A stretch of 44,370 bases of DNA from Methanothrix sp. (GTDB lineage Archaea > Halobacteriota > Methanosarcinia > Methanotrichales > Methanotrichaceae): the NCBI GenBank assembly GCA_026394475.1, contig JAPKYD010000080.1, positions 1 to 44,370 on the forward strand, in the 5' to 3' direction. Below are positions 1-44,370 of this stretch, one piece after another (the first letter of the stretch is position 1; each line of letters opens with the position of its first letter). A program made the translations under genes and the position numbers. The notes under the pieces are model-generated. The model had not been told where the DNA came from and did not search any database. It saw only the letters and a list, made by a program, of their open reading frames with translations.

Positions 1-42
1 GCCATGGCTAAAACTGCGCAATTCCAACGCTTATCACATCCC

Positions 43-72
43 AGCCATAGGTGGGTGGCACCACCTGTGGCT
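43..72. repeat. 12-bp hairpin, possible IS end
   Basis: The arm at 43-54 pairs with 61-72 over 12 positions (one G-T) around a 6-base loop. Small perfect hairpins with GC-rich arms are typical subterminal structures of IS200/IS605-type elements, but no transposase gene is in view. It could also be a terminator for a gene ending left of the window. No gene is seen before 362. Confidence 0.4.
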
Positions 73-142
73 AAGGTGCCAAAAACAACCTCATTTTAAA
101 AAGAAGCAATGTTTTATCGATTTAAGAGAGCACAAAAAATGA

Positions 143-202
143 GCGAGGGTTCACTTCATCCCCGACCAGAAGGACGGGGTATTCGTGACCCTCCGCGCTC
201 CC
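143..202. mobile_element. IS200/IS605-type end-like imperfect palindrome
   Basis: An inner stem CCCCG (160-164) / CGGGG (175-179) sits inside an outer imperfect stem in which GAGGGTTCAC near 145-154 faces GTGACCCTC near 185-193. The string CATCCCCGACC-AGAAGGACGGGG resembles the hairpin I associate with the ends of tnpB-containing IS200/IS605-type elements. No tnpA or tnpB reading frame is present, so this is read as a solo end or remnant. The rest of 203-361 is AT-rich and holds TATA-like stretches near 271-279 and 331-337. Confidence 0.45.
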
Positions 203-361
203 GAAGTAATAAATATTTTTCGGTGAATTTATTAGGAGTCCAGCTTCCAACGCCAAGATATGGATAACGATAATCTTTATAAACTCTGCAGGGGCAAGGG
301 CAGTGCCTCTCATTCACCTGCCATAGAATCCTTTAAGTACCATCTTTCCAAATGATAACTC

Positions 362-1465
362 ATGGACGTCCTTGTGCTCTGCATCGACCGCGACGACGAT
401 TTGGGCCGCAAGGCAGGGATTGAAAGCCCCATCATCGGTAGAGCGGACAATATCGATGCCGCCCTCAAGCTGGCCATGGCGGACCCGGAGGATTCGGATA
501 CAAACACCATCTTCGGGGGCATCAAAGTGCTGGACGAGATCGTCGCCTCCGGAAAGGTGGCAGAGATTGCCTCTCTGGCCGGAGACTTGAAGGTCGGATT
601 GACATCGGACAGCAAGCTCGCCGCTCAGCTGGAGGAGCTGATAGGACGCTTCCATCCCGAGGGAGTGATCGTTGTCTCGGATGGAGCCGAGGATGAGGCC
701 ATCCTGCCCATAATCCAGTCCCGCATCAAGGTGAACGGCGTCCGGCGGGTGCTGGTCAAGCAGAGCCCCAACCTGGAGAGCACCTACTACCTGCTCAAGC
801 AGGTTTTCACCGATCCCAAGATCAGCCATACCGTCTTCATTCCGCCGGCTTTGGCCCTGCTCATGTTTGCCATCTTCAGCCTCCTGGGATATCCCAGCGG
901 TGCCGTAGTGGCCATCACCGGGGCTGTAGGCCTTTACCTGCTCTTTCGGGGCCTGGGCCTGGACGACTCCATGGAGATGGCCAAGCAGACGCTGCGCAAT
1001 TCCCTCTATGCTGGAAAGATCGCCTTCATAACTTATATTCTGGCAGCTATGCTGGTGATCATAGCCACGGTCCGGGGGGTAGCCTACTTCTGGCAATACT
1101 TCCATGAGCCCATGTTTCCAGGATACTTCATGCTGGTGATGATCTACCTTCACGAGAGCATCTGGTGGTATGTGGTCGCTGCTTTATGCGTAAATTTCGG
1201 CAAGATCATGGACTTGTATTTAGAGGGGATAAGGGACGCTCGCACCTTCTCCTACCTCTTCTTCTTGCTGGCCACGGGCCTGGTCATTTGGTCAGCCAGT
1301 GGCTTCATCCTGGCCAGTGATGCGGACCTCAAGTTCGGCATAGGCATGGTGGAGTCCATCCAGTACCTGGCCATATCCGCCATAGTGGCCATCCTCATCA
1401 CCCTGGTCGGGGTGAACGTCTCCAAGCGTATTGCCGGAGATAGCCCTACCCAATCCGCCAAGTGA
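362..1465 (+). CDS. DUF373 family membrane protein
   Basis: A 367-residue protein with a soluble N-terminal half (about 1-150) and six or seven hydrophobic segments in the C-terminal half (about 155-355). The N-terminus VLVLCIDRDDDLGRK, the IGRADN segment and the VSDGAEDE motif near residue 106 match the archaeal DUF373 family as I know it. The family is common in methanogens and has no assigned reaction. The ATG at 362 follows an AT-rich region with a TATA-like CTTTAAG about 25-30 nt upstream, consistent with a short leader. The next gene starts 7 nt after this stop, so the two are probably cotranscribed. Role unknown. Confidence 0.85.
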   Translation: MDVLVLCIDRDDDLGRKAGIESPIIGRADNIDAALKLAMADPEDSDTNTIFGGIKVLDEIVASGKVAEIASLAGDLKVGLTSDSKLAAQLEELIGRFHPEGVIVVSDGAEDEAILPIIQSRIKVNGVRRVLVKQSPNLESTYYLLKQVFTDPKISHTVFIPPALALLMFAIFSLLGYPSGAVVAITGAVGLYLLFRGLGLDDSMEMAKQTLRNSLYAGKIAFITYILAAMLVIIATVRGVAYFWQYFHEPMFPGYFMLVMIYLHESIWWYVVAALCVNFGKIMDLYLEGIRDARTFSYLFFLLATGLVIWSASGFILASDADLKFGIGMVESIQYLAISAIVAILITLVGVNVSKRIAGDSPTQSAK

Positions 1466-1471
1466 TGCGCT

Positions 1472-2359
1472 GTGCTGAAGATCGATGCCTCGGGAGAGAG
1501 CTGCCTTTGCGACTTCACCTTTGACTTTTACTGGCAGCACAAGGGTTCGAGGCTGGATCCCGATCAAACCGTAAGCGGCGTCAGTTTTAGGCGGCTGGTG
1601 GAGGCCCTGCGCCAGGGCAAGTTTATAAGGATAAAGGGCGATGTCGGCAGCCGCCTTGGATCCAGCCTGGGCGTGGATCTGATCCGGCTGGGGGGAAAGG
1701 GCGGACCCCTGGAGACGACGGGAAAGATCATTGTAGACGGCAACGTCGGCCGCCGCATGGGCATAAGCATGCTGCGGGGAGCGATTTATATCTCGGGCCA
1801 GGTTGAGCCTCCCTTGGGAAATGTGGTCGCGGTGGAGAGCGACCTCTCAGGGTATAGAAAATTCGTCTCCTTGACCGAGGCTCTGGAAAGGTCCCTTCCT
1901 GTTCAAGAGCCCAATCACCAGGATGGAAACGGATTGGCAATCTGCGACGGCATTCTGCGGGACACCATTGGCGCGAGAAATCCCTCTGATAGGATCATCC
2001 GCCTGCGAGAAGACGCAGGGATGAGCACCGGCATTCTCATGCGCTCAGGGCTGATCGACATCTCAGGGGATGCGGATCGCAACACCGGCGTGCTCCTGCA
2101 GGGCGGCAGAATAGTCGTAAAAGGCAGCACGGGGGACTTCACAGGGGCAGAGATGCGCGGCGGAGAGATCTTCGTGGCCAAAGACGCGGGCAGCTTTGCC
2201 TGCGCCAAGATGAGAGGCGGAGCCGTTTATGCCCGAGAGGGCAAGCCCCTGCCTCCCGCCCAGGCGCGTGTGCTCGGCCCCTCCGAGCAAGCGGCCGTGG
2301 CCAGGATGCTGGGATTGAGCCCCCTTCACGCCATGATGTATCGCAAGCTCAGCCTTTAA
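1472..2359 (+). CDS. Stand-alone GXGXG (FwdC-like) beta-helix protein
   Basis: A 295-residue protein built of repeated turns of the form G-D-x-G-x3-G-x2-M-x-G-G-x-I, clearest at about residues 190-260 (for example GDADRNTGVLLQGGRI and GAEMRGGEIFV). This is the GXGXG fold of formylmethanofuran dehydrogenase subunit C and the glutamate synthase C-terminal domain. It is not the operon FwdC, which lies at 30092-30886. It has an extra N-terminal module of about 40 residues and a tail after the helix. The start is a GTG 7 nt after the DUF373 gene, so translation is probably coupled. No catalytic residues are expected in this fold; it may be a scaffold or assembly factor. Substrate and partner unknown. 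Confidence 0.75.
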   Translation: MLKIDASGESCLCDFTFDFYWQHKGSRLDPDQTVSGVSFRRLVEALRQGKFIRIKGDVGSRLGSSLGVDLIRLGGKGGPLETTGKIIVDGNVGRRMGISMLRGAIYISGQVEPPLGNVVAVESDLSGYRKFVSLTEALERSLPVQEPNHQDGNGLAICDGILRDTIGARNPSDRIIRLREDAGMSTGILMRSGLIDISGDADRNTGVLLQGGRIVVKGSTGDFTGAEMRGGEIFVAKDAGSFACAKMRGGAVYAREGKPLPPAQARVLGPSEQAAVARMLGLSPLHAMMYRKLSL

Positions 2360-2365
2360 AATCCT

Positions 2366-3475
2366 TCAGTAGATCTCCTCTAGGTCCTCGATATGGGCGA
2401 AGGCGTCATCCATCTGCTTTCTGGCTCGCAGCCTCTTCTCCTTCTCGTCTTGCATGGCTCGAGCCGCCTGGGCATAGATGGCTTCAAGCTCTGGTGCGCT
2501 GGCCATGGTGAAGACCGAGAGCACCTTGGGATGCCCCTTCTTGACTACAATGCCCTTGAAGACGTGACCTGCACTGGCAGAGAGCCTCTCCACCTCTTTG
2601 GTGATCTCATCCACATCCAGATACTCCCTGGACCCCTGTATTATGATCATCGCTCTGGCGGAGTCGTCGGTCACATTGGCAGGATAGAGCAGGTTGACAG
2701 GCTTGAGGCTGTTCTCGATGGCATCCCTCACGGACGGATTCTTGCGATCCGCCTGGTAGAATCCCATGGTGCCTATGCGCAGGCCGCCGTTCATGACCGT
2801 CTTGAAGTCGCCAAGGTCAGTTACCGAGAGCATCTCGCTATCCAAAGATTCGATCAGGAAAAGCAAGCGCTGGGCGATCATGCTGTTGATCTTGTCATAG
2901 GCGGAGGCGATGTCTCCACTGAACCTCTTGAGATACTGATTGTCTGCTAAAATTATGCCCTCAGCTTCCACGTCCATCAGCTCCCTCATGCTGAAAGCAG
3001 CATTCTGGAGGTAAATGGACCCCTCTTCCCGGAAAGGCAGGACAGCAATGGTGATGACGGTGATGTTTCGATATTGCCTCTTGAGTTCGTTTATCAGCAG
3101 GGGTGAGAACGATGAGCCGGTTCCACCGGAGGTCGAGGTGATCACAAAGGCCAAATCGAAGTCGCCCCTCTTCTCGATCTCGCCCATGATCATGTCGCGA
3201 TTGTCCATAAACGCTTGCTTGCCCACGTTTCTATTGGCTCCCACGCCGTGCAGGTTCGGGACGTGCAATCTGTCCTTGGCTGTGGTGAACCTCAGCTCTT
3301 TCAGGTCGTTTATGGCTGTGTTGACGGCCAGAGTCTCCACCCGACTGGGAAACTTGGGCCGCAAACAATACTTGGTCAGGCTGGAGGCCCCACCGCCTCC
3401 CAAGGCCTCCTTATTTATGGCATCCAGTATTCGGTTACCGCACTGGCCTACGCCGAGCATGAGTACGTTGAGCAT
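2366..3475 (-). CDS. CetZ/FtsZ-like tubulin-superfamily GTPase
   Basis: A 369-residue tubulin/FtsZ-superfamily GTPase. Visible motifs are the N-terminal nucleotide loop GVGQCGNRI (8-16), the tubulin signature SGGTGSS (about 116-122) and a T7 loop region VTDLGDFKTVM (218-228). In FtsZ the T7 loop is NxDxxD; here the first Asn position is Val but both acidic residues (D220, D223) remain. The long insert between strands and the lack of an FtsZ-like C-terminal peptide fit the archaeal CetZ or non-canonical FtsZ-like group, linked to cell shape rather than division. It converges on the FwdC-like gene with a 6-nt gap. A TATA-like ACTATATC about 25 nt upstream suggests its own promoter. Confidence 0.8.
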   Translation of the reverse strand: MLNVLMLGVGQCGNRILDAINKEALGGGGASSLTKYCLRPKFPSRVETLAVNTAINDLKELRFTTAKDRLHVPNLHGVGANRNVGKQAFMDNRDMIMGEIEKRGDFDLAFVITSTSGGTGSSFSPLLINELKRQYRNITVITIAVLPFREEGSIYLQNAAFSMRELMDVEAEGIILADNQYLKRFSGDIASAYDKINSMIAQRLLFLIESLDSEMLSVTDLGDFKTVMNGGLRIGTMGFYQADRKNPSVRDAIENSLKPVNLLYPANVTDDSARAMIIIQGSREYLDVDEITKEVERLSASAGHVFKGIVVKKGHPKVLSVFTMASAPELEAIYAQAARAMQDEKEKRLRARKQMDDAFAHIEDLEEIY

Positions 3476-3518
3476 GATATCAAATCCCGTTCGGGCTTAA
3501 ATTGATATAGTCACTCCT

Positions 3519-4682
3519 TCAATATTTATACTCTCTGTATCGCCTATACATCCATGCGATGATAACTATGATTGGGAGGATAGGTAGGAGATATAGATAT
3601 TTATACTCTTGTTCCTGGACAACCACCTCGACCTTGCCTTCCTGGATCATGGCTGCATCTCCTCCCTGAAAGCTTGCCTTGAGGCTGACGGTATAGTTTC
3701 CAGCCTTCTTGCCCAGCAGCTCTGCGGAGTAGTTCACCTCCTGTTCGGGAGGGATCTCGAAGAGGCTCTTCTCCAGTCCTATGGCCTCCAGGCCATCCGG
3801 CGGCTTGATCTGCGCTTCGATCTTTACCCTGGTGGCGGAAGCCTTTCCAGTATTGGACAGACTGACGTTCAGCATGCCCTTGCCGCCAGCTGCTATTGGT
3901 CCAGAGGGATCCAGCTTTATCACCAGATCGGGCTTGCTCTCGGGATTTATCAAGATGTTAAAGGGCTCAGAGCTATTGGATTTGGCATTCTTCTTCGAAT
4001 CCGTGTAGCTGACCTGTATGGCCGGAACCCGGATGGAGCCTTCTTTGACAGCACTCATCACATACACAGCAGAATCTGCCCCCCCTGGGTCCAGCGTGTC
4101 CTTGATCTTGGGCGGATAGCCGGCGATATAAGAGAACTCCGGCAGCGGCGGCAGATCCTCCGTTCCTATATTCAGGGCCTGTCCAGTGCCAATGTTCTTA
4201 ACCGTAACCGTGACCTTGACCTCGTCTCCCACACTCATCTGATTCTTGTCGAAACTCTTCCCTACCACCAGATTGGGACGGTCCGCAATGACGCGAGGCC
4301 TCTCCGACGTATGCTTCCTGGCCGTGCCCAAATCCTCTTTATATTCTACCCTGACTTTGACGGATTGATCATCGAATATGTCGGTTACTGTGATGGTGAT
4401 GCCGCCATCTTCCGCCCCACCATCAATATTATTGGCGCTGTCCAGTAGGAAGGCCCTTTGATCCTCCAGGGGACTACCTACCTTGGAGACTTGCATTACT
4501 GCTAGGCCATCCTTCACCGACTGTATCTCTATAAGCTCGGCCTGGTAGTCGCCGATGTCGATGCGGTCGCCAATGTTAAGGGTGAAATCCTTGAACGTAA
4601 CAGTATCTTCATCAGAAGAATTGATGGCATGAACTGCTTGGATCAGCAGAATGAAGACCGCTAGATAGATCATGCGCCTCAT
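3519..4682 (-). CDS. Exported CARDB-type protein with C-terminal anchor
   Basis: A 387-residue protein with an N-terminal signal peptide (residues 1-20, ending AVHA), two or three beta-sandwich domains and a single C-terminal membrane helix (about 362-378) followed by a basic tail (RRYREYKY). The segments VKNIGTGQALNIG (about 170) and VSLSNTGKASATRVKI (about 275) are typical of CARDB/COG1361 adhesion-like modules of archaeal surface proteins. It faces outward and is anchored at its C-terminus. A TATA-like stretch GTATATAG just upstream indicates a separate promoter from nadC. A second protein with the same architecture lies at 23820-24758. Exact function unknown. Confidence 0.7.
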   Translation of the reverse strand: MRRMIYLAVFILLIQAVHAINSSDEDTVTFKDFTLNIGDRIDIGDYQAELIEIQSVKDGLAVMQVSKVGSPLEDQRAFLLDSANNIDGGAEDGGITITVTDIFDDQSVKVRVEYKEDLGTARKHTSERPRVIADRPNLVVGKSFDKNQMSVGDEVKVTVTVKNIGTGQALNIGTEDLPPLPEFSYIAGYPPKIKDTLDPGGADSAVYVMSAVKEGSIRVPAIQVSYTDSKKNAKSNSSEPFNILINPESKPDLVIKLDPSGPIAAGGKGMLNVSLSNTGKASATRVKIEAQIKPPDGLEAIGLEKSLFEIPPEQEVNYSAELLGKKAGNYTVSLKASFQGGDAAMIQEGKVEVVVQEQEYKYLYLLPILPIIVIIAWMYRRYREYKY

Positions 4683-4717
4683 ACCAGACCACCGTCTATA
4701 TACTTCGTAGGCATACC

Positions 4718-5539
4718 TTATTCTATCTCCAGGCTTAGGTCAATCCATCTCGCATTTCTGGTGAGATCGCCCAAGGAGATAACATCCACTCCCGTGGAGG
4801 CATAGTCTTCGATATCATTGGGTTTTATTCCTCCCGATGCCTCCAAGAGTACGCGGTTGCGGAGCCCTCTCTTCTGGAGAAGCTCTATGCCCTTTGCTAT
4901 CTCTGCCGGAGCCATGTTGTCGAACATGATGATGTCAGCGCCCATTTCCGCTGCCAGGAGCATATCCTCCAGGTTCTCCACCTCCACCTCGATCTTCTTG
5001 GTGAAGCTGGCCTGGCTCCTGGCCCGGCGCAGGCTTTCCTCCAATCCCTGAAGATGTATGTGATTATCCTTGATGAGCACGGCGTCAGAGAGATTGAACC
5101 TGTGAGTGTCGCCTCCTCCCAGGAAGACCGCCTTCTTCTCATATAATCTGAAGCCGGGGGTGGTCTTGCGGGTGCATGCGACCCGGACGCTGCCCCGGGC
5201 TTTTGCGCGCAGCACGCACTCGCGCGTGAGGGTGGATATGCCGCTCATCCGCGCCATGAAGTTCAGCACCAGTCTCTCGGATTGCAGTATCTTTCGGGCA
5301 TTGCCGCGCACATAGATCACCTCCCCTCCGGCCGGGACGCCCTCGCCTTCCTCGAAGAGAGGCTCTGCTTCTAGCCCGAAGTACGCGAAGATCTCCAAAG
5401 CTTCAGTCAATCCGGAGATTATGCAGTTCTCTTTGGCTATGATGACCGCTTTCGCCTCCGCCTCGCGAACGAGATTGCTGGAATCATCCCACTCCCCCAG
5501 GTCCTCTTCTACAAATCTCTCCAGCTCTGACCTCAGCAT
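4718..5539 (-). CDS. nadC: Nicotinate-nucleotide pyrophosphorylase (quinolinate phosphoribosyltransferase)
   Basis: NadC makes nicotinate mononucleotide from quinolinate and PRPP in NAD synthesis. The 273-residue protein has the family hallmarks: RKTTPGFR (about 138-145), GGGDTHRFNLSDAVLIKDNH (about 155-174), the acidic strand EVEVEN and the C-terminal LEASGGI / GVDVISLGDLT phosphate-binding segments. The start at 5539 (MLRSELERF) is preferred because it matches the usual N-terminus; an upstream in-frame ATG at 5653 would run into the divergent nadX gene. The 40 bp between nadC and nadX must hold both promoters. The pairing links quinolinate use with aspartate oxidation. Confidence 0.93.
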   Translation of the reverse strand: MLRSELERFVEEDLGEWDDSSNLVREAEAKAVIIAKENCIISGLTEALEIFAYFGLEAEPLFEEGEGVPAGGEVIYVRGNARKILQSERLVLNFMARMSGISTLTRECVLRAKARGSVRVACTRKTTPGFRLYEKKAVFLGGGDTHRFNLSDAVLIKDNHIHLQGLEESLRRARSQASFTKKIEVEVENLEDMLLAAEMGADIIMFDNMAPAEIAKGIELLQKRGLRNRVLLEASGGIKPNDIEDYASTGVDVISLGDLTRNARWIDLSLEIE

Positions 5540-5579
5540 ACCGCAAGGATTTTGATGTCCAATTGATTTATAGCCTCCG

Positions 5580-6392
5580 ATGCCTCTCAAGATAGGGCTT
5601 GTCGGGTGCGGTGCCATCGGGACGGAGATCGCAAGAGCGATAGATAGCGGCAAGATAGAAGCGGATCTGGTTGCGGTATGCGATCATAATCCCGCGACCG
5701 TGATCGCCCTCATCGATAGCCTGCAGCATAAGCCGGTCAGAGCCAGGCTGGAGGAGCTGGTGAGCCTCTCCGACCTGGTGGTGGAGGCTGCCTCCCAGAA
5801 GGCAGTGCCGGCCGTCGCCAGGGCCACCCTGGAGAAGGGCAAGAACCTGATGATCATGAGCGTCGGAGCCCTGGCAGAGCTGGAATTTTATCGCGAAGTG
5901 AAGAAGCTGGCCGAGGAGCGCGGCTCCAGGGTCTACATCCCCTCAGGCGCGATATCAGGGCTTGACGGCCTCAAGTCCGCCAGCATTGGCACCATTCGCA
6001 AGGTCACTCTCACCACCACCAAGAACCCCAGGGGGCTTGAGGGCGCGCCTTACATTCTGGAGAATAAGATCGATCTGGAGGCGCTCAAAGAGCCTGCGGT
6101 GATCTTCGAGGGAAGCGCGGCCGAGGCGGTCAAGGCCTTCCCCGCCAATGTGAACGTTGCCGCCACGTTGTGCCTCGCGGCTCGCGAGGGCGAGGTGCGG
6201 GTGAAGATAATCGCGGATCCTCACATCAACGTTAACCGCCATGAGATCGTGGCGGAGGGCGACTTCGGGCAAATCTTCACCAGGGTGGAGAATGTGCCCT
6301 CTCCCAAGAACCCCAAGACCAGCTATCTTGCGGCGCTTTCGGCCATAGCCACCCTGAGATCCATAGTGGAGCCCTTGAAGATAGGGACTTAA
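5580..6392 (+). CDS. nadX: L-aspartate dehydrogenase
   Basis: NadX oxidises L-aspartate to iminoaspartate with NAD(P), replacing aspartate oxidase as the first step of quinolinate synthesis. The 270-residue protein begins with a Rossmann motif (IGLVGCGAIGTEIARAI) and carries the family segments YIPSGAISGLDG (about 120-131), NVNVAATLCLAA (about 190-201) and ADPHINVNRHEI (about 212-223), which includes the likely catalytic histidine. It is divergent from nadC, so two of the three enzymes of de novo quinolinate-to-NaMN synthesis lie together; nadA is not in the window. The stop overlaps the convergent NosD-like gene by 4 nt. Confidence 0.9.
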   Translation: MPLKIGLVGCGAIGTEIARAIDSGKIEADLVAVCDHNPATVIALIDSLQHKPVRARLEELVSLSDLVVEAASQKAVPAVARATLEKGKNLMIMSVGALAELEFYREVKKLAEERGSRVYIPSGAISGLDGLKSASIGTIRKVTLTTTKNPRGLEGAPYILENKIDLEALKEPAVIFEGSAAEAVKAFPANVNVAATLCLAAREGEVRVKIIADPHINVNRHEIVAEGDFGQIFTRVENVPSPKNPKTSYLAALSAIATLRSIVEPLKIGT

Positions 6393-7864
6393 CCTATGTC
6401 AAGTGGCTTGGAATCAGACCACTTGGGCGGAGAGGTAGGCACTCGGGAGGATATCACTATTGTGCCGCCTTTCATCCTAAAGGGCGGTATCTCGTCATCT
6501 GCGGGTCCATACCTGGCGTATCTTCTCACTTCCTCGTTCAGCGCCGTCAGATTCAGGCTGCCGTCGTGGAAAGGCTTGGTCAGAGGTCGGAAGTCGTTGG
6601 ACTTCGAGTCCTGGCCCGGCAGGGCATAGGACTGGTCGCCGATGCCGTCGCCGTTCTCGTCCTTGCCATGGTAATCGCTGTAGTAGTTTCCGATGGTGGT
6701 GTTCCAGATGTTGAGGCTGGCGTTCTCGTAGGCATTGATATTGTTGTTAAAGAAGTTGTTGCCGAAGATGAGATTGTTCCTGTTCTCGTTGAGCCTTATG
6801 CCGTGGCTGTTGTCCGAGGCATTGTTGCCGAAGACTGCGTTGAGCTTGCAGCCCCTGGATACATCCAGGCCGTTGAAGTTCTTCTTGGCCGTGTTTCTGA
6901 TCACCAGGTTGCAGCTGCTGTTCTCCTGCAGGCTGATGCCGATGCCAAAGCCTTTCACGATCTCGCTTCTCCTGTTCTCCTCGACCACATTATCCGCAAT
7001 GGTATTGCTGTTCGAGCTGTCCGTTATCAGAATTCCGTAGTAGTTATGGTCGGCCCGGTTCCTTCTTACCTGGTTGAAGGAGGAGTTCCAGAGAGAGAGG
7101 CCGAAGGAGTTCCCCGAGAAGACATTATCCTGAACTTGGCATTTATCCGACTCCTTGAGGAGGAGGCCGGCATTGGCGGAGTTGACAATGCTGCTGTTTT
7201 GGATGGTTAAGTCGTCGCACTGCTCCACATCCAGGCCGTATTTTCTGCAGTTGGAGAATCTGCAGCCCTCAAATTTGCAAAAGCGGCAGTGCGAGAGAGA
7301 CACTCCGGCATCGCAGCTTTCCAGGGTGGTGTTCTGGACGGTGAGATTGTCGGCGTTCTCTGCCTGCACTCCCACCTGGGAACCGAAGATTGTCATGTCT
7401 TTCAAGGAGACATCATCGGCGCTGATGACTATGGCTGCATTGGGCTGGTCCAGGCGCTGTCCCGCTGCAGCAGCAGGGTTCTCCATGTAGTAATTGAACT
7501 TGGCAGTGGTATCCTTTCCCACCCCCAGGATCTTGAAGCCGGAGATAGTGACGCCGTCGCAAATTATTTTTATGGCAGGCTTCTGAATGGCCGCGTGCAG
7601 CACTGCTTCGCCCTGCCCCACGATTGCCAGGGGCTTATCCACCTCGAAGGAATTTTGATCTCCAGGCCCCACCAGTATAGTATCTCCCGCCTTCGCGGCG
7701 CTGATGGCCGCCTGGATGTCCAAACCCGCCTGGATGGTGCTTCCTTGAGCGGAAGAGAACAAAGCTGAAGCTAGAAACGCAATCAAGATTATCCGGCAGA
7801 GTCTAGTGCCTGAAGTGGCGCATGCCGGTGAAGACCATGGCCATGCCGTGCTCATTGGCAGCAT
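6389..7864 (-). CDS. Exported NosD-like right-handed parallel beta-helix protein
   Basis: A secreted beta-helix protein of up to 491 residues. A hydrophobic signal segment (about 24-40, ending SSAQG) precedes many about 22-residue turns such as [19 protein letters not shown] and [15 protein letters not shown], the pattern of NosD/CASH carbohydrate-binding or periplasmic copper-processing proteins. The tail includes [16 protein letters not shown], a calcium-binding-like segment common at NosD ends. The start is uncertain: the first ATG (7864) lies 62 nt inside the end of purH and gives a long n-region, but no better ATG exists before the signal core. It probably shares a transcript with purH. 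A surface or polysaccharide-related role is inferred. Confidence 0.75.
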
Positions 7865-9155
7865 CGATGACCTCTTTATCCCGGATGGACCCTCCGGGAT
7901 GAATTACAGCGGTGGCTCCCGCCTTAAATGTCTCATCCAGGCCGTCCCGGAAGGGAAAGAATGAATCCGTGGCGGCCACGGTGCCCGCGGTGCATAGCCC
8001 GTGCTCCTCGGCCTTCTCCGCTCCAAACCGGGCGGAGTCCACGCGGCTCACCTGGCCCGATCCAATGCCTATGGTCTTGTTCTCTGTGGTGTAGACCAGG
8101 GCATTGGATTTAACATACTTGGCAATCTTCCAGGCAAATCGGAGGGCTCTAGTTTCAGATTCCGTGGGAGGCCGAGAGGATACCACCTTCCACTCCTTCA
8201 GGTCTGCAGTGTCAAAGTCCTGGAGCATCATACCGCCGAAGATGCTTCTCAGGTAGTAACCGCGATAGAGCTCCTCAGCTCTCTCCAGAAGATCCCCCAT
8301 GTCCAGGATTCTGCGATTGGGCTTCTTCCCAGTGAGAAGCCGCAGGGCCTCGGGATCAAACCCTGGCGCGAGCAGCACCTCCACAAAGCTGTCGCCAATG
8401 ACGCGAGCCGTGTCAACGTCCACCGGCCGGTTGAAGCCGATGACGCCTCCGAAGGCGGACTTGGGATCGGTGGCAAAGGATGACCGATAAGCCTCAGCAA
8501 GCGTGCCATCATAGGCCACGCCGCAGGGATTGGCGTGCTTCACAATGACCGATAGCGGCTTCTCGACTTTGACGCCATCGTACCGGGATAGATCGATGAG
8601 CATCTCCAGCACCGTCTCTGCATCCACTATGTTGTTGTAGGATATCTCCCGGCCGTTGAGCTTCTTGGCCCTGTGCAGGCCCAGTCCGTTCTTCTTCCGG
8701 TAGAGCGCTGCCGTCTGGTGCCAGTTCTCTCCATAGCGCAGATTCTGCACCTTCTCGAAGGCCGCTACCACATAGCGGGGCATGCCGCTCGTCTTGGTCT
8801 GCAGGGCAGCCAGCAGCCGGGCATCACTCTCCAGGCATTTGTAGAGAGCATGAGCCGCCAGATTTTCTCTCGTCTCCTGGCATAATCCTCCCGTCTGCTT
8901 GATCTCCTCAAAGACAGATGAATCGTTCCCGGCGTCCAGGAGGACAGAGCAACCTTTGCAGAGAGCCTGGCGTATGAGCGCTGAGCCGGAGGGCGTGTCC
9001 TCTAAGCCCGAACGGCATACGAGCAGGCTTTCTGATCCATTGCCGTCGGAAGAAAAATGGTCGCTGATTTGCAGGCCAAGCTGCTCCAAGCCGGGAAGAA
9101 TCGAACTTGCCTCTTTGGCCTGACCAGCCAGGACGACGACTTGCTTGATCTCCAT
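7803..9155 (-). CDS. purH: AICAR transformylase (PurH) with degenerate IMP cyclohydrolase domain
   Basis: A 450-residue PurH-type protein that formylates AICAR in purine synthesis. The C-terminal transformylase domain is intact from [14 protein letters not shown] (about 138) through KHANPCG (about 211), [12 protein letters not shown] and the C-terminal FPFRDGLDE / [11 protein letters not shown]. Bacterial PurH is usually about 510-530 residues with a roughly 190-residue IMP cyclohydrolase (MGS-like) domain. Here only about 130 residues precede the transformylase; the start ([11 protein letters not shown]) and the end ([10 protein letters not shown]) align by eye, but the central STGGT and GGRVKTLHP regions are absent. 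Cyclohydrolase activity is probably lost, with archaeal PurO the likely substitute. The TAG stop gives a normal C-terminus (GMRHFRH). Confidence 0.9.
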
Positions 9156-9260
9156 CGAACCTCGTTTCCTTCGTCGTTGGCGCTATTTCAACTTTTTGCC
9201 GGACAGCACCCCGAGTCTTGAAGATAAGTTTTAAGCTCCCAGGACGCATCTTTTTTTATC

Positions 9261-9572
9261 ATGGATCTCCATGAGGCAGTCGACCCTCATCCCCGTGGAT
9301 GCGTTATTCGCTTTGAGGTTGTGGCTGGCTCCTCCCGTCTGGTCGTGCCCTCCGGATTCAATCCCTGGAGACGAGCCCTGCAGGCCCGGCTGATCGAGGA
9401 GCCCTCGGAGGGACGGGCCAACCGCCAGCTCATAGAGGAGTTGGCCAGGGCCTTGGGCGTTTTGAAGTCGGAGGTGGAGGTACTGAGCGGCCAGAAGAGC
9501 GCCAGAAAGGTCTTGCTGGTCAAAGGCATCGCTGCTGAGCAGGCCGTCTCCATCCTCGGGACAAGGATCTGA
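9261..9572 (+). CDS. DUF167 (UPF0235, YggU-like) protein
   Basis: A 103-residue protein with the DUF167 pattern: a P-GFNPWRRALQARL segment (about 31-44), then the conserved EGRANRQLIEELARALGV (about 50-67) and SGQKSARKVLLVKG (about 76-89). The family is widespread and small; its function is not established. It is the first gene of a three-gene operon with overlapping ends, and its TGA stop shares one base with the next ATG. A TTTTAAG element about 30 nt before the start may be the TATA box. Confidence 0.85.
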   Translation: MDLHEAVDPHPRGCVIRFEVVAGSSRLVVPSGFNPWRRALQARLIEEPSEGRANRQLIEELARALGVLKSEVEVLSGQKSARKVLLVKGIAAEQAVSILGTRI

Positions 9573-9985
9573 TGAATGATTCCCGCCCGAAGGGGACGTA
9601 CGATCTGGAGGCCCTGGAGGAGCTGATATCTTCTCTGAAGGAAGTCTCCCTGCAGGGGGCAGCCATCATCGTTGAGGGCAGACGGGATGAGCAGGCGCTG
9701 CGTGCTTTGGGCTTGAAGGGGCCGGTGATCATGGCCTCGCGTCGGTCGGCGCTGCACCTGGCGGAGGATGCCGCCAGGAGCTTTGCGCAGATAGTTCTGC
9801 TAACCGACTGGGATGAGAAAGGGGATGAGATGGCCAAAACCATCGAGCTGCATCTTCGCTCCGCGGGCTCGCGGCCCGATCTGGAGATCAGGAGCCGTCT
9901 CAAGAAGCTGGTCAAGAAGGAGATAAAAGATGTGGAAAGCCTGAGCTTTTATGTAGATAGGATGAGGGAGCAGTGTGGTCCTTAG
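9572..9985 (+). CDS. Toprim-domain protein (UPF0292-type)
   Basis: A 137-residue single Toprim domain. The catalytic Glu motif IIVEGRRDEQAL (about 32-43) and the DxD-type motif LLTDWDEKGDEM (about 75-86) are both present, so metal-dependent nucleotidyl transfer or nuclease chemistry as in primases and RNase M5 is possible. The C-terminus (DVESLSFYVDRM) fits the small archaeal UPF0292 group. It overlaps the preceding gene by 1 nt and the next by 11 nt, so coupled translation is likely. The natural substrate is unknown. Confidence 0.82.
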   Translation: MNDSRPKGTYDLEALEELISSLKEVSLQGAAIIVEGRRDEQALRALGLKGPVIMASRRSALHLAEDAARSFAQIVLLTDWDEKGDEMAKTIELHLRSAGSRPDLEIRSRLKKLVKKEIKDVESLSFYVDRMREQCGP

Positions 9986-10493
9986 AATCGCAGTCACTGG
10001 TTCTCCTGGCATAGGAAAATCAACCCTCGTGCAGAAGGCTGCAAAGGCCTCAGGACTTCGTGTGGGGGGAGTTCTGGCTAAAGATAAGAGAGTCAAGGAT
10101 CGGCGCGTCGGCTTCGAGCTTCTCAACCTTGGCTCCGGTGCTACGGGCACGCTGGCCGATGAGACCGGCAGCGGGCCGAAGCTGGGAAAGTATCGCATCC
10201 ATCCGGAAGACCTGGATAAGATCGGCGCCGGGGCTGTGGAATATGCCATCAACTGCGACCTCATTGTGGTGGACGAGGTGGGGCCCATGGAGCTCTCCAG
10301 TCGCAGGTTCGTTTCCGCGGTGGAGAAGGCCATGGCTTCCCCAAAGCCCATGCTTGTAGTGCTGCATGAGTGGTCTAACCATCCTCTGGCCAAGAAGATC
10401 CGGGGGACATTTGAGGTGATAGTGGTGACCAGAGAGAATCGAGATTCTCTGGTCGAGGAGATCGTCCGGGCGCTCAAGGGCTGCCAAAGATGA
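9975..10493 (+). CDS. THEP1-type nucleoside-triphosphatase
   Basis: A 172-residue P-loop NTPase. The Walker A motif is GSPGIGKST (9-17) and the Walker B is LIVVDEVGPMEL (about 96-107), with the GVLAKDKR and RRVGFELLNL segments of the THEP1/COG1618 family. Characterised members hydrolyse several NTPs slowly; the cellular role is not settled. Start GTG at 9975, 11 nt inside the Toprim gene. Last gene of the operon; the 55 nt after it contain T-rich stretches near 10497-10506 that could terminate transcription. Confidence 0.87.
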   Translation: MVLRIAVTGSPGIGKSTLVQKAAKASGLRVGGVLAKDKRVKDRRVGFELLNLGSGATGTLADETGSGPKLGKYRIHPEDLDKIGAGAVEYAINCDLIVVDEVGPMELSSRRFVSAVEKAMASPKPMLVVLHEWSNHPLAKKIRGTFEVIVVTRENRDSLVEEIVRALKGCQR

Positions 10494-10548
10494 TCGCCCT
10501 TTTATTCTGCCTTGGTTCTGTAATGTTTTAGCGAGAAAATCCTTGCCT

Positions 10549-11259
10549 TCAATCCAATCCCAGCTCTCTGGCCCTGTCCAGAGCCTCTTTTGCCTCGGCT
10601 TCGCGTTCCTGCGCCTTCAAGGCCAGACCCAGGTTCTTCCAGGCTGTGGCATAGCTAGGCTCGATCTCTATCGCCTTCTGAAAGCAGCGCACGCCCTCCT
10701 CATGCCGACCCAGAGCACCAAGGGCCACCCCCTTGTTGTTCCAGGCGTAGATGTCGAAAGGATCGATCAAGATCGCCTCCTCGTAGCTCTCGACCGCCTC
10801 CTCATGCCGATGCAGGTTGTCCAAAGCAGCCCCCCGGTTGTTCCAGGCTCTTCTCCCATCCGCTCCCAGGGGATTTAGCTCGATGGCCCGGGCATAGCTT
10901 TCCACAGCCGTCTCATATTGACCCAAGCGGTGCATAGCAAAGCCCCTCACTATCCATGTCCTGGCACTGGATGGATCAACGGCTATGGCCTTTTCGCAGG
11001 ACTGTACGGCCTCCGCGCTCCTATCCAGCTGGTTCAAAGCCACGGCACGGTTCCTCCAAGCATTCGCGTTCTTGGGGTCAAGATCGAGGGCCTTGTCCAA
11101 CGCCTCGACCGACTCCCTATGCCGATCCAGCTTGCGCAAGGCAATGCCTTTCTTGTACCACTTCACCGCATCTTCGTAATCGCCCCGGGCATAGAGGCTT
11201 TCCGCTCTTTCTTTCCCGTCCTCTGGCATGGTATTCACTGACCGCAAGCTCTTTATCAT
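10549..11259 (-). CDS. Cytoplasmic TPR-repeat protein
   Basis: A 236-residue protein made of about six tetratricopeptide repeats with the consensus A-W-x-N-x-G-x-A-L-x2-L-x-R-x2-E-A-V-x-S-x2-K-A-I-x-L-D-P, for example AWRNRAVALNQLDRSAEAVQ and AWNNKGVALGALGRHEEGVR. There is no signal peptide, unlike the TPR protein at 19616-20299, so it is predicted cytoplasmic. TPR proteins scaffold protein-protein contacts; the partner is unknown. It converges on the THEP1 operon and is transcribed from the AT-rich region 11260-11400. Confidence 0.85.
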   Translation of the reverse strand: MIKSLRSVNTMPEDGKERAESLYARGDYEDAVKWYKKGIALRKLDRHRESVEALDKALDLDPKNANAWRNRAVALNQLDRSAEAVQSCEKAIAVDPSSARTWIVRGFAMHRLGQYETAVESYARAIELNPLGADGRRAWNNRGAALDNLHRHEEAVESYEEAILIDPFDIYAWNNKGVALGALGRHEEGVRCFQKAIEIEPSYATAWKNLGLALKAQEREAEAKEALDRARELGLD

Positions 11260-11339
11260 TGGGATTGGTTGGACCGTAAGTTTAAACTCCTAGCGGTATC
11301 TTGGGGTCTGGGCGGCAATAGGTCGATAATGACTCATAT

Positions 11340-11409
11340 AGTAAGGTATATATTATACATATTACAATACTATTGGTAAATATCTAGGGGGTAGTCCAGG
11401 AGGGGTGTG
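11340..11409 (+). promoter_or_regulatory. Promoter and Shine-Dalgarno of DUF2551 gene
   Basis: The stretch GTATATATTATAC (about 11345-11357) is a strong archaeal TATA-like element about 50 nt before the start. AGGAGGGG at 11398-11405 is a strong ribosome-binding site that supports the ATG at 11410 rather than the GTG at 11407. Confidence 0.55.
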
Positions 11410-11715
11410 ATGAAATCACAGCGGTCCGAGATACTGAGTCGGATGGTACGATTCCTTAATCTGGACACGGACGGTCTGAGGCGGTTCGTTCTGGAGTCTA
11501 TAGTGGAGGCTCGAGAATTCACCGTGGCCTCTCTTCACGAAAGCGTTAGTCAGAGATTTAATGTTTCCAGGAAGGTGGTAGCCGCCATGATCGGCTATAT
11601 CTGTTCCCGCCTGGGAATATTGCACGTGAACAAGAAGTCATATCGTGCACCTACAACCTATGTCTTAAGGGATGAGTATGCAGATATAGCCAGGGCGGTA
11701 CTGGCGACCCTATGA
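11410..11715 (+). CDS. DUF2551 family small protein
   Basis: A 101-residue protein that resembles the methanogen DUF2551 family: an N-terminal helix (SEILSRMVRFLNLDTDGLRR), then EFTVASLHESVSQRFNVSRKVVAAMIGYICSR, which reads as a helix-turn-helix, and a C-terminal beta-wing. A regulatory or DNA-binding role is inferred from the winged-helix look; no function is known to me. The start is set at ATG 11410 by the strong upstream ribosome-binding site. It overlaps the next gene by 4 nt (ATGA), which indicates a two-gene operon. Confidence 0.7.
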   Translation: MKSQRSEILSRMVRFLNLDTDGLRRFVLESIVEAREFTVASLHESVSQRFNVSRKVVAAMIGYICSRLGILHVNKKSYRAPTTYVLRDEYADIARAVLATL

Positions 11716-12113
11716 CCAATGTGAAAAAGGCTCCTCGGACTGCCACCACCCTAAAGGTCCGTTCCAAATCGGAGTATGCTATCAGCCGCTCGCGCGATCC
11801 TTACCATGAGCTTATGCTCCGGCTCTTCCAGGAGGAAGCAACTGCTCTGCGTGGCCAAAAGTTCCTGGCCATGGTGGAGGAACGGCAGAGGAGCGGCGAT
11901 CCGCTGAAAACCCGAGAATGGAAGCATCTGCTGGCGGAGCTGGATGTAAGTCGTTCCGCCTTTTACGCCATGAGAAACAAGCTGCTCGGTGCGGGCATGA
12001 TCTCGAACAAAGGGGGAGAGTACAGACTTTCCGGGATGTTCAGCCGCGACCTTGTGGACATGGCTCGCTGGTGGTGGACTGCCGTCCTGAACAACAACCT
12101 GGATAACCTATAA
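11712..12113 (+). CDS. Small winged-helix-like protein
   Basis: A 133-residue protein of unrecognised family. Residues about 68-110 (KTREWKHLLAELDVSRSAFY then AMRNKLLGAGMISNKGGEYRL) look like a helix-turn-helix followed by a wing, so DNA binding is plausible. The N-terminus is basic (TTLKVRSKSEYAISRSRD). It is translationally coupled to the DUF2551 gene by an ATGA overlap and converges on tfe with a 6-nt overlap. The pair may act together as a regulator; this is inference from layout. Confidence 0.55.
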   Translation: MTNVKKAPRTATTLKVRSKSEYAISRSRDPYHELMLRLFQEEATALRGQKFLAMVEERQRSGDPLKTREWKHLLAELDVSRSAFYAMRNKLLGAGMISNKGGEYRLSGMFSRDLVDMARWWWTAVLNNNLDNL

Positions 12114-12605
12114 GCAGCTCTTGAGATCTTTCATCTGCTTCTCTATGGTCTCCACGACCTTGGCGTTCTCCATGTACTCCAGGCTGCCCTGACAGAAGGG
12201 GCAGACGAATTTGGCCTCGCTCGCCTCATCGAAGACGAATCTGGCACAGCCTTCCGTGCAAGCATAGAAGATGTTCTCTTTCTCATAGGCCAGCCTCTCA
12301 TTCAGCTTCCGCAGCAGCCTCTTGGCCTCCGACTCCAGAGCCTTGTCGAAGTTCTCGGGGCAGAGCTGCCAAAGATATGTGAGCCAGCCAGAATCAGGAT
12401 CGCGCTTGCGTCTGTATATGGCCAGCCTGTGCTCGTAAAGGAGATAAAGCGTACGCCTCACGGTGTTCAAGCTGATCCCTGTCAGCTCCGCCAGCCGCTC
12501 ATCGGTGATCTCTTCGCCCGGTATAGATTCCACTATCCGCACACCTTCGTCCCCTACGAGCTTGTTGAGATACGCTCTATGGATCATTTCTTCGATGACT
12601 GTCAA
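12108..12605 (-). CDS. tfe: Transcription initiation factor E, alpha subunit (TFE)
   Basis: TFE assists TBP/TFB in promoter opening by archaeal RNA polymerase. The 165-residue protein has the N-terminal extended winged helix (EEITDERLAELTGISLNTVR followed by RTLYLLYEHRLAIYRRKRD) and a C-terminal zinc ribbon with CTEGC (about 117-121) and CPFC (about 137-140). Length and domain order match archaeal TFE. It ends with TAG. Immediately upstream is a 16-bp palindrome (12609-12624) placed where transcription would start, suggesting that tfe itself is regulated. Confidence 0.93.
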   Translation of the reverse strand: MTVIEEMIHRAYLNKLVGDEGVRIVESIPGEEITDERLAELTGISLNTVRRTLYLLYEHRLAIYRRKRDPDSGWLTYLWQLCPENFDKALESEAKRLLRKLNERLAYEKENIFYACTEGCARFVFDEASEAKFVCPFCQGSLEYMENAKVVETIEKQMKDLKSCL

Positions 12606-12608
12606 TGA

Positions 12609-12624
12609 ATCACTACCTAGTGAT
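12609..12624. promoter_or_regulatory. Perfect palindrome before tfe
   Basis: ATCACTA-CC-TAGTGAT is a perfect 7-2-7 inverted repeat ending 4 nt before the tfe ATG. An AT-rich TATA-like run (AATATTAA on the minus strand, about 12632-12639) lies about 30 nt upstream of the start. A protein bound here would cover the transcription start, so a repressor operator is the simplest reading. Confidence 0.5.
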
Positions 12625-12889
12625 AAGTTTGTTAATATTCGATTTTACGACCGTCGGAAATGGATCGAGCCTCACGTCCATTGTTCTTTAACACTTTTCA
12701 GATCAATTACCATTTATATTGGACCCTTCTTCTATATATCCTAATCGTGCAAACATTTTTCTGAAAGTCAATGCGAATAAATAGCCATATTATTATTAGT
12801 ATGACCGGCGCTGATGTGTAAGAAGGTCAGGTGCACAAAAAGGAATTAAGCTTAAAAATAAAAGTAAATAAATAGAGTAAATTGAGCGC
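12625..12889. other. AT-rich intergenic region
   Basis: About 265 bp with no convincing reading frame on either strand. It is clearly more AT-rich than its neighbours and contains TATA-like runs near 12715, 12785 and 12865. It carries the tfe promoter at its left edge and presumably the 3' end of the regulator transcript at its right edge. Confidence 0.5.
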
Positions 12890-13279
12890 TCAGCTCGATC
12901 CGGCCTCCCCAAGAAGGTTCTTCAGCCTCTGTATGGACGCCATGGCCACATTTGCCTCATTAAGCTTCTCCTGCTCATAGTAGTGAAGAATCTCATCAAT
13001 GGGCGTCTTGAGACGGTAAACCTTCATAGGCCGTCCTGTGCCGTCGCTCCTGCTGATCTTTTCTTCTACCCAGTCGTTCTTGCGAAGAGTGCGCAAGGCT
13101 ATACTGACCTCCGGCTGTCGCAGGTCCGACCCCCTCTCGATCTCACGAGAGGTGGCCTCTGTGCCGCTGGCCAGATAGGCGATCATGTTGGAGACTTTTC
13201 TTGGCACACCAAGGCTCTTCAGCGTCTCCACAACCTCAATGTCTTTCTCGTCAAACCTCAACACGAAAGATTCCTTCAT
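12890..13279 (-). CDS. TrmB/ArsR-like winged-helix transcriptional regulator
   Basis: A 129-residue regulator with a single winged helix: VPRKVSNMIAYLASGTEATS (about 25-44), the recognition region EIERGSDLRQPEVSIALRTL and a wing KISRSDGTGRPMKVYRL. This resembles the predicted transcriptional regulators of the TrmB/PadR-like archaeal groups. The ATG at 13279 is preferred to an upstream TTG at 13312 because GGGAGAAG lies at a good ribosome-binding distance before it. The 110 bp upstream are AT-rich, with TATA-like runs near 13335-13345. Target genes are unknown. Confidence 0.72.
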   Translation of the reverse strand: MKESFVLRFDEKDIEVVETLKSLGVPRKVSNMIAYLASGTEATSREIERGSDLRQPEVSIALRTLRKNDWVEEKISRSDGTGRPMKVYRLKTPIDEILHYYEQEKLNEANVAMASIQRLKNLLGEAGSS

Positions 13280-13423
13280 TGTTATCTTCTCCCTTTTTTT
13301 GCTCCCTTGCAATAAATGATGTACGTTATGCTATAAATAGTTTATTTATGTAAAATAAATTTCTACTATTATTACTACAATGCACTAGGCACTCGAAAAT
13401 AAATTACTTTGTAAAAATTTAGA

Positions 13424-14734
13424 TTATATTCTGCATATCTTCTGCACAAACCGCCCTTTCTTCTCCACAGCTTTCTTGGCTGCGATGTCAACCAGCCTAG
13501 TCATCTCTGCCACATCACGGCGCGCGTCCTGGCCTATAGCCTTTTTTATGGGCGTGTAGGCCGCCTCCCTGAACCTTGGCGAGAAGTCCGTCGTCCTGCC
13601 GCCGACATGCAGCTCTGCTCCTGCCCCTTCTTCGACGCGGCCGATCTCGTCCACGGCCACGCCCGCTTCTTGAATGGTCCGGGCGACGGTTTGCGCCGCA
13701 TCTGGTGGAGCGATGATGAGCAGCGCATCGATAGAGATGCCCAGGTAGTCTATCTGCAGGGCGTCCAGCATCTCCAGAACCCTGGAATTGACCAGGCTTC
13801 GCATGCGCTCTTCCTCGAAGACCAGCTTCACCCCTGCCGTGTAGGAGATCTCCTGGGCGTCGCCGCGAATGCCGCCGTTGGTAACGTCGGTCATAGCGTG
13901 GATGATCAGGTCCTTCTGGAGCAGGGCCTGGCACGCTTCCAGGAACTTGATGTTCAAGGTCTCTTCCACGACCTCGTGCCTTCCGTAGTACAGCGCCGCC
14001 GCGCTGACCGTTCCGCCTCCGGCGCCTTCCGTCATCAGAATCACGTCTCCGGGTTTCGCATTCTTGCGGGGCGTCAGCTTCTCGGAGACGCCCACGGAAC
14101 CCACGCAGCCCGTGAGCCGGTCACCGATGACCATGTCTCCCCCGATGCGCAGGGTGCTGCCGGTTATGAGCGGAACATGAATCAGCTCCGAGACTGTGGC
14201 GATTCCAGCGATGTGGTCGAAGAGCTTGGCCACGTCGCCGTCGTCTGCCAGGTGAATGTCCGAGAGAAGGGCCACGGGTTTCGCGCCCATGACGTAGATG
14301 TCGCGCAGCGCGGCGCGGGTGACATGAAAGCCTGCCAGAAAGGGATAGTCGCTCAGCCGGGAGTGCATGCCGTCCACGGTCACCACCAGGAACTGGCCGC
14401 CCGCCTTCACCACCCCGGAGTCGTCTAACTGGGCCGAGTCGACGACCGCATCCGTGCGACCTATGACTTCCGCTATTTTGGTGTGGGTATAAAAATCGCC
14501 TGAGCCGCGCGAGCCCACCCCGAAGTCGCCCATGGTCACTCCCACTGACTCCAGCCGGAAGACCTCGCCCCTGGGATTCAGGGTGGCCTCCGCCTCCTGG
14601 ATGACCGCCCGAGCGAGTTCATTGGCCTGCTCTTCAGGTATATCCTTCGCCTCTCTGATGAGCGAGACGAGCTTTGCTCTAACCTCGGGGTCGCTTCTGC
14701 GGAGCCCTCTCTTGGCAAACCCTTCCAGATCCAT
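13424..14734 (-). CDS. AIR synthase-related (PurM/HypE-superfamily) protein
   Basis: A 436-residue protein of the PurM/HypE/SelD ATP-binding superfamily. The segments GVTMGDFGVGSRGSGDF (about 65-81), GGQFLVVTVDGMHSR, YVMGAKPVALLSDIHLADDG (about 150-170) and TDVTNGGIRGDAQEI (about 290) match the Asp- and Gly-rich nucleotide-binding loops of the family. The N-terminus is about 60 residues longer than in HypE and the C-terminus is extended by about 50, as in the archaeal COG1973-type proteins. The substrate is unknown; an ATP-dependent dehydration or phosphate transfer is the superfamily theme. ATG 14734 is preferred over a TTG 9 nt upstream. It follows mutL by 30 nt. Confidence 0.78.
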   Translation of the reverse strand: MDLEGFAKRGLRRSDPEVRAKLVSLIREAKDIPEEQANELARAVIQEAEATLNPRGEVFRLESVGVTMGDFGVGSRGSGDFYTHTKIAEVIGRTDAVVDSAQLDDSGVVKAGGQFLVVTVDGMHSRLSDYPFLAGFHVTRAALRDIYVMGAKPVALLSDIHLADDGDVAKLFDHIAGIATVSELIHVPLITGSTLRIGGDMVIGDRLTGCVGSVGVSEKLTPRKNAKPGDVILMTEGAGGGTVSAAALYYGRHEVVEETLNIKFLEACQALLQKDLIIHAMTDVTNGGIRGDAQEISYTAGVKLVFEEERMRSLVNSRVLEMLDALQIDYLGISIDALLIIAPPDAAQTVARTIQEAGVAVDEIGRVEEGAGAELHVGGRTTDFSPRFREAAYTPIKKAIGQDARRDVAEMTRLVDIAAKKAVEKKGRFVQKICRI

Positions 14735-14736
14735 GG

Positions 14737-14755
14737 CAGGCAATTATCCTGCCTG
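14737..14755. promoter_or_regulatory. Inverted repeat between mutL and AIR-synthase-like gene
   Basis: CAGGCA (14737-14742) and TGCCTG (14750-14755) form a perfect 6-bp inverted repeat with a 7-base spacer, just before the ATG at 14734. It could hide the ribosome-binding region in the mRNA or mark a protein-binding site. Confidence 0.3.
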
Positions 14756-14764
14756 TAGAAAAGT

Positions 14765-16474
14765 TCATCTCCTGGCGAAGAGCAGCTCCAGTTGGCTCTG
14801 GTTTATTACTACTATCACCGGCCGCCCATGCGGGCAGGTGAGGGGATTCTGGCAGGTGTAGAGATCCTCAAGGAGCCTGTGCATCTCTACAGCGGTGAGC
14901 TCTTTTCCCGATTTAATGGAGCCCTTGCAGGCCAGGAGCTTGAGGATCTCTTCTCTGCTGGTGGAGTCCGGGCCCACCCGACCGGAGGCGAAGAGATCCC
15001 TCAGGATGTCGTGCACCGTTTCGGCGTCTTCCAGCCTTCTGCCTAGAGCTGGCACGGCCCTGACGCTGTAGGTATTTCCTCCAAAGGGAATGATCTCAAA
15101 GCCTATGTCTTGGAGCGTCTCCTGCCAGGACCGAATCAGAATCTGCTCATGAGGAGACAGCTCAATGGCTATGGGCTCCGCCAGCTCCTGTTTGATTCTC
15201 TTGTGGAGGTATGTCTCTTGCAGCCGCTCAAATCTGATGCGCTCTGCAGCAGCATGCTGGTCGATGAGCATCAGCCCCTGGTCTCCTTCGGCAACGATGT
15301 AGAGATCCAGGACCTGACCCAAGATCTTCAGCCTCGGCTGCTCTCCGGCCATTGCGACCGCTTCCACTCTTTCGCCCAGCTCCAAAGGCAGCGTCCTCTG
15401 CTCGCAGCTCTGGGCGATCGCGGCCCTGGAGGGGGGGTGCTCCGTGGGGAATATCTCGCCTGAACGTGCCTGGGCGGGCTGTGCCTGGGCCTGGAGGGCC
15501 AAAGCCACGGCTTGCGAGAGCGCGCTGCAGATCTCCTCCTCTCGCAGCAGCCGTATCTCTCTCTTGGCCGGATGAACATTCACATCCACCAGCTCCGGGC
15601 TGATCTCTAGGGAGATGACGGCTATGGGGCTTCGACCCGCGGGAATGATATTTCGGTAAGCCTCCCGCAGAGCTCCCGCCAGAGCCTTGGAGGCCACGGC
15701 CCGGCCGTTGACGAAGATGAAGATCCTGTCCGGGGTGCTCCTGGTGCTGAAAGGGTCTCCGGCAGCGCCAGAAAGGCGCCAGCTCCGGCCTTCCGCCTGC
15801 AGGACCGCCATGGCCTTAAGGATTTTCAGGCCGAAGATGCGCAGCAGGACATCCTCCCAGGTGGCGGATTTTATGGACTTGAATATGGTGCGCCGGCCAG
15901 AGAAGAGCTCGAAGGAGATGCCGTGGTTGATGATGGCCATCTCGGTGATGGCGTTCGTGATGTGCACCAGCTCCGCTTCCGCGCCCTTGAGGTGCTTTCG
16001 TCTGGCCGGGACGTTGTAAAAGAGATCTCGAACGGCTATGCTGGTGCCCGCCGGGCAGCCTGTCTCCTTGATCTCGGCTATCTTGCCGCTCTCCATGCAA
16101 AGGCGGGTGCCAAAGAGCGCTGACCTGATCTTGGTATAGACCTCTACACTGCGGGAGACGCTGGCAATGCTGGCCAGGGCCTCACCCCGGAAGCCCAGGG
16201 TGCAGATCTTCTCCAGATCCCTGGCTTCGCTGATCTTGGAGGTGGCATGCTTCTGAAAGGCCAGGGGCAGATCCTCGGGATCTATGCCGCAGCCGTCGTC
16301 CGTCACCTTGATGAGGCTCTTTCCTCCCTCGGCCACCTCCACCAGCACCTTCCTGGCTCCTGCGTCGATGGCGTTCTCCACCAGCTCCTTGACCGCTGAG
16401 GCGGGCCGCTCGATAACCTCGCCCGCAGCGATCTTGTTTATGGTCTCCTCGTCTAAAAGCCTAATCTTGGCCAT
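14765..16474 (-). CDS. mutL: DNA mismatch repair protein MutL
   Basis: A 569-residue MutL. The GHKL ATPase domain shows [11 protein letters not shown] (motif I), DDGCGI (motif II) and [12 protein letters not shown] (motif III). The C-terminal domain has the metal-binding endonuclease motif [12 protein letters not shown] (DQHAx2Ex4E) near residue 420 and ends with CPHGRP, so the nicking function of E. coli-unlike MutL proteins should be present. It overlaps the end of mutS by 14 nt and forms an operon with it. MutS/MutL in methanogens is thought to have been gained from bacteria. With mutS broken, this copy may have lost its partner. Confidence 0.95.
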
Positions 16475-18888
16475 CTCTCTCTCTCAGCATCTTTTGATAC
16501 TCGGCTAACCTGTTCAGAGCATCGCGGGGGGTCAGGGAATCGATATCCAGGCCCAGGATCTCTTCCCGAATGGGGTCTTTTGTCTGGGGCTGCAGCGCGC
16601 CCACACCTGGCGAGTCAAAGAATATGAGCTGGGTGTATTTCGCAGATCTTCTTCCTCTTTTGGTCTTGGTAAGGGGCTCGATCACCGCCTCGCTCTCGAT
16701 CTGCTTCAAGATCTCCTCCGCCCTCTTGGTCACCGCCTCGGGCACTCCTGCCAGGCGAGCGACATGCACTCCGTAGCTCTTGTCCGTCGCCCCTGGCACC
16801 ACCGTTCTAAGAAAGGTGATGGTGCCCTTCTCCTCTTTTACAGCGATGCTGTAGTTCTTGACTCCAGGCAGCACGCCTTCCAGCTGTGTCAGCTGGTGGT
16901 AGTGGGTGGCAAAGACGGCCTTGCACTTTACGACGTTGTGCAGATACTCGGAGATGGCCCAGGCGAGGGACAAGCCGTCAAAGGTGCTCGTGCCCCGTCC
17001 CACCTCATCCAGCAGCACCAGGCTGTCCTTGGTGGCGTTGTCCAGTATATTCGCGAGCTCCGTCATCTCCACCATGAAGGTGCTCTGGCCTGCGGATAAA
17101 TCATCGTAAGCGCCGACGCGGGTGAAGATGCGGTCCACGAGAGCGAGCGAGGCAAAGCCAGCGGGCACGAAGGACCCGGCCTGGGCCAAGATGGCGCAAA
17201 GCGCTATTTGACGCATGAAGGTGGATTTGCCGGCCATATTGGGTCCGGTGAGGATGAGGAGACGGTTATGATCGTTGTCCAGGAGGACGTCGTTGGGCGA
17301 TCTTTTCGCGGACCCGATTGAAGATCTCCTGCTCCAGGGATGTGGACCGCTCCTGGGCAGAGATCACCTTGGATTCCATCTCCTTTAGCTCCGGGGTGAT
17401 GAAACGCTCTGCGTTGGCCATAGTCTGCTTACGGATGTAGTCCTCCGGAACCAGGTGCAGATTAGCCCTAGAGACCTCCAGGTAATAGCCAAAGACGTTG
17501 GTGTAGCCGACTTTCAGGGATTTTATGCCCGTCCTCCTTCGCTCTTGTCCCTCCAGGCGCGAGATCCAGCCCTTGCCGTCCCGCAGCAGAGCGCGAAGCC
17601 CGTCGAGCTCAGGGTCAAAGCCGTCTCTGATCACGCCGCCGTCGCGAAGGTTGGCAGGCGGATCGTCAGCTACCGACTTTTCTATTAATGCTACCACGTC
17701 CTCCAGGGGACCGAGTTGAGATCGGAGGTCCTGCAAATGGGAAGAGGCGATGTTTTCCAGAGCGCTGCGTAGGCTAGGAAGCCTTTGCAGAGTGCTCTTC
17801 AGTGCCATCAGATCCCTGGGATTGGCAGCGCCGCAGGAGACTCTGGAGACCAGCCGCTCCAGGTCCGATGCGCCTTTCAGCTCCTCGCCAAGGCCGCTTC
17901 GCAGCACGGAGTCGCTACACAGCTCTTCCACCGCGCCCAGACGTCTCTTTATCTTTTCCAAAGAGAGCAGAGGCATCTGAATCCAGCGGGCCAGGGTGCG
18001 GGCGCCCATGGGCGTCTTGGTCTCGCCCAAAAACTCTAGCAACGTTCCCCGGCGGGACCGGTCCCGAATGTTGCGAAGGATCTCCAGGTTGCGCAATGTT
18101 ATTTCGTCCAGCACCATGAACTCCGAGCCAAAGTAAAGCCGGATCTCGGTTAGATGCCCCAAGGCGTCGAAGTGAGATCGGTGCAGGTAGGAGAGAATCG
18201 CTCCGCAGGCGCGAGCGGAAAGAGGCTTGTCCGCCAGTCTGAGCCGCTCCGCATAGCCGGGCCCAAACTGGCCTTCCAGGGCCCGGCCAGCATTTTCCAG
18301 GGAGAAGCAGTCCTCTTCCAGAATCTGCTGGCGCGTGCCCTCCCAGCTAAGGGAGAAGGGAGCGATGCACTCTGCAGGCCGGAACTTGGCCAGCTCCGAA
18401 GGCAGTCGCTCGGCTGGAATCTCCGTGGTCAGGAACTCGCCGGTGGAGACGTCCACCAGGGCCAGACCGATCCGGCCGTTCTCTTCCACAACCGCGGCAA
18501 GGAAGTTGTTGCAGGACTCCTCCAGCATGGCCGGCTCGATGATAGTGCCAGGGGTCACCACGCGGGTGATCTCCCTCTTCACCAGACCCTTGGCAGTTTT
18601 CGGGTCCTCCACCTGATCGCAGATGGCCACCTTGTGTCCAGCCTTGATGAGCCTGGCCAGGTAGGTCTCCAGGGCGTGGTAGGGAACGCCTGCCAGAGGA
18701 ATCTTGTTCCCTTCGTCATCCCTCTGGCGGGAGGTAAGAGTGATGTTCAGATCGCGGGAGACGATGACGGCGTCCTCGGCGAAGGTCTCGTAAAAGTCGC
18801 CCACTCGGAATAGTAGTATTGCGTCCGGGTATTGCTGCTTTTCTCTATAGTACTGCTCCATCAGGGGAGAGAGCTTAGATGCTGGCAT
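16461..18888 (-). pseudogene. mutS: mutS interrupted by internal deletion and frameshift
   Basis: The N-terminal part (18888 to about 17300) carries the mismatch-binding domain start (LLFRVGDFYETFAEDA), connector and lever domains up to NRVREKIA. The C-terminal part (from about 17297) resumes in another frame at [20 protein letters not shown] and contains the full ATPase: [11 protein letters not shown] (Walker A), [12 protein letters not shown] (Walker B) and [11 protein letters not shown]. By comparison with E. coli MutS from memory, about 65 residues between the lever helix and the ATPase are missing, and the join also changes frame, giving a stop at about 17266. Full length would be near 870-890 residues. 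The start at 18888 (MPASKLSPLMEQYY) is preferred. Assembly error is the main alternative to a real deletion. Confidence 0.9.
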
Positions 18889-19190
18889 TCTTGGCCTGTT
18901 GTTCCCGGAATTTTTCGGATAATTCTCCTTTTCGCCCTGCATCGTGGATGCCCTCTGCCAAAGGCTGAGTCAGACTGCTCCTAAGGTCTCTGGTGTCGTT
19001 CGCTAAGGCATAAACCTCCTCCAGAACTGCCCACCAGAACTCCTTTTGGCTTTTGCCAACTAAAAAGCTTTGGTCGCGAAGCTTCTTGGATCTGAGAGAA
19101 GCTTTTCCAGAGGCTCGCCGCTGATCTTGCTGCCATGTACGGATTGTATACTGGCCTGGTTTTCTGCTTTAGGTTCAATAGATGTCGACC
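18875..19190 (-). pseudogene. Frameshifted remnant upstream of mutS
   Basis: Too short and broken to stand out, but both halves look coding. In one frame the minus strand reads ASIQSVHGSKISGEPLEKLL and then SDPRSFATKAF up to a stop at 19062-19060. From there another frame continues with LVGKSQKEFWWAVLEEVYAL and ends KFREQQAKNASI at a TAA at 18875, overlapping the mutS start. Adding one T to the five-T run at 19062-19066 joins the halves into one frame. No start codon is visible in the first half. The family is not recognised. The overlap with mutS suggests that the two once formed an operon. Confidence 0.5.
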
Positions 19191-19248
19191 ATGATAGATG
19201 GTTATGTGCTGGGGATGAGATTCTCGCACATTAAAAAGTCCAAATAGA

Positions 19249-19285
19249 ATAGTTTATATAGGTAGTATGATACACAGTAGGATAC
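19249..19285 (+). promoter_or_regulatory. Promoter of small unknown gene
   Basis: TTTATATAG (about 19253-19261) is a near-consensus TATA box 25-30 nt before the ATG at 19286, fitting a leaderless transcript. Between them, TGATACA and GGATACA form a direct-repeat-like pair that may bind a regulator. Confidence 0.55.
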
Positions 19286-19555
19286 ATGGTGAGTACAATC
19301 ATGAACATTGAAAAAATGCACAAGGGACAGTCTATACGAGATATTGTAAAAGAAGAGATAAGCCACATACCTCGTGGTAATGCTCCCCAAAATGAACTCA
19401 GGATGTTCTACTGGCCTCTGAGGATGAATAGTTTAGGTAAAAAAGCTGAAACGTCCAAAACAAAAGGAGAGGTATTAATTGAAGCCGTAAACGCAGTCAG
19501 AAAGACATATCCTGATTTCATGCCCAAATATGACAAGGAATTTTTCCAGGATTGA
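19286..19555 (+). CDS. Small protein of unknown function
   Basis: An 89-residue basic protein I do not recognise. It has no signal peptide, no membrane segment and no cysteine. The C-terminal half (KGEVLIEAVNAVRKTYPDFM) is predicted helical. The strong TATA box 25-30 nt upstream and the uninterrupted frame support expression. Its codon use is much more AT-rich than that of most neighbours, like the TPR gene that follows, so the pair may be acquired DNA. ATG at 19301 is an alternative start. Confidence 0.5.
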   Translation: MVSTIMNIEKMHKGQSIRDIVKEEISHIPRGNAPQNELRMFYWPLRMNSLGKKAETSKTKGEVLIEAVNAVRKTYPDFMPKYDKEFFQD

Positions 19556-19615
19556 ATGAAGCTATTTAACTGGCAAATACTGTTTAAGGATACAAAATTG
19601 AGGAGAACCCAAAAC

Positions 19616-20299
19616 ATGAGAGCAATAGCATTAATTGCCATAATGTCGTTACTAATTTTTTGGGGCTGCACAGCCGCCGAGGAGTACATCAAAGTTGAGG
19701 ATTCTGAAACCGGAATGACTTATTCAGTATCCAAATCAGCATTGGACTGGTTCAACAAAGGAAACCAACTTTATAATAAAGGATCGTATGAGTCGGCGAT
19801 ATTGTGTTTTGACAAAGCGATTGAACTAGATCCTTCCTACGCATCTCCATGGGTAAACAAGGGGTATTGTCTTGAATTCCTGGATAGGTACAACGAATCT
19901 TTAAAAGCATTTGACAAAGCCACCACGCTAAATCCATTAAGTTCCGGGGCATGGAATGAGAAAGGTGAATTGCTTCAAGATCAAGGCAAGTATGACGAGG
20001 CAATCAAGGCATATAATATATCTATCGAGTTAGATCCTGATTATGCCTATACCTGGATAAACAAAGGAATTATTCTTGGTAGGATGGGTATGTATCAAGA
20101 GGCAATCAAGTGTTTTGATGAAGCTATCAAGTGTTATGATGCAGACCATATGAAAAAACCAAAACATATGTCAAATCCCAAAGATGCGAAAATTGCCTGG
20201 TCCTGGTATAACAAGGGCATTGCCCTCGAGGCACTCGGTAATGACAATGAGGCAAATGCTGCCTTCGCCAAGGCCAAGGAGCTGGGATATACAGGCTGA
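19616..20299 (+). CDS. Exported TPR-repeat protein
   Basis: A 227-residue protein with an N-terminal hydrophobic signal (MRAIALIAIMSLLIFWGC), where the cysteine makes a lipid-anchored form possible, then about four tetratricopeptide repeats such as GNQLYNKGSYESAILCFDKA and AWNEKGELLQDQGKYDEAIK. The start at 19616 is chosen because GAGGAG lies about 10 nt before it; an in-frame ATG at 19556 abuts the previous stop. The gene is AT-rich compared with the window. It is likely a surface scaffold protein. A stem-loop overlaps its stop codon. Confidence 0.8.
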   Translation: MRAIALIAIMSLLIFWGCTAAEEYIKVEDSETGMTYSVSKSALDWFNKGNQLYNKGSYESAILCFDKAIELDPSYASPWVNKGYCLEFLDRYNESLKAFDKATTLNPLSSGAWNEKGELLQDQGKYDEAIKAYNISIELDPDYAYTWINKGIILGRMGMYQEAIKCFDEAIKCYDADHMKKPKHMSNPKDAKIAWSWYNKGIALEALGNDNEANAAFAKAKELGYTG

Positions 20300-20308
20300 T
20301 CCCAGCTC
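20279..20308 (+). terminator. Stem-loop at end of exported TPR gene
   Basis: GAGCTGGGAT (20279-20288) and ATCCCAGCTC (20299-20308) form a perfect 10-bp stem with a 10-base loop spanning the stop codon. No T run follows directly, so it may act in mRNA 3'-end protection rather than termination. The region 20309-20518 holds no gene I can support. Confidence 0.5.
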
Positions 20309-20518
20309 CTACCAGTGTGTGTAACCTGTAATCCATCCCCTCTTTTTTCGATATGCTTTGAACTGCAAGATATTATTATAAGAATGCTTTTCGGCTCAAT
20401 CTCCCCGGCCTTGCGCTCCAGCTTATGTGGTGCATTTCGGATTTGTTCGACACTAAAAAATCGTTATCTGGCAATTGTCGAAAAATCATTCCACATTCTT
20501 TGAAGGAAAGAGCCTCAT

Positions 20519-20956
20519 TTAAGCTCTCGCTCGCATTCTCATATCGCTCTCGGCGCATCCCTGCCGGGGCTCGCGCACGGCCAGGGTGAGCAAGGTCACG
20601 GCGGCGGCAATGGCCACGAAGGCCGCTATTACACCGTTCACACCGTAGGCGTCGGCGGTGAGGCCTGCCACGAGCGGCCCCACCATCACACCCGACATAC
20701 GGGAGGTGTTGAAGATGCCGAGCCTTGCGGCATAGCCGGGCTGATGGTCTGGTGTCCGGGATTTACCAGTCGCTCCTTTGTTTTTTGGGGCAAGTCTCCA
20801 GTCGAGGATCTTTTTTCTCCGGCTCCCATTTAAATTTTTCAGCCCAAGGTCGTCAGCCAGCCACTTGTTCTCTTCTTTGAGCCGTGATAGCTCTTTGACC
20901 ATCTCACCGCGCGGCTTAAGGTCGGACTCCTCCGCGAGAGAATTAATTCCGTTCAC
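20519..20956 (-). pseudogene. Chimeric remnant: coiled-coil N-part joined to MFS transporter C-terminus
   Basis: A 145-residue open frame made of two unlike parts. Residues about 75-133 (YAARLGIFNTSRMSGVMVGP, then LVAGLTADAYGVNG and two hydrophobic helices ending AVREPRQG) are the last two membrane helices of a major facilitator superfamily transporter; the preceding ten helices are missing. Residues 1-65 are charged, with a short coiled coil (KELSRLKEENKWLADDL), and look unrelated. The best reading is a rearrangement scar next to the tRNA-Ser gene. A functional product is unlikely. Confidence 0.65.
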
Positions 20957-21077
20957 ATCGTCCCATCACTTTGCGAAGGAAGATAGATCCAAACATACCA
21001 CGATTTATCTGGCTTGACCAAGGAAACACCAACGGATAAATGCGCTTCTTGATATCTATGGTTTACCGGTAAAATAG

Positions 21078-21189
21078 CGCTGAGGGTGAGATTTGAACTC
21101 ACGAGGTGCGATGCACCACTGGTTATCCTGTCCCGGCATCGGGCCGGGGACCTCAAGACCAGCGCCGTAGGCCGCTTGGCTACCTCAGC
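21078..21189 (-). tRNA. tRNA-Ser(UGA) with intron
   Basis: On the minus strand GCTGAGG (from 21189) pairs with CCTCAGC to close the acceptor stem, with discriminator G at 21078 and no encoded CCA. The D arm starts GCCAAGCGGCC. The anticodon stem is CTGGT/ACCAG, interrupted after position 37 by a 27-nt intron (21125-21151) that folds into a GC-rich hairpin. The anticodon loop reads CUUGAG-A, giving anticodon UGA. A long variable arm (GGTGC/GCACC) and T arm (GTGAG-TTCAAAT-CTCAC) complete a class II tRNA of 85 nt after splicing. The long variable arm and discriminator G support Ser rather than Leu. Confidence 0.92.
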
Positions 21190-21307
21190 TCTTCTTTCCG
21201 TCTGTTTCCTCCTGGTCCTTTTAAGCCTGGCGATTACATCGGGGTGGTTTCTCTATTTAGCGCTCAGCCGGATAATTTTTTATAGTTTTCTCTTCTCTGA
21301 TGTTCCC

Positions 21308-22552
21308 ATGCTCATCAGAGATGTCAGCGTTCTCCAATCTGGCCAAATTCTGAAAGATAGAGACATCCTTATCCAGGATAACAAGATCGTCGAGATCGGC
21401 CGGGATCTTAAAGTTGAAGATAAAAGCGAAATCATTGACGGCCGGGGCAAACTGGCCGCTCCAGGGCTGATAAACTGCCACACCCATGCGGCCATGACCC
21501 TTCTGCGCGGATACGCTGATGACATGGAACTCAAGCCCTGGCTGGAGAATAAGATCTGGCCCCTAGAGGCGAAGCTTAACGAAGAGGACATTTCCTGGGG
21601 GGTAAAACTGGCCTGCCTGGAGCAGATTCACTTTGGAATTACCTGCTTCAATGACATGTATCTCTTCCCGGATGCTGTGGCAGAGGCGACCAAAGAGATG
21701 GGCATGCGGGCTTTCATCTCTGGCGTGGTATTCGATATGCGCCCTGAGTTCCTGACCGGAGTGGAGCCATTCGTTCGCCGATGGAAAGGTGACGAGCTGA
21801 TCATCCCCGCTGTCGGCCCTCACTCCGCCTATGCTTGCTCAGAGGAGACACTTCTTAAGGAAAAGGAGATCGCTGACCGTCATAACGCCATGATCCATAT
21901 CCACCTCTCTGAGACCAGGGAAGAAGTAGACGGATTCCTGCTCTCCAAAGGCAGGAGCCCAGTGGAGTACCTGGACACCCTAGGGATGCTTAGCGAGCGG
22001 CTGGCGGCTGTGCACTGCGTCTGGCTATCCGAAAATGATTGCCGTCTTCTAGCGGAAAGAAAGGCTAACGTTGTGGATTGCACCGTGAGCAATCTTAAGC
22101 TAACCTCCGGCATAGCCCCTCTGAACACTCTGTTGAAGTGGGGTGTGAATATATGCCTGGGAACCGATGGGGCATCCAGCAATAATAATCTGAGTCTGTT
22201 TGAAGAGATGAAGGTTACAGCCATTGTTCAGAAGAACGCCTACCATACTCCGGCTGCCTTTTCAGCCGAGCAAATCTGGCGCCTGGCCACAGATAATGCC
22301 TACCGAACCTTCGGACTGGATATGGGCCTTAAGGCAGGAGCCCTGGCGGACCTGATGCTGATCGATCTACGCAAGCCCTGGCTATGTCCCGAGACGAATA
22401 TCATATCCCATCTGGTTTACAGCATGACCGGCGGGGTGGATACTACGATCATCAATGGCAGGGTATTGATGAGAGAAGGGATCATCCCTGGAGAGGAGAA
22501 GATAATGGCTGGGGCCCAGAAGAGATTTGAAGATCTGGTACAACGACGTTGA
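21308..22552 (+). CDS. dadD: 5'-deoxyadenosine / S-adenosylhomocysteine deaminase-type amidohydrolase (paralogue 1)
   Basis: A 414-residue amidohydrolase of the MtaD/DadD group, which deaminates 5'-deoxyadenosine, methylthioadenosine and S-adenosylhomocysteine. Metal-ligand motifs are present: NCHTHAAMTLLRGYADD (about 55-71), HIHLSETREEV (about 192), the AVHCVWLS His and CLGTDGASSNNN with the metal Asp. One motif differs from paralogue 2: VDCTVSNLKL here versus VHCPVSNMKL there. ATG 21308 fits the family N-terminus (MLIRDVSVL), and a TATA-like TTTTTTATAG lies about 30 nt upstream. Paralogue 2 follows after 34 nt, so the pair is a tandem duplication, probably one transcript. By family precedent the enzyme recycles nucleosides from SAM-dependent reactions. 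Confidence 0.87.
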   Translation: MLIRDVSVLQSGQILKDRDILIQDNKIVEIGRDLKVEDKSEIIDGRGKLAAPGLINCHTHAAMTLLRGYADDMELKPWLENKIWPLEAKLNEEDISWGVKLACLEQIHFGITCFNDMYLFPDAVAEATKEMGMRAFISGVVFDMRPEFLTGVEPFVRRWKGDELIIPAVGPHSAYACSEETLLKEKEIADRHNAMIHIHLSETREEVDGFLLSKGRSPVEYLDTLGMLSERLAAVHCVWLSENDCRLLAERKANVVDCTVSNLKLTSGIAPLNTLLKWGVNICLGTDGASSNNNLSLFEEMKVTAIVQKNAYHTPAAFSAEQIWRLATDNAYRTFGLDMGLKAGALADLMLIDLRKPWLCPETNIISHLVYSMTGGVDTTIINGRVLMREGIIPGEEKIMAGAQKRFEDLVQRR

Positions 22553-22586
22553 GAATATTAATATTACCATAATCTAATTTCTCTTT

Positions 22587-23825
22587 ATGCTCATCAAAGA
22601 GGCAGCTATAATAAAAGGGGATGGTCTTCTCAAAGGACAAGATATAAAAATAGATGAAAATAGAATTGCGGCTATCGGTCCAGGGCTCAATGCAGATCGA
22701 GGCGAGGAGGTCCTGGATGGCAGGAGAAAGCTGGCGATCCCCGGCCTGGTGAACGCCCATACTCATCTGGCTATGACGCTCTTTCGGGGCTATGCTGATG
22801 ATATGGAGCTCGTACCATGGCTGAAAGAAAAGATCTGGCCTCTGGAGGCAAAACTTAACGAGGAAGACATTTCCTGGGGTGTGAAGTTGGGTTGCCTGGA
22901 GCAGATCCGCGCAGGCATCACCTGCTATTGCGATATGTACCTATTTCCGGACGAAACAGCCTCCGCGACGAAGAAGATGGGGCTTCGCGCAGTCGTCGGC
23001 GCGGGGGTCTTCGAAATTTTCCCCGAGCTTCTAGGCGGCGTAGAACCCTTCCTTCGCCGCTGGCAGAAAGATGAGCTGATAACTCCTGCCATAGGACCGC
23101 ATGCGGTCAATACCTGCTCGGAACAGACGCTTCTTTTTGCCAAAGAGCTGGCGGAGAAGTACAAGGCATTCATACACATCCACCTCTCAGAGACCAGACA
23201 GGAAGTAGAGGAATTAAAAAGCAGAATGGTATTAAGCCCGGTGGAGTATCTGGAATCCCTGGGGATGCTAAACAGTCACCTGGTGGCTGCTCATTGCGTC
23301 TGGGTTTCTCCCAGAGATATAGAAAAATTGGCAGCCGGAAAGGCAAATGTAGTCCATTGCCCGGTGAGCAACATGAAGCTTGCCTCTGGATTCTCCCCTG
23401 TGGAAAGACTCTGCTCCTCTGGAGTCAATGTTTGCTTGGGAACTGATGGAGCATCAAGCAATAATAACCTCAATATCTTTCAGGAGATGAAGGTTTCAGC
23501 CATTTCGGAGAAATGCATCCGCAAAAATCCGACCGCTCTTCCCGCCAGCCTCGTCTGGAAAATGGCCACCGAGAACGCCTACTCATGCTTTGGATTGCCT
23601 TTGGGCCTTCGGGCAGGCGGTCTGGCGGACCTATCCCTGATAGATCTGCAAAGGCCATGGTTTTATCCTGAGAATAATATAGTATCTCATCTGATCTACA
23701 GCATGACCGGCGGGGTGGACACGACCATCGTTAACGGAAAAATCCTCATGCGTGAGGGCATAATCCCCGGCGAGGCAGAGATTCTACAGAGCGCTCAGGA
23801 GCGCTTCGAGCGCTTAATCTCATAG
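22587..23825 (+). CDS. dadD: 5'-deoxyadenosine / S-adenosylhomocysteine deaminase-type amidohydrolase (paralogue 2)
   Basis: A 412-residue paralogue of the preceding gene with the canonical motif set: NAHTHLAMTLFRGYADD (about 56-72), HIHLSETRQEV, AAHCVWVS, VHCPVSNMKLASG and CLGTDGASSNNN. Long stretches are shared with paralogue 1 (KIWPLEAKLNEEDISWGVKL and HLIYSMTGGVDTTI), so the duplication is easy to see in the protein. This copy keeps the usual HCPVSNMKLASG and is the better candidate for the ancestral deaminase. It ends with TAG, 6 nt inside the convergent membrane-protein gene. In methanogens DadD is also proposed to feed a methionine and ribose salvage route; that is established for the family, not shown here. 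Confidence 0.9.
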   Translation: MLIKEAAIIKGDGLLKGQDIKIDENRIAAIGPGLNADRGEEVLDGRRKLAIPGLVNAHTHLAMTLFRGYADDMELVPWLKEKIWPLEAKLNEEDISWGVKLGCLEQIRAGITCYCDMYLFPDETASATKKMGLRAVVGAGVFEIFPELLGGVEPFLRRWQKDELITPAIGPHAVNTCSEQTLLFAKELAEKYKAFIHIHLSETRQEVEELKSRMVLSPVEYLESLGMLNSHLVAAHCVWVSPRDIEKLAAGKANVVHCPVSNMKLASGFSPVERLCSSGVNVCLGTDGASSNNNLNIFQEMKVSAISEKCIRKNPTALPASLVWKMATENAYSCFGLPLGLRAGGLADLSLIDLQRPWFYPENNIVSHLIYSMTGGVDTTIVNGKILMREGIIPGEAEILQSAQERFERLIS

Positions 23826-24758
23826 CCGTCTGCGCGATCTTTTCCTGCCGCTCAGGTATCTTCTGGTCCCCAGGTAGCTTATTGCTAGGAGCAGCAGCAA
23901 AACCGCCCCAGGCAGCAGCCAGCCAAAAAGCCCTGCCTTTCGCACCGAAACCAGCACAGCAAGATCTTCCCGTCGCCGGTCTCCCTCGCCATAGATTATC
24001 TGGCAGGGCAGGGCGAAAGTGCCAGATGTGGCATTCTCCTCGGTGAGCACCTTCAGCTTCACGACTGCAAAACCATCGGGATCAATTCGGGTTGTCTCTT
24101 TCCCGGTCTCCACGCTAGAAAAAGGCATCTGGGGATAGGCCTCGACCTGAAGATTCAGGGCGGGCTCATCTCCGCGATTGGCCAAAACAAGCTGAAGCTC
24201 CGACTCTTCTCCCGGAAAGGCCTCACCCTTCAGCTCTTCCAGCTGCAACTTTGGCCCTTGAACCGCCTTGGCCTGCAGGGGAACCTCTTGGACAGCATCC
24301 TCGTACTGAAAAACGACATCTGGCAGATTCTCGTCTCCCGAGACCGTCACCTGGGACAGCCAGGAGTAGCTGATGAGGAGCTGCAAGGGATAGATCCCCA
24401 CCTCCGCGCCCTCGGCAAGGGCCGTGAACTCCAGGGATCTGCTCTCCCCGGGGGCGAGAGTGCCTGCGACTTGGGGCCCTGAGAGCACCTTGATCCTGTC
24501 GTCATTGCTCTGCAAAAGAGCCACAATTCCACTGGCATCCCTTTTTTTGGCATCGAATCCCGCGCCCTCCGCCGAGGCCAAGGCAGGGGCAGAGACGTTG
24601 TTATGCAGCAGAATAGCGAGGACTGAAGGCCTCTCCAGCTCGATATGGCCGGAGACGGAAGAGATCACCAGATGGGGGCCATCCACTCCCTGGTCCGCTC
24701 CCTGGCCAGAGATCATCACCAGGAGGAAAATGACGAGAACCGCCAGAGCCTTCATCAA
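23820..24758 (-). CDS. Exported COG1361/CARDB-like protein with C-terminal anchor
   Basis: A 312-residue protein with a signal peptide (1-20), beta-sandwich domains and a C-terminal membrane helix (about 281-297) followed by a very basic tail (RKRSRRRL). The second domain shows the COG1361/CARDB-like pattern ELQLVLANRGDEPALNLQVE (about 196-215). The layout is the same as the protein at 3519-4682, with weaker sequence likeness. It is expected to be displayed outside the cell and anchored at its C-terminus. It overlaps the end of the tandem dadD copy by 6 nt. Function unknown; an adhesion or envelope role is inferred from architecture. Confidence 0.68.
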   Translation of the reverse strand: MMKALAVLVIFLLVMISGQGADQGVDGPHLVISSVSGHIELERPSVLAILLHNNVSAPALASAEGAGFDAKKRDASGIVALLQSNDDRIKVLSGPQVAGTLAPGESRSLEFTALAEGAEVGIYPLQLLISYSWLSQVTVSGDENLPDVVFQYEDAVQEVPLQAKAVQGPKLQLEELKGEAFPGEESELQLVLANRGDEPALNLQVEAYPQMPFSSVETGKETTRIDPDGFAVVKLKVLTEENATSGTFALPCQIIYGEGDRRREDLAVLVSVRKAGLFGWLLPGAVLLLLLAISYLGTRRYLSGRKRSRRRL

Positions 24759-24828
24759 ACTAAAGAAGAACTTTACCCTTTTAGCTCTACTGCCTGGACG
24801 GCATTGAGCACAAAATTTCAGGGCGAAT

Positions 24829-25324
24829 CTATTTCGCAGAGGCCATCTCCATAGCCTCCTTGGCGCTCAGATCCTGGTGAACCACAGCGCAGATGCGGCG
24901 CACGATGAGCGCCGGGCTCTCGTGTTGGAAGACGTTGCGTCCGATGGCCACGTCGCGGGCTCCCGCGCCAATCGCCCCTTCCACCATTCTGAGGAGGTCT
25001 TGCTCAGACTCCACCTGTGGCCCTCCCGCGATGACCAGAGGAATGGGGCAGCTCTCCACCACCCTGGCGAAGCTGTCCTGGTCGCCGGTGTAGATGGATT
25101 ATCAGGCCCGGGTCGTGCCCGTAGCCCCGGTGGCCGAAGGCGGCCGCGCCCTTGTGGACCACGGCGGCATCGGCTCCGCCGGAGGCCACTGCATCGGCGA
25201 TGGTCTTGACGCTTTTGATGCCCTTGATGGGCCCGACACTGATCCCGTGATCCATGGGAATTATGACTGTGTTGCCTGTATTGCGGTTGATTATCCTCTC
25301 CATGCGAATCGATGTTCCTCTCAA
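24829..25324 (-). pseudogene. Class I aldolase/ADH synthase gene with internal deletion
   Basis: Two frames together show the ends of an archaeal fructose-bisphosphate aldolase-like protein of the 2-amino-3,7-dideoxy-heptulosonate (ADH) synthase type, used for aromatic amino acid synthesis. The N-part has [36 protein letters not shown] and LIIHL. The C-part resumes, in another frame, at [20 protein letters not shown] and ends with AIGRNVFQHESP. By comparison with MJ0400 from memory, about 100 residues are missing at 25086-25096, including the catalytic segment ending in the Schiff-base Lys (DIVKT) and the YPRG Tyr. The encoded product cannot be active. A TTG at 25324 or an ATG at 25303 could be the start. 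Confidence 0.87.
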
Positions 25325-25341
25325 TTTGACACCCCAATCTA

Positions 25342-25375
25342 ATGTACGAATTAGTACATCATAGTAACGTTTACT
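25342..25375. promoter_or_regulatory. Two inverted repeats in the aldolase/rhodanese divergent region
   Basis: ATGTAC-GAATTA-GTACAT (25342-25359) and AGTAA-CGT-TTACT (25363-25375) are adjacent perfect inverted repeats 18 and 39 nt before the aldolase start, in a 137-bp AT-rich divergent promoter region. They look like operators for a dimeric regulator of the aldolase gene and perhaps the rhodanese gene. Confidence 0.45.
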
Positions 25376-25461
25376 ACTATAATGAACAAATTGTGTGTAT
25401 TTAAGGTTCCTTTTCCGGTACCCTGAAATAGTGGCAGGATGCCCTAATCCTCGGAGAGACT

Positions 25462-26484
25462 ATGATGGGTGGCGCTATATCTTTCATTAGAAGGCTGAAC
25501 ATGGCAGCAGGAGTGGCCTTAGTCATCTTCCTGCTGACAGCCCTTTACTTGAACATCATCTTGAGCATAGCCCTGGCAGGCACCGAGACCGGCGAGTTTT
25601 GCCCAGACTGCCCGGACTGGACTGACCTGGACGGCTGGCTGGCCAAAAGGGATGCCTATGAAAAAGCGCAGCTGAACGGCGGACAGCAGAATGGACCTGC
25701 AAGCAACCCATCGACTGCGAGTGCAAAGGTCGGGGATGAGATGAAAGGCTATCCTGTGCCTGAGCTTCTGACCGCTGCGACAGCATCCCGGAACGGCATG
25801 GTTATTCTGGATGTCCGACCTCCGAAGGATTACCAGGGTGGCCATATTCCAGGCGCACGCAACCTTTACTGGAAGGACCTGCAAAAAGACGGCCGCCTGG
25901 ACCTGGGGTATGCGGGACGTGCATTGCAGAAGGCGGGCGTCAATGATTCCGATCGCCTCCTTATCTACGGCGGCTCTGACGAGGGACCCTTCTATGCATT
26001 TTGGGCCCTTTGCTATCTGGGCCTTGAGAACGTGAGTCTGCTTGACGGCGGATTAGAAGCGGCCATGCTAGCGGGTGCGAAGCTGGACACTTATGCTCCT
26101 GCCTTCCCGGAGTCGAACTACACCATTCATACCCGCCCATGGCTCCTTGTGACCGAAGATAACCTGGATAGCTTCCTTAACCTGTCGGACCTGGAGGTTC
26201 TGGACGCCAGGGATTTTGTCGATTATGGAAAATCCAAGCTCAGCAACGCTGCGATACCATTATCGCCGGACAAGCTCTACGAGGACTCCAAGATAAAAGA
26301 TGCTGCTTTTCTGGAGGAGCTGCTGAACCGACGCGGTCTGAATAAAGAGGGCACTCAGCTGGTCTACGGCACGCCTCAGGCTTACTCGCTCTTCTACAGC
26401 CTCAAGCTCACGGGCTACAACGCTACCCTTCTGGAAGGAGACTGGTGGAAGGAGACCAGGTGGGCGGTGAGCGAAATAAAATAA
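25462..26484 (+). CDS. Membrane-anchored tandem rhodanese-fold protein without catalytic cysteine
   Basis: A 340-residue protein with an N-terminal membrane segment (about 13-40), a linker and two rhodanese-fold domains (about 95-200 and 215-335). Domain 1 shows MVILDVRPPKDYQGGHIPGA and then LLIYGGSDEGPFYAFWAL, where the active-site Cys loop should be; it has Gly instead. Domain 2 has EVLDARDFVDYG and LVYGTPQAYSLF, also without Cys. Sulfurtransferase activity is therefore not expected; a binding or sensing role outside the membrane is more likely. GGAGAG shortly before the ATG is a plausible ribosome-binding site. The strong T-rich run after the stop indicates a single-gene transcript. Confidence 0.78.
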   Translation: MMGGAISFIRRLNMAAGVALVIFLLTALYLNIILSIALAGTETGEFCPDCPDWTDLDGWLAKRDAYEKAQLNGGQQNGPASNPSTASAKVGDEMKGYPVPELLTAATASRNGMVILDVRPPKDYQGGHIPGARNLYWKDLQKDGRLDLGYAGRALQKAGVNDSDRLLIYGGSDEGPFYAFWALCYLGLENVSLLDGGLEAAMLAGAKLDTYAPAFPESNYTIHTRPWLLVTEDNLDSFLNLSDLEVLDARDFVDYGKSKLSNAAIPLSPDKLYEDSKIKDAAFLEELLNRRGLNKEGTQLVYGTPQAYSLFYSLKLTGYNATLLEGDWWKETRWAVSEIK

Positions 26485-26520
26485 ATATATATTTTTAATT
26501 TTATTTTTTAAAAATTAATT
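26485..26520 (+). terminator. T-rich terminator after rhodanese gene
   Basis: The 36 bases after the stop are almost pure A/T with runs TTTTT and TTTTTT on the plus strand and AAAAA at the end, the oligo-T pattern that terminates archaeal RNA polymerase. It can also serve the convergent permease gene. Confidence 0.6.
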
Positions 26521-26542
26521 GTTGGGAATATCGATTCTTCCT

Positions 26543-28259
26543 TCAATGTTCAAAGTGCAACATCACCCGGCAGACTCCATCTTTGCAGTCCGAGGTCACT
26601 TTATCAGCCAGCTTCCTGATGAGATCGACGGAGAGCCTGGATAGACTTCCGTCGTCCGTAAAATCAGGATCTGACTGGGAAAGGTCTTGAAGTGGAAACG
26701 GTTTCCCATGGTACTGGACAGACAGGTCCAGGTTGAATTCATCAAATCTCACGTCCACAACTATCTTCTCTTCAGCCAGATTGAGCAAGGTCACGGTCTC
26801 AGCTATCTCATTCAGCGCTGAGATCGCCTTGTAAATCACTTCTCTTCTAGCTCCCCAGGCCGCTCCCTGGATTTCCATGAAGGAGAAAATATCATCAGAA
26901 GTGCTCTTTTTGGGCTCCAAGACCAATTGGACCTTCTTGGCCAAGCCCAGACGAAATAGAAAGGTCAGGACTATGGCCAGCAGGGTAGCCAGATAGAGCG
27001 TTGAGCTGAAGATGGGCCGCACCAAAGGATTCGGTATCTGGGAATAGACATTCACTAAGCCCATCACGGAAAGCCCGAAGATGAGGGAGATTCCCAAAAC
27101 GAAGATCTTGCGGGAGTCCATCATCCTGGACATCATCATCTGCAAGCCGATGATGACGATGAAGCACACTGCAAATATGGGCGTTGCACCCATGACCGGC
27201 TGAGGCATGATCACGAAGATCTCTGCAATGCGGGGGAGAAAGGCCAGGGCAATCAGAATGCCTCCTGTGGAGTAGGCGATCTTCCTGCTGGTGGCCCCCG
27301 TAGCCAGACTGAGGCCGATGTTGCTGGAGGCTGAAGACTGGCCCATTCCTCCCAAAAGGCCGCTCAGACTCATGCTCAAGCCATCAGATAAGAGTCCTTG
27401 TTTGATGCTCTGCATCTGGGGCCGTTTCCAGTCCAGGTCATTGATCTTCTGGCAGGTGGTTATGTTGCCGAGGGTCTTTACTGAAGCGCAAAGGCTGGAG
27501 ATGGCGAAGGGTATTATCAGGGACGGATCAAAGGACCATCTCAGGACACTAAAATTGGGCAGGGCAACTAGGGGAGCATTGAGCAAACCGATGAAATTGT
27601 TCTGGGCCGAGGAGGCCGAAAAGATACGATGCTGCATAGCCCACGATCATGCCTATGAGAACTGAGTAGAGCTTGGTCTTCCCCCCGCTCCAGATCGTTA
27701 TGCTCACCATGGTTCCCAAGGTAATCAGTGAGACCAGCAGAACCGTCGGATCTATAGTCGATTGACCCTCTTTCAGGCCCAGAAAGTTGGGAACGGCCAC
27801 GGGTATGATCGATACGCCAACCATCGCTACCACCAGGCCGGTCACTTCGGGCGTGAAGATGAATCTTAAGCGCTGCACAACCCTGGACACTGCGATCTCG
27901 AAGAGACCGGATAGCGCGGTCATGCCGAAGACCAGGGGTAATCCGCCCATCTTGGCGGCCAGCAAGGACGCGGTGATATAGGCCGGCTCACAGACTGCTG
28001 GGGCAAAGTATCCCGATCCAATGCCGCGCCTGTTCAGGGCCTGGAGGATGGTGGCGATGCCCCCTGCCAGAAGGGACATGCTGACAAAGAAGGCTGCCTC
28101 CTCATCAGTTCCGGAGAAGCCGTGTATCACCATGAGGGCGAAGGCAATGGCCGTGGTGACCTGAAAGGTGTGCTGAAGGCCCAAGAGGATGCAAGTAGGA
28201 AGAGGAACCTCGTCATCCACTCCATAGATGAGGTCAGGTGGCTTTCGTCTGGCTGGCAT
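26543..28259 (-). pseudogene. NCS2 xanthine/uracil permease fused to an ATPase-like domain, frameshifted
   Basis: The first frame (28259 to about 27597) holds an NCS2 nucleobase permease N-half with several helices, PLPTCILLGLQHTFQVTTAI and the FAPAVCEPAYITAS segment. After FGLLGPEQF the second frame continues IGLLNAPLVALPNF, then GLLGGMGQSSASSNIGLSLA and further helices. Removing one T from the three-T run at 27594-27596 restores one protein of about 570 residues. The last about 115 residues are soluble and resemble a GHKL/anti-sigma ATPase domain: ALNEIAETVTLLN, DVRFDEFNLDLSVQYHGKPF and LSRLSVDLIRKLADKV. This fusion is unusual. The defect could be a sequencing error in a homopolymer or a real frameshift. 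Confidence 0.8.
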
Positions 28260-28338
28260 AAGACTCCCTGGTCATTTCCCACCAGTCAATTGCCAACCAA
28301 GCTATTCAAATTTTCCTTTGTGTTTGGAATTGACCCTT

Positions 28339-29646
28339 CTATCTCTTCATCTCTTTGACTTTCTGGAAGATCTGCTTCATGGTGTCCTCGTTGCTATCTG
28401 TGAACGAGAAGGGCGAGCCGGTGAAGGGTTGAAAGTAGACGGGCACGTCGTCCAAGCGATAGAAGGTTCCGTCGCACTCCATGGCATCGATCACTCCCGG
28501 CAAAACGACCTGGGAGATCATAGTAGTAGGACAGGGCGCGATATCGATGCAGGCCACGGGAAGCTCGGCTAGATAGCGAGCGCAGGCCGCCGGAAAATGC
28601 GAGACAAGATCAGCTGAGACTATCAGGGCTGCATCCACATCCTGCTCCCGCAGCACATCCACCGCCGTGTACTCGCCGGGATTGTAGCGGGGATAGCCGC
28701 GGGCGAAGTCCAGGCCGAAGGGATATCCGTAGAGGTAGGAGGCGATCTGATTGAAGCCGGCGACGTTGCAGTGGCCGCGCAGAGCGCCGATCACGAACTT
28801 GGTGTGGTTGTTCAGCTCCTTGACCAGGTTGAGGGCCGCTTCAGCATTGCGGTGCTTTCCGAAGGAGGAGGCGATGCCCAGGCCCACGTAGATGGCCCCA
28901 AAGTTGCAGCCCAACATCCTCTCCAGCATCTCCTCCATCTCGGAGATGGAGACGCCAGTGACCTTCTCCACGGATGGGTGAGGCTTTTTGCCGTGCAGGA
29001 GTGTGAGCAGGGCGGACAGGAGCTCATAATCGGTGTTGGGCTTGAGCTGGATATGCAGGTCAGAGTTCCTGGCGGTGATGCTCTTTCTCGGGTCCACGGT
29101 GATGACGGTTCTATCAAACCGCCCCCGCCGCGTCCAGTAGCCTCGTGGATAGACGCCGTAGCGGGACATGTGTCTGGGCATGGACTCCAGGGGATTGGAG
29201 CCCCAGTAGACCACCAGATCAGATCGCGACTTGCTCTGGCCGGCGGTTGCGCCGACGCGACCTGCTTCCTGGATGCCCATGGCCGTGGGCCCGTGGCAGA
29301 CGGTGGAGTTTGAGTCGGCGATCGCCCCCAAGAACTCCGCAAGATGAAGGCCGACCTGCATGGCCTCGCAGGAGGTCTCACTGCCCATGAAGATCAATGG
29401 ACGCTTGGCCTTCACAAGGATCATTGCCGCTCTATCTACGGCTTCGTCCCATAGTGCAGTGCAAAAGCTCCCGCTCTCTTTGAGAAGAGGCTCGCGGATT
29501 CTATGGGGGCTGAAGATCTCCCAGAACTTGGCATTGCCCATCTTACAGGCGTTCTTGGTTACTATTTTGCTCCCGCGAAGCTCCACCTGAATGTCGTCGC
29601 AGGAGGCTCCGCAGACAGGACAGATTATGTTCTTGAAAGCCATCAT
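28339..29646 (-). CDS. fwdB: Formylmethanofuran dehydrogenase subunit B
   Basis: The catalytic subunit of formylmethanofuran dehydrogenase, which binds the molybdopterin (Mo or W) cofactor and one 4Fe-4S cluster and reduces CO2 to formate. The 435-residue protein starts with the cluster motif CPVCGASCDDI and NACKMG. The active-site loop ADSNSTVCHGPTAMG (about residue 111-125) has Cys as metal ligand, not selenocysteine. LVVYWGSNPLESMPRHMSRY is the cofactor-binding helix region. Last gene of fwdFACDB; it begins one base after the fwdD TAG. I cannot tell the Mo isoenzyme (fmd) from the W isoenzyme (fwd) by sequence alone. Confidence 0.94.
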   Translation of the reverse strand: MMAFKNIICPVCGASCDDIQVELRGSKIVTKNACKMGNAKFWEIFSPHRIREPLLKESGSFCTALWDEAVDRAAMILVKAKRPLIFMGSETSCEAMQVGLHLAEFLGAIADSNSTVCHGPTAMGIQEAGRVGATAGQSKSRSDLVVYWGSNPLESMPRHMSRYGVYPRGYWTRRGRFDRTVITVDPRKSITARNSDLHIQLKPNTDYELLSALLTLLHGKKPHPSVEKVTGVSISEMEEMLERMLGCNFGAIYVGLGIASSFGKHRNAEAALNLVKELNNHTKFVIGALRGHCNVAGFNQIASYLYGYPFGLDFARGYPRYNPGEYTAVDVLREQDVDAALIVSADLVSHFPAACARYLAELPVACIDIAPCPTTMISQVVLPGVIDAMECDGTFYRLDDVPVYFQPFTGSPFSFTDSNEDTMKQIFQKVKEMKR

Positions 29647-30087
29647 CTAACTCCGGACATAAAGCTTCAGAACCAGCTCTTCGGCGCTCAGAACATCCTC
29701 TTTTGTGGGTTCGATCTGCACAGGCGAGCCCTTGTACAGGGGCGAGCCCGTGGAGAAGGTCTCCGGGTCCACGACCACGTTCGACCATATCGCCCGCGGC
29801 ATGAAGACCTGTCCTGACTGTATGGATTCTTCCGGGTGGGCGTAGGCGGCCACGCTGTACCGGCCGTCTCTAGAGGTGATCTTCACCTTCTGCGGCGAAC
29901 CCAAATCCTGAAAATCACCGGGATTCATCTCGCAGACCGCACATTCCTGGGTGTAGTCCTCGGTGAGCTTGCTGCCGCCCTTGGCCAGCCTGCCCTCTTC
30001 GATGGTGCTTCCCGTGTTGAGCAGAAATTCCTTCATCATCTTCCCTGACCCTCTGGTAGAAACAAAGAGATTGAGCATCGCCTCCAT
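29647..30087 (-). CDS. fwdD: Formylmethanofuran dehydrogenase subunit D
   Basis: A 146-residue molybdopterin-dinucleotide-binding subunit. The motifs ECAVCEMNPGDFQDLG (about 47-62), KVKITSRDGRYSVAAYAH and GQVFMPRAIWSNVV match FwdD/FmdD and the C-terminal domain of formate dehydrogenases. It caps the cofactor held by FwdB. The ATG at 30087 follows the fwdC stop by 4 nt and has GGAGGG upstream; ATG 30078 is nearly as good. The gene ends with TAG directly before the fwdB ATG, so translation of the two is coupled. Confidence 0.9.
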   Translation of the reverse strand: MEAMLNLFVSTRGSGKMMKEFLLNTGSTIEEGRLAKGGSKLTEDYTQECAVCEMNPGDFQDLGSPQKVKITSRDGRYSVAAYAHPEESIQSGQVFMPRAIWSNVVVDPETFSTGSPLYKGSPVQIEPTKEDVLSAEELVLKLYVRS

Positions 30088-30091
30088 AGCC

Positions 30092-30886
30092 TCAGCCCTC
30101 CTTGCAGTAGAGCACTCCTTTGGGATTCTTGCTGATGGCATAGTCTCCAGAAAACCTGGCAAACTTTCCCTCCAGCTGAAGATCACCGAGCTTTGGACTC
30201 TCCTCTCGGCCCGCCTCCACAAAGCCAGGAGAGAAATGCTTGATCTTTCCCAGGACCGCTAAGGTCCCGCCGGTCATCTCTGCCCCCGCGCCCCGCACGG
30301 CATTGCCCTTGACCAGGACCAGGCCGCCGTTCTGGCGGATGCCGCAGAAGCTCTCCACATTGCCTGCTACCACTATCTGGCCGCCGACCAGGCCGCTGCC
30401 TAATTGACTTTGCGCGTTTCCTTCGATCAGAATCTGGCCGCCGGTCATGCCCCTCCAGCTCCCCCGGTAGCTACAGCCTACATGGTCTCCGGCGTTGCCC
30501 ATGATCTGCAGCAGACCGCCTTTCATCTCCATGCCTGCCCAGGAACCGGCGTCGCCACGAACAAGGATGCTGCCCCCGGCCATCTCGGCCCCAAGATGCA
30601 TGCCGGCAGAGCCCAAAATCTCGATCTTCCCGGTCTTCATGCCTTGGCCGATGCGCTTTACCCGGGAGACATCGCCCTCGATTACGACCACCGTCTCCTC
30701 GGCCTGGCCAGTTCCTCGCACCTCCACTTCGAAGAAATCGCCCAGTGGCAGCTGAACTGGACCCTGCCAGACGAGCAGCCTTTCTATCTCCTCTCCTCTC
30801 TTTTTGGCCAATGTGTCGGCCCGGATGACCTCGGCCTCGATCATGATTCCGATCTTGCCCTTGGGCTGGAGAAGCACTTCCGCCAT
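30092..30886 (-). CDS. fwdC: Formylmethanofuran dehydrogenase subunit C
   Basis: A 264-residue subunit. Repeated turns such as GSAGMHLGAEMAGGSILVRG and GDAGSWAGMEMKGGLLQIMG (about 92-225) form the GXGXG right-handed beta-helix of FwdC, which holds the A and B subunits together in the complex. The N-terminal about 75 residues (LLQPKGKIGIMIEAEVI) are the usual FwdC start. It starts 4 nt after fwdA and is followed by fwdD after 4 nt. Compare the stand-alone relative at 1472-2359, which has the same repeat but a different N-terminus. Confidence 0.92.
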   Translation of the reverse strand: MAEVLLQPKGKIGIMIEAEVIRADTLAKKRGEEIERLLVWQGPVQLPLGDFFEVEVRGTGQAEETVVVIEGDVSRVKRIGQGMKTGKIEILGSAGMHLGAEMAGGSILVRGDAGSWAGMEMKGGLLQIMGNAGDHVGCSYRGSWRGMTGGQILIEGNAQSQLGSGLVGGQIVVAGNVESFCGIRQNGGLVLVKGNAVRGAGAEMTGGTLAVLGKIKHFSPGFVEAGREESPKLGDLQLEGKFARFSGDYAISKNPKGVLYCKEG

Positions 30887-30890
30887 CCTT

Positions 30891-32660
30891 TCACCTCCGG
30901 GCTACAGCCTCCAGGGGCTTGTTGACCTGGATCGCCACAGGATTTTTCAGATACTTGTCCGGCACAGGATAGTTGGCATAACCAATGGTGTAGTACTTGA
31001 ACCACTCTTTAACGTCGGCCAGCATCTCCTTCTCCAGGGTCTCATCCACAAAAGGAGTGCTGTAGAATCTGCGGCCATCGGGCACTCTCAGAATCTCGCC
31101 TCTGTGGACAACTATCTCTCCCTCTTTCACTGTGTACTCTGCCTGGGAGAAGGCCCTCTTGATTTTAGAATAGTCGTTCACATCCAGCCGGGTGGGATCC
31201 AGATCATAAACTGTAACATCACCGTCTGCTCCCGTGCCCAAGTGGCCTTTGCGGTTGGCGATGCCGATGGTTCGAGCCTGATTGGCTCTGGTCACGATGG
31301 CTATCTCCAAGAGGCTCATCTCTCGCTCGATGCCGGCCAGGCTGGATCTTGCGCTGGCCCAGGGGTGGCATTCCTTGAAGGTGTCTTCCCTTGCTTTTCG
31401 GGACATGAGCCAGGCGATGACCTTCGGGTACTGGGTGAAGACCCCGCCGTTGGGATGGTCGGTGGTCATGATGGTCTTCCAGGGGTCCTTGATCTGGAGG
31501 AGAAGCTCCAGACCCATGGCCCACTGCACGCTGTTGATGGGGCTGCTCTTGAGATAGGTGTAGGGGATCACTCCCGAGCCGCACTCCAGCTCCACATCCG
31601 TATTGGACCACTTCTGGCCAGAGAGCATGTAGAGATCATGGATGGCCGGACCATCGCCGGTCATGGCTGTGCCAGGGCCGAAAGGCACGGCTCCGTTGTC
31701 GATCACCACATGGTCGACCTGATTCACGTAGTCCGCCACTCCTTTCACCCCGGAGCAGAAGTCCCGCCAGGAGGTTCCACCGAAGGAGTTGAACTGGGCG
31801 TGGGCCAGGTAGACGGTCTGCTTGCGCGTCGCGTCCATCTTCGTCTCTGCCCACTGGACATTGGTCTTGTTTTGCGGCTTCAGGCCCTCCAGTATCTGCA
31901 GCGAGTTGCGGGTGATCTCCCAGTTTCCTGGATGCCCCATGTTGTTGGCATGGAGATGCAGCGAGTTGGGCAGTCCCAGAAGCTCGTTCACCTCCCCCAG
32001 GCCGCGGATCACCTCACGCGCAGTGACCTCAAAGTGGATGTTGGGCTCGTCCAGGCTGTGCACGTTCTGGGCCCAGCCCCAGTTCTCCACTCCGGCGGGA
32101 TTGACGCACTTGATGCCGTATCCTTTGTGGGTCCGCAGCATCCAGGCGGCGTAGGCGGCGGCCTTCTCGATGTCGCCCTCCTTCAGGTAGCGCATGATGA
32201 ACCAGTTGTTGCCGAGGACCAGATAGGCGCCCATGTCCACGATGGGAGTGGCCCTCATCTCCTCATGCGTATGCCGCGCCTCCAGAGGAGGCATGGCCGC
32301 CTCAAAGACGGTGGTGTAGCCCATAACGGCGTAATCGTAGCCCTGCTTGTAAACAGAAGGAATGGTGTAGCCGCTGCCCGAATGAGTCAGCGCTGTCCTG
32401 GAGCGAACGGACTTGTAGTGGTCCTCGGGCCTCATGAGTCGGCCAGCGTTCACCTTTGCTCCTGCCACATGAGCGTGGGAGTCCACGCCGCCGGGCATGA
32501 CCGTCTTGCCGGTGGCATCGATCACTCTGGCCTCCTTCTCTTCAGCCCCGGAAAGGTCGTCAACCACTTTTCCGTTCCTTATGAAAACATCCTTGACGTC
32601 ACCGTTTATCTCATTCAGGGGGTCGAAGACGTAGCCGTTCCTGATAATCAATGTTGCCAT
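30891..32660 (-). CDS. fwdA: Formylmethanofuran dehydrogenase subunit A
   Basis: The amidohydrolase subunit, which condenses formate with methanofuran at a binuclear zinc site. The 589-residue protein shows VMPGGVDSHAHVAGAKVN (about 53-70) with the HxH metal pair, SLHLHANNMGHPGNWE (about 233-248) and MTTDHPNGG (about 386), with the metal Asp nearby. ATG 32660 (MATLIIRNGYVFDPLN) matches the family start and has GGGAG about 10 nt upstream; an in-frame ATG at 32687 is possible. It sits between fwdF and fwdC in the usual methanosarcinal order. Confidence 0.93.
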   Translation of the reverse strand: MATLIIRNGYVFDPLNEINGDVKDVFIRNGKVVDDLSGAEEKEARVIDATGKTVMPGGVDSHAHVAGAKVNAGRLMRPEDHYKSVRSRTALTHSGSGYTIPSVYKQGYDYAVMGYTTVFEAAMPPLEARHTHEEMRATPIVDMGAYLVLGNNWFIMRYLKEGDIEKAAAYAAWMLRTHKGYGIKCVNPAGVENWGWAQNVHSLDEPNIHFEVTAREVIRGLGEVNELLGLPNSLHLHANNMGHPGNWEITRNSLQILEGLKPQNKTNVQWAETKMDATRKQTVYLAHAQFNSFGGTSWRDFCSGVKGVADYVNQVDHVVIDNGAVPFGPGTAMTGDGPAIHDLYMLSGQKWSNTDVELECGSGVIPYTYLKSSPINSVQWAMGLELLLQIKDPWKTIMTTDHPNGGVFTQYPKVIAWLMSRKAREDTFKECHPWASARSSLAGIEREMSLLEIAIVTRANQARTIGIANRKGHLGTGADGDVTVYDLDPTRLDVNDYSKIKRAFSQAEYTVKEGEIVVHRGEILRVPDGRRFYSTPFVDETLEKEMLADVKEWFKYYTIGYANYPVPDKYLKNPVAIQVNKPLEAVARR

Positions 32661-32706
32661 CAGACCATCTCCCGCCGCTCTAGCCATATGGCCTCCACAG
32701 GGCAGA

Positions 32707-33684
32707 TCAGCTGCAGGTGGCGCAGGAGCCGCAGACCTCCTGGTTTACGACCTTTACTGTGCCATTGGCCACCTCCAGGAGGGATTTCTCATCCAGCTCG
32801 TTGAGGTGGCCTGCTGCTAGATAGGGATCAGCTAAGGCATTAACAGGGCAGGCGATGACGCAGTTTCCACAGCCAAGACAGGCATCTTCGTTTGTGTTGA
32901 GTCGTGAGGTCAGAGCAGGCCAGGGAGCGAGAGGAGCGAGCATCTTCTCGAAGGCGGTCTTTCCCTTCATCTCCGGTATTATCGCCGTCTTTCTGACTTT
33001 GATGGCCCGCACCGGGCAGGCCTGGGCGCAGGCACCGCAAAAGATGCAGGCCTCCTTCCGGTGCGTGACCTTCTCCACGATCTCGCCCTGCTTCCAGTCG
33101 CGGTTGAAGAGAGCATTGGCCGGACAGGTGTGCACGCAGGTCCGGCAGGCCTGGCAGACATCGTCATCCCGGAAAAACTCGCCCGCGAAGGGCTTCTCGA
33201 AGGAGATGGCCCCTGTGGGGCAGACAGCGGCGCACCAGCCGCAGTGAACACACCAGTTCAGGTCGATGATCGACCTGCCTTCCACTTTCAGGCTGCGGTT
33301 CAGAGCCAGATGCGTATCTTTTACCTCGATGCAGGCCTGCGGGCAGACCTCGACGCACAGGCCGCAGTGGACGCATTTTTCGTTCACCTGCGTCGGCTTC
33401 AAGGCCATGTGCAGGTAGCTGTCATCCTTCTCCGCCTTGCCACCCACTCGCACCTCCAGTGCTCCCATGGGACAGATGCGAGCGCAAAGCCCGCAAAAGG
33501 CGCAGGCCTTCTTTCTCTTCTCGATGTAGTCTTTGTCGATCGATCCGCGAACAACAGCGCCCACGGAGCCTATCACAAGTTCGCCCTTGGGGCAAACCTG
33601 AACACAGGTACCACAGCCGATGCACCTTTCGGGCAGATAGACCTGGCTTCGGTTCTCCCGGGATTCCAGCACTACCTCTCTCAT
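32707..33684 (-). CDS. fwdF: Formylmethanofuran dehydrogenase polyferredoxin subunit F
   Basis: A 325-residue electron-transfer subunit with seven CxxCxxCxxxCP motifs, beginning CIGCGTCVQVCP and ending CLGCGNCVIACP, so seven or more 4Fe-4S clusters are expected; a further CGSCATC lies at the C-terminus. It wires low-potential electrons to FwdB. First gene of fwdFACDB. A TATA-like CGATATA about 25 nt before the ATG suggests a leaderless operon mRNA. An fwdE (fmdE) homologue, which precedes fmdF in Methanosarcina, is not present here. Confidence 0.92.
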   Translation of the reverse strand: MREVVLESRENRSQVYLPERCIGCGTCVQVCPKGELVIGSVGAVVRGSIDKDYIEKRKKACAFCGLCARICPMGALEVRVGGKAEKDDSYLHMALKPTQVNEKCVHCGLCVEVCPQACIEVKDTHLALNRSLKVEGRSIIDLNWCVHCGWCAAVCPTGAISFEKPFAGEFFRDDDVCQACRTCVHTCPANALFNRDWKQGEIVEKVTHRKEACIFCGACAQACPVRAIKVRKTAIIPEMKGKTAFEKMLAPLAPWPALTSRLNTNEDACLGCGNCVIACPVNALADPYLAAGHLNELDEKSLLEVANGTVKVVNQEVCGSCATCS

Positions 33685-33699
33685 CTACATCCTGCCTGA

Positions 33700-33724
33700 T
33701 GAAAATCGATATAGAAGGGAATGG
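33700..33724 (-). promoter_or_regulatory. Promoter of fwdFACDB
   Basis: On the minus strand TCTATATCG (about 33706-33714) lies 23-29 nt before the fwdF start at 33684. This is TATA-box spacing for a short or absent leader, and it is the only good candidate before the operon. Confidence 0.5.
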
Positions 33725-33765
33725 GTTAAGAATGTTTGCATGAACGCTTATGAAACAAAGATATA

Positions 33766-33930
33766 TCAGCGTTTATGTTTGCGGTCTGTCGTAACTGGCT
33801 CAAAATCGATCAAGAAGCGCTTTGAGACGCCAGCCAAGAGCCAGGAATAGACGTTGAGGCTGGCCTCGGTATCCCATTCCAATGCCAACAAAGAAGCTCT
33901 AATCTCTTCCGCCAGCCTTGGCTCTCTCAA
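33766..33930 (-). CDS. Possible 54-residue small protein between the Thg1-like gene and fwdF
   Basis: A short frame that starts at a TTG inside the end of the Thg1-like gene (32-nt overlap) and runs to a TGA at 33766. The translation has a protein-like composition: LAEEIRASLLALEWDTEASL (about 6-25), then NVYSWLLAGVSKRFLIDFEP and a basic tail. It is predicted to be mostly helical. I do not recognise the family. It might be a coupled small gene or the tail of a longer decayed gene. The only support is composition and position. Confidence 0.4.
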   Translation of the reverse strand: MREPRLAEEIRASLLALEWDTEASLNVYSWLLAGVSKRFLIDFEPVTTDRKHKR

Positions 33931-34603
33931 CTATTTGCGCCAAAAGCCTCTGACCTTCTTCCGAGCGGAGAGGCGGCAGCTCCCAATCCTGCACCACCTG
34001 GCCACCTTTTCTGTAGACCATTGCGCCCCGCCTCTCCCAGGTGGGAGTCTTGGCCAGGTTGATCCCCCGACTGAAGACCAGCTCGTGGATCTCGGGCTCC
34101 TTCATGCCCCGCATCTGCTCCATGGCCTTGCTGGTGGTAAGACCCTCCTCGACCAGCATATAAAAGCCGTAAGAAAAGACATGATTTCTCCAGGTCTCAT
34201 CCTGCCGCTCCGACAAATAGTCAGCTACCTCCGCCTCGCAAAGCGAGATCACCCTGCAGTCCATGGAGACCGGCCGGCCCAGGTTTAGGGATAGCACGGC
34301 GGAGAGAAAACTCGCGATAACGGAGTCGATCTTCTCCACGCGTCCCGCAAAGGGAGCCTCCAGAAAGAGCAGGCTGATCTCATCCGAGAATGTGAAGGCC
34401 AAGGCTGGCGTGAGTCCAGAATCCGAAAACAGCCTTGCGGCTGCACCCGTCATGGATCTGGCAAAATCAAGATCGTAGGGCTTTTTGCAGCTCTCCAGGA
34501 TCGTCTTGAAACCGCGGCCGTCCGCCCTCACCACTAAAGGCGCACGAGCCCTCAGGTTGGAATAGATCTCCCAGCTAGCTGTCTTTATGCTTTGCCTTTG
34601 CAT
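33899..34603 (-). CDS. Archaeal Thg1-like tRNA(His) guanylyltransferase family protein
   Basis: A 234-residue member of the Thg1 superfamily, which adds nucleotides in the 3'-to-5' direction to tRNA(His) or repairs truncated tRNA 5' ends. The catalytic carboxylates are visible: VVRADGRGFKTI (about 23-34) and FTFSDEISLLF (about 71-81), with the SERQDETWRNH segment (about 130-140) typical of the fold. Archaeal members (TLPs) usually act in 5'-end repair as templated polymerases. The start overlaps the PRC-barrel gene by 29 nt, so the two are probably cotranscribed. Confidence 0.85.
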   Translation of the reverse strand: MQRQSIKTASWEIYSNLRARAPLVVRADGRGFKTILESCKKPYDLDFARSMTGAAARLFSDSGLTPALAFTFSDEISLLFLEAPFAGRVEKIDSVIASFLSAVLSLNLGRPVSMDCRVISLCEAEVADYLSERQDETWRNHVFSYGFYMLVEEGLTTSKAMEQMRGMKEPEIHELVFSRGINLAKTPTWERRGAMVYRKGGQVVQDWELPPLRSEEGQRLLAQIVERAKAGGRD

Positions 34604-34847
34604 TTCTGGTCAGGTTCCGGATGAGGATAATGTCGCCGACTGCGGTAACCCAGCGGAAGGGTATAACGATCCCCTTGCCCTTCAGGTCGAAGAGCTCCTT
34701 GTTCACGTCTCCCAGAGCCAGGCCGCTCACCACGCCATTCTCAGGATCAAGGACGGCATCGTCCACCCTGCCCACAAAGACGCCCTTCTGGGTATAGACA
34801 TCCTGGTCCAGGAGCGATGTGATCTCCACATTCATATTGAATCCCAT
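34575..34847 (-). CDS. PRC-barrel domain protein
   Basis: A 90-residue single PRC-barrel domain: LLDQDVYTQKGVFVGRVDDA (about 12-31), VSGLALGDVNKELF and IPFRWVTAVGDIILIRN (about 62-78). PRC-barrel proteins in archaea are small and may bind RNA or partner proteins, as with the RimM homologue in ribosome assembly. It is the first gene of a pair with the Thg1-like gene, consistent with a link to RNA metabolism. A start at the ATG 12 nt further in is also possible. Confidence 0.8.
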   Translation of the reverse strand: MGFNMNVEITSLLDQDVYTQKGVFVGRVDDAVLDPENGVVSGLALGDVNKELFDLKGKGIVIPFRWVTAVGDIILIRNLTRNAKAKHKDS

Positions 34848-34936
34848 AATAAAATTTGGGTTTCGGATATTAACTTTGCGATGGCTGCAAAAGCGTTATA
34901 TTCTTTCCTGCACCTCTTATGAGGAGGTGAAGGAAG

Positions 34937-35524
34937 ATGATGGTGGCGGGCATCTCCGGCAGCCCCAAGAGGGCCGGGAACACGGAGTTCTTGCTGAACG
35001 AGGCCATTGGAGTAGCCAAAGTGCGGGGCCTTGAGACGGAGAGGCTACTCTGCTCGGAACTGAAGGTCGATTTCTGCACGGACTGCGGAGATTGCAGCAA
35101 GGGCAGGCCGTGTCCCAAGAAGGATGACATGGCCAGGGTTCTGGAGGCGCTGAAAAAAGCAGACGGCATCATCGTAGCCTCGCCCGTCTACTTCGGGTCC
35201 ATCACCGCACAGCTGAAAGCGGTCTTCGACAGGACCATTCCCTTGCGCAGGCAGGGATTCAAGCTCAAGGACAAGGTCGGCTGCGCCATCGCCGTGGGTG
35301 GAGCCAGGAATGGAGGGCAGGAGAAGGCCCTGGAGAACGTGCATGCCTGGATGCACATCCACGGCATGATAGTGGTGGGTGATGATGCGCACTTCGGCGG
35401 CATCGCCGTGCGACCGGCGGCAGAGGACAGGATCGGCAGGAAGACGGTGGTGGCGAGCGCAAACAAGCTCTGCGATCTGCTGGAGAGGATGGAATTGAGA
35501 AAGAGCTGCTGGGCTGGGGACTAG
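34937..35524 (+). CDS. Iron-sulfur flavoprotein (Isf-like, NADPH-dependent FMN reductase family)
   Basis: A 195-residue flavodoxin-fold protein. GISGSPKRAGNTEFLL (5-20) is the FMN phosphate loop, and VASPVYFGSITAQLKAVFDR (about 75-95) the second FMN-binding segment. The compact motif CTDCGDCSKGRPC (about 47-59) fits the CX2CX2CX4-7C cluster of the methanogen iron-sulfur flavoprotein Isf, so one 4Fe-4S cluster plus FMN is expected. Isf relates to oxidative stress and electron transfer in acetate-grown Methanosarcina. It is divergent from the PRC-barrel gene and upstream of argB by 47 nt. Confidence 0.87.
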   Translation: MMVAGISGSPKRAGNTEFLLNEAIGVAKVRGLETERLLCSELKVDFCTDCGDCSKGRPCPKKDDMARVLEALKKADGIIVASPVYFGSITAQLKAVFDRTIPLRRQGFKLKDKVGCAIAVGGARNGGQEKALENVHAWMHIHGMIVVGDDAHFGGIAVRPAAEDRIGRKTVVASANKLCDLLERMELRKSCWAGD

Positions 35525-35571
35525 ACCTTCACGACCGCAGGAAAAACAGATAAAAACATGAGGTATAAGAA

Positions 35572-36447
35572 GTGTCAGTCAAGAGAGAGCAGGTTCTCAT
35601 TGAGGCTCTGCCTTACATCCGCGAGTTCTATGATTCCATCATGGTCTTCAAGATCGGTGGATCGATCATGTCCGACCGCGCCGTCCTGGAGGACTTCATC
35701 CAGGACGTGGTGCTGCTGCGCTACATCGGCATCCATCCCATCATCGTTCACGGCGGCGGCCCGGAGATCTCCGAGGCCATGGAGAAGTTTGGCAAGAAGG
35801 CGGAGTTCGTGGGCGGCCTGCGCGTGACGGATAAAGAGACATTGGGGATCGCCCGCATGGTCCTGCTCGGCAATATTAACGCAGAGCTGGTCAACCTCAT
35901 CGGCAAGCACGGCGGCAAGGGCATCGGCCTCTCCGGCCAGGACGGCATGTTCCTGAAAGCCAGAAAGAAGGCTCCCGTCAAGATCCAGGGCAAGGAGCCC
36001 GTAGACCTGGGATTCGTGGGCGATGTGGACAAGGTGGACCCGGAGATCCTCATGATCATGGCCGGAAAGGGCTACATTCCCGTGATCTCGCCCATAGCCG
36101 CTGATAGCGAGGGCAATAACCTCAATGTGAATGCCGACACGGTCGCCGGAGCAGTGGCCATAGCCATGCGCGCCAAGAAGTTCTTCTCCATAACCGATGT
36201 GGAGGGCGTGCGCATGAATCCCGATGATCCGGCCAGCGTGATCTCCGAGTTCCCGGCCTCGGACTTCGACCGGCTGGTCCAGGAGGGCATCATCAAGGGC
36301 GGCATGATACCGAAAGTGGAGGCCTGCGTGCGCGTGGTGCAGGGCGGAGTGGAGAAGGCGCATATCATCGATGGCAGGAAGCATCATGCCATCCTCCTGG
36401 AGCTGCTCACGCACGAGGGCGTGGGGACGATGATCAGCAGGAGCTGA
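35572..36447 (+). CDS. argB: Acetylglutamate kinase
   Basis: Phosphorylates N-acetyl-L-glutamate in arginine synthesis. The 291-residue protein has the amino-acid kinase pattern: VFKIGGSIM (about 24-32), IIVHGGGPEISEAM (about 57-70), GLRVTDKETLGIARMVLLG (about 82-100), LSGQDGMFLKARK and NLNVNADTVAGAVAIAM (about 183-199), and IPKVEACVRVVQGGVEKAHI (about 245-264). The start is a GTG at 35572; the nearby ATG at 35558 is in another frame. No other arg gene is in the window. An inverted repeat begins at the stop codon. Confidence 0.93.
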   Translation: MSVKREQVLIEALPYIREFYDSIMVFKIGGSIMSDRAVLEDFIQDVVLLRYIGIHPIIVHGGGPEISEAMEKFGKKAEFVGGLRVTDKETLGIARMVLLGNINAELVNLIGKHGGKGIGLSGQDGMFLKARKKAPVKIQGKEPVDLGFVGDVDKVDPEILMIMAGKGYIPVISPIAADSEGNNLNVNADTVAGAVAIAMRAKKFFSITDVEGVRMNPDDPASVISEFPASDFDRLVQEGIIKGGMIPKVEACVRVVQGGVEKAHIIDGRKHHAILLELLTHEGVGTMISRS

Positions 36448-36493
36448 AGGCAGGCCGATGCCATCTTTCCTCTTTCTGATGATTTGCCTTCAG
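36444..36493 (+). terminator. Inverted repeat at argB stop
   Basis: CTGAAGGCA (36444-36452) and TGCCTTCAG (36485-36493) form a perfect 9-bp inverted repeat with a 32-base loop that contains T-rich stretches. It begins inside the argB stop codon. It may fold at the mRNA 3' end or act as a bidirectional end signal. Confidence 0.4.
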
Positions 36494-36538
36494 GAACCCT
36501 TACTCCTTTTCCCTCAAACTTCTTCCTTGCGGCGATTA

Positions 36539-36652
36539 TCAGCTCAATATCGCCTTTGTTTTCTTCGGCGCCGAAATCCTGAACTCCCCACAATTTAGGC
36601 ATATGGCCGCGTTGAATAGCGATTCCTTGTGACAATAGGCACCAAGCGTCAT
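36539..36652 (-). other. Small frame with zinc-ribbon-like motif
   Basis: A 37-residue frame (ATG 36652 to TGA 36539) reads YCHKESLFNAAICLNCGEF in its centre, which resembles part of a zinc ribbon, but only three cysteines and one histidine are present. It lies in a 590-bp region of otherwise decayed sequence between argB and the exporter genes. It could be a remnant or chance. Confidence 0.25.
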
Positions 36653-36839
36653 ACCGAAAATCAATGGCACAAGCCTGAATTCTTAGGCTCCATTGTCTAC
36701 AACGAGGGGAGGTCAGGGTGGAGAGCAGGATGCCACGCGCCAGGGAGCTGGCCGGGCTCGCTCGTCGCCTGCAATCCGATCGAGCAGGATGACCACGAAG
36801 CTGCGCCCGCGCGCTCCCCGGAGCCGCTCGTCTCAAGCG

Positions 36840-36980
36840 GACTAGCTCATCATCGGAGGTCTGGCTGATATCCTGACCCTGCAGCACGAAGCGGCCGCTT
36901 GTAGGCCGGTCCAAGCAGCCCACGATAATTGCGTCCAGCTCCATAACATTTGATATATCTTTCACCCCTTTTATGTCCAT
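36840..36980 (-). pseudogene. Fragment of a MacB/LolD-type ABC transporter ATPase
   Basis: The minus strand encodes IVGCLDRPTSGRFVLQGQDI followed by SQTSDDELVRLRR, the segment just after Walker A in MacB/LolD-type ATPases (normally KSTLLNIIGCLDRPTSG). Walker A itself, the signature motif and Walker B are absent, and the frame then runs into unrelated sequence. This is a short leftover of a lost ABC gene next to an intact but different ABC system. Confidence 0.65.
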
Positions 36981-37034
36981 CGTCGCCCGGCTAGATTTTG
37001 GCTCTATTGGCGAAAGGATCGCTTCCCCAAAAGA

Positions 37035-37805
37035 TCACCTCACCTCGGTCGTCTCAAAGAGATATGCACCCAGGAATAACATAGCTACGCAGCTTACCCC
37101 CAGAATGCCAAAGTCCGCGACAGGTGAAAGGGCACTCGTGCCTATCAGGCTGTACCTCAAGCCGTCCACGCCGTAAGTGAGGGGATTGAAATAGGCAAGA
37201 GCCTTGATGGCGGCAGGGAACCTGTCCAGAGGAAAGAGAGCCCCTGATAAGAAGAACAGGGGGAAGATGAGGAAGTTCATGATCAGGCTGAATCCCGACA
37301 TATCCTCCATCTTGGAGGCAAAGGCAAGGCCAAGGCCTATGAATGTTGCCGCTATGAGGATCATGAAGACCAGGGAGAGCAAGAATCCCGCAAGGCTTGG
37401 CATCGTCATCCCCAAAAGTATCCCCGAGACCAGTATTATCACTGCCTGCAGAATGCCGGTGGTCAGGCCTCCTGCGGTTCTTCCCAGGACTATGGCGATT
37501 CTGCTCACCGGAGCCACCATAATCTCCTTCAGGAAGCCAAACTCTCTGTCCCAGAGGACGGAAAGGCCGGCAAAGGTGGCGGAGAAGAGCAAGGTCATGC
37601 CTATGATCCCTGGCGTCAGGAAGCTGACGTAGCCAACGCCAGAGGGAATGCCGGGCATGCTTGCGCCATTGCCAAATCCGATTCCCAGGAACGCCAGGAA
37701 GAAGAAGGGCGAGGCTATGGACCCAAAGAGGCGGCTCTTTAGCCGGAAGAAACGCAGCATCTCCCGGAGCCAGATGCTGTAAATGGCATAAAGATCCTGT
37801 TTCAT
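37035..37805 (-). CDS. ABC-2 type exporter permease (DrrB-like)
   Basis: A 256-residue membrane protein with six hydrophobic segments (about 25-45, 60-85, 105-130, 135-160, 170-190, 230-250). FLTPGIIGMTLLFSATFAGL and DREFGFLKEIMVAPVSR (about 87-103) are characteristic of the DrrB/NodJ ABC-2 family. It forms the channel for the ATPase encoded just upstream, overlapping it by 4 nt. The substrate is probably a hydrophobic compound or lipid; the family also includes drug exporters. Confidence 0.87.
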   Translation of the reverse strand: MKQDLYAIYSIWLREMLRFFRLKSRLFGSIASPFFFLAFLGIGFGNGASMPGIPSGVGYVSFLTPGIIGMTLLFSATFAGLSVLWDREFGFLKEIMVAPVSRIAIVLGRTAGGLTTGILQAVIILVSGILLGMTMPSLAGFLLSLVFMILIAATFIGLGLAFASKMEDMSGFSLIMNFLIFPLFFLSGALFPLDRFPAAIKALAYFNPLTYGVDGLRYSLIGTSALSPVADFGILGVSCVAMLFLGAYLFETTEVR

Positions 37806-38917
37806 CCTCTCCTCCGGTGCATCATCATGGCCCCCATCAAGCTGGCTGCGCCTCCCGTCTCTCTTATCTTCCGGCCCGTGTACTTGAGGAAAACGTCCTC
37901 CAGGGTGGGCTTATGGAGTCCTACGGAGGTGATTGTTGCGCCGCACTTATTTGCCTCCTGCATGATCTCAGGAATCCTGGATTGGGCATGGTCTACCATC
38001 AGCTCAAGGATTCCATTGGCGGCGACGGTGGACTTGATCCAGGGGAAGGATCTCAGGCATAGCATCAGCGCTTCCGCACCGCTCTGAACCTCCAGGCTGA
38101 CCGTATCTGATCCGATCATGTCTTTAAGGTTTGAAGGGGTGTCCAGGGCCACAATCTTGCCGCGATCGATGATGGCCACGTGGTCGCATAGGGCGTCCGC
38201 CTCCTCCATGTAATGGGTGGTGAGGATGATGGTAACGCCCTTCTCTTTATTCATATTGCGAATGTACTGCCAGATGTATCGCCTGGTCTGGGCATCCAAA
38301 CCAAGGGTGGGCTCGTCCAGGAAGAGCACATGCGGATAATGCATCAAGCCCCGGGCGATCTCCAGCCGCCGCTGCATGCCTCCTGAGTAGTCTTTCATCT
38401 TGATATCGGCTTTCTCGGTCAGATCCACCAGCTCCAGAACCTCATTGATCCTCTTCTGGCGCAGGGGGCCGTCCATGCCGTACATTCTGCCGTGAAAGTC
38501 CAGGTTCTCCCTCCCGGTCAGCATGCTGTCCACGGCAGGGTCCTGAAAGACTACGCCGATTGAGGATCGCACCTCATTTCTCTCCTTAGCCACATCATGG
38601 CCCCAGACCCGGGCTTCCCCAGCCGTGGGCTTGAGCATGGTCGTAAGCATCTTGATAATGGTGCTCTTGCCGGCTCCATTGGCTCCCAGGAGGCCAAAGA
38701 GCTCGCCCTTCTTTATCTCCAGGTCGATGTGATCTACAGCGGTCATGCCGCCGAACCGTTTGGTCAGACCGTGCATGGAGATGGCAGCTCCGTCCCTGGC
38801 CTGCAGGGGCTGTGGTTCATGCACCGGTCCAATTCCACTTGTGATATCGTTCACCTTCTCAATTCTTGCCAAAAGCAACCTAAATCTGCAGGATGAATCT
38901 GTAATCGCTAACACCAA
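37802..38917 (-). CDS. ABC exporter ATPase (DrrA-like)
   Basis: An ABC ATPase of up to 371 residues: GLLGANGAGKSTI (Walker A, about 74-86), VFQDPAVD (Q loop), KDYSGGMQRRLEIARGL (signature), HVLFLDEPTLGLD (Walker B and D loop) and LTTHYMEEADALCD (H loop). The C-terminal about 80 residues (KPTLEDVFLKYTGRKIRE) are the DrrA-type extension. The first about 45 residues before MHGLTKRFGG are not conserved and overlap the TetR gene, so the true start may be a GTG at 38854 or another internal codon. It forms an exporter with the next gene and is probably controlled by the TetR protein encoded first. Confidence 0.9.
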   Translation of the reverse strand: MVLAITDSSCRFRLLLARIEKVNDITSGIGPVHEPQPLQARDGAAISMHGLTKRFGGMTAVDHIDLEIKKGELFGLLGANGAGKSTIIKMLTTMLKPTAGEARVWGHDVAKERNEVRSSIGVVFQDPAVDSMLTGRENLDFHGRMYGMDGPLRQKRINEVLELVDLTEKADIKMKDYSGGMQRRLEIARGLMHYPHVLFLDEPTLGLDAQTRRYIWQYIRNMNKEKGVTIILTTHYMEEADALCDHVAIIDRGKIVALDTPSNLKDMIGSDTVSLEVQSGAEALMLCLRSFPWIKSTVAANGILELMVDHAQSRIPEIMQEANKCGATITSVGLHKPTLEDVFLKYTGRKIRETGGAASLMGAMMMHRRRG

Positions 38918-39530
38918 GCGCTCTGCCTAGGAGATCCTCCATGGCCACGCGCATGTTCTCCAGAAGCTTCCTATCTGATTGATCCGCATTATTTGAATTG
39001 GCAAAGCGATCGCTCTCATAGAACATGTGATTGGCAGATGCCGTCAGCACGAGCAGGAGGTAGGAGGTCTCCAGGGGACGCTCGACATGAAAACGACCCT
39101 TATTGCATCCCTTGGTGATCACCTCCGCCATAACAGGGGCGATCCGGGCAAATGGCTTCACCCTCATGAGCTTCATATGCAGCGTGGCATTTTTGGACTG
39201 GTTAATAAAGCCGAGGATCTTTTTTCTGGAGGCAGAGATGCAAAGGAAGCGATTGACCATGGAATTGAGCTTCGCAGCCTCGTCTAGGTCATCCTTTTTC
39301 GCGATCTGGATGAAATCGCTCTCCATTTGAGCTATCTGCTTCTCTATCACTGCTATCAGGACATCCTCCTTCGAGTCGAAGTAATAGTAAAAAGCGCCCT
39401 GGGATACATTGACCTCCCTGACTATATCGCTGATGGCGGTCTCTTCATAGCCCTCGGCCAGAAATAAGCGTTCTGCAGTGTCGATCAGCTCTCTTCGCCT
39501 CTCTTCCGGGTCCTTTATTATCCTACTCAT
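38880..39530 (-). CDS. TetR family transcriptional regulator of the exporter
   Basis: A 216-residue TetR protein. The N-terminal helix-turn-helix is clear: RRRELIDTAERLFLAEGYEE (about 11-30), ISDIVREVNVSQGAFYYYFD (about 33-52) and SKEDVLIAVIEK. The C-terminal ligand domain is diverged, as usual. ATG 39530 (MSRIIKDPEERR) is preferred over 39554, which would sit inside the operator. It is first in the operon tetR-ATPase-permease, the classic layout of a self-regulated efflux system whose ligand is the transported compound. Confidence 0.9.
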   Translation of the reverse strand: MSRIIKDPEERRRELIDTAERLFLAEGYEETAISDIVREVNVSQGAFYYYFDSKEDVLIAVIEKQIAQMESDFIQIAKKDDLDEAAKLNSMVNRFLCISASRKKILGFINQSKNATLHMKLMRVKPFARIAPVMAEVITKGCNKGRFHVERPLETSYLLLVLTASANHMFYESDRFANSNNADQSDRKLLENMRVAMEDLLGRALGVSDYRFILQI

Positions 39531-39552
39531 CTTGTCCTCTAGACCATGCAAC

Positions 39553-39593
39553 AAGTCAGTGACTTAGTGTAAGTCAGTATTCTTATATATAAA
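39553..39593 (-). promoter_or_regulatory. TetR promoter and operator
   Basis: A TATA-like TTTATATATAA lies on the minus strand at 39583-39593. Transcription should start near 39560, exactly where a perfect inverted repeat GACTTA-GTG-TAAGTC (39561-39575) sits, flanked by direct copies of AAGTCAGT (39553-39560 and 39571-39578). This fits autorepression by the TetR protein. Confidence 0.6.
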
Positions 39594-40126
39594 ACCTGTG
39601 GCTTGCATTGGGCTTTAGAAATAAAGAAATATTGCAAAAATGGATGAGAATTAGGGCAGCATTCGGCGTTATCTTGGCGCCATCCCGTTCAGGCTGTACA
39701 GGGTCAGCGGCCTGCGATCCTGCTGAAAATAGAGGTTTAGAGCTGCTTGAATGGTCTCCGAGGCACCTTTGCTTGTGGCCTCGATTGAGCGGCATGATCG
39801 TCCGAGAGCCGGATGCTCATGTGTATCATGAAAAGCACATTGGAGCACAGGAAGGTACTCTGGCCGTCGAGCTACGCCACTTTTAAGAATCATCAGAAAT
39901 TTGGAGTAAATAGATTCTCAGATTCTGGTCATTTCATTGCCTGCGCCTTCAACCTCGCCTCCTCGGCGGTCATCTTTCCGCAGCCCCCCAGGTAGAGGCT
40001 GTGGCTTTTGTCTCCGTGTTTCCAGGGCGTATGCCTGAGGGGTGATCAAGCTCCATTGCAATTATCAGATGGCCGCCACCCTTGGTCCACAATCTCCGGG
40101 CACTTGGCCAAGAGGGGAGTATTTCG
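39594..40126. other. Gene-poor region with a possible small remnant
   Basis: No intact gene is supported here. On the minus strand at 40044-39929 a frame without start codon reads WKHGDKSHSLYLGGCGKMTA and ends EEARLKAQAMK; it resembles the conserved part of small mobile-element-associated proteins (DUF6788-like) by eye only. The rest shows no signal I can support on either strand. Confidence 0.35.
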
Positions 40127-41317
40127 ATGAAAGAGCCTAACAGGTTCAAATGGATGATTCCGGTCCTGTTCATTTTTGTCCTGAGCGCATCTTGCGCCCT
40201 AGGTCAGGGCCAATCAGGCAATAATCTTCCTGGAGATGCCCTACAGGTTCAGCCGGGCCAGGCTGTTCAGGATAGCATCAGCAAGGCCGGGGAGACCCAT
40301 TACTTCCTGCTTCCCATGGATACATCCGGAATTGTTTCCATATCGGTGGACGGCGTGCCAGGGGATATGAAGCCGCACATCACCCTCAACAATGAGTACT
40401 TCGGGCTGTGGGGCTCTGCCATTCAGGCAGACAAGACCGCAACCAACGCAGGTGATTCCTTGAGCCTGGAGAAAGATATGCCAGGACCCGGCGGCTGCTA
40501 CATCACAGTCTCGGATGCCGATGGCAAGGCCCATAGCTCGTCTTACTCTTTGAAGGTGGACTTCAGGCCGGCCCCAGATGCAAATGAGCCCAACAACCTG
40601 CCAGGCGAGGCCACAATTGTCAAGCCCAACCAGGCAGTAAAAGCCTACATCTGCCCGAGCAGCGACATAGATTACTACAGGCTGGATGTAAACACCTCGG
40701 GAATCCTGGCCCTAAAGGTGGACGATGTCCCTGAGGACATGAAGCCCTACATCAAACTCAGGAATGAGTATTATTTTCTGTGGGGGAACTCAGAGATCGG
40801 GGACAAGACTGCAACCAATGCGGGAGAACCACTAACCCTTGAGAAGGGCTTGCTCGGACCCCGTGGCTACCTCATCGCAGTCTCGGACGCCGATGGCAAA
40901 GCGCACTCCGATTCCTACACACTGACATTTGCCTTCGAGCCAGCACCAGATAACTATGAGCCCAATAACGATATTGGCGACGCAACCGAAGTCAAGTTGG
41001 ATCAGCCTGTCACCGCCTACATTTGCCCTGGAGATGACAAGGACTTCTACAAGCTATACATGAACAGCCCTGGAGTAGTTGCCATCAAAGTGGATGGCGT
41101 TTCTGAGGATATGAGGCCTTACCTGATGATACGGGATAAGAACAACCGCCAGATCGCTGACAAGGGTGCCACCAACCCTGGTGATACTCTGATCCTGGAG
41201 AAGGACCTAGAAGCTGGATGGAATTACTTCGCCGTATCGGATGCTGATGGGAAGGCCCACAGCGAGCCCTACACCATTGATGTGAGCCTGAAGGCCAGTG
41301 TAGAGGGGACCAAGTGA
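40127..41317 (+). CDS. Exported protein with three PPC-like repeats
   Basis: A 396-residue secreted protein with a signal peptide (about 1-27, ending ASCALG) and three about 120-residue beta-sandwich repeats. Each repeat contains an EPNN-like opening, a hydrophobic TSGI-x3-V-D-V-P-x-D-M-K-P-Y strand and an end motif SDADGKAHS, as in bacterial pre-peptidase C-terminal (PPC) domains. GAGGGGAG before ATG 40127 supports this start. The same repeat type recurs at 42797-43864, so the two genes are related. Probably a surface or matrix protein; no enzyme domain is visible. Confidence 0.8.
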   Translation: MKEPNRFKWMIPVLFIFVLSASCALGQGQSGNNLPGDALQVQPGQAVQDSISKAGETHYFLLPMDTSGIVSISVDGVPGDMKPHITLNNEYFGLWGSAIQADKTATNAGDSLSLEKDMPGPGGCYITVSDADGKAHSSSYSLKVDFRPAPDANEPNNLPGEATIVKPNQAVKAYICPSSDIDYYRLDVNTSGILALKVDDVPEDMKPYIKLRNEYYFLWGNSEIGDKTATNAGEPLTLEKGLLGPRGYLIAVSDADGKAHSDSYTLTFAFEPAPDNYEPNNDIGDATEVKLDQPVTAYICPGDDKDFYKLYMNSPGVVAIKVDGVSEDMRPYLMIRDKNNRQIADKGATNPGDTLILEKDLEAGWNYFAVSDADGKAHSEPYTIDVSLKASVEGTK

Positions 41318-41416
41318 GATTTCTATTACGCGATGTTATGGAGGATGGAGATCATGACTTGGATGTTTGGGGATGAAGGAGATAGAACTTTGCCGGTGCA
41401 AGCAACGGTTTTGATA

Positions 41417-42643
41417 ATGAAGAATCTAAAACTCATTCAATCGGGATTCAAGCGACAAAGACATTTGGGCCACAGTCTCACGACCTTGATCTGCCTGGCG
41501 CTTCTGCTGGTCTGCCAGACCCAGGCGGCTGGCCCTGAGGCGGCAACGCTGGATGATCTGAGCAAGGATTGGGATACTCCATTTACTGAAAAGTTGTACT
41601 TGGTGCATTCACCAGGCTACACGGATAAAACGGGGGTTTCTGTTTTGGAGGATAAGTGGTTCCTAAGTCCACGCAAGCCCATAAATGGTTCCCTTGTATT
41701 ACCATGGATCTATGGCAAATACAGCATTGACAAACTTCAGGGACCTTTTGATACCTATAGAGCGGTCTGCGCTTGCGCGAACGGAATGAGCGGACCCGCA
41801 ATTGAAATATATGTCCATAGCCTTGCCCCGCTCCCATTCAGCTGTAAAGACATCACGACACAACCGAGCGGGACCAACAAACCCGAAGAAGGACCTTGTG
41901 CGAATGCCTGTGATAAGAGTAAACATCTGATCTGGGATGGCTATGCCGGCTGCAGCTGCATCTGCGAAGATGGATGGAAGTTCGACGAACACGGCGACTG
42001 CATGCTCTTCGCAGAAAACGAAACTGAAGCAGCAATGGAAGCAGAGCTTACCTTAGAATTGGAGACTAATGAAGGCACAAAAGTGATAAAGACAGGAGAT
42101 CGGACACAAATTAGCTTGGCCGCAGGCGACAAGGCGAAAGTGATAGCGATTTGTAAAGCTATTATAGCAGATCTAGCAACCTTTGATATCTTGATGGGCC
42201 TTACGAATGAAACTTCAGTAGAGCTGGACAATGTTTTTAAATTAGGATTATTATATCAGGGATTGGATTGCAAAAAATTGCTGAGAAGTGCTGGAATTGG
42301 AAAAGTATTTGAGGATGGTTCCATAGCTTCATCATCAGACCTGGCTGGAGGTCAACCGATGAAAATTGAATTGGATCTCCAACGAGGTCCTCTCGGCATC
42401 GAGGTTTCTCAGGATATTGTAGCCATTGATGTTGATACACCCACGGCCATCGTTTCATCCACAGGCAAAAACAAATTTGGTGTAGCTTACAATCCGGAGA
42501 TAGGCCGAACCGTTGTCACAGCTCTTCGATATCCAGTTACCGTCCACCCGACATCCGGCAATCAGGCTCCCTTTACCCTGGCGGCCGGTCAGCAGGTGGA
42601 GGTAAGCTCAGAAGGAGTAGGGGCCGTAATGCCCATAAATTAG
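41417..42643 (+). CDS. Exported protein with Cys-rich and FecR-like parts, ended by TAG
   Basis: A 408-residue protein with a signal peptide (about 12-37, ending CQTQA). A Cys-rich, EGF-like stretch follows (CANACDKSKHL and GCSCICEDGWKFDEHGDCM, about 165-195). The C-terminal part (about 325-408) resembles a FecR-type beta domain (FTLAAGQQVEVSSEGV). The frame stops at TAG 42641-42643, but the same frame is open for 51 more codons and then enters the PPC repeats of the next entry. I therefore read this as the N-terminal part of one 815-codon gene. In-frame ATGs at 41333-41363 are alternative starts; 41417 gives the most normal signal peptide. Confidence 0.65.
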   Translation: MKNLKLIQSGFKRQRHLGHSLTTLICLALLLVCQTQAAGPEAATLDDLSKDWDTPFTEKLYLVHSPGYTDKTGVSVLEDKWFLSPRKPINGSLVLPWIYGKYSIDKLQGPFDTYRAVCACANGMSGPAIEIYVHSLAPLPFSCKDITTQPSGTNKPEEGPCANACDKSKHLIWDGYAGCSCICEDGWKFDEHGDCMLFAENETEAAMEAELTLELETNEGTKVIKTGDRTQISLAAGDKAKVIAICKAIIADLATFDILMGLTNETSVELDNVFKLGLLYQGLDCKKLLRSAGIGKVFEDGSIASSSDLAGGQPMKIELDLQRGPLGIEVSQDIVAIDVDTPTAIVSSTGKNKFGVAYNPEIGRTVVTALRYPVTVHPTSGNQAPFTLAAGQQVEVSSEGVGAVMPIN

Positions 42644-42780
42644 ACTAGTAATAATGGCACAGCTCCAGGATCTCGAGCAGCTGGCGTACCCGGCGCGGGC
42701 AATGCCACAGCAGGAAATGCCACCTCCGGCGGAGAAGGCATCAGCGCTCCAGGCGGCCCAGGCGCGCCAGGAGCTTCTAG

Positions 42781-43860
42781 CACTGGAACATCCACGGTGA
42801 GCCCAAGCGGCAACAACCAGATCGGAGACGCAGCCGATATCAGCGCAGGCCAGTCCGTCAGCCAGACCATCAGCCCGGCAGGCTCCAGCAACTTCTACAG
42901 GTTCCAAGCGGGCAGCTCGGGAATTGTGAAGCTGAAGCTGGAGAATGTGCCCAAAGATATGAGGCCATACCTATGCCTGTACGATAAGAACCTGGCCCCA
43001 ATCTCCGAAAAATCGGCTTCGAACGCCGGAGATGTGCTGAACCTGGAGAAGGATGTTCAGGGGCCAGGCTGGTTCTACATCGAGGCCAGGGACATTGATG
43101 GAAAAGCCCACAGCGAGCCCTACACTTTGGATGTCGCCTTTGAGCCTGCACCAGATCAGTATGAGCCTAACCCTAACTACTTCCGGGCCACCGATGTAAA
43201 ATCCGGTGAGGATATCAATGCCTATATCTGCCCAGGCAGTGACGATGACTTCTACAAGATCTTTGTGGATACATCAGGAATCCTCAAGCTGAAGCTGGAC
43301 GGCGTTCCGGCAGATATGAGATCCTATCTGCAGCTGTATGATAAGGGCTTCGGCAATTCGATAGCCTCCAGTTCCGCCTCCAGCCCTGGAGATAAGGTGG
43401 GACTGGAGAAGGATATCCAGGGTCCAGGCTGGTTCTACATCAGGGTTCAAGATGCTGATGGAAAGGCCCACAGCGAGCCTTACACTTTGAATGTTGCCTT
43501 CGAGCCTGCGCCAGATCAGTATGAGCCCAACCCCAACTACTTCCGTGCGACACAGATAGCGCAAGGCCAATCCATTACAGCATACATCTGCCCTTCAGGG
43601 GATGAAGACTTCTACAAGTTCTACATGGGCTCTTCAGGAATAGTGAAGGTGACGCTGGACAGCGTTCCGGCAGATATGAGATCCTGGCTACAGCTGTATG
43701 ATAAGGGCTTCGGCAATTCGATAGCCTCCAGTACCGCCTCCAGCCCAGGAGATAAGGTGAGACTGGAGAAGGATGTCCAGGGTCCGGGCTGGTTCTACAT
43801 CAGGGTTCAAGATGCTGATGGCAAGGCCCACAGCGAGCCCTACACACTGACTGTTGCCCT
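42781..43860 (+). repeat. Three tandem 360-bp coding repeats
   Basis: The DNA repeats with a period of exactly 360 bp. CCAGATCAGTATGAGCC occurs at 43151 and 43511, and GTTCCGGCAGATATGAGATCC near 43304 and 43664. Units 2 (43141-43500) and 3 (43501-43860) are close to identical over their second half; unit 1 is more diverged. Such repeats can expand, contract or be collapsed by an assembler. Confidence 0.85.
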
Positions 43861-43864
43861 GTGA
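42797..43864 (+). CDS. C-terminal PPC-repeat half of the TAG-split surface-protein gene
   Basis: Three about 120-residue PPC-like repeats, the last two nearly identical (LQLYDKGFGNSIASS and VQDADGKAHSEPYTL in both). The only candidate start is a GTG at 42797 without a ribosome-binding site. The frame is open back to the TAG at 42641 and the 51 codons between read as a Gly/Ala/Pro/Thr linker with three N-glycosylation sequons (NGT, NAT, NAT). It lacks a signal peptide of its own, so a separately made protein would stay in the cytoplasm. This supports a single split or recoded gene with 41417-42643. Confidence 0.6.
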   Translation: MSPSGNNQIGDAADISAGQSVSQTISPAGSSNFYRFQAGSSGIVKLKLENVPKDMRPYLCLYDKNLAPISEKSASNAGDVLNLEKDVQGPGWFYIEARDIDGKAHSEPYTLDVAFEPAPDQYEPNPNYFRATDVKSGEDINAYICPGSDDDFYKIFVDTSGILKLKLDGVPADMRSYLQLYDKGFGNSIASSSASSPGDKVGLEKDIQGPGWFYIRVQDADGKAHSEPYTLNVAFEPAPDQYEPNPNYFRATQIAQGQSITAYICPSGDEDFYKFYMGSSGIVKVTLDSVPADMRSWLQLYDKGFGNSIASSTASSPGDKVRLEKDVQGPGWFYIRVQDADGKAHSEPYTLTVAL

Positions 43865-43893
43865 CAGGAGGAATGAGGTCCAAACAAGGGGCT

Positions 43894-43912
43894 GGGGCTT
43901 GGCCCGAGCCCC
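43894..43912. terminator. GC-rich hairpin after PPC-repeat gene
   Basis: GGGGCT (43894-43899) and AGCCCC (43907-43912) with a 7-base loop, 30 bp after the stop. It lies between converging coding signals, so it may serve both strands. Confidence 0.45.
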
Positions 43913-43915
43913 GAT

Positions 43916-44041
43916 CTACTGCTTGGCCTGGCTCTGGGAGAGATCCTCCTCTACAGCCTCAATGGTCAGAGGTACTGGCTCTATCTGGGGAAGCTGGGTT
44001 TGGGCTGTTCTGGGATTAGCCTGGGAGCTGGAGAACGATCA
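43916..44041 (-). pseudogene. 3' remnant of an unknown gene
   Basis: The minus strand carries a start-less frame that reads TAQTQLPQIEPVPLTIEAVE and ends EDLSQSQAKQ at a TAG (43916). The composition (proline, glutamine and acidic residues) is that of a protein tail. The upstream part is gone; an IS200/IS605-type end begins about 190 bp away. The family cannot be named from this piece. Confidence 0.35.
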
Positions 44042-44230
44042 GTAGAGCTATTTGCACCTCTAACTTTTGGTGTTATTTTCCGTCGTTTCATTGACCAAGG
44101 CATTTGCTTTTCTGGAGACCTCAACTCTCATAGCCTACTGCTTAGTTGGAGATATGTGTCATCTAAGTCCAATAGCGTTCTGAGATTGGGCTTTGCTATC
44201 ATGTCCCGATGATTGGATCCAGCTATTCTA

Positions 44231-44370
44231 GTCAACTACCACGGCCTAAAGTCCGTGGCTTGCGACTACGCAAAAAATCGTGTCGCGTTTGGCCGGTTGA
44301 CCTTAGAGTGGCGAACTCACGGGGTTTCATAGGTTTCCCTCAACCCGTTTCGGCCTGTCTCAAGGTGAGA
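44231..44370 (-). mobile_element. Probable right end of an IS200/IS605-type (tnpB) element
   Basis: GTCAACTACCACGG-CCTAAAGT-CCGTGGCTTG (44231-44262) contains the hairpin CCACGG/CCGTGG. On the minus strand it reads as the kind of CCACGG-ACTTTAGG-CCGTGG sequence with a TAGTTGAC end that I associate with the right end of tnpB elements, where the omegaRNA scaffold lies. On the same strand a short frame ending at TGA near 44318 could be the end of a transposon gene outside the window. No transposase domain is visible, so the assignment rests on the end sequence only. Confidence 0.5.

Follow-up and report, generated by a model that had tools for sequence, protein, structure and literature searches.

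A secreted-protein gene of Methanothrix sp. has probably been cut by a single-substitution nonsense change at a glutamine codon, the interrupted reading frame having once been continuous. The gene lies in a 44,370-nucleotide stretch (the window), which is the entire contig C36 of a 1.92-Mb, 134-contig, 84%-complete metagenome-assembled genome (MAG); the close relatives that carry names are Methanothrix/Methanosaeta MAGs. Positions 41417-43864 form a frame of 816 codons (815 residues on translation) with one internal stop, the TAG at 42641-42643. In the reading we favour, one gene would have encoded a signal peptide, an EGF-like module, a FecR-like beta domain, a sequon-rich linker and three pre-peptidase C-terminal (PPC) repeats, and a C-to-T change would have turned the Gln codon at the start of the linker into TAG. 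As the TAG is a true stop here, translation would end after 408 residues. What is predicted still to be made and exported is the FecR-like part; the PPC repeats would be lost, because a restart at GTG 42797 offers neither a signal peptide nor a ribosome-binding site. Such a gene resembles the archaeal pseudogenes that arise by single substitution: a lone in-frame stop takes the place of a conserved sense codon, the remainder is intact and intact relatives exist, and we see no essential difference. Several points count against this reading: the TAG is carried by one assembled consensus only, further ORF-breaking lesions lie on the same contig, the intact viral copy described below is a mosaic, and a distant bacterial homologue (L040) has a residue other than Gln at the site.

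The initial annotation had described two open reading frames as a single frame split by one TAG, and translation bears this out. Between 42644 and the GTG at 42797 there are 51 codons with no stop among them, which contain the sequons NGT, NAT and NAT, as it had also stated; given the base composition, a run of this length would occur by chance with P about 0.13, whereas the 406 open codons that follow the TAG would do so with P about 7e-8. No second stop or frameshift was found in the post-TAG frame. This half matches the Pfam PPC family (PF04151, E=6.5e-13, 49.8 bits against a gathering score of 25.9) and is 50% identical to the product of the gene immediately upstream (40082-41317), so the encoded protein is real. 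The upstream gene lies in the same frame, but downstream of its TGA, unlike the TAG, a new start and a signal peptide are present. By inspection, GTG 42797 lacks a Shine-Dalgarno-like sequence ahead of it, and the second half is devoid of a signal peptide, in agreement with the earlier description. The parts of the locus are listed in Table 1.

Table 1. Parts of the interrupted gene and its upstream neighbour (window coordinates).
Feature	Position	Strand	Basis or remark
Upstream intact paralogue, secreted, three PPC-type repeats, own signal peptide, TGA end	40082..41317	+	PF04151 just under cut-off
Beginning of the interrupted gene, with its signal peptide	41417..41530	+	MKNLKL...LTTLICLALLLVCQTQAAG, by inspection
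Cys-rich EGF-like module	41891..42004	+	Alignment to cEGF-like repeats in the viral copy, where PF12662 matches
FecR-like extracytoplasmic beta domain (predicted), end of first half	42041..42640	+	Profile, four other family genomes; AlphaFold2 fold match
In-frame TAG in place of a Gln codon	42641..42643	+	CAG in L049; CAG, CAA and CAG in L006, L007 and L008
Gly/Ala/Pro linker bearing N-glycosylation sequons; intact relatives have a homologous linker	42644..42796	+	Shuffle tests
Three PPC repeats with a period of 360 nt, presumably not translated	42797..43861	+	PF04151; dN/dS 0.17 against L049

The number of PPC repeats varies, since the last two (window 43220-43858) are 87% identical at the DNA level and the viral copy described below has one repeat fewer.

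Evidence for former continuity comes first from a contig of an archaeal head-tail virus (IMG/VR UViG_3300028916_000006, here L049), in which the two genes again stand side by side and the split gene is present as an uninterrupted, 750-aa version. Its linker is the same, its PPC repeats are ~90% identical, and around the stop the two proteins align without a gap (SSEGVGAVMPIN*TSNNGTAPGS against SAEGVGPAVSLAQLGTNGTAPGS in L049). The orthologue alignment that had been proposed as a check thus finds Gln in the viral copy and in three host homologues, with the codons given in Table 1; a fourth, L005, has a gap at this position. None of L049, L006, L007 and L008 carries a TAG at the site, and the stop is seen in this genome only. 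Downstream of the site L007 reads NGTAPGSGATA, recognisably the same linker. The linker alignment score was reached by 0 of 2000 shuffles against L049 and by 5 of 2000 against L007; the match to L008 was not significant in the same test. From these comparisons we conclude that the gene was formerly continuous and that the residue replaced by the stop was glutamine.

The halves might instead be two genuine genes that share a frame by chance, the second starting at GTG 42797, and relatives do have separate genes for secreted proteins made of PPC repeats alone. Those proteins, however, have signal peptides, and the second half here has neither a signal peptide nor a ribosome-binding site. In addition, the linker ahead of the GTG is homologous to one that lies within a continuous protein. 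The closest copy is continuous, so the separate genes with their own signal peptides that the initial annotation had named as refuting evidence were not found in it, and with the viral copy intact we reject the two-gene reading as very improbable.

The first half gave no Pfam match, the FecR profile included. An AlphaFold2 model of its beta-rich domain has a mean pLDDT of 69, rising to 77-96 over the C-terminal part, and matches two anti-sigma ectodomains of FecR/PupR type, 4M0N and 6OVK (E about 1e-6, Foldseek probability 1.00). The predicted fold of 42041-42640 resembles these domains, although the TM-score is below 0.5 and the setting is an archaeal secreted protein with neither a sigma factor nor a TonB system; on the model, the relation to FecR is one of fold resemblance only. 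Likewise, the three repeats after the TAG are of the type of bacterial PPC domains, but here no peptidase is attached and they belong to an archaeal secreted protein. A scan of the genome collection with the single protein as query gave no match; a profile of the FecR-like domain alone succeeded, with five records in the genome collection, four other genomes of the family and one viral contig. The architectures differ, and the more distant members have the N-domain alone or joined to a different C-terminal domain: in L007 and L008 the linker leads into such a domain, whereas in L005 and L006 the protein ends shortly past the FecR-like domain. The family is thus modular, with the short form one of its natural architectures.

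Pyrrolysine is the 22nd amino acid, and an in-frame TAG in a methanogen gene invites comparison with the pyrrolysine genes mtmB, mtbB and mttB of Methanosarcinaceae. The present case differs from these in that the family has no pyl genes, the residue replaced is Gln, the product is a secreted surface protein and the TAG is not conserved. Function requires the pylTSBCD set (PMC2933860). PylS occurs in 24 members of the class that belong to other families, but among 37 genomes of the family, namely this 84%-complete genome and 36 others, none gave a PylS match over the cut-off (the best match in this genome scored 25.7 bits against 178), and PylD exceeded its cut-off in 0 of 50 family genomes. 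With PylS and PylD absent, the TAG unconserved in orthologues and Gln the residue replaced, we rejected pyrrolysine insertion, which we regard as extremely improbable. The search for pyl genes that had been suggested therefore supports the original judgement, that a nonsense change (CAG to TAG) or a base-call error is likelier than pyrrolysine.

More generally, TAG is an ordinary stop in this genome. It ends 52 of the 178 long ORFs in 299 kb. Beyond TAG the frame is no more open than beyond TGA. In the window it is the normal end of purH, of fwdD (in fwdD/fwdB) and of the second dadD, as had been noted. None of the 33 tRNAs found in the 84%-complete genome has a CUA anticodon, and no suppressor tRNA was detected in the pieces of virus contig.

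These data also bear on partial readthrough, or amber suppression of a non-pyl kind, by which the locus would yield a long and a short surface protein. In its favour, the frame past the TAG is still constrained, and a short form could function, as family members that have no PPC repeats exist. It has also in its favour that the interior nonsense codons of all four affected genes in 779 kb (see below) are TAG, standing opposite Gln in one gene, Lys in two and Lys-Lys-Lys in the other. Against it, TAG is a common stop here with nothing different in the sequence that follows it, no CUA tRNA was found, and relatives have no TAG at these sites. Neither a stimulatory context nor a structure was found after the stop, folding being no stronger than in shuffled sequences (z-scores -0.69, -0.25 and 0.19), and while the downstream frame is under selection the stop itself is kept in no relative. 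Published archaeal readthrough of termination codons is to date limited to Sec and Pyl (PMC8211752). We consider readthrough improbable.

Downstream of the TAG, selection shows no sign of relaxation. For the post-TAG PPC region against L049, dN/dS is 0.17 (95% CI 0.10-0.28), as compared with 0.24 (0.14-0.38) for the intact upstream paralogue, so that constraint past the TAG is no weaker than in a gene that is whole. It follows that the TAG is recent, is present in the consensus only, or is tolerated by readthrough; pairwise values of this kind do not separate the three.

The chief rival is a sequencing or assembly error, in which the gene is intact in the cells and the TAG exists in the MAG consensus only; we judge this unlikely, though by no means negligible. 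The genome is an incomplete MAG in many contigs, there is no relaxation of selection past the stop, and several conserved genes, inside the window and outside it, have been disrupted by deletions or changes of frame. In the window, mutS (16461-18942, minus strand) is interrupted: its two ORFs differ in frame, and between them some 40-80 residues are absent near 17290-17354; the gene for 2-amino-3,7-dideoxy-D-threo-hept-6-ulosonate (ADH) synthase (24853-25318, minus strand) is missing about 100 internal residues and changes frame near 25091; and a xanthine/uracil permease gene (26543-28259, minus strand) appears as two overlapping ORFs that match adjoining halves of the family model. These lesions on the same contig raise the odds of an assembly error, and the consensus of this genome is only partly trustworthy. 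A true loss of mutS could mean a mutator lineage; otherwise that lesion is an assembly error.

Further genome-unique TAGs, which would also fit consensus error, came from a survey of 779 kb of the 1.92 Mb (about 41%) against 1.2 Mb of a finished relative (G004), together with a coding-potential scan. Three more genes have interior TAGs. In the adenine deaminase gene ade (contig C14, L064:8700-8702, minus strand) most relatives have Lys or Arg at the site, and the two with the most similar surroundings have Lys. In a multi-PAS protein, a PAS kinase (contig C61, L210:2163-2165, minus strand), the TAG stands opposite a Lys of the protein's own repeat. In an otherwise intact wHTH-like gene (contig C34, L184:5331-5339, minus strand), TAGTAGTAG replaces Lys-Lys-Lys, which is kept in 13 of 14 relatives, the other having Lys-Arg-Lys. 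TAGTAGTAG across three adjacent codons is hard to obtain by random errors, which counts against a faulty consensus. So does the finished relative, which in 1.2 Mb has one interior stop, a TGA in a RuBisCO-like gene (L159:1576, minus strand), so that interior stops are not artefacts of MAGs alone. Many other apparent mid-gene stops in the survey were discarded: antisense shadow ORFs, gene ends (NAC/HD, Alba/PurN, S8/L6) and stretches that precede the real start of a gene (L18e, NirD-like).

An excess of interior TAGs was considered as proof of recoding and set aside. Among random nonsense changes in this genome TAG is expected in 56% of cases, so four of four is not significant (p about 0.1), and the bias towards Lys at these sites (p about 0.02) was noticed post hoc. 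We hold it very improbable that this Methanothrix lineage reads some TAGs as Lys or Gln through an unrecognised, non-pyl amber-suppressing tRNA. Weighing the nonsense mutation against a consensus error, we infer that the TAG is rather likely a real and recent loss-of-function allele in the cells.

The virus contig deserves notice in its own right. L049 is a genuine head-tail virus, with PHROGs matches to terminase, portal, minor and major head proteins, primase and ParA, and its positions 2592-6122 are a close relative of window 40082-43864, a host-like pair of surface genes in a virus. Its first gene (L049:2591-3822) is about 94-95% identical in nucleotides to the upstream paralogue; identity then falls to about 40-41% over the N-terminal half of the interrupted gene and returns to about 90% past the linker. 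With an N-terminal half at about 41%, the viral copy is a mosaic and not a simple one-to-one orthologue; the pattern looks as if an N-terminal module had been swapped. A DNA search of phage records gave no match. Elsewhere in the genome (L061 near 1162, contig C11), SKRLLKGA* followed by NLNTAR around a TGA resembles a pair of neighbouring virus genes in L110, a hint of a related provirus that a DNA search did not confirm. Separately, window 21078-21189 (minus strand) holds an intron-containing tRNA-Ser(TGA), which Rfam identified, as did ARAGORN when introns were permitted; a default scan missed it, and it overlaps the start of an ORF listed at 21086.

In itself the finding matters little, as it concerns a broken or mis-called surface-protein gene. 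It does serve as a warning not to take an isolated TAG in a methanogen for pyrrolysine, because the Methanothrix relatives have no pyl genes. Were the improbable suppressor tRNA real, the surface protein would be made in short and long forms, and read-through would extend to the TAGs that occupy Gln, Lys and Lys-Lys-Lys positions in four genes intact in every other respect. Of greater interest than the TAG is a virus that carries a host surface locus with an apparently swapped module: the divergent N-terminal module of the viral copy would fit an exchange between virus and host in which surface proteins move as cassettes.
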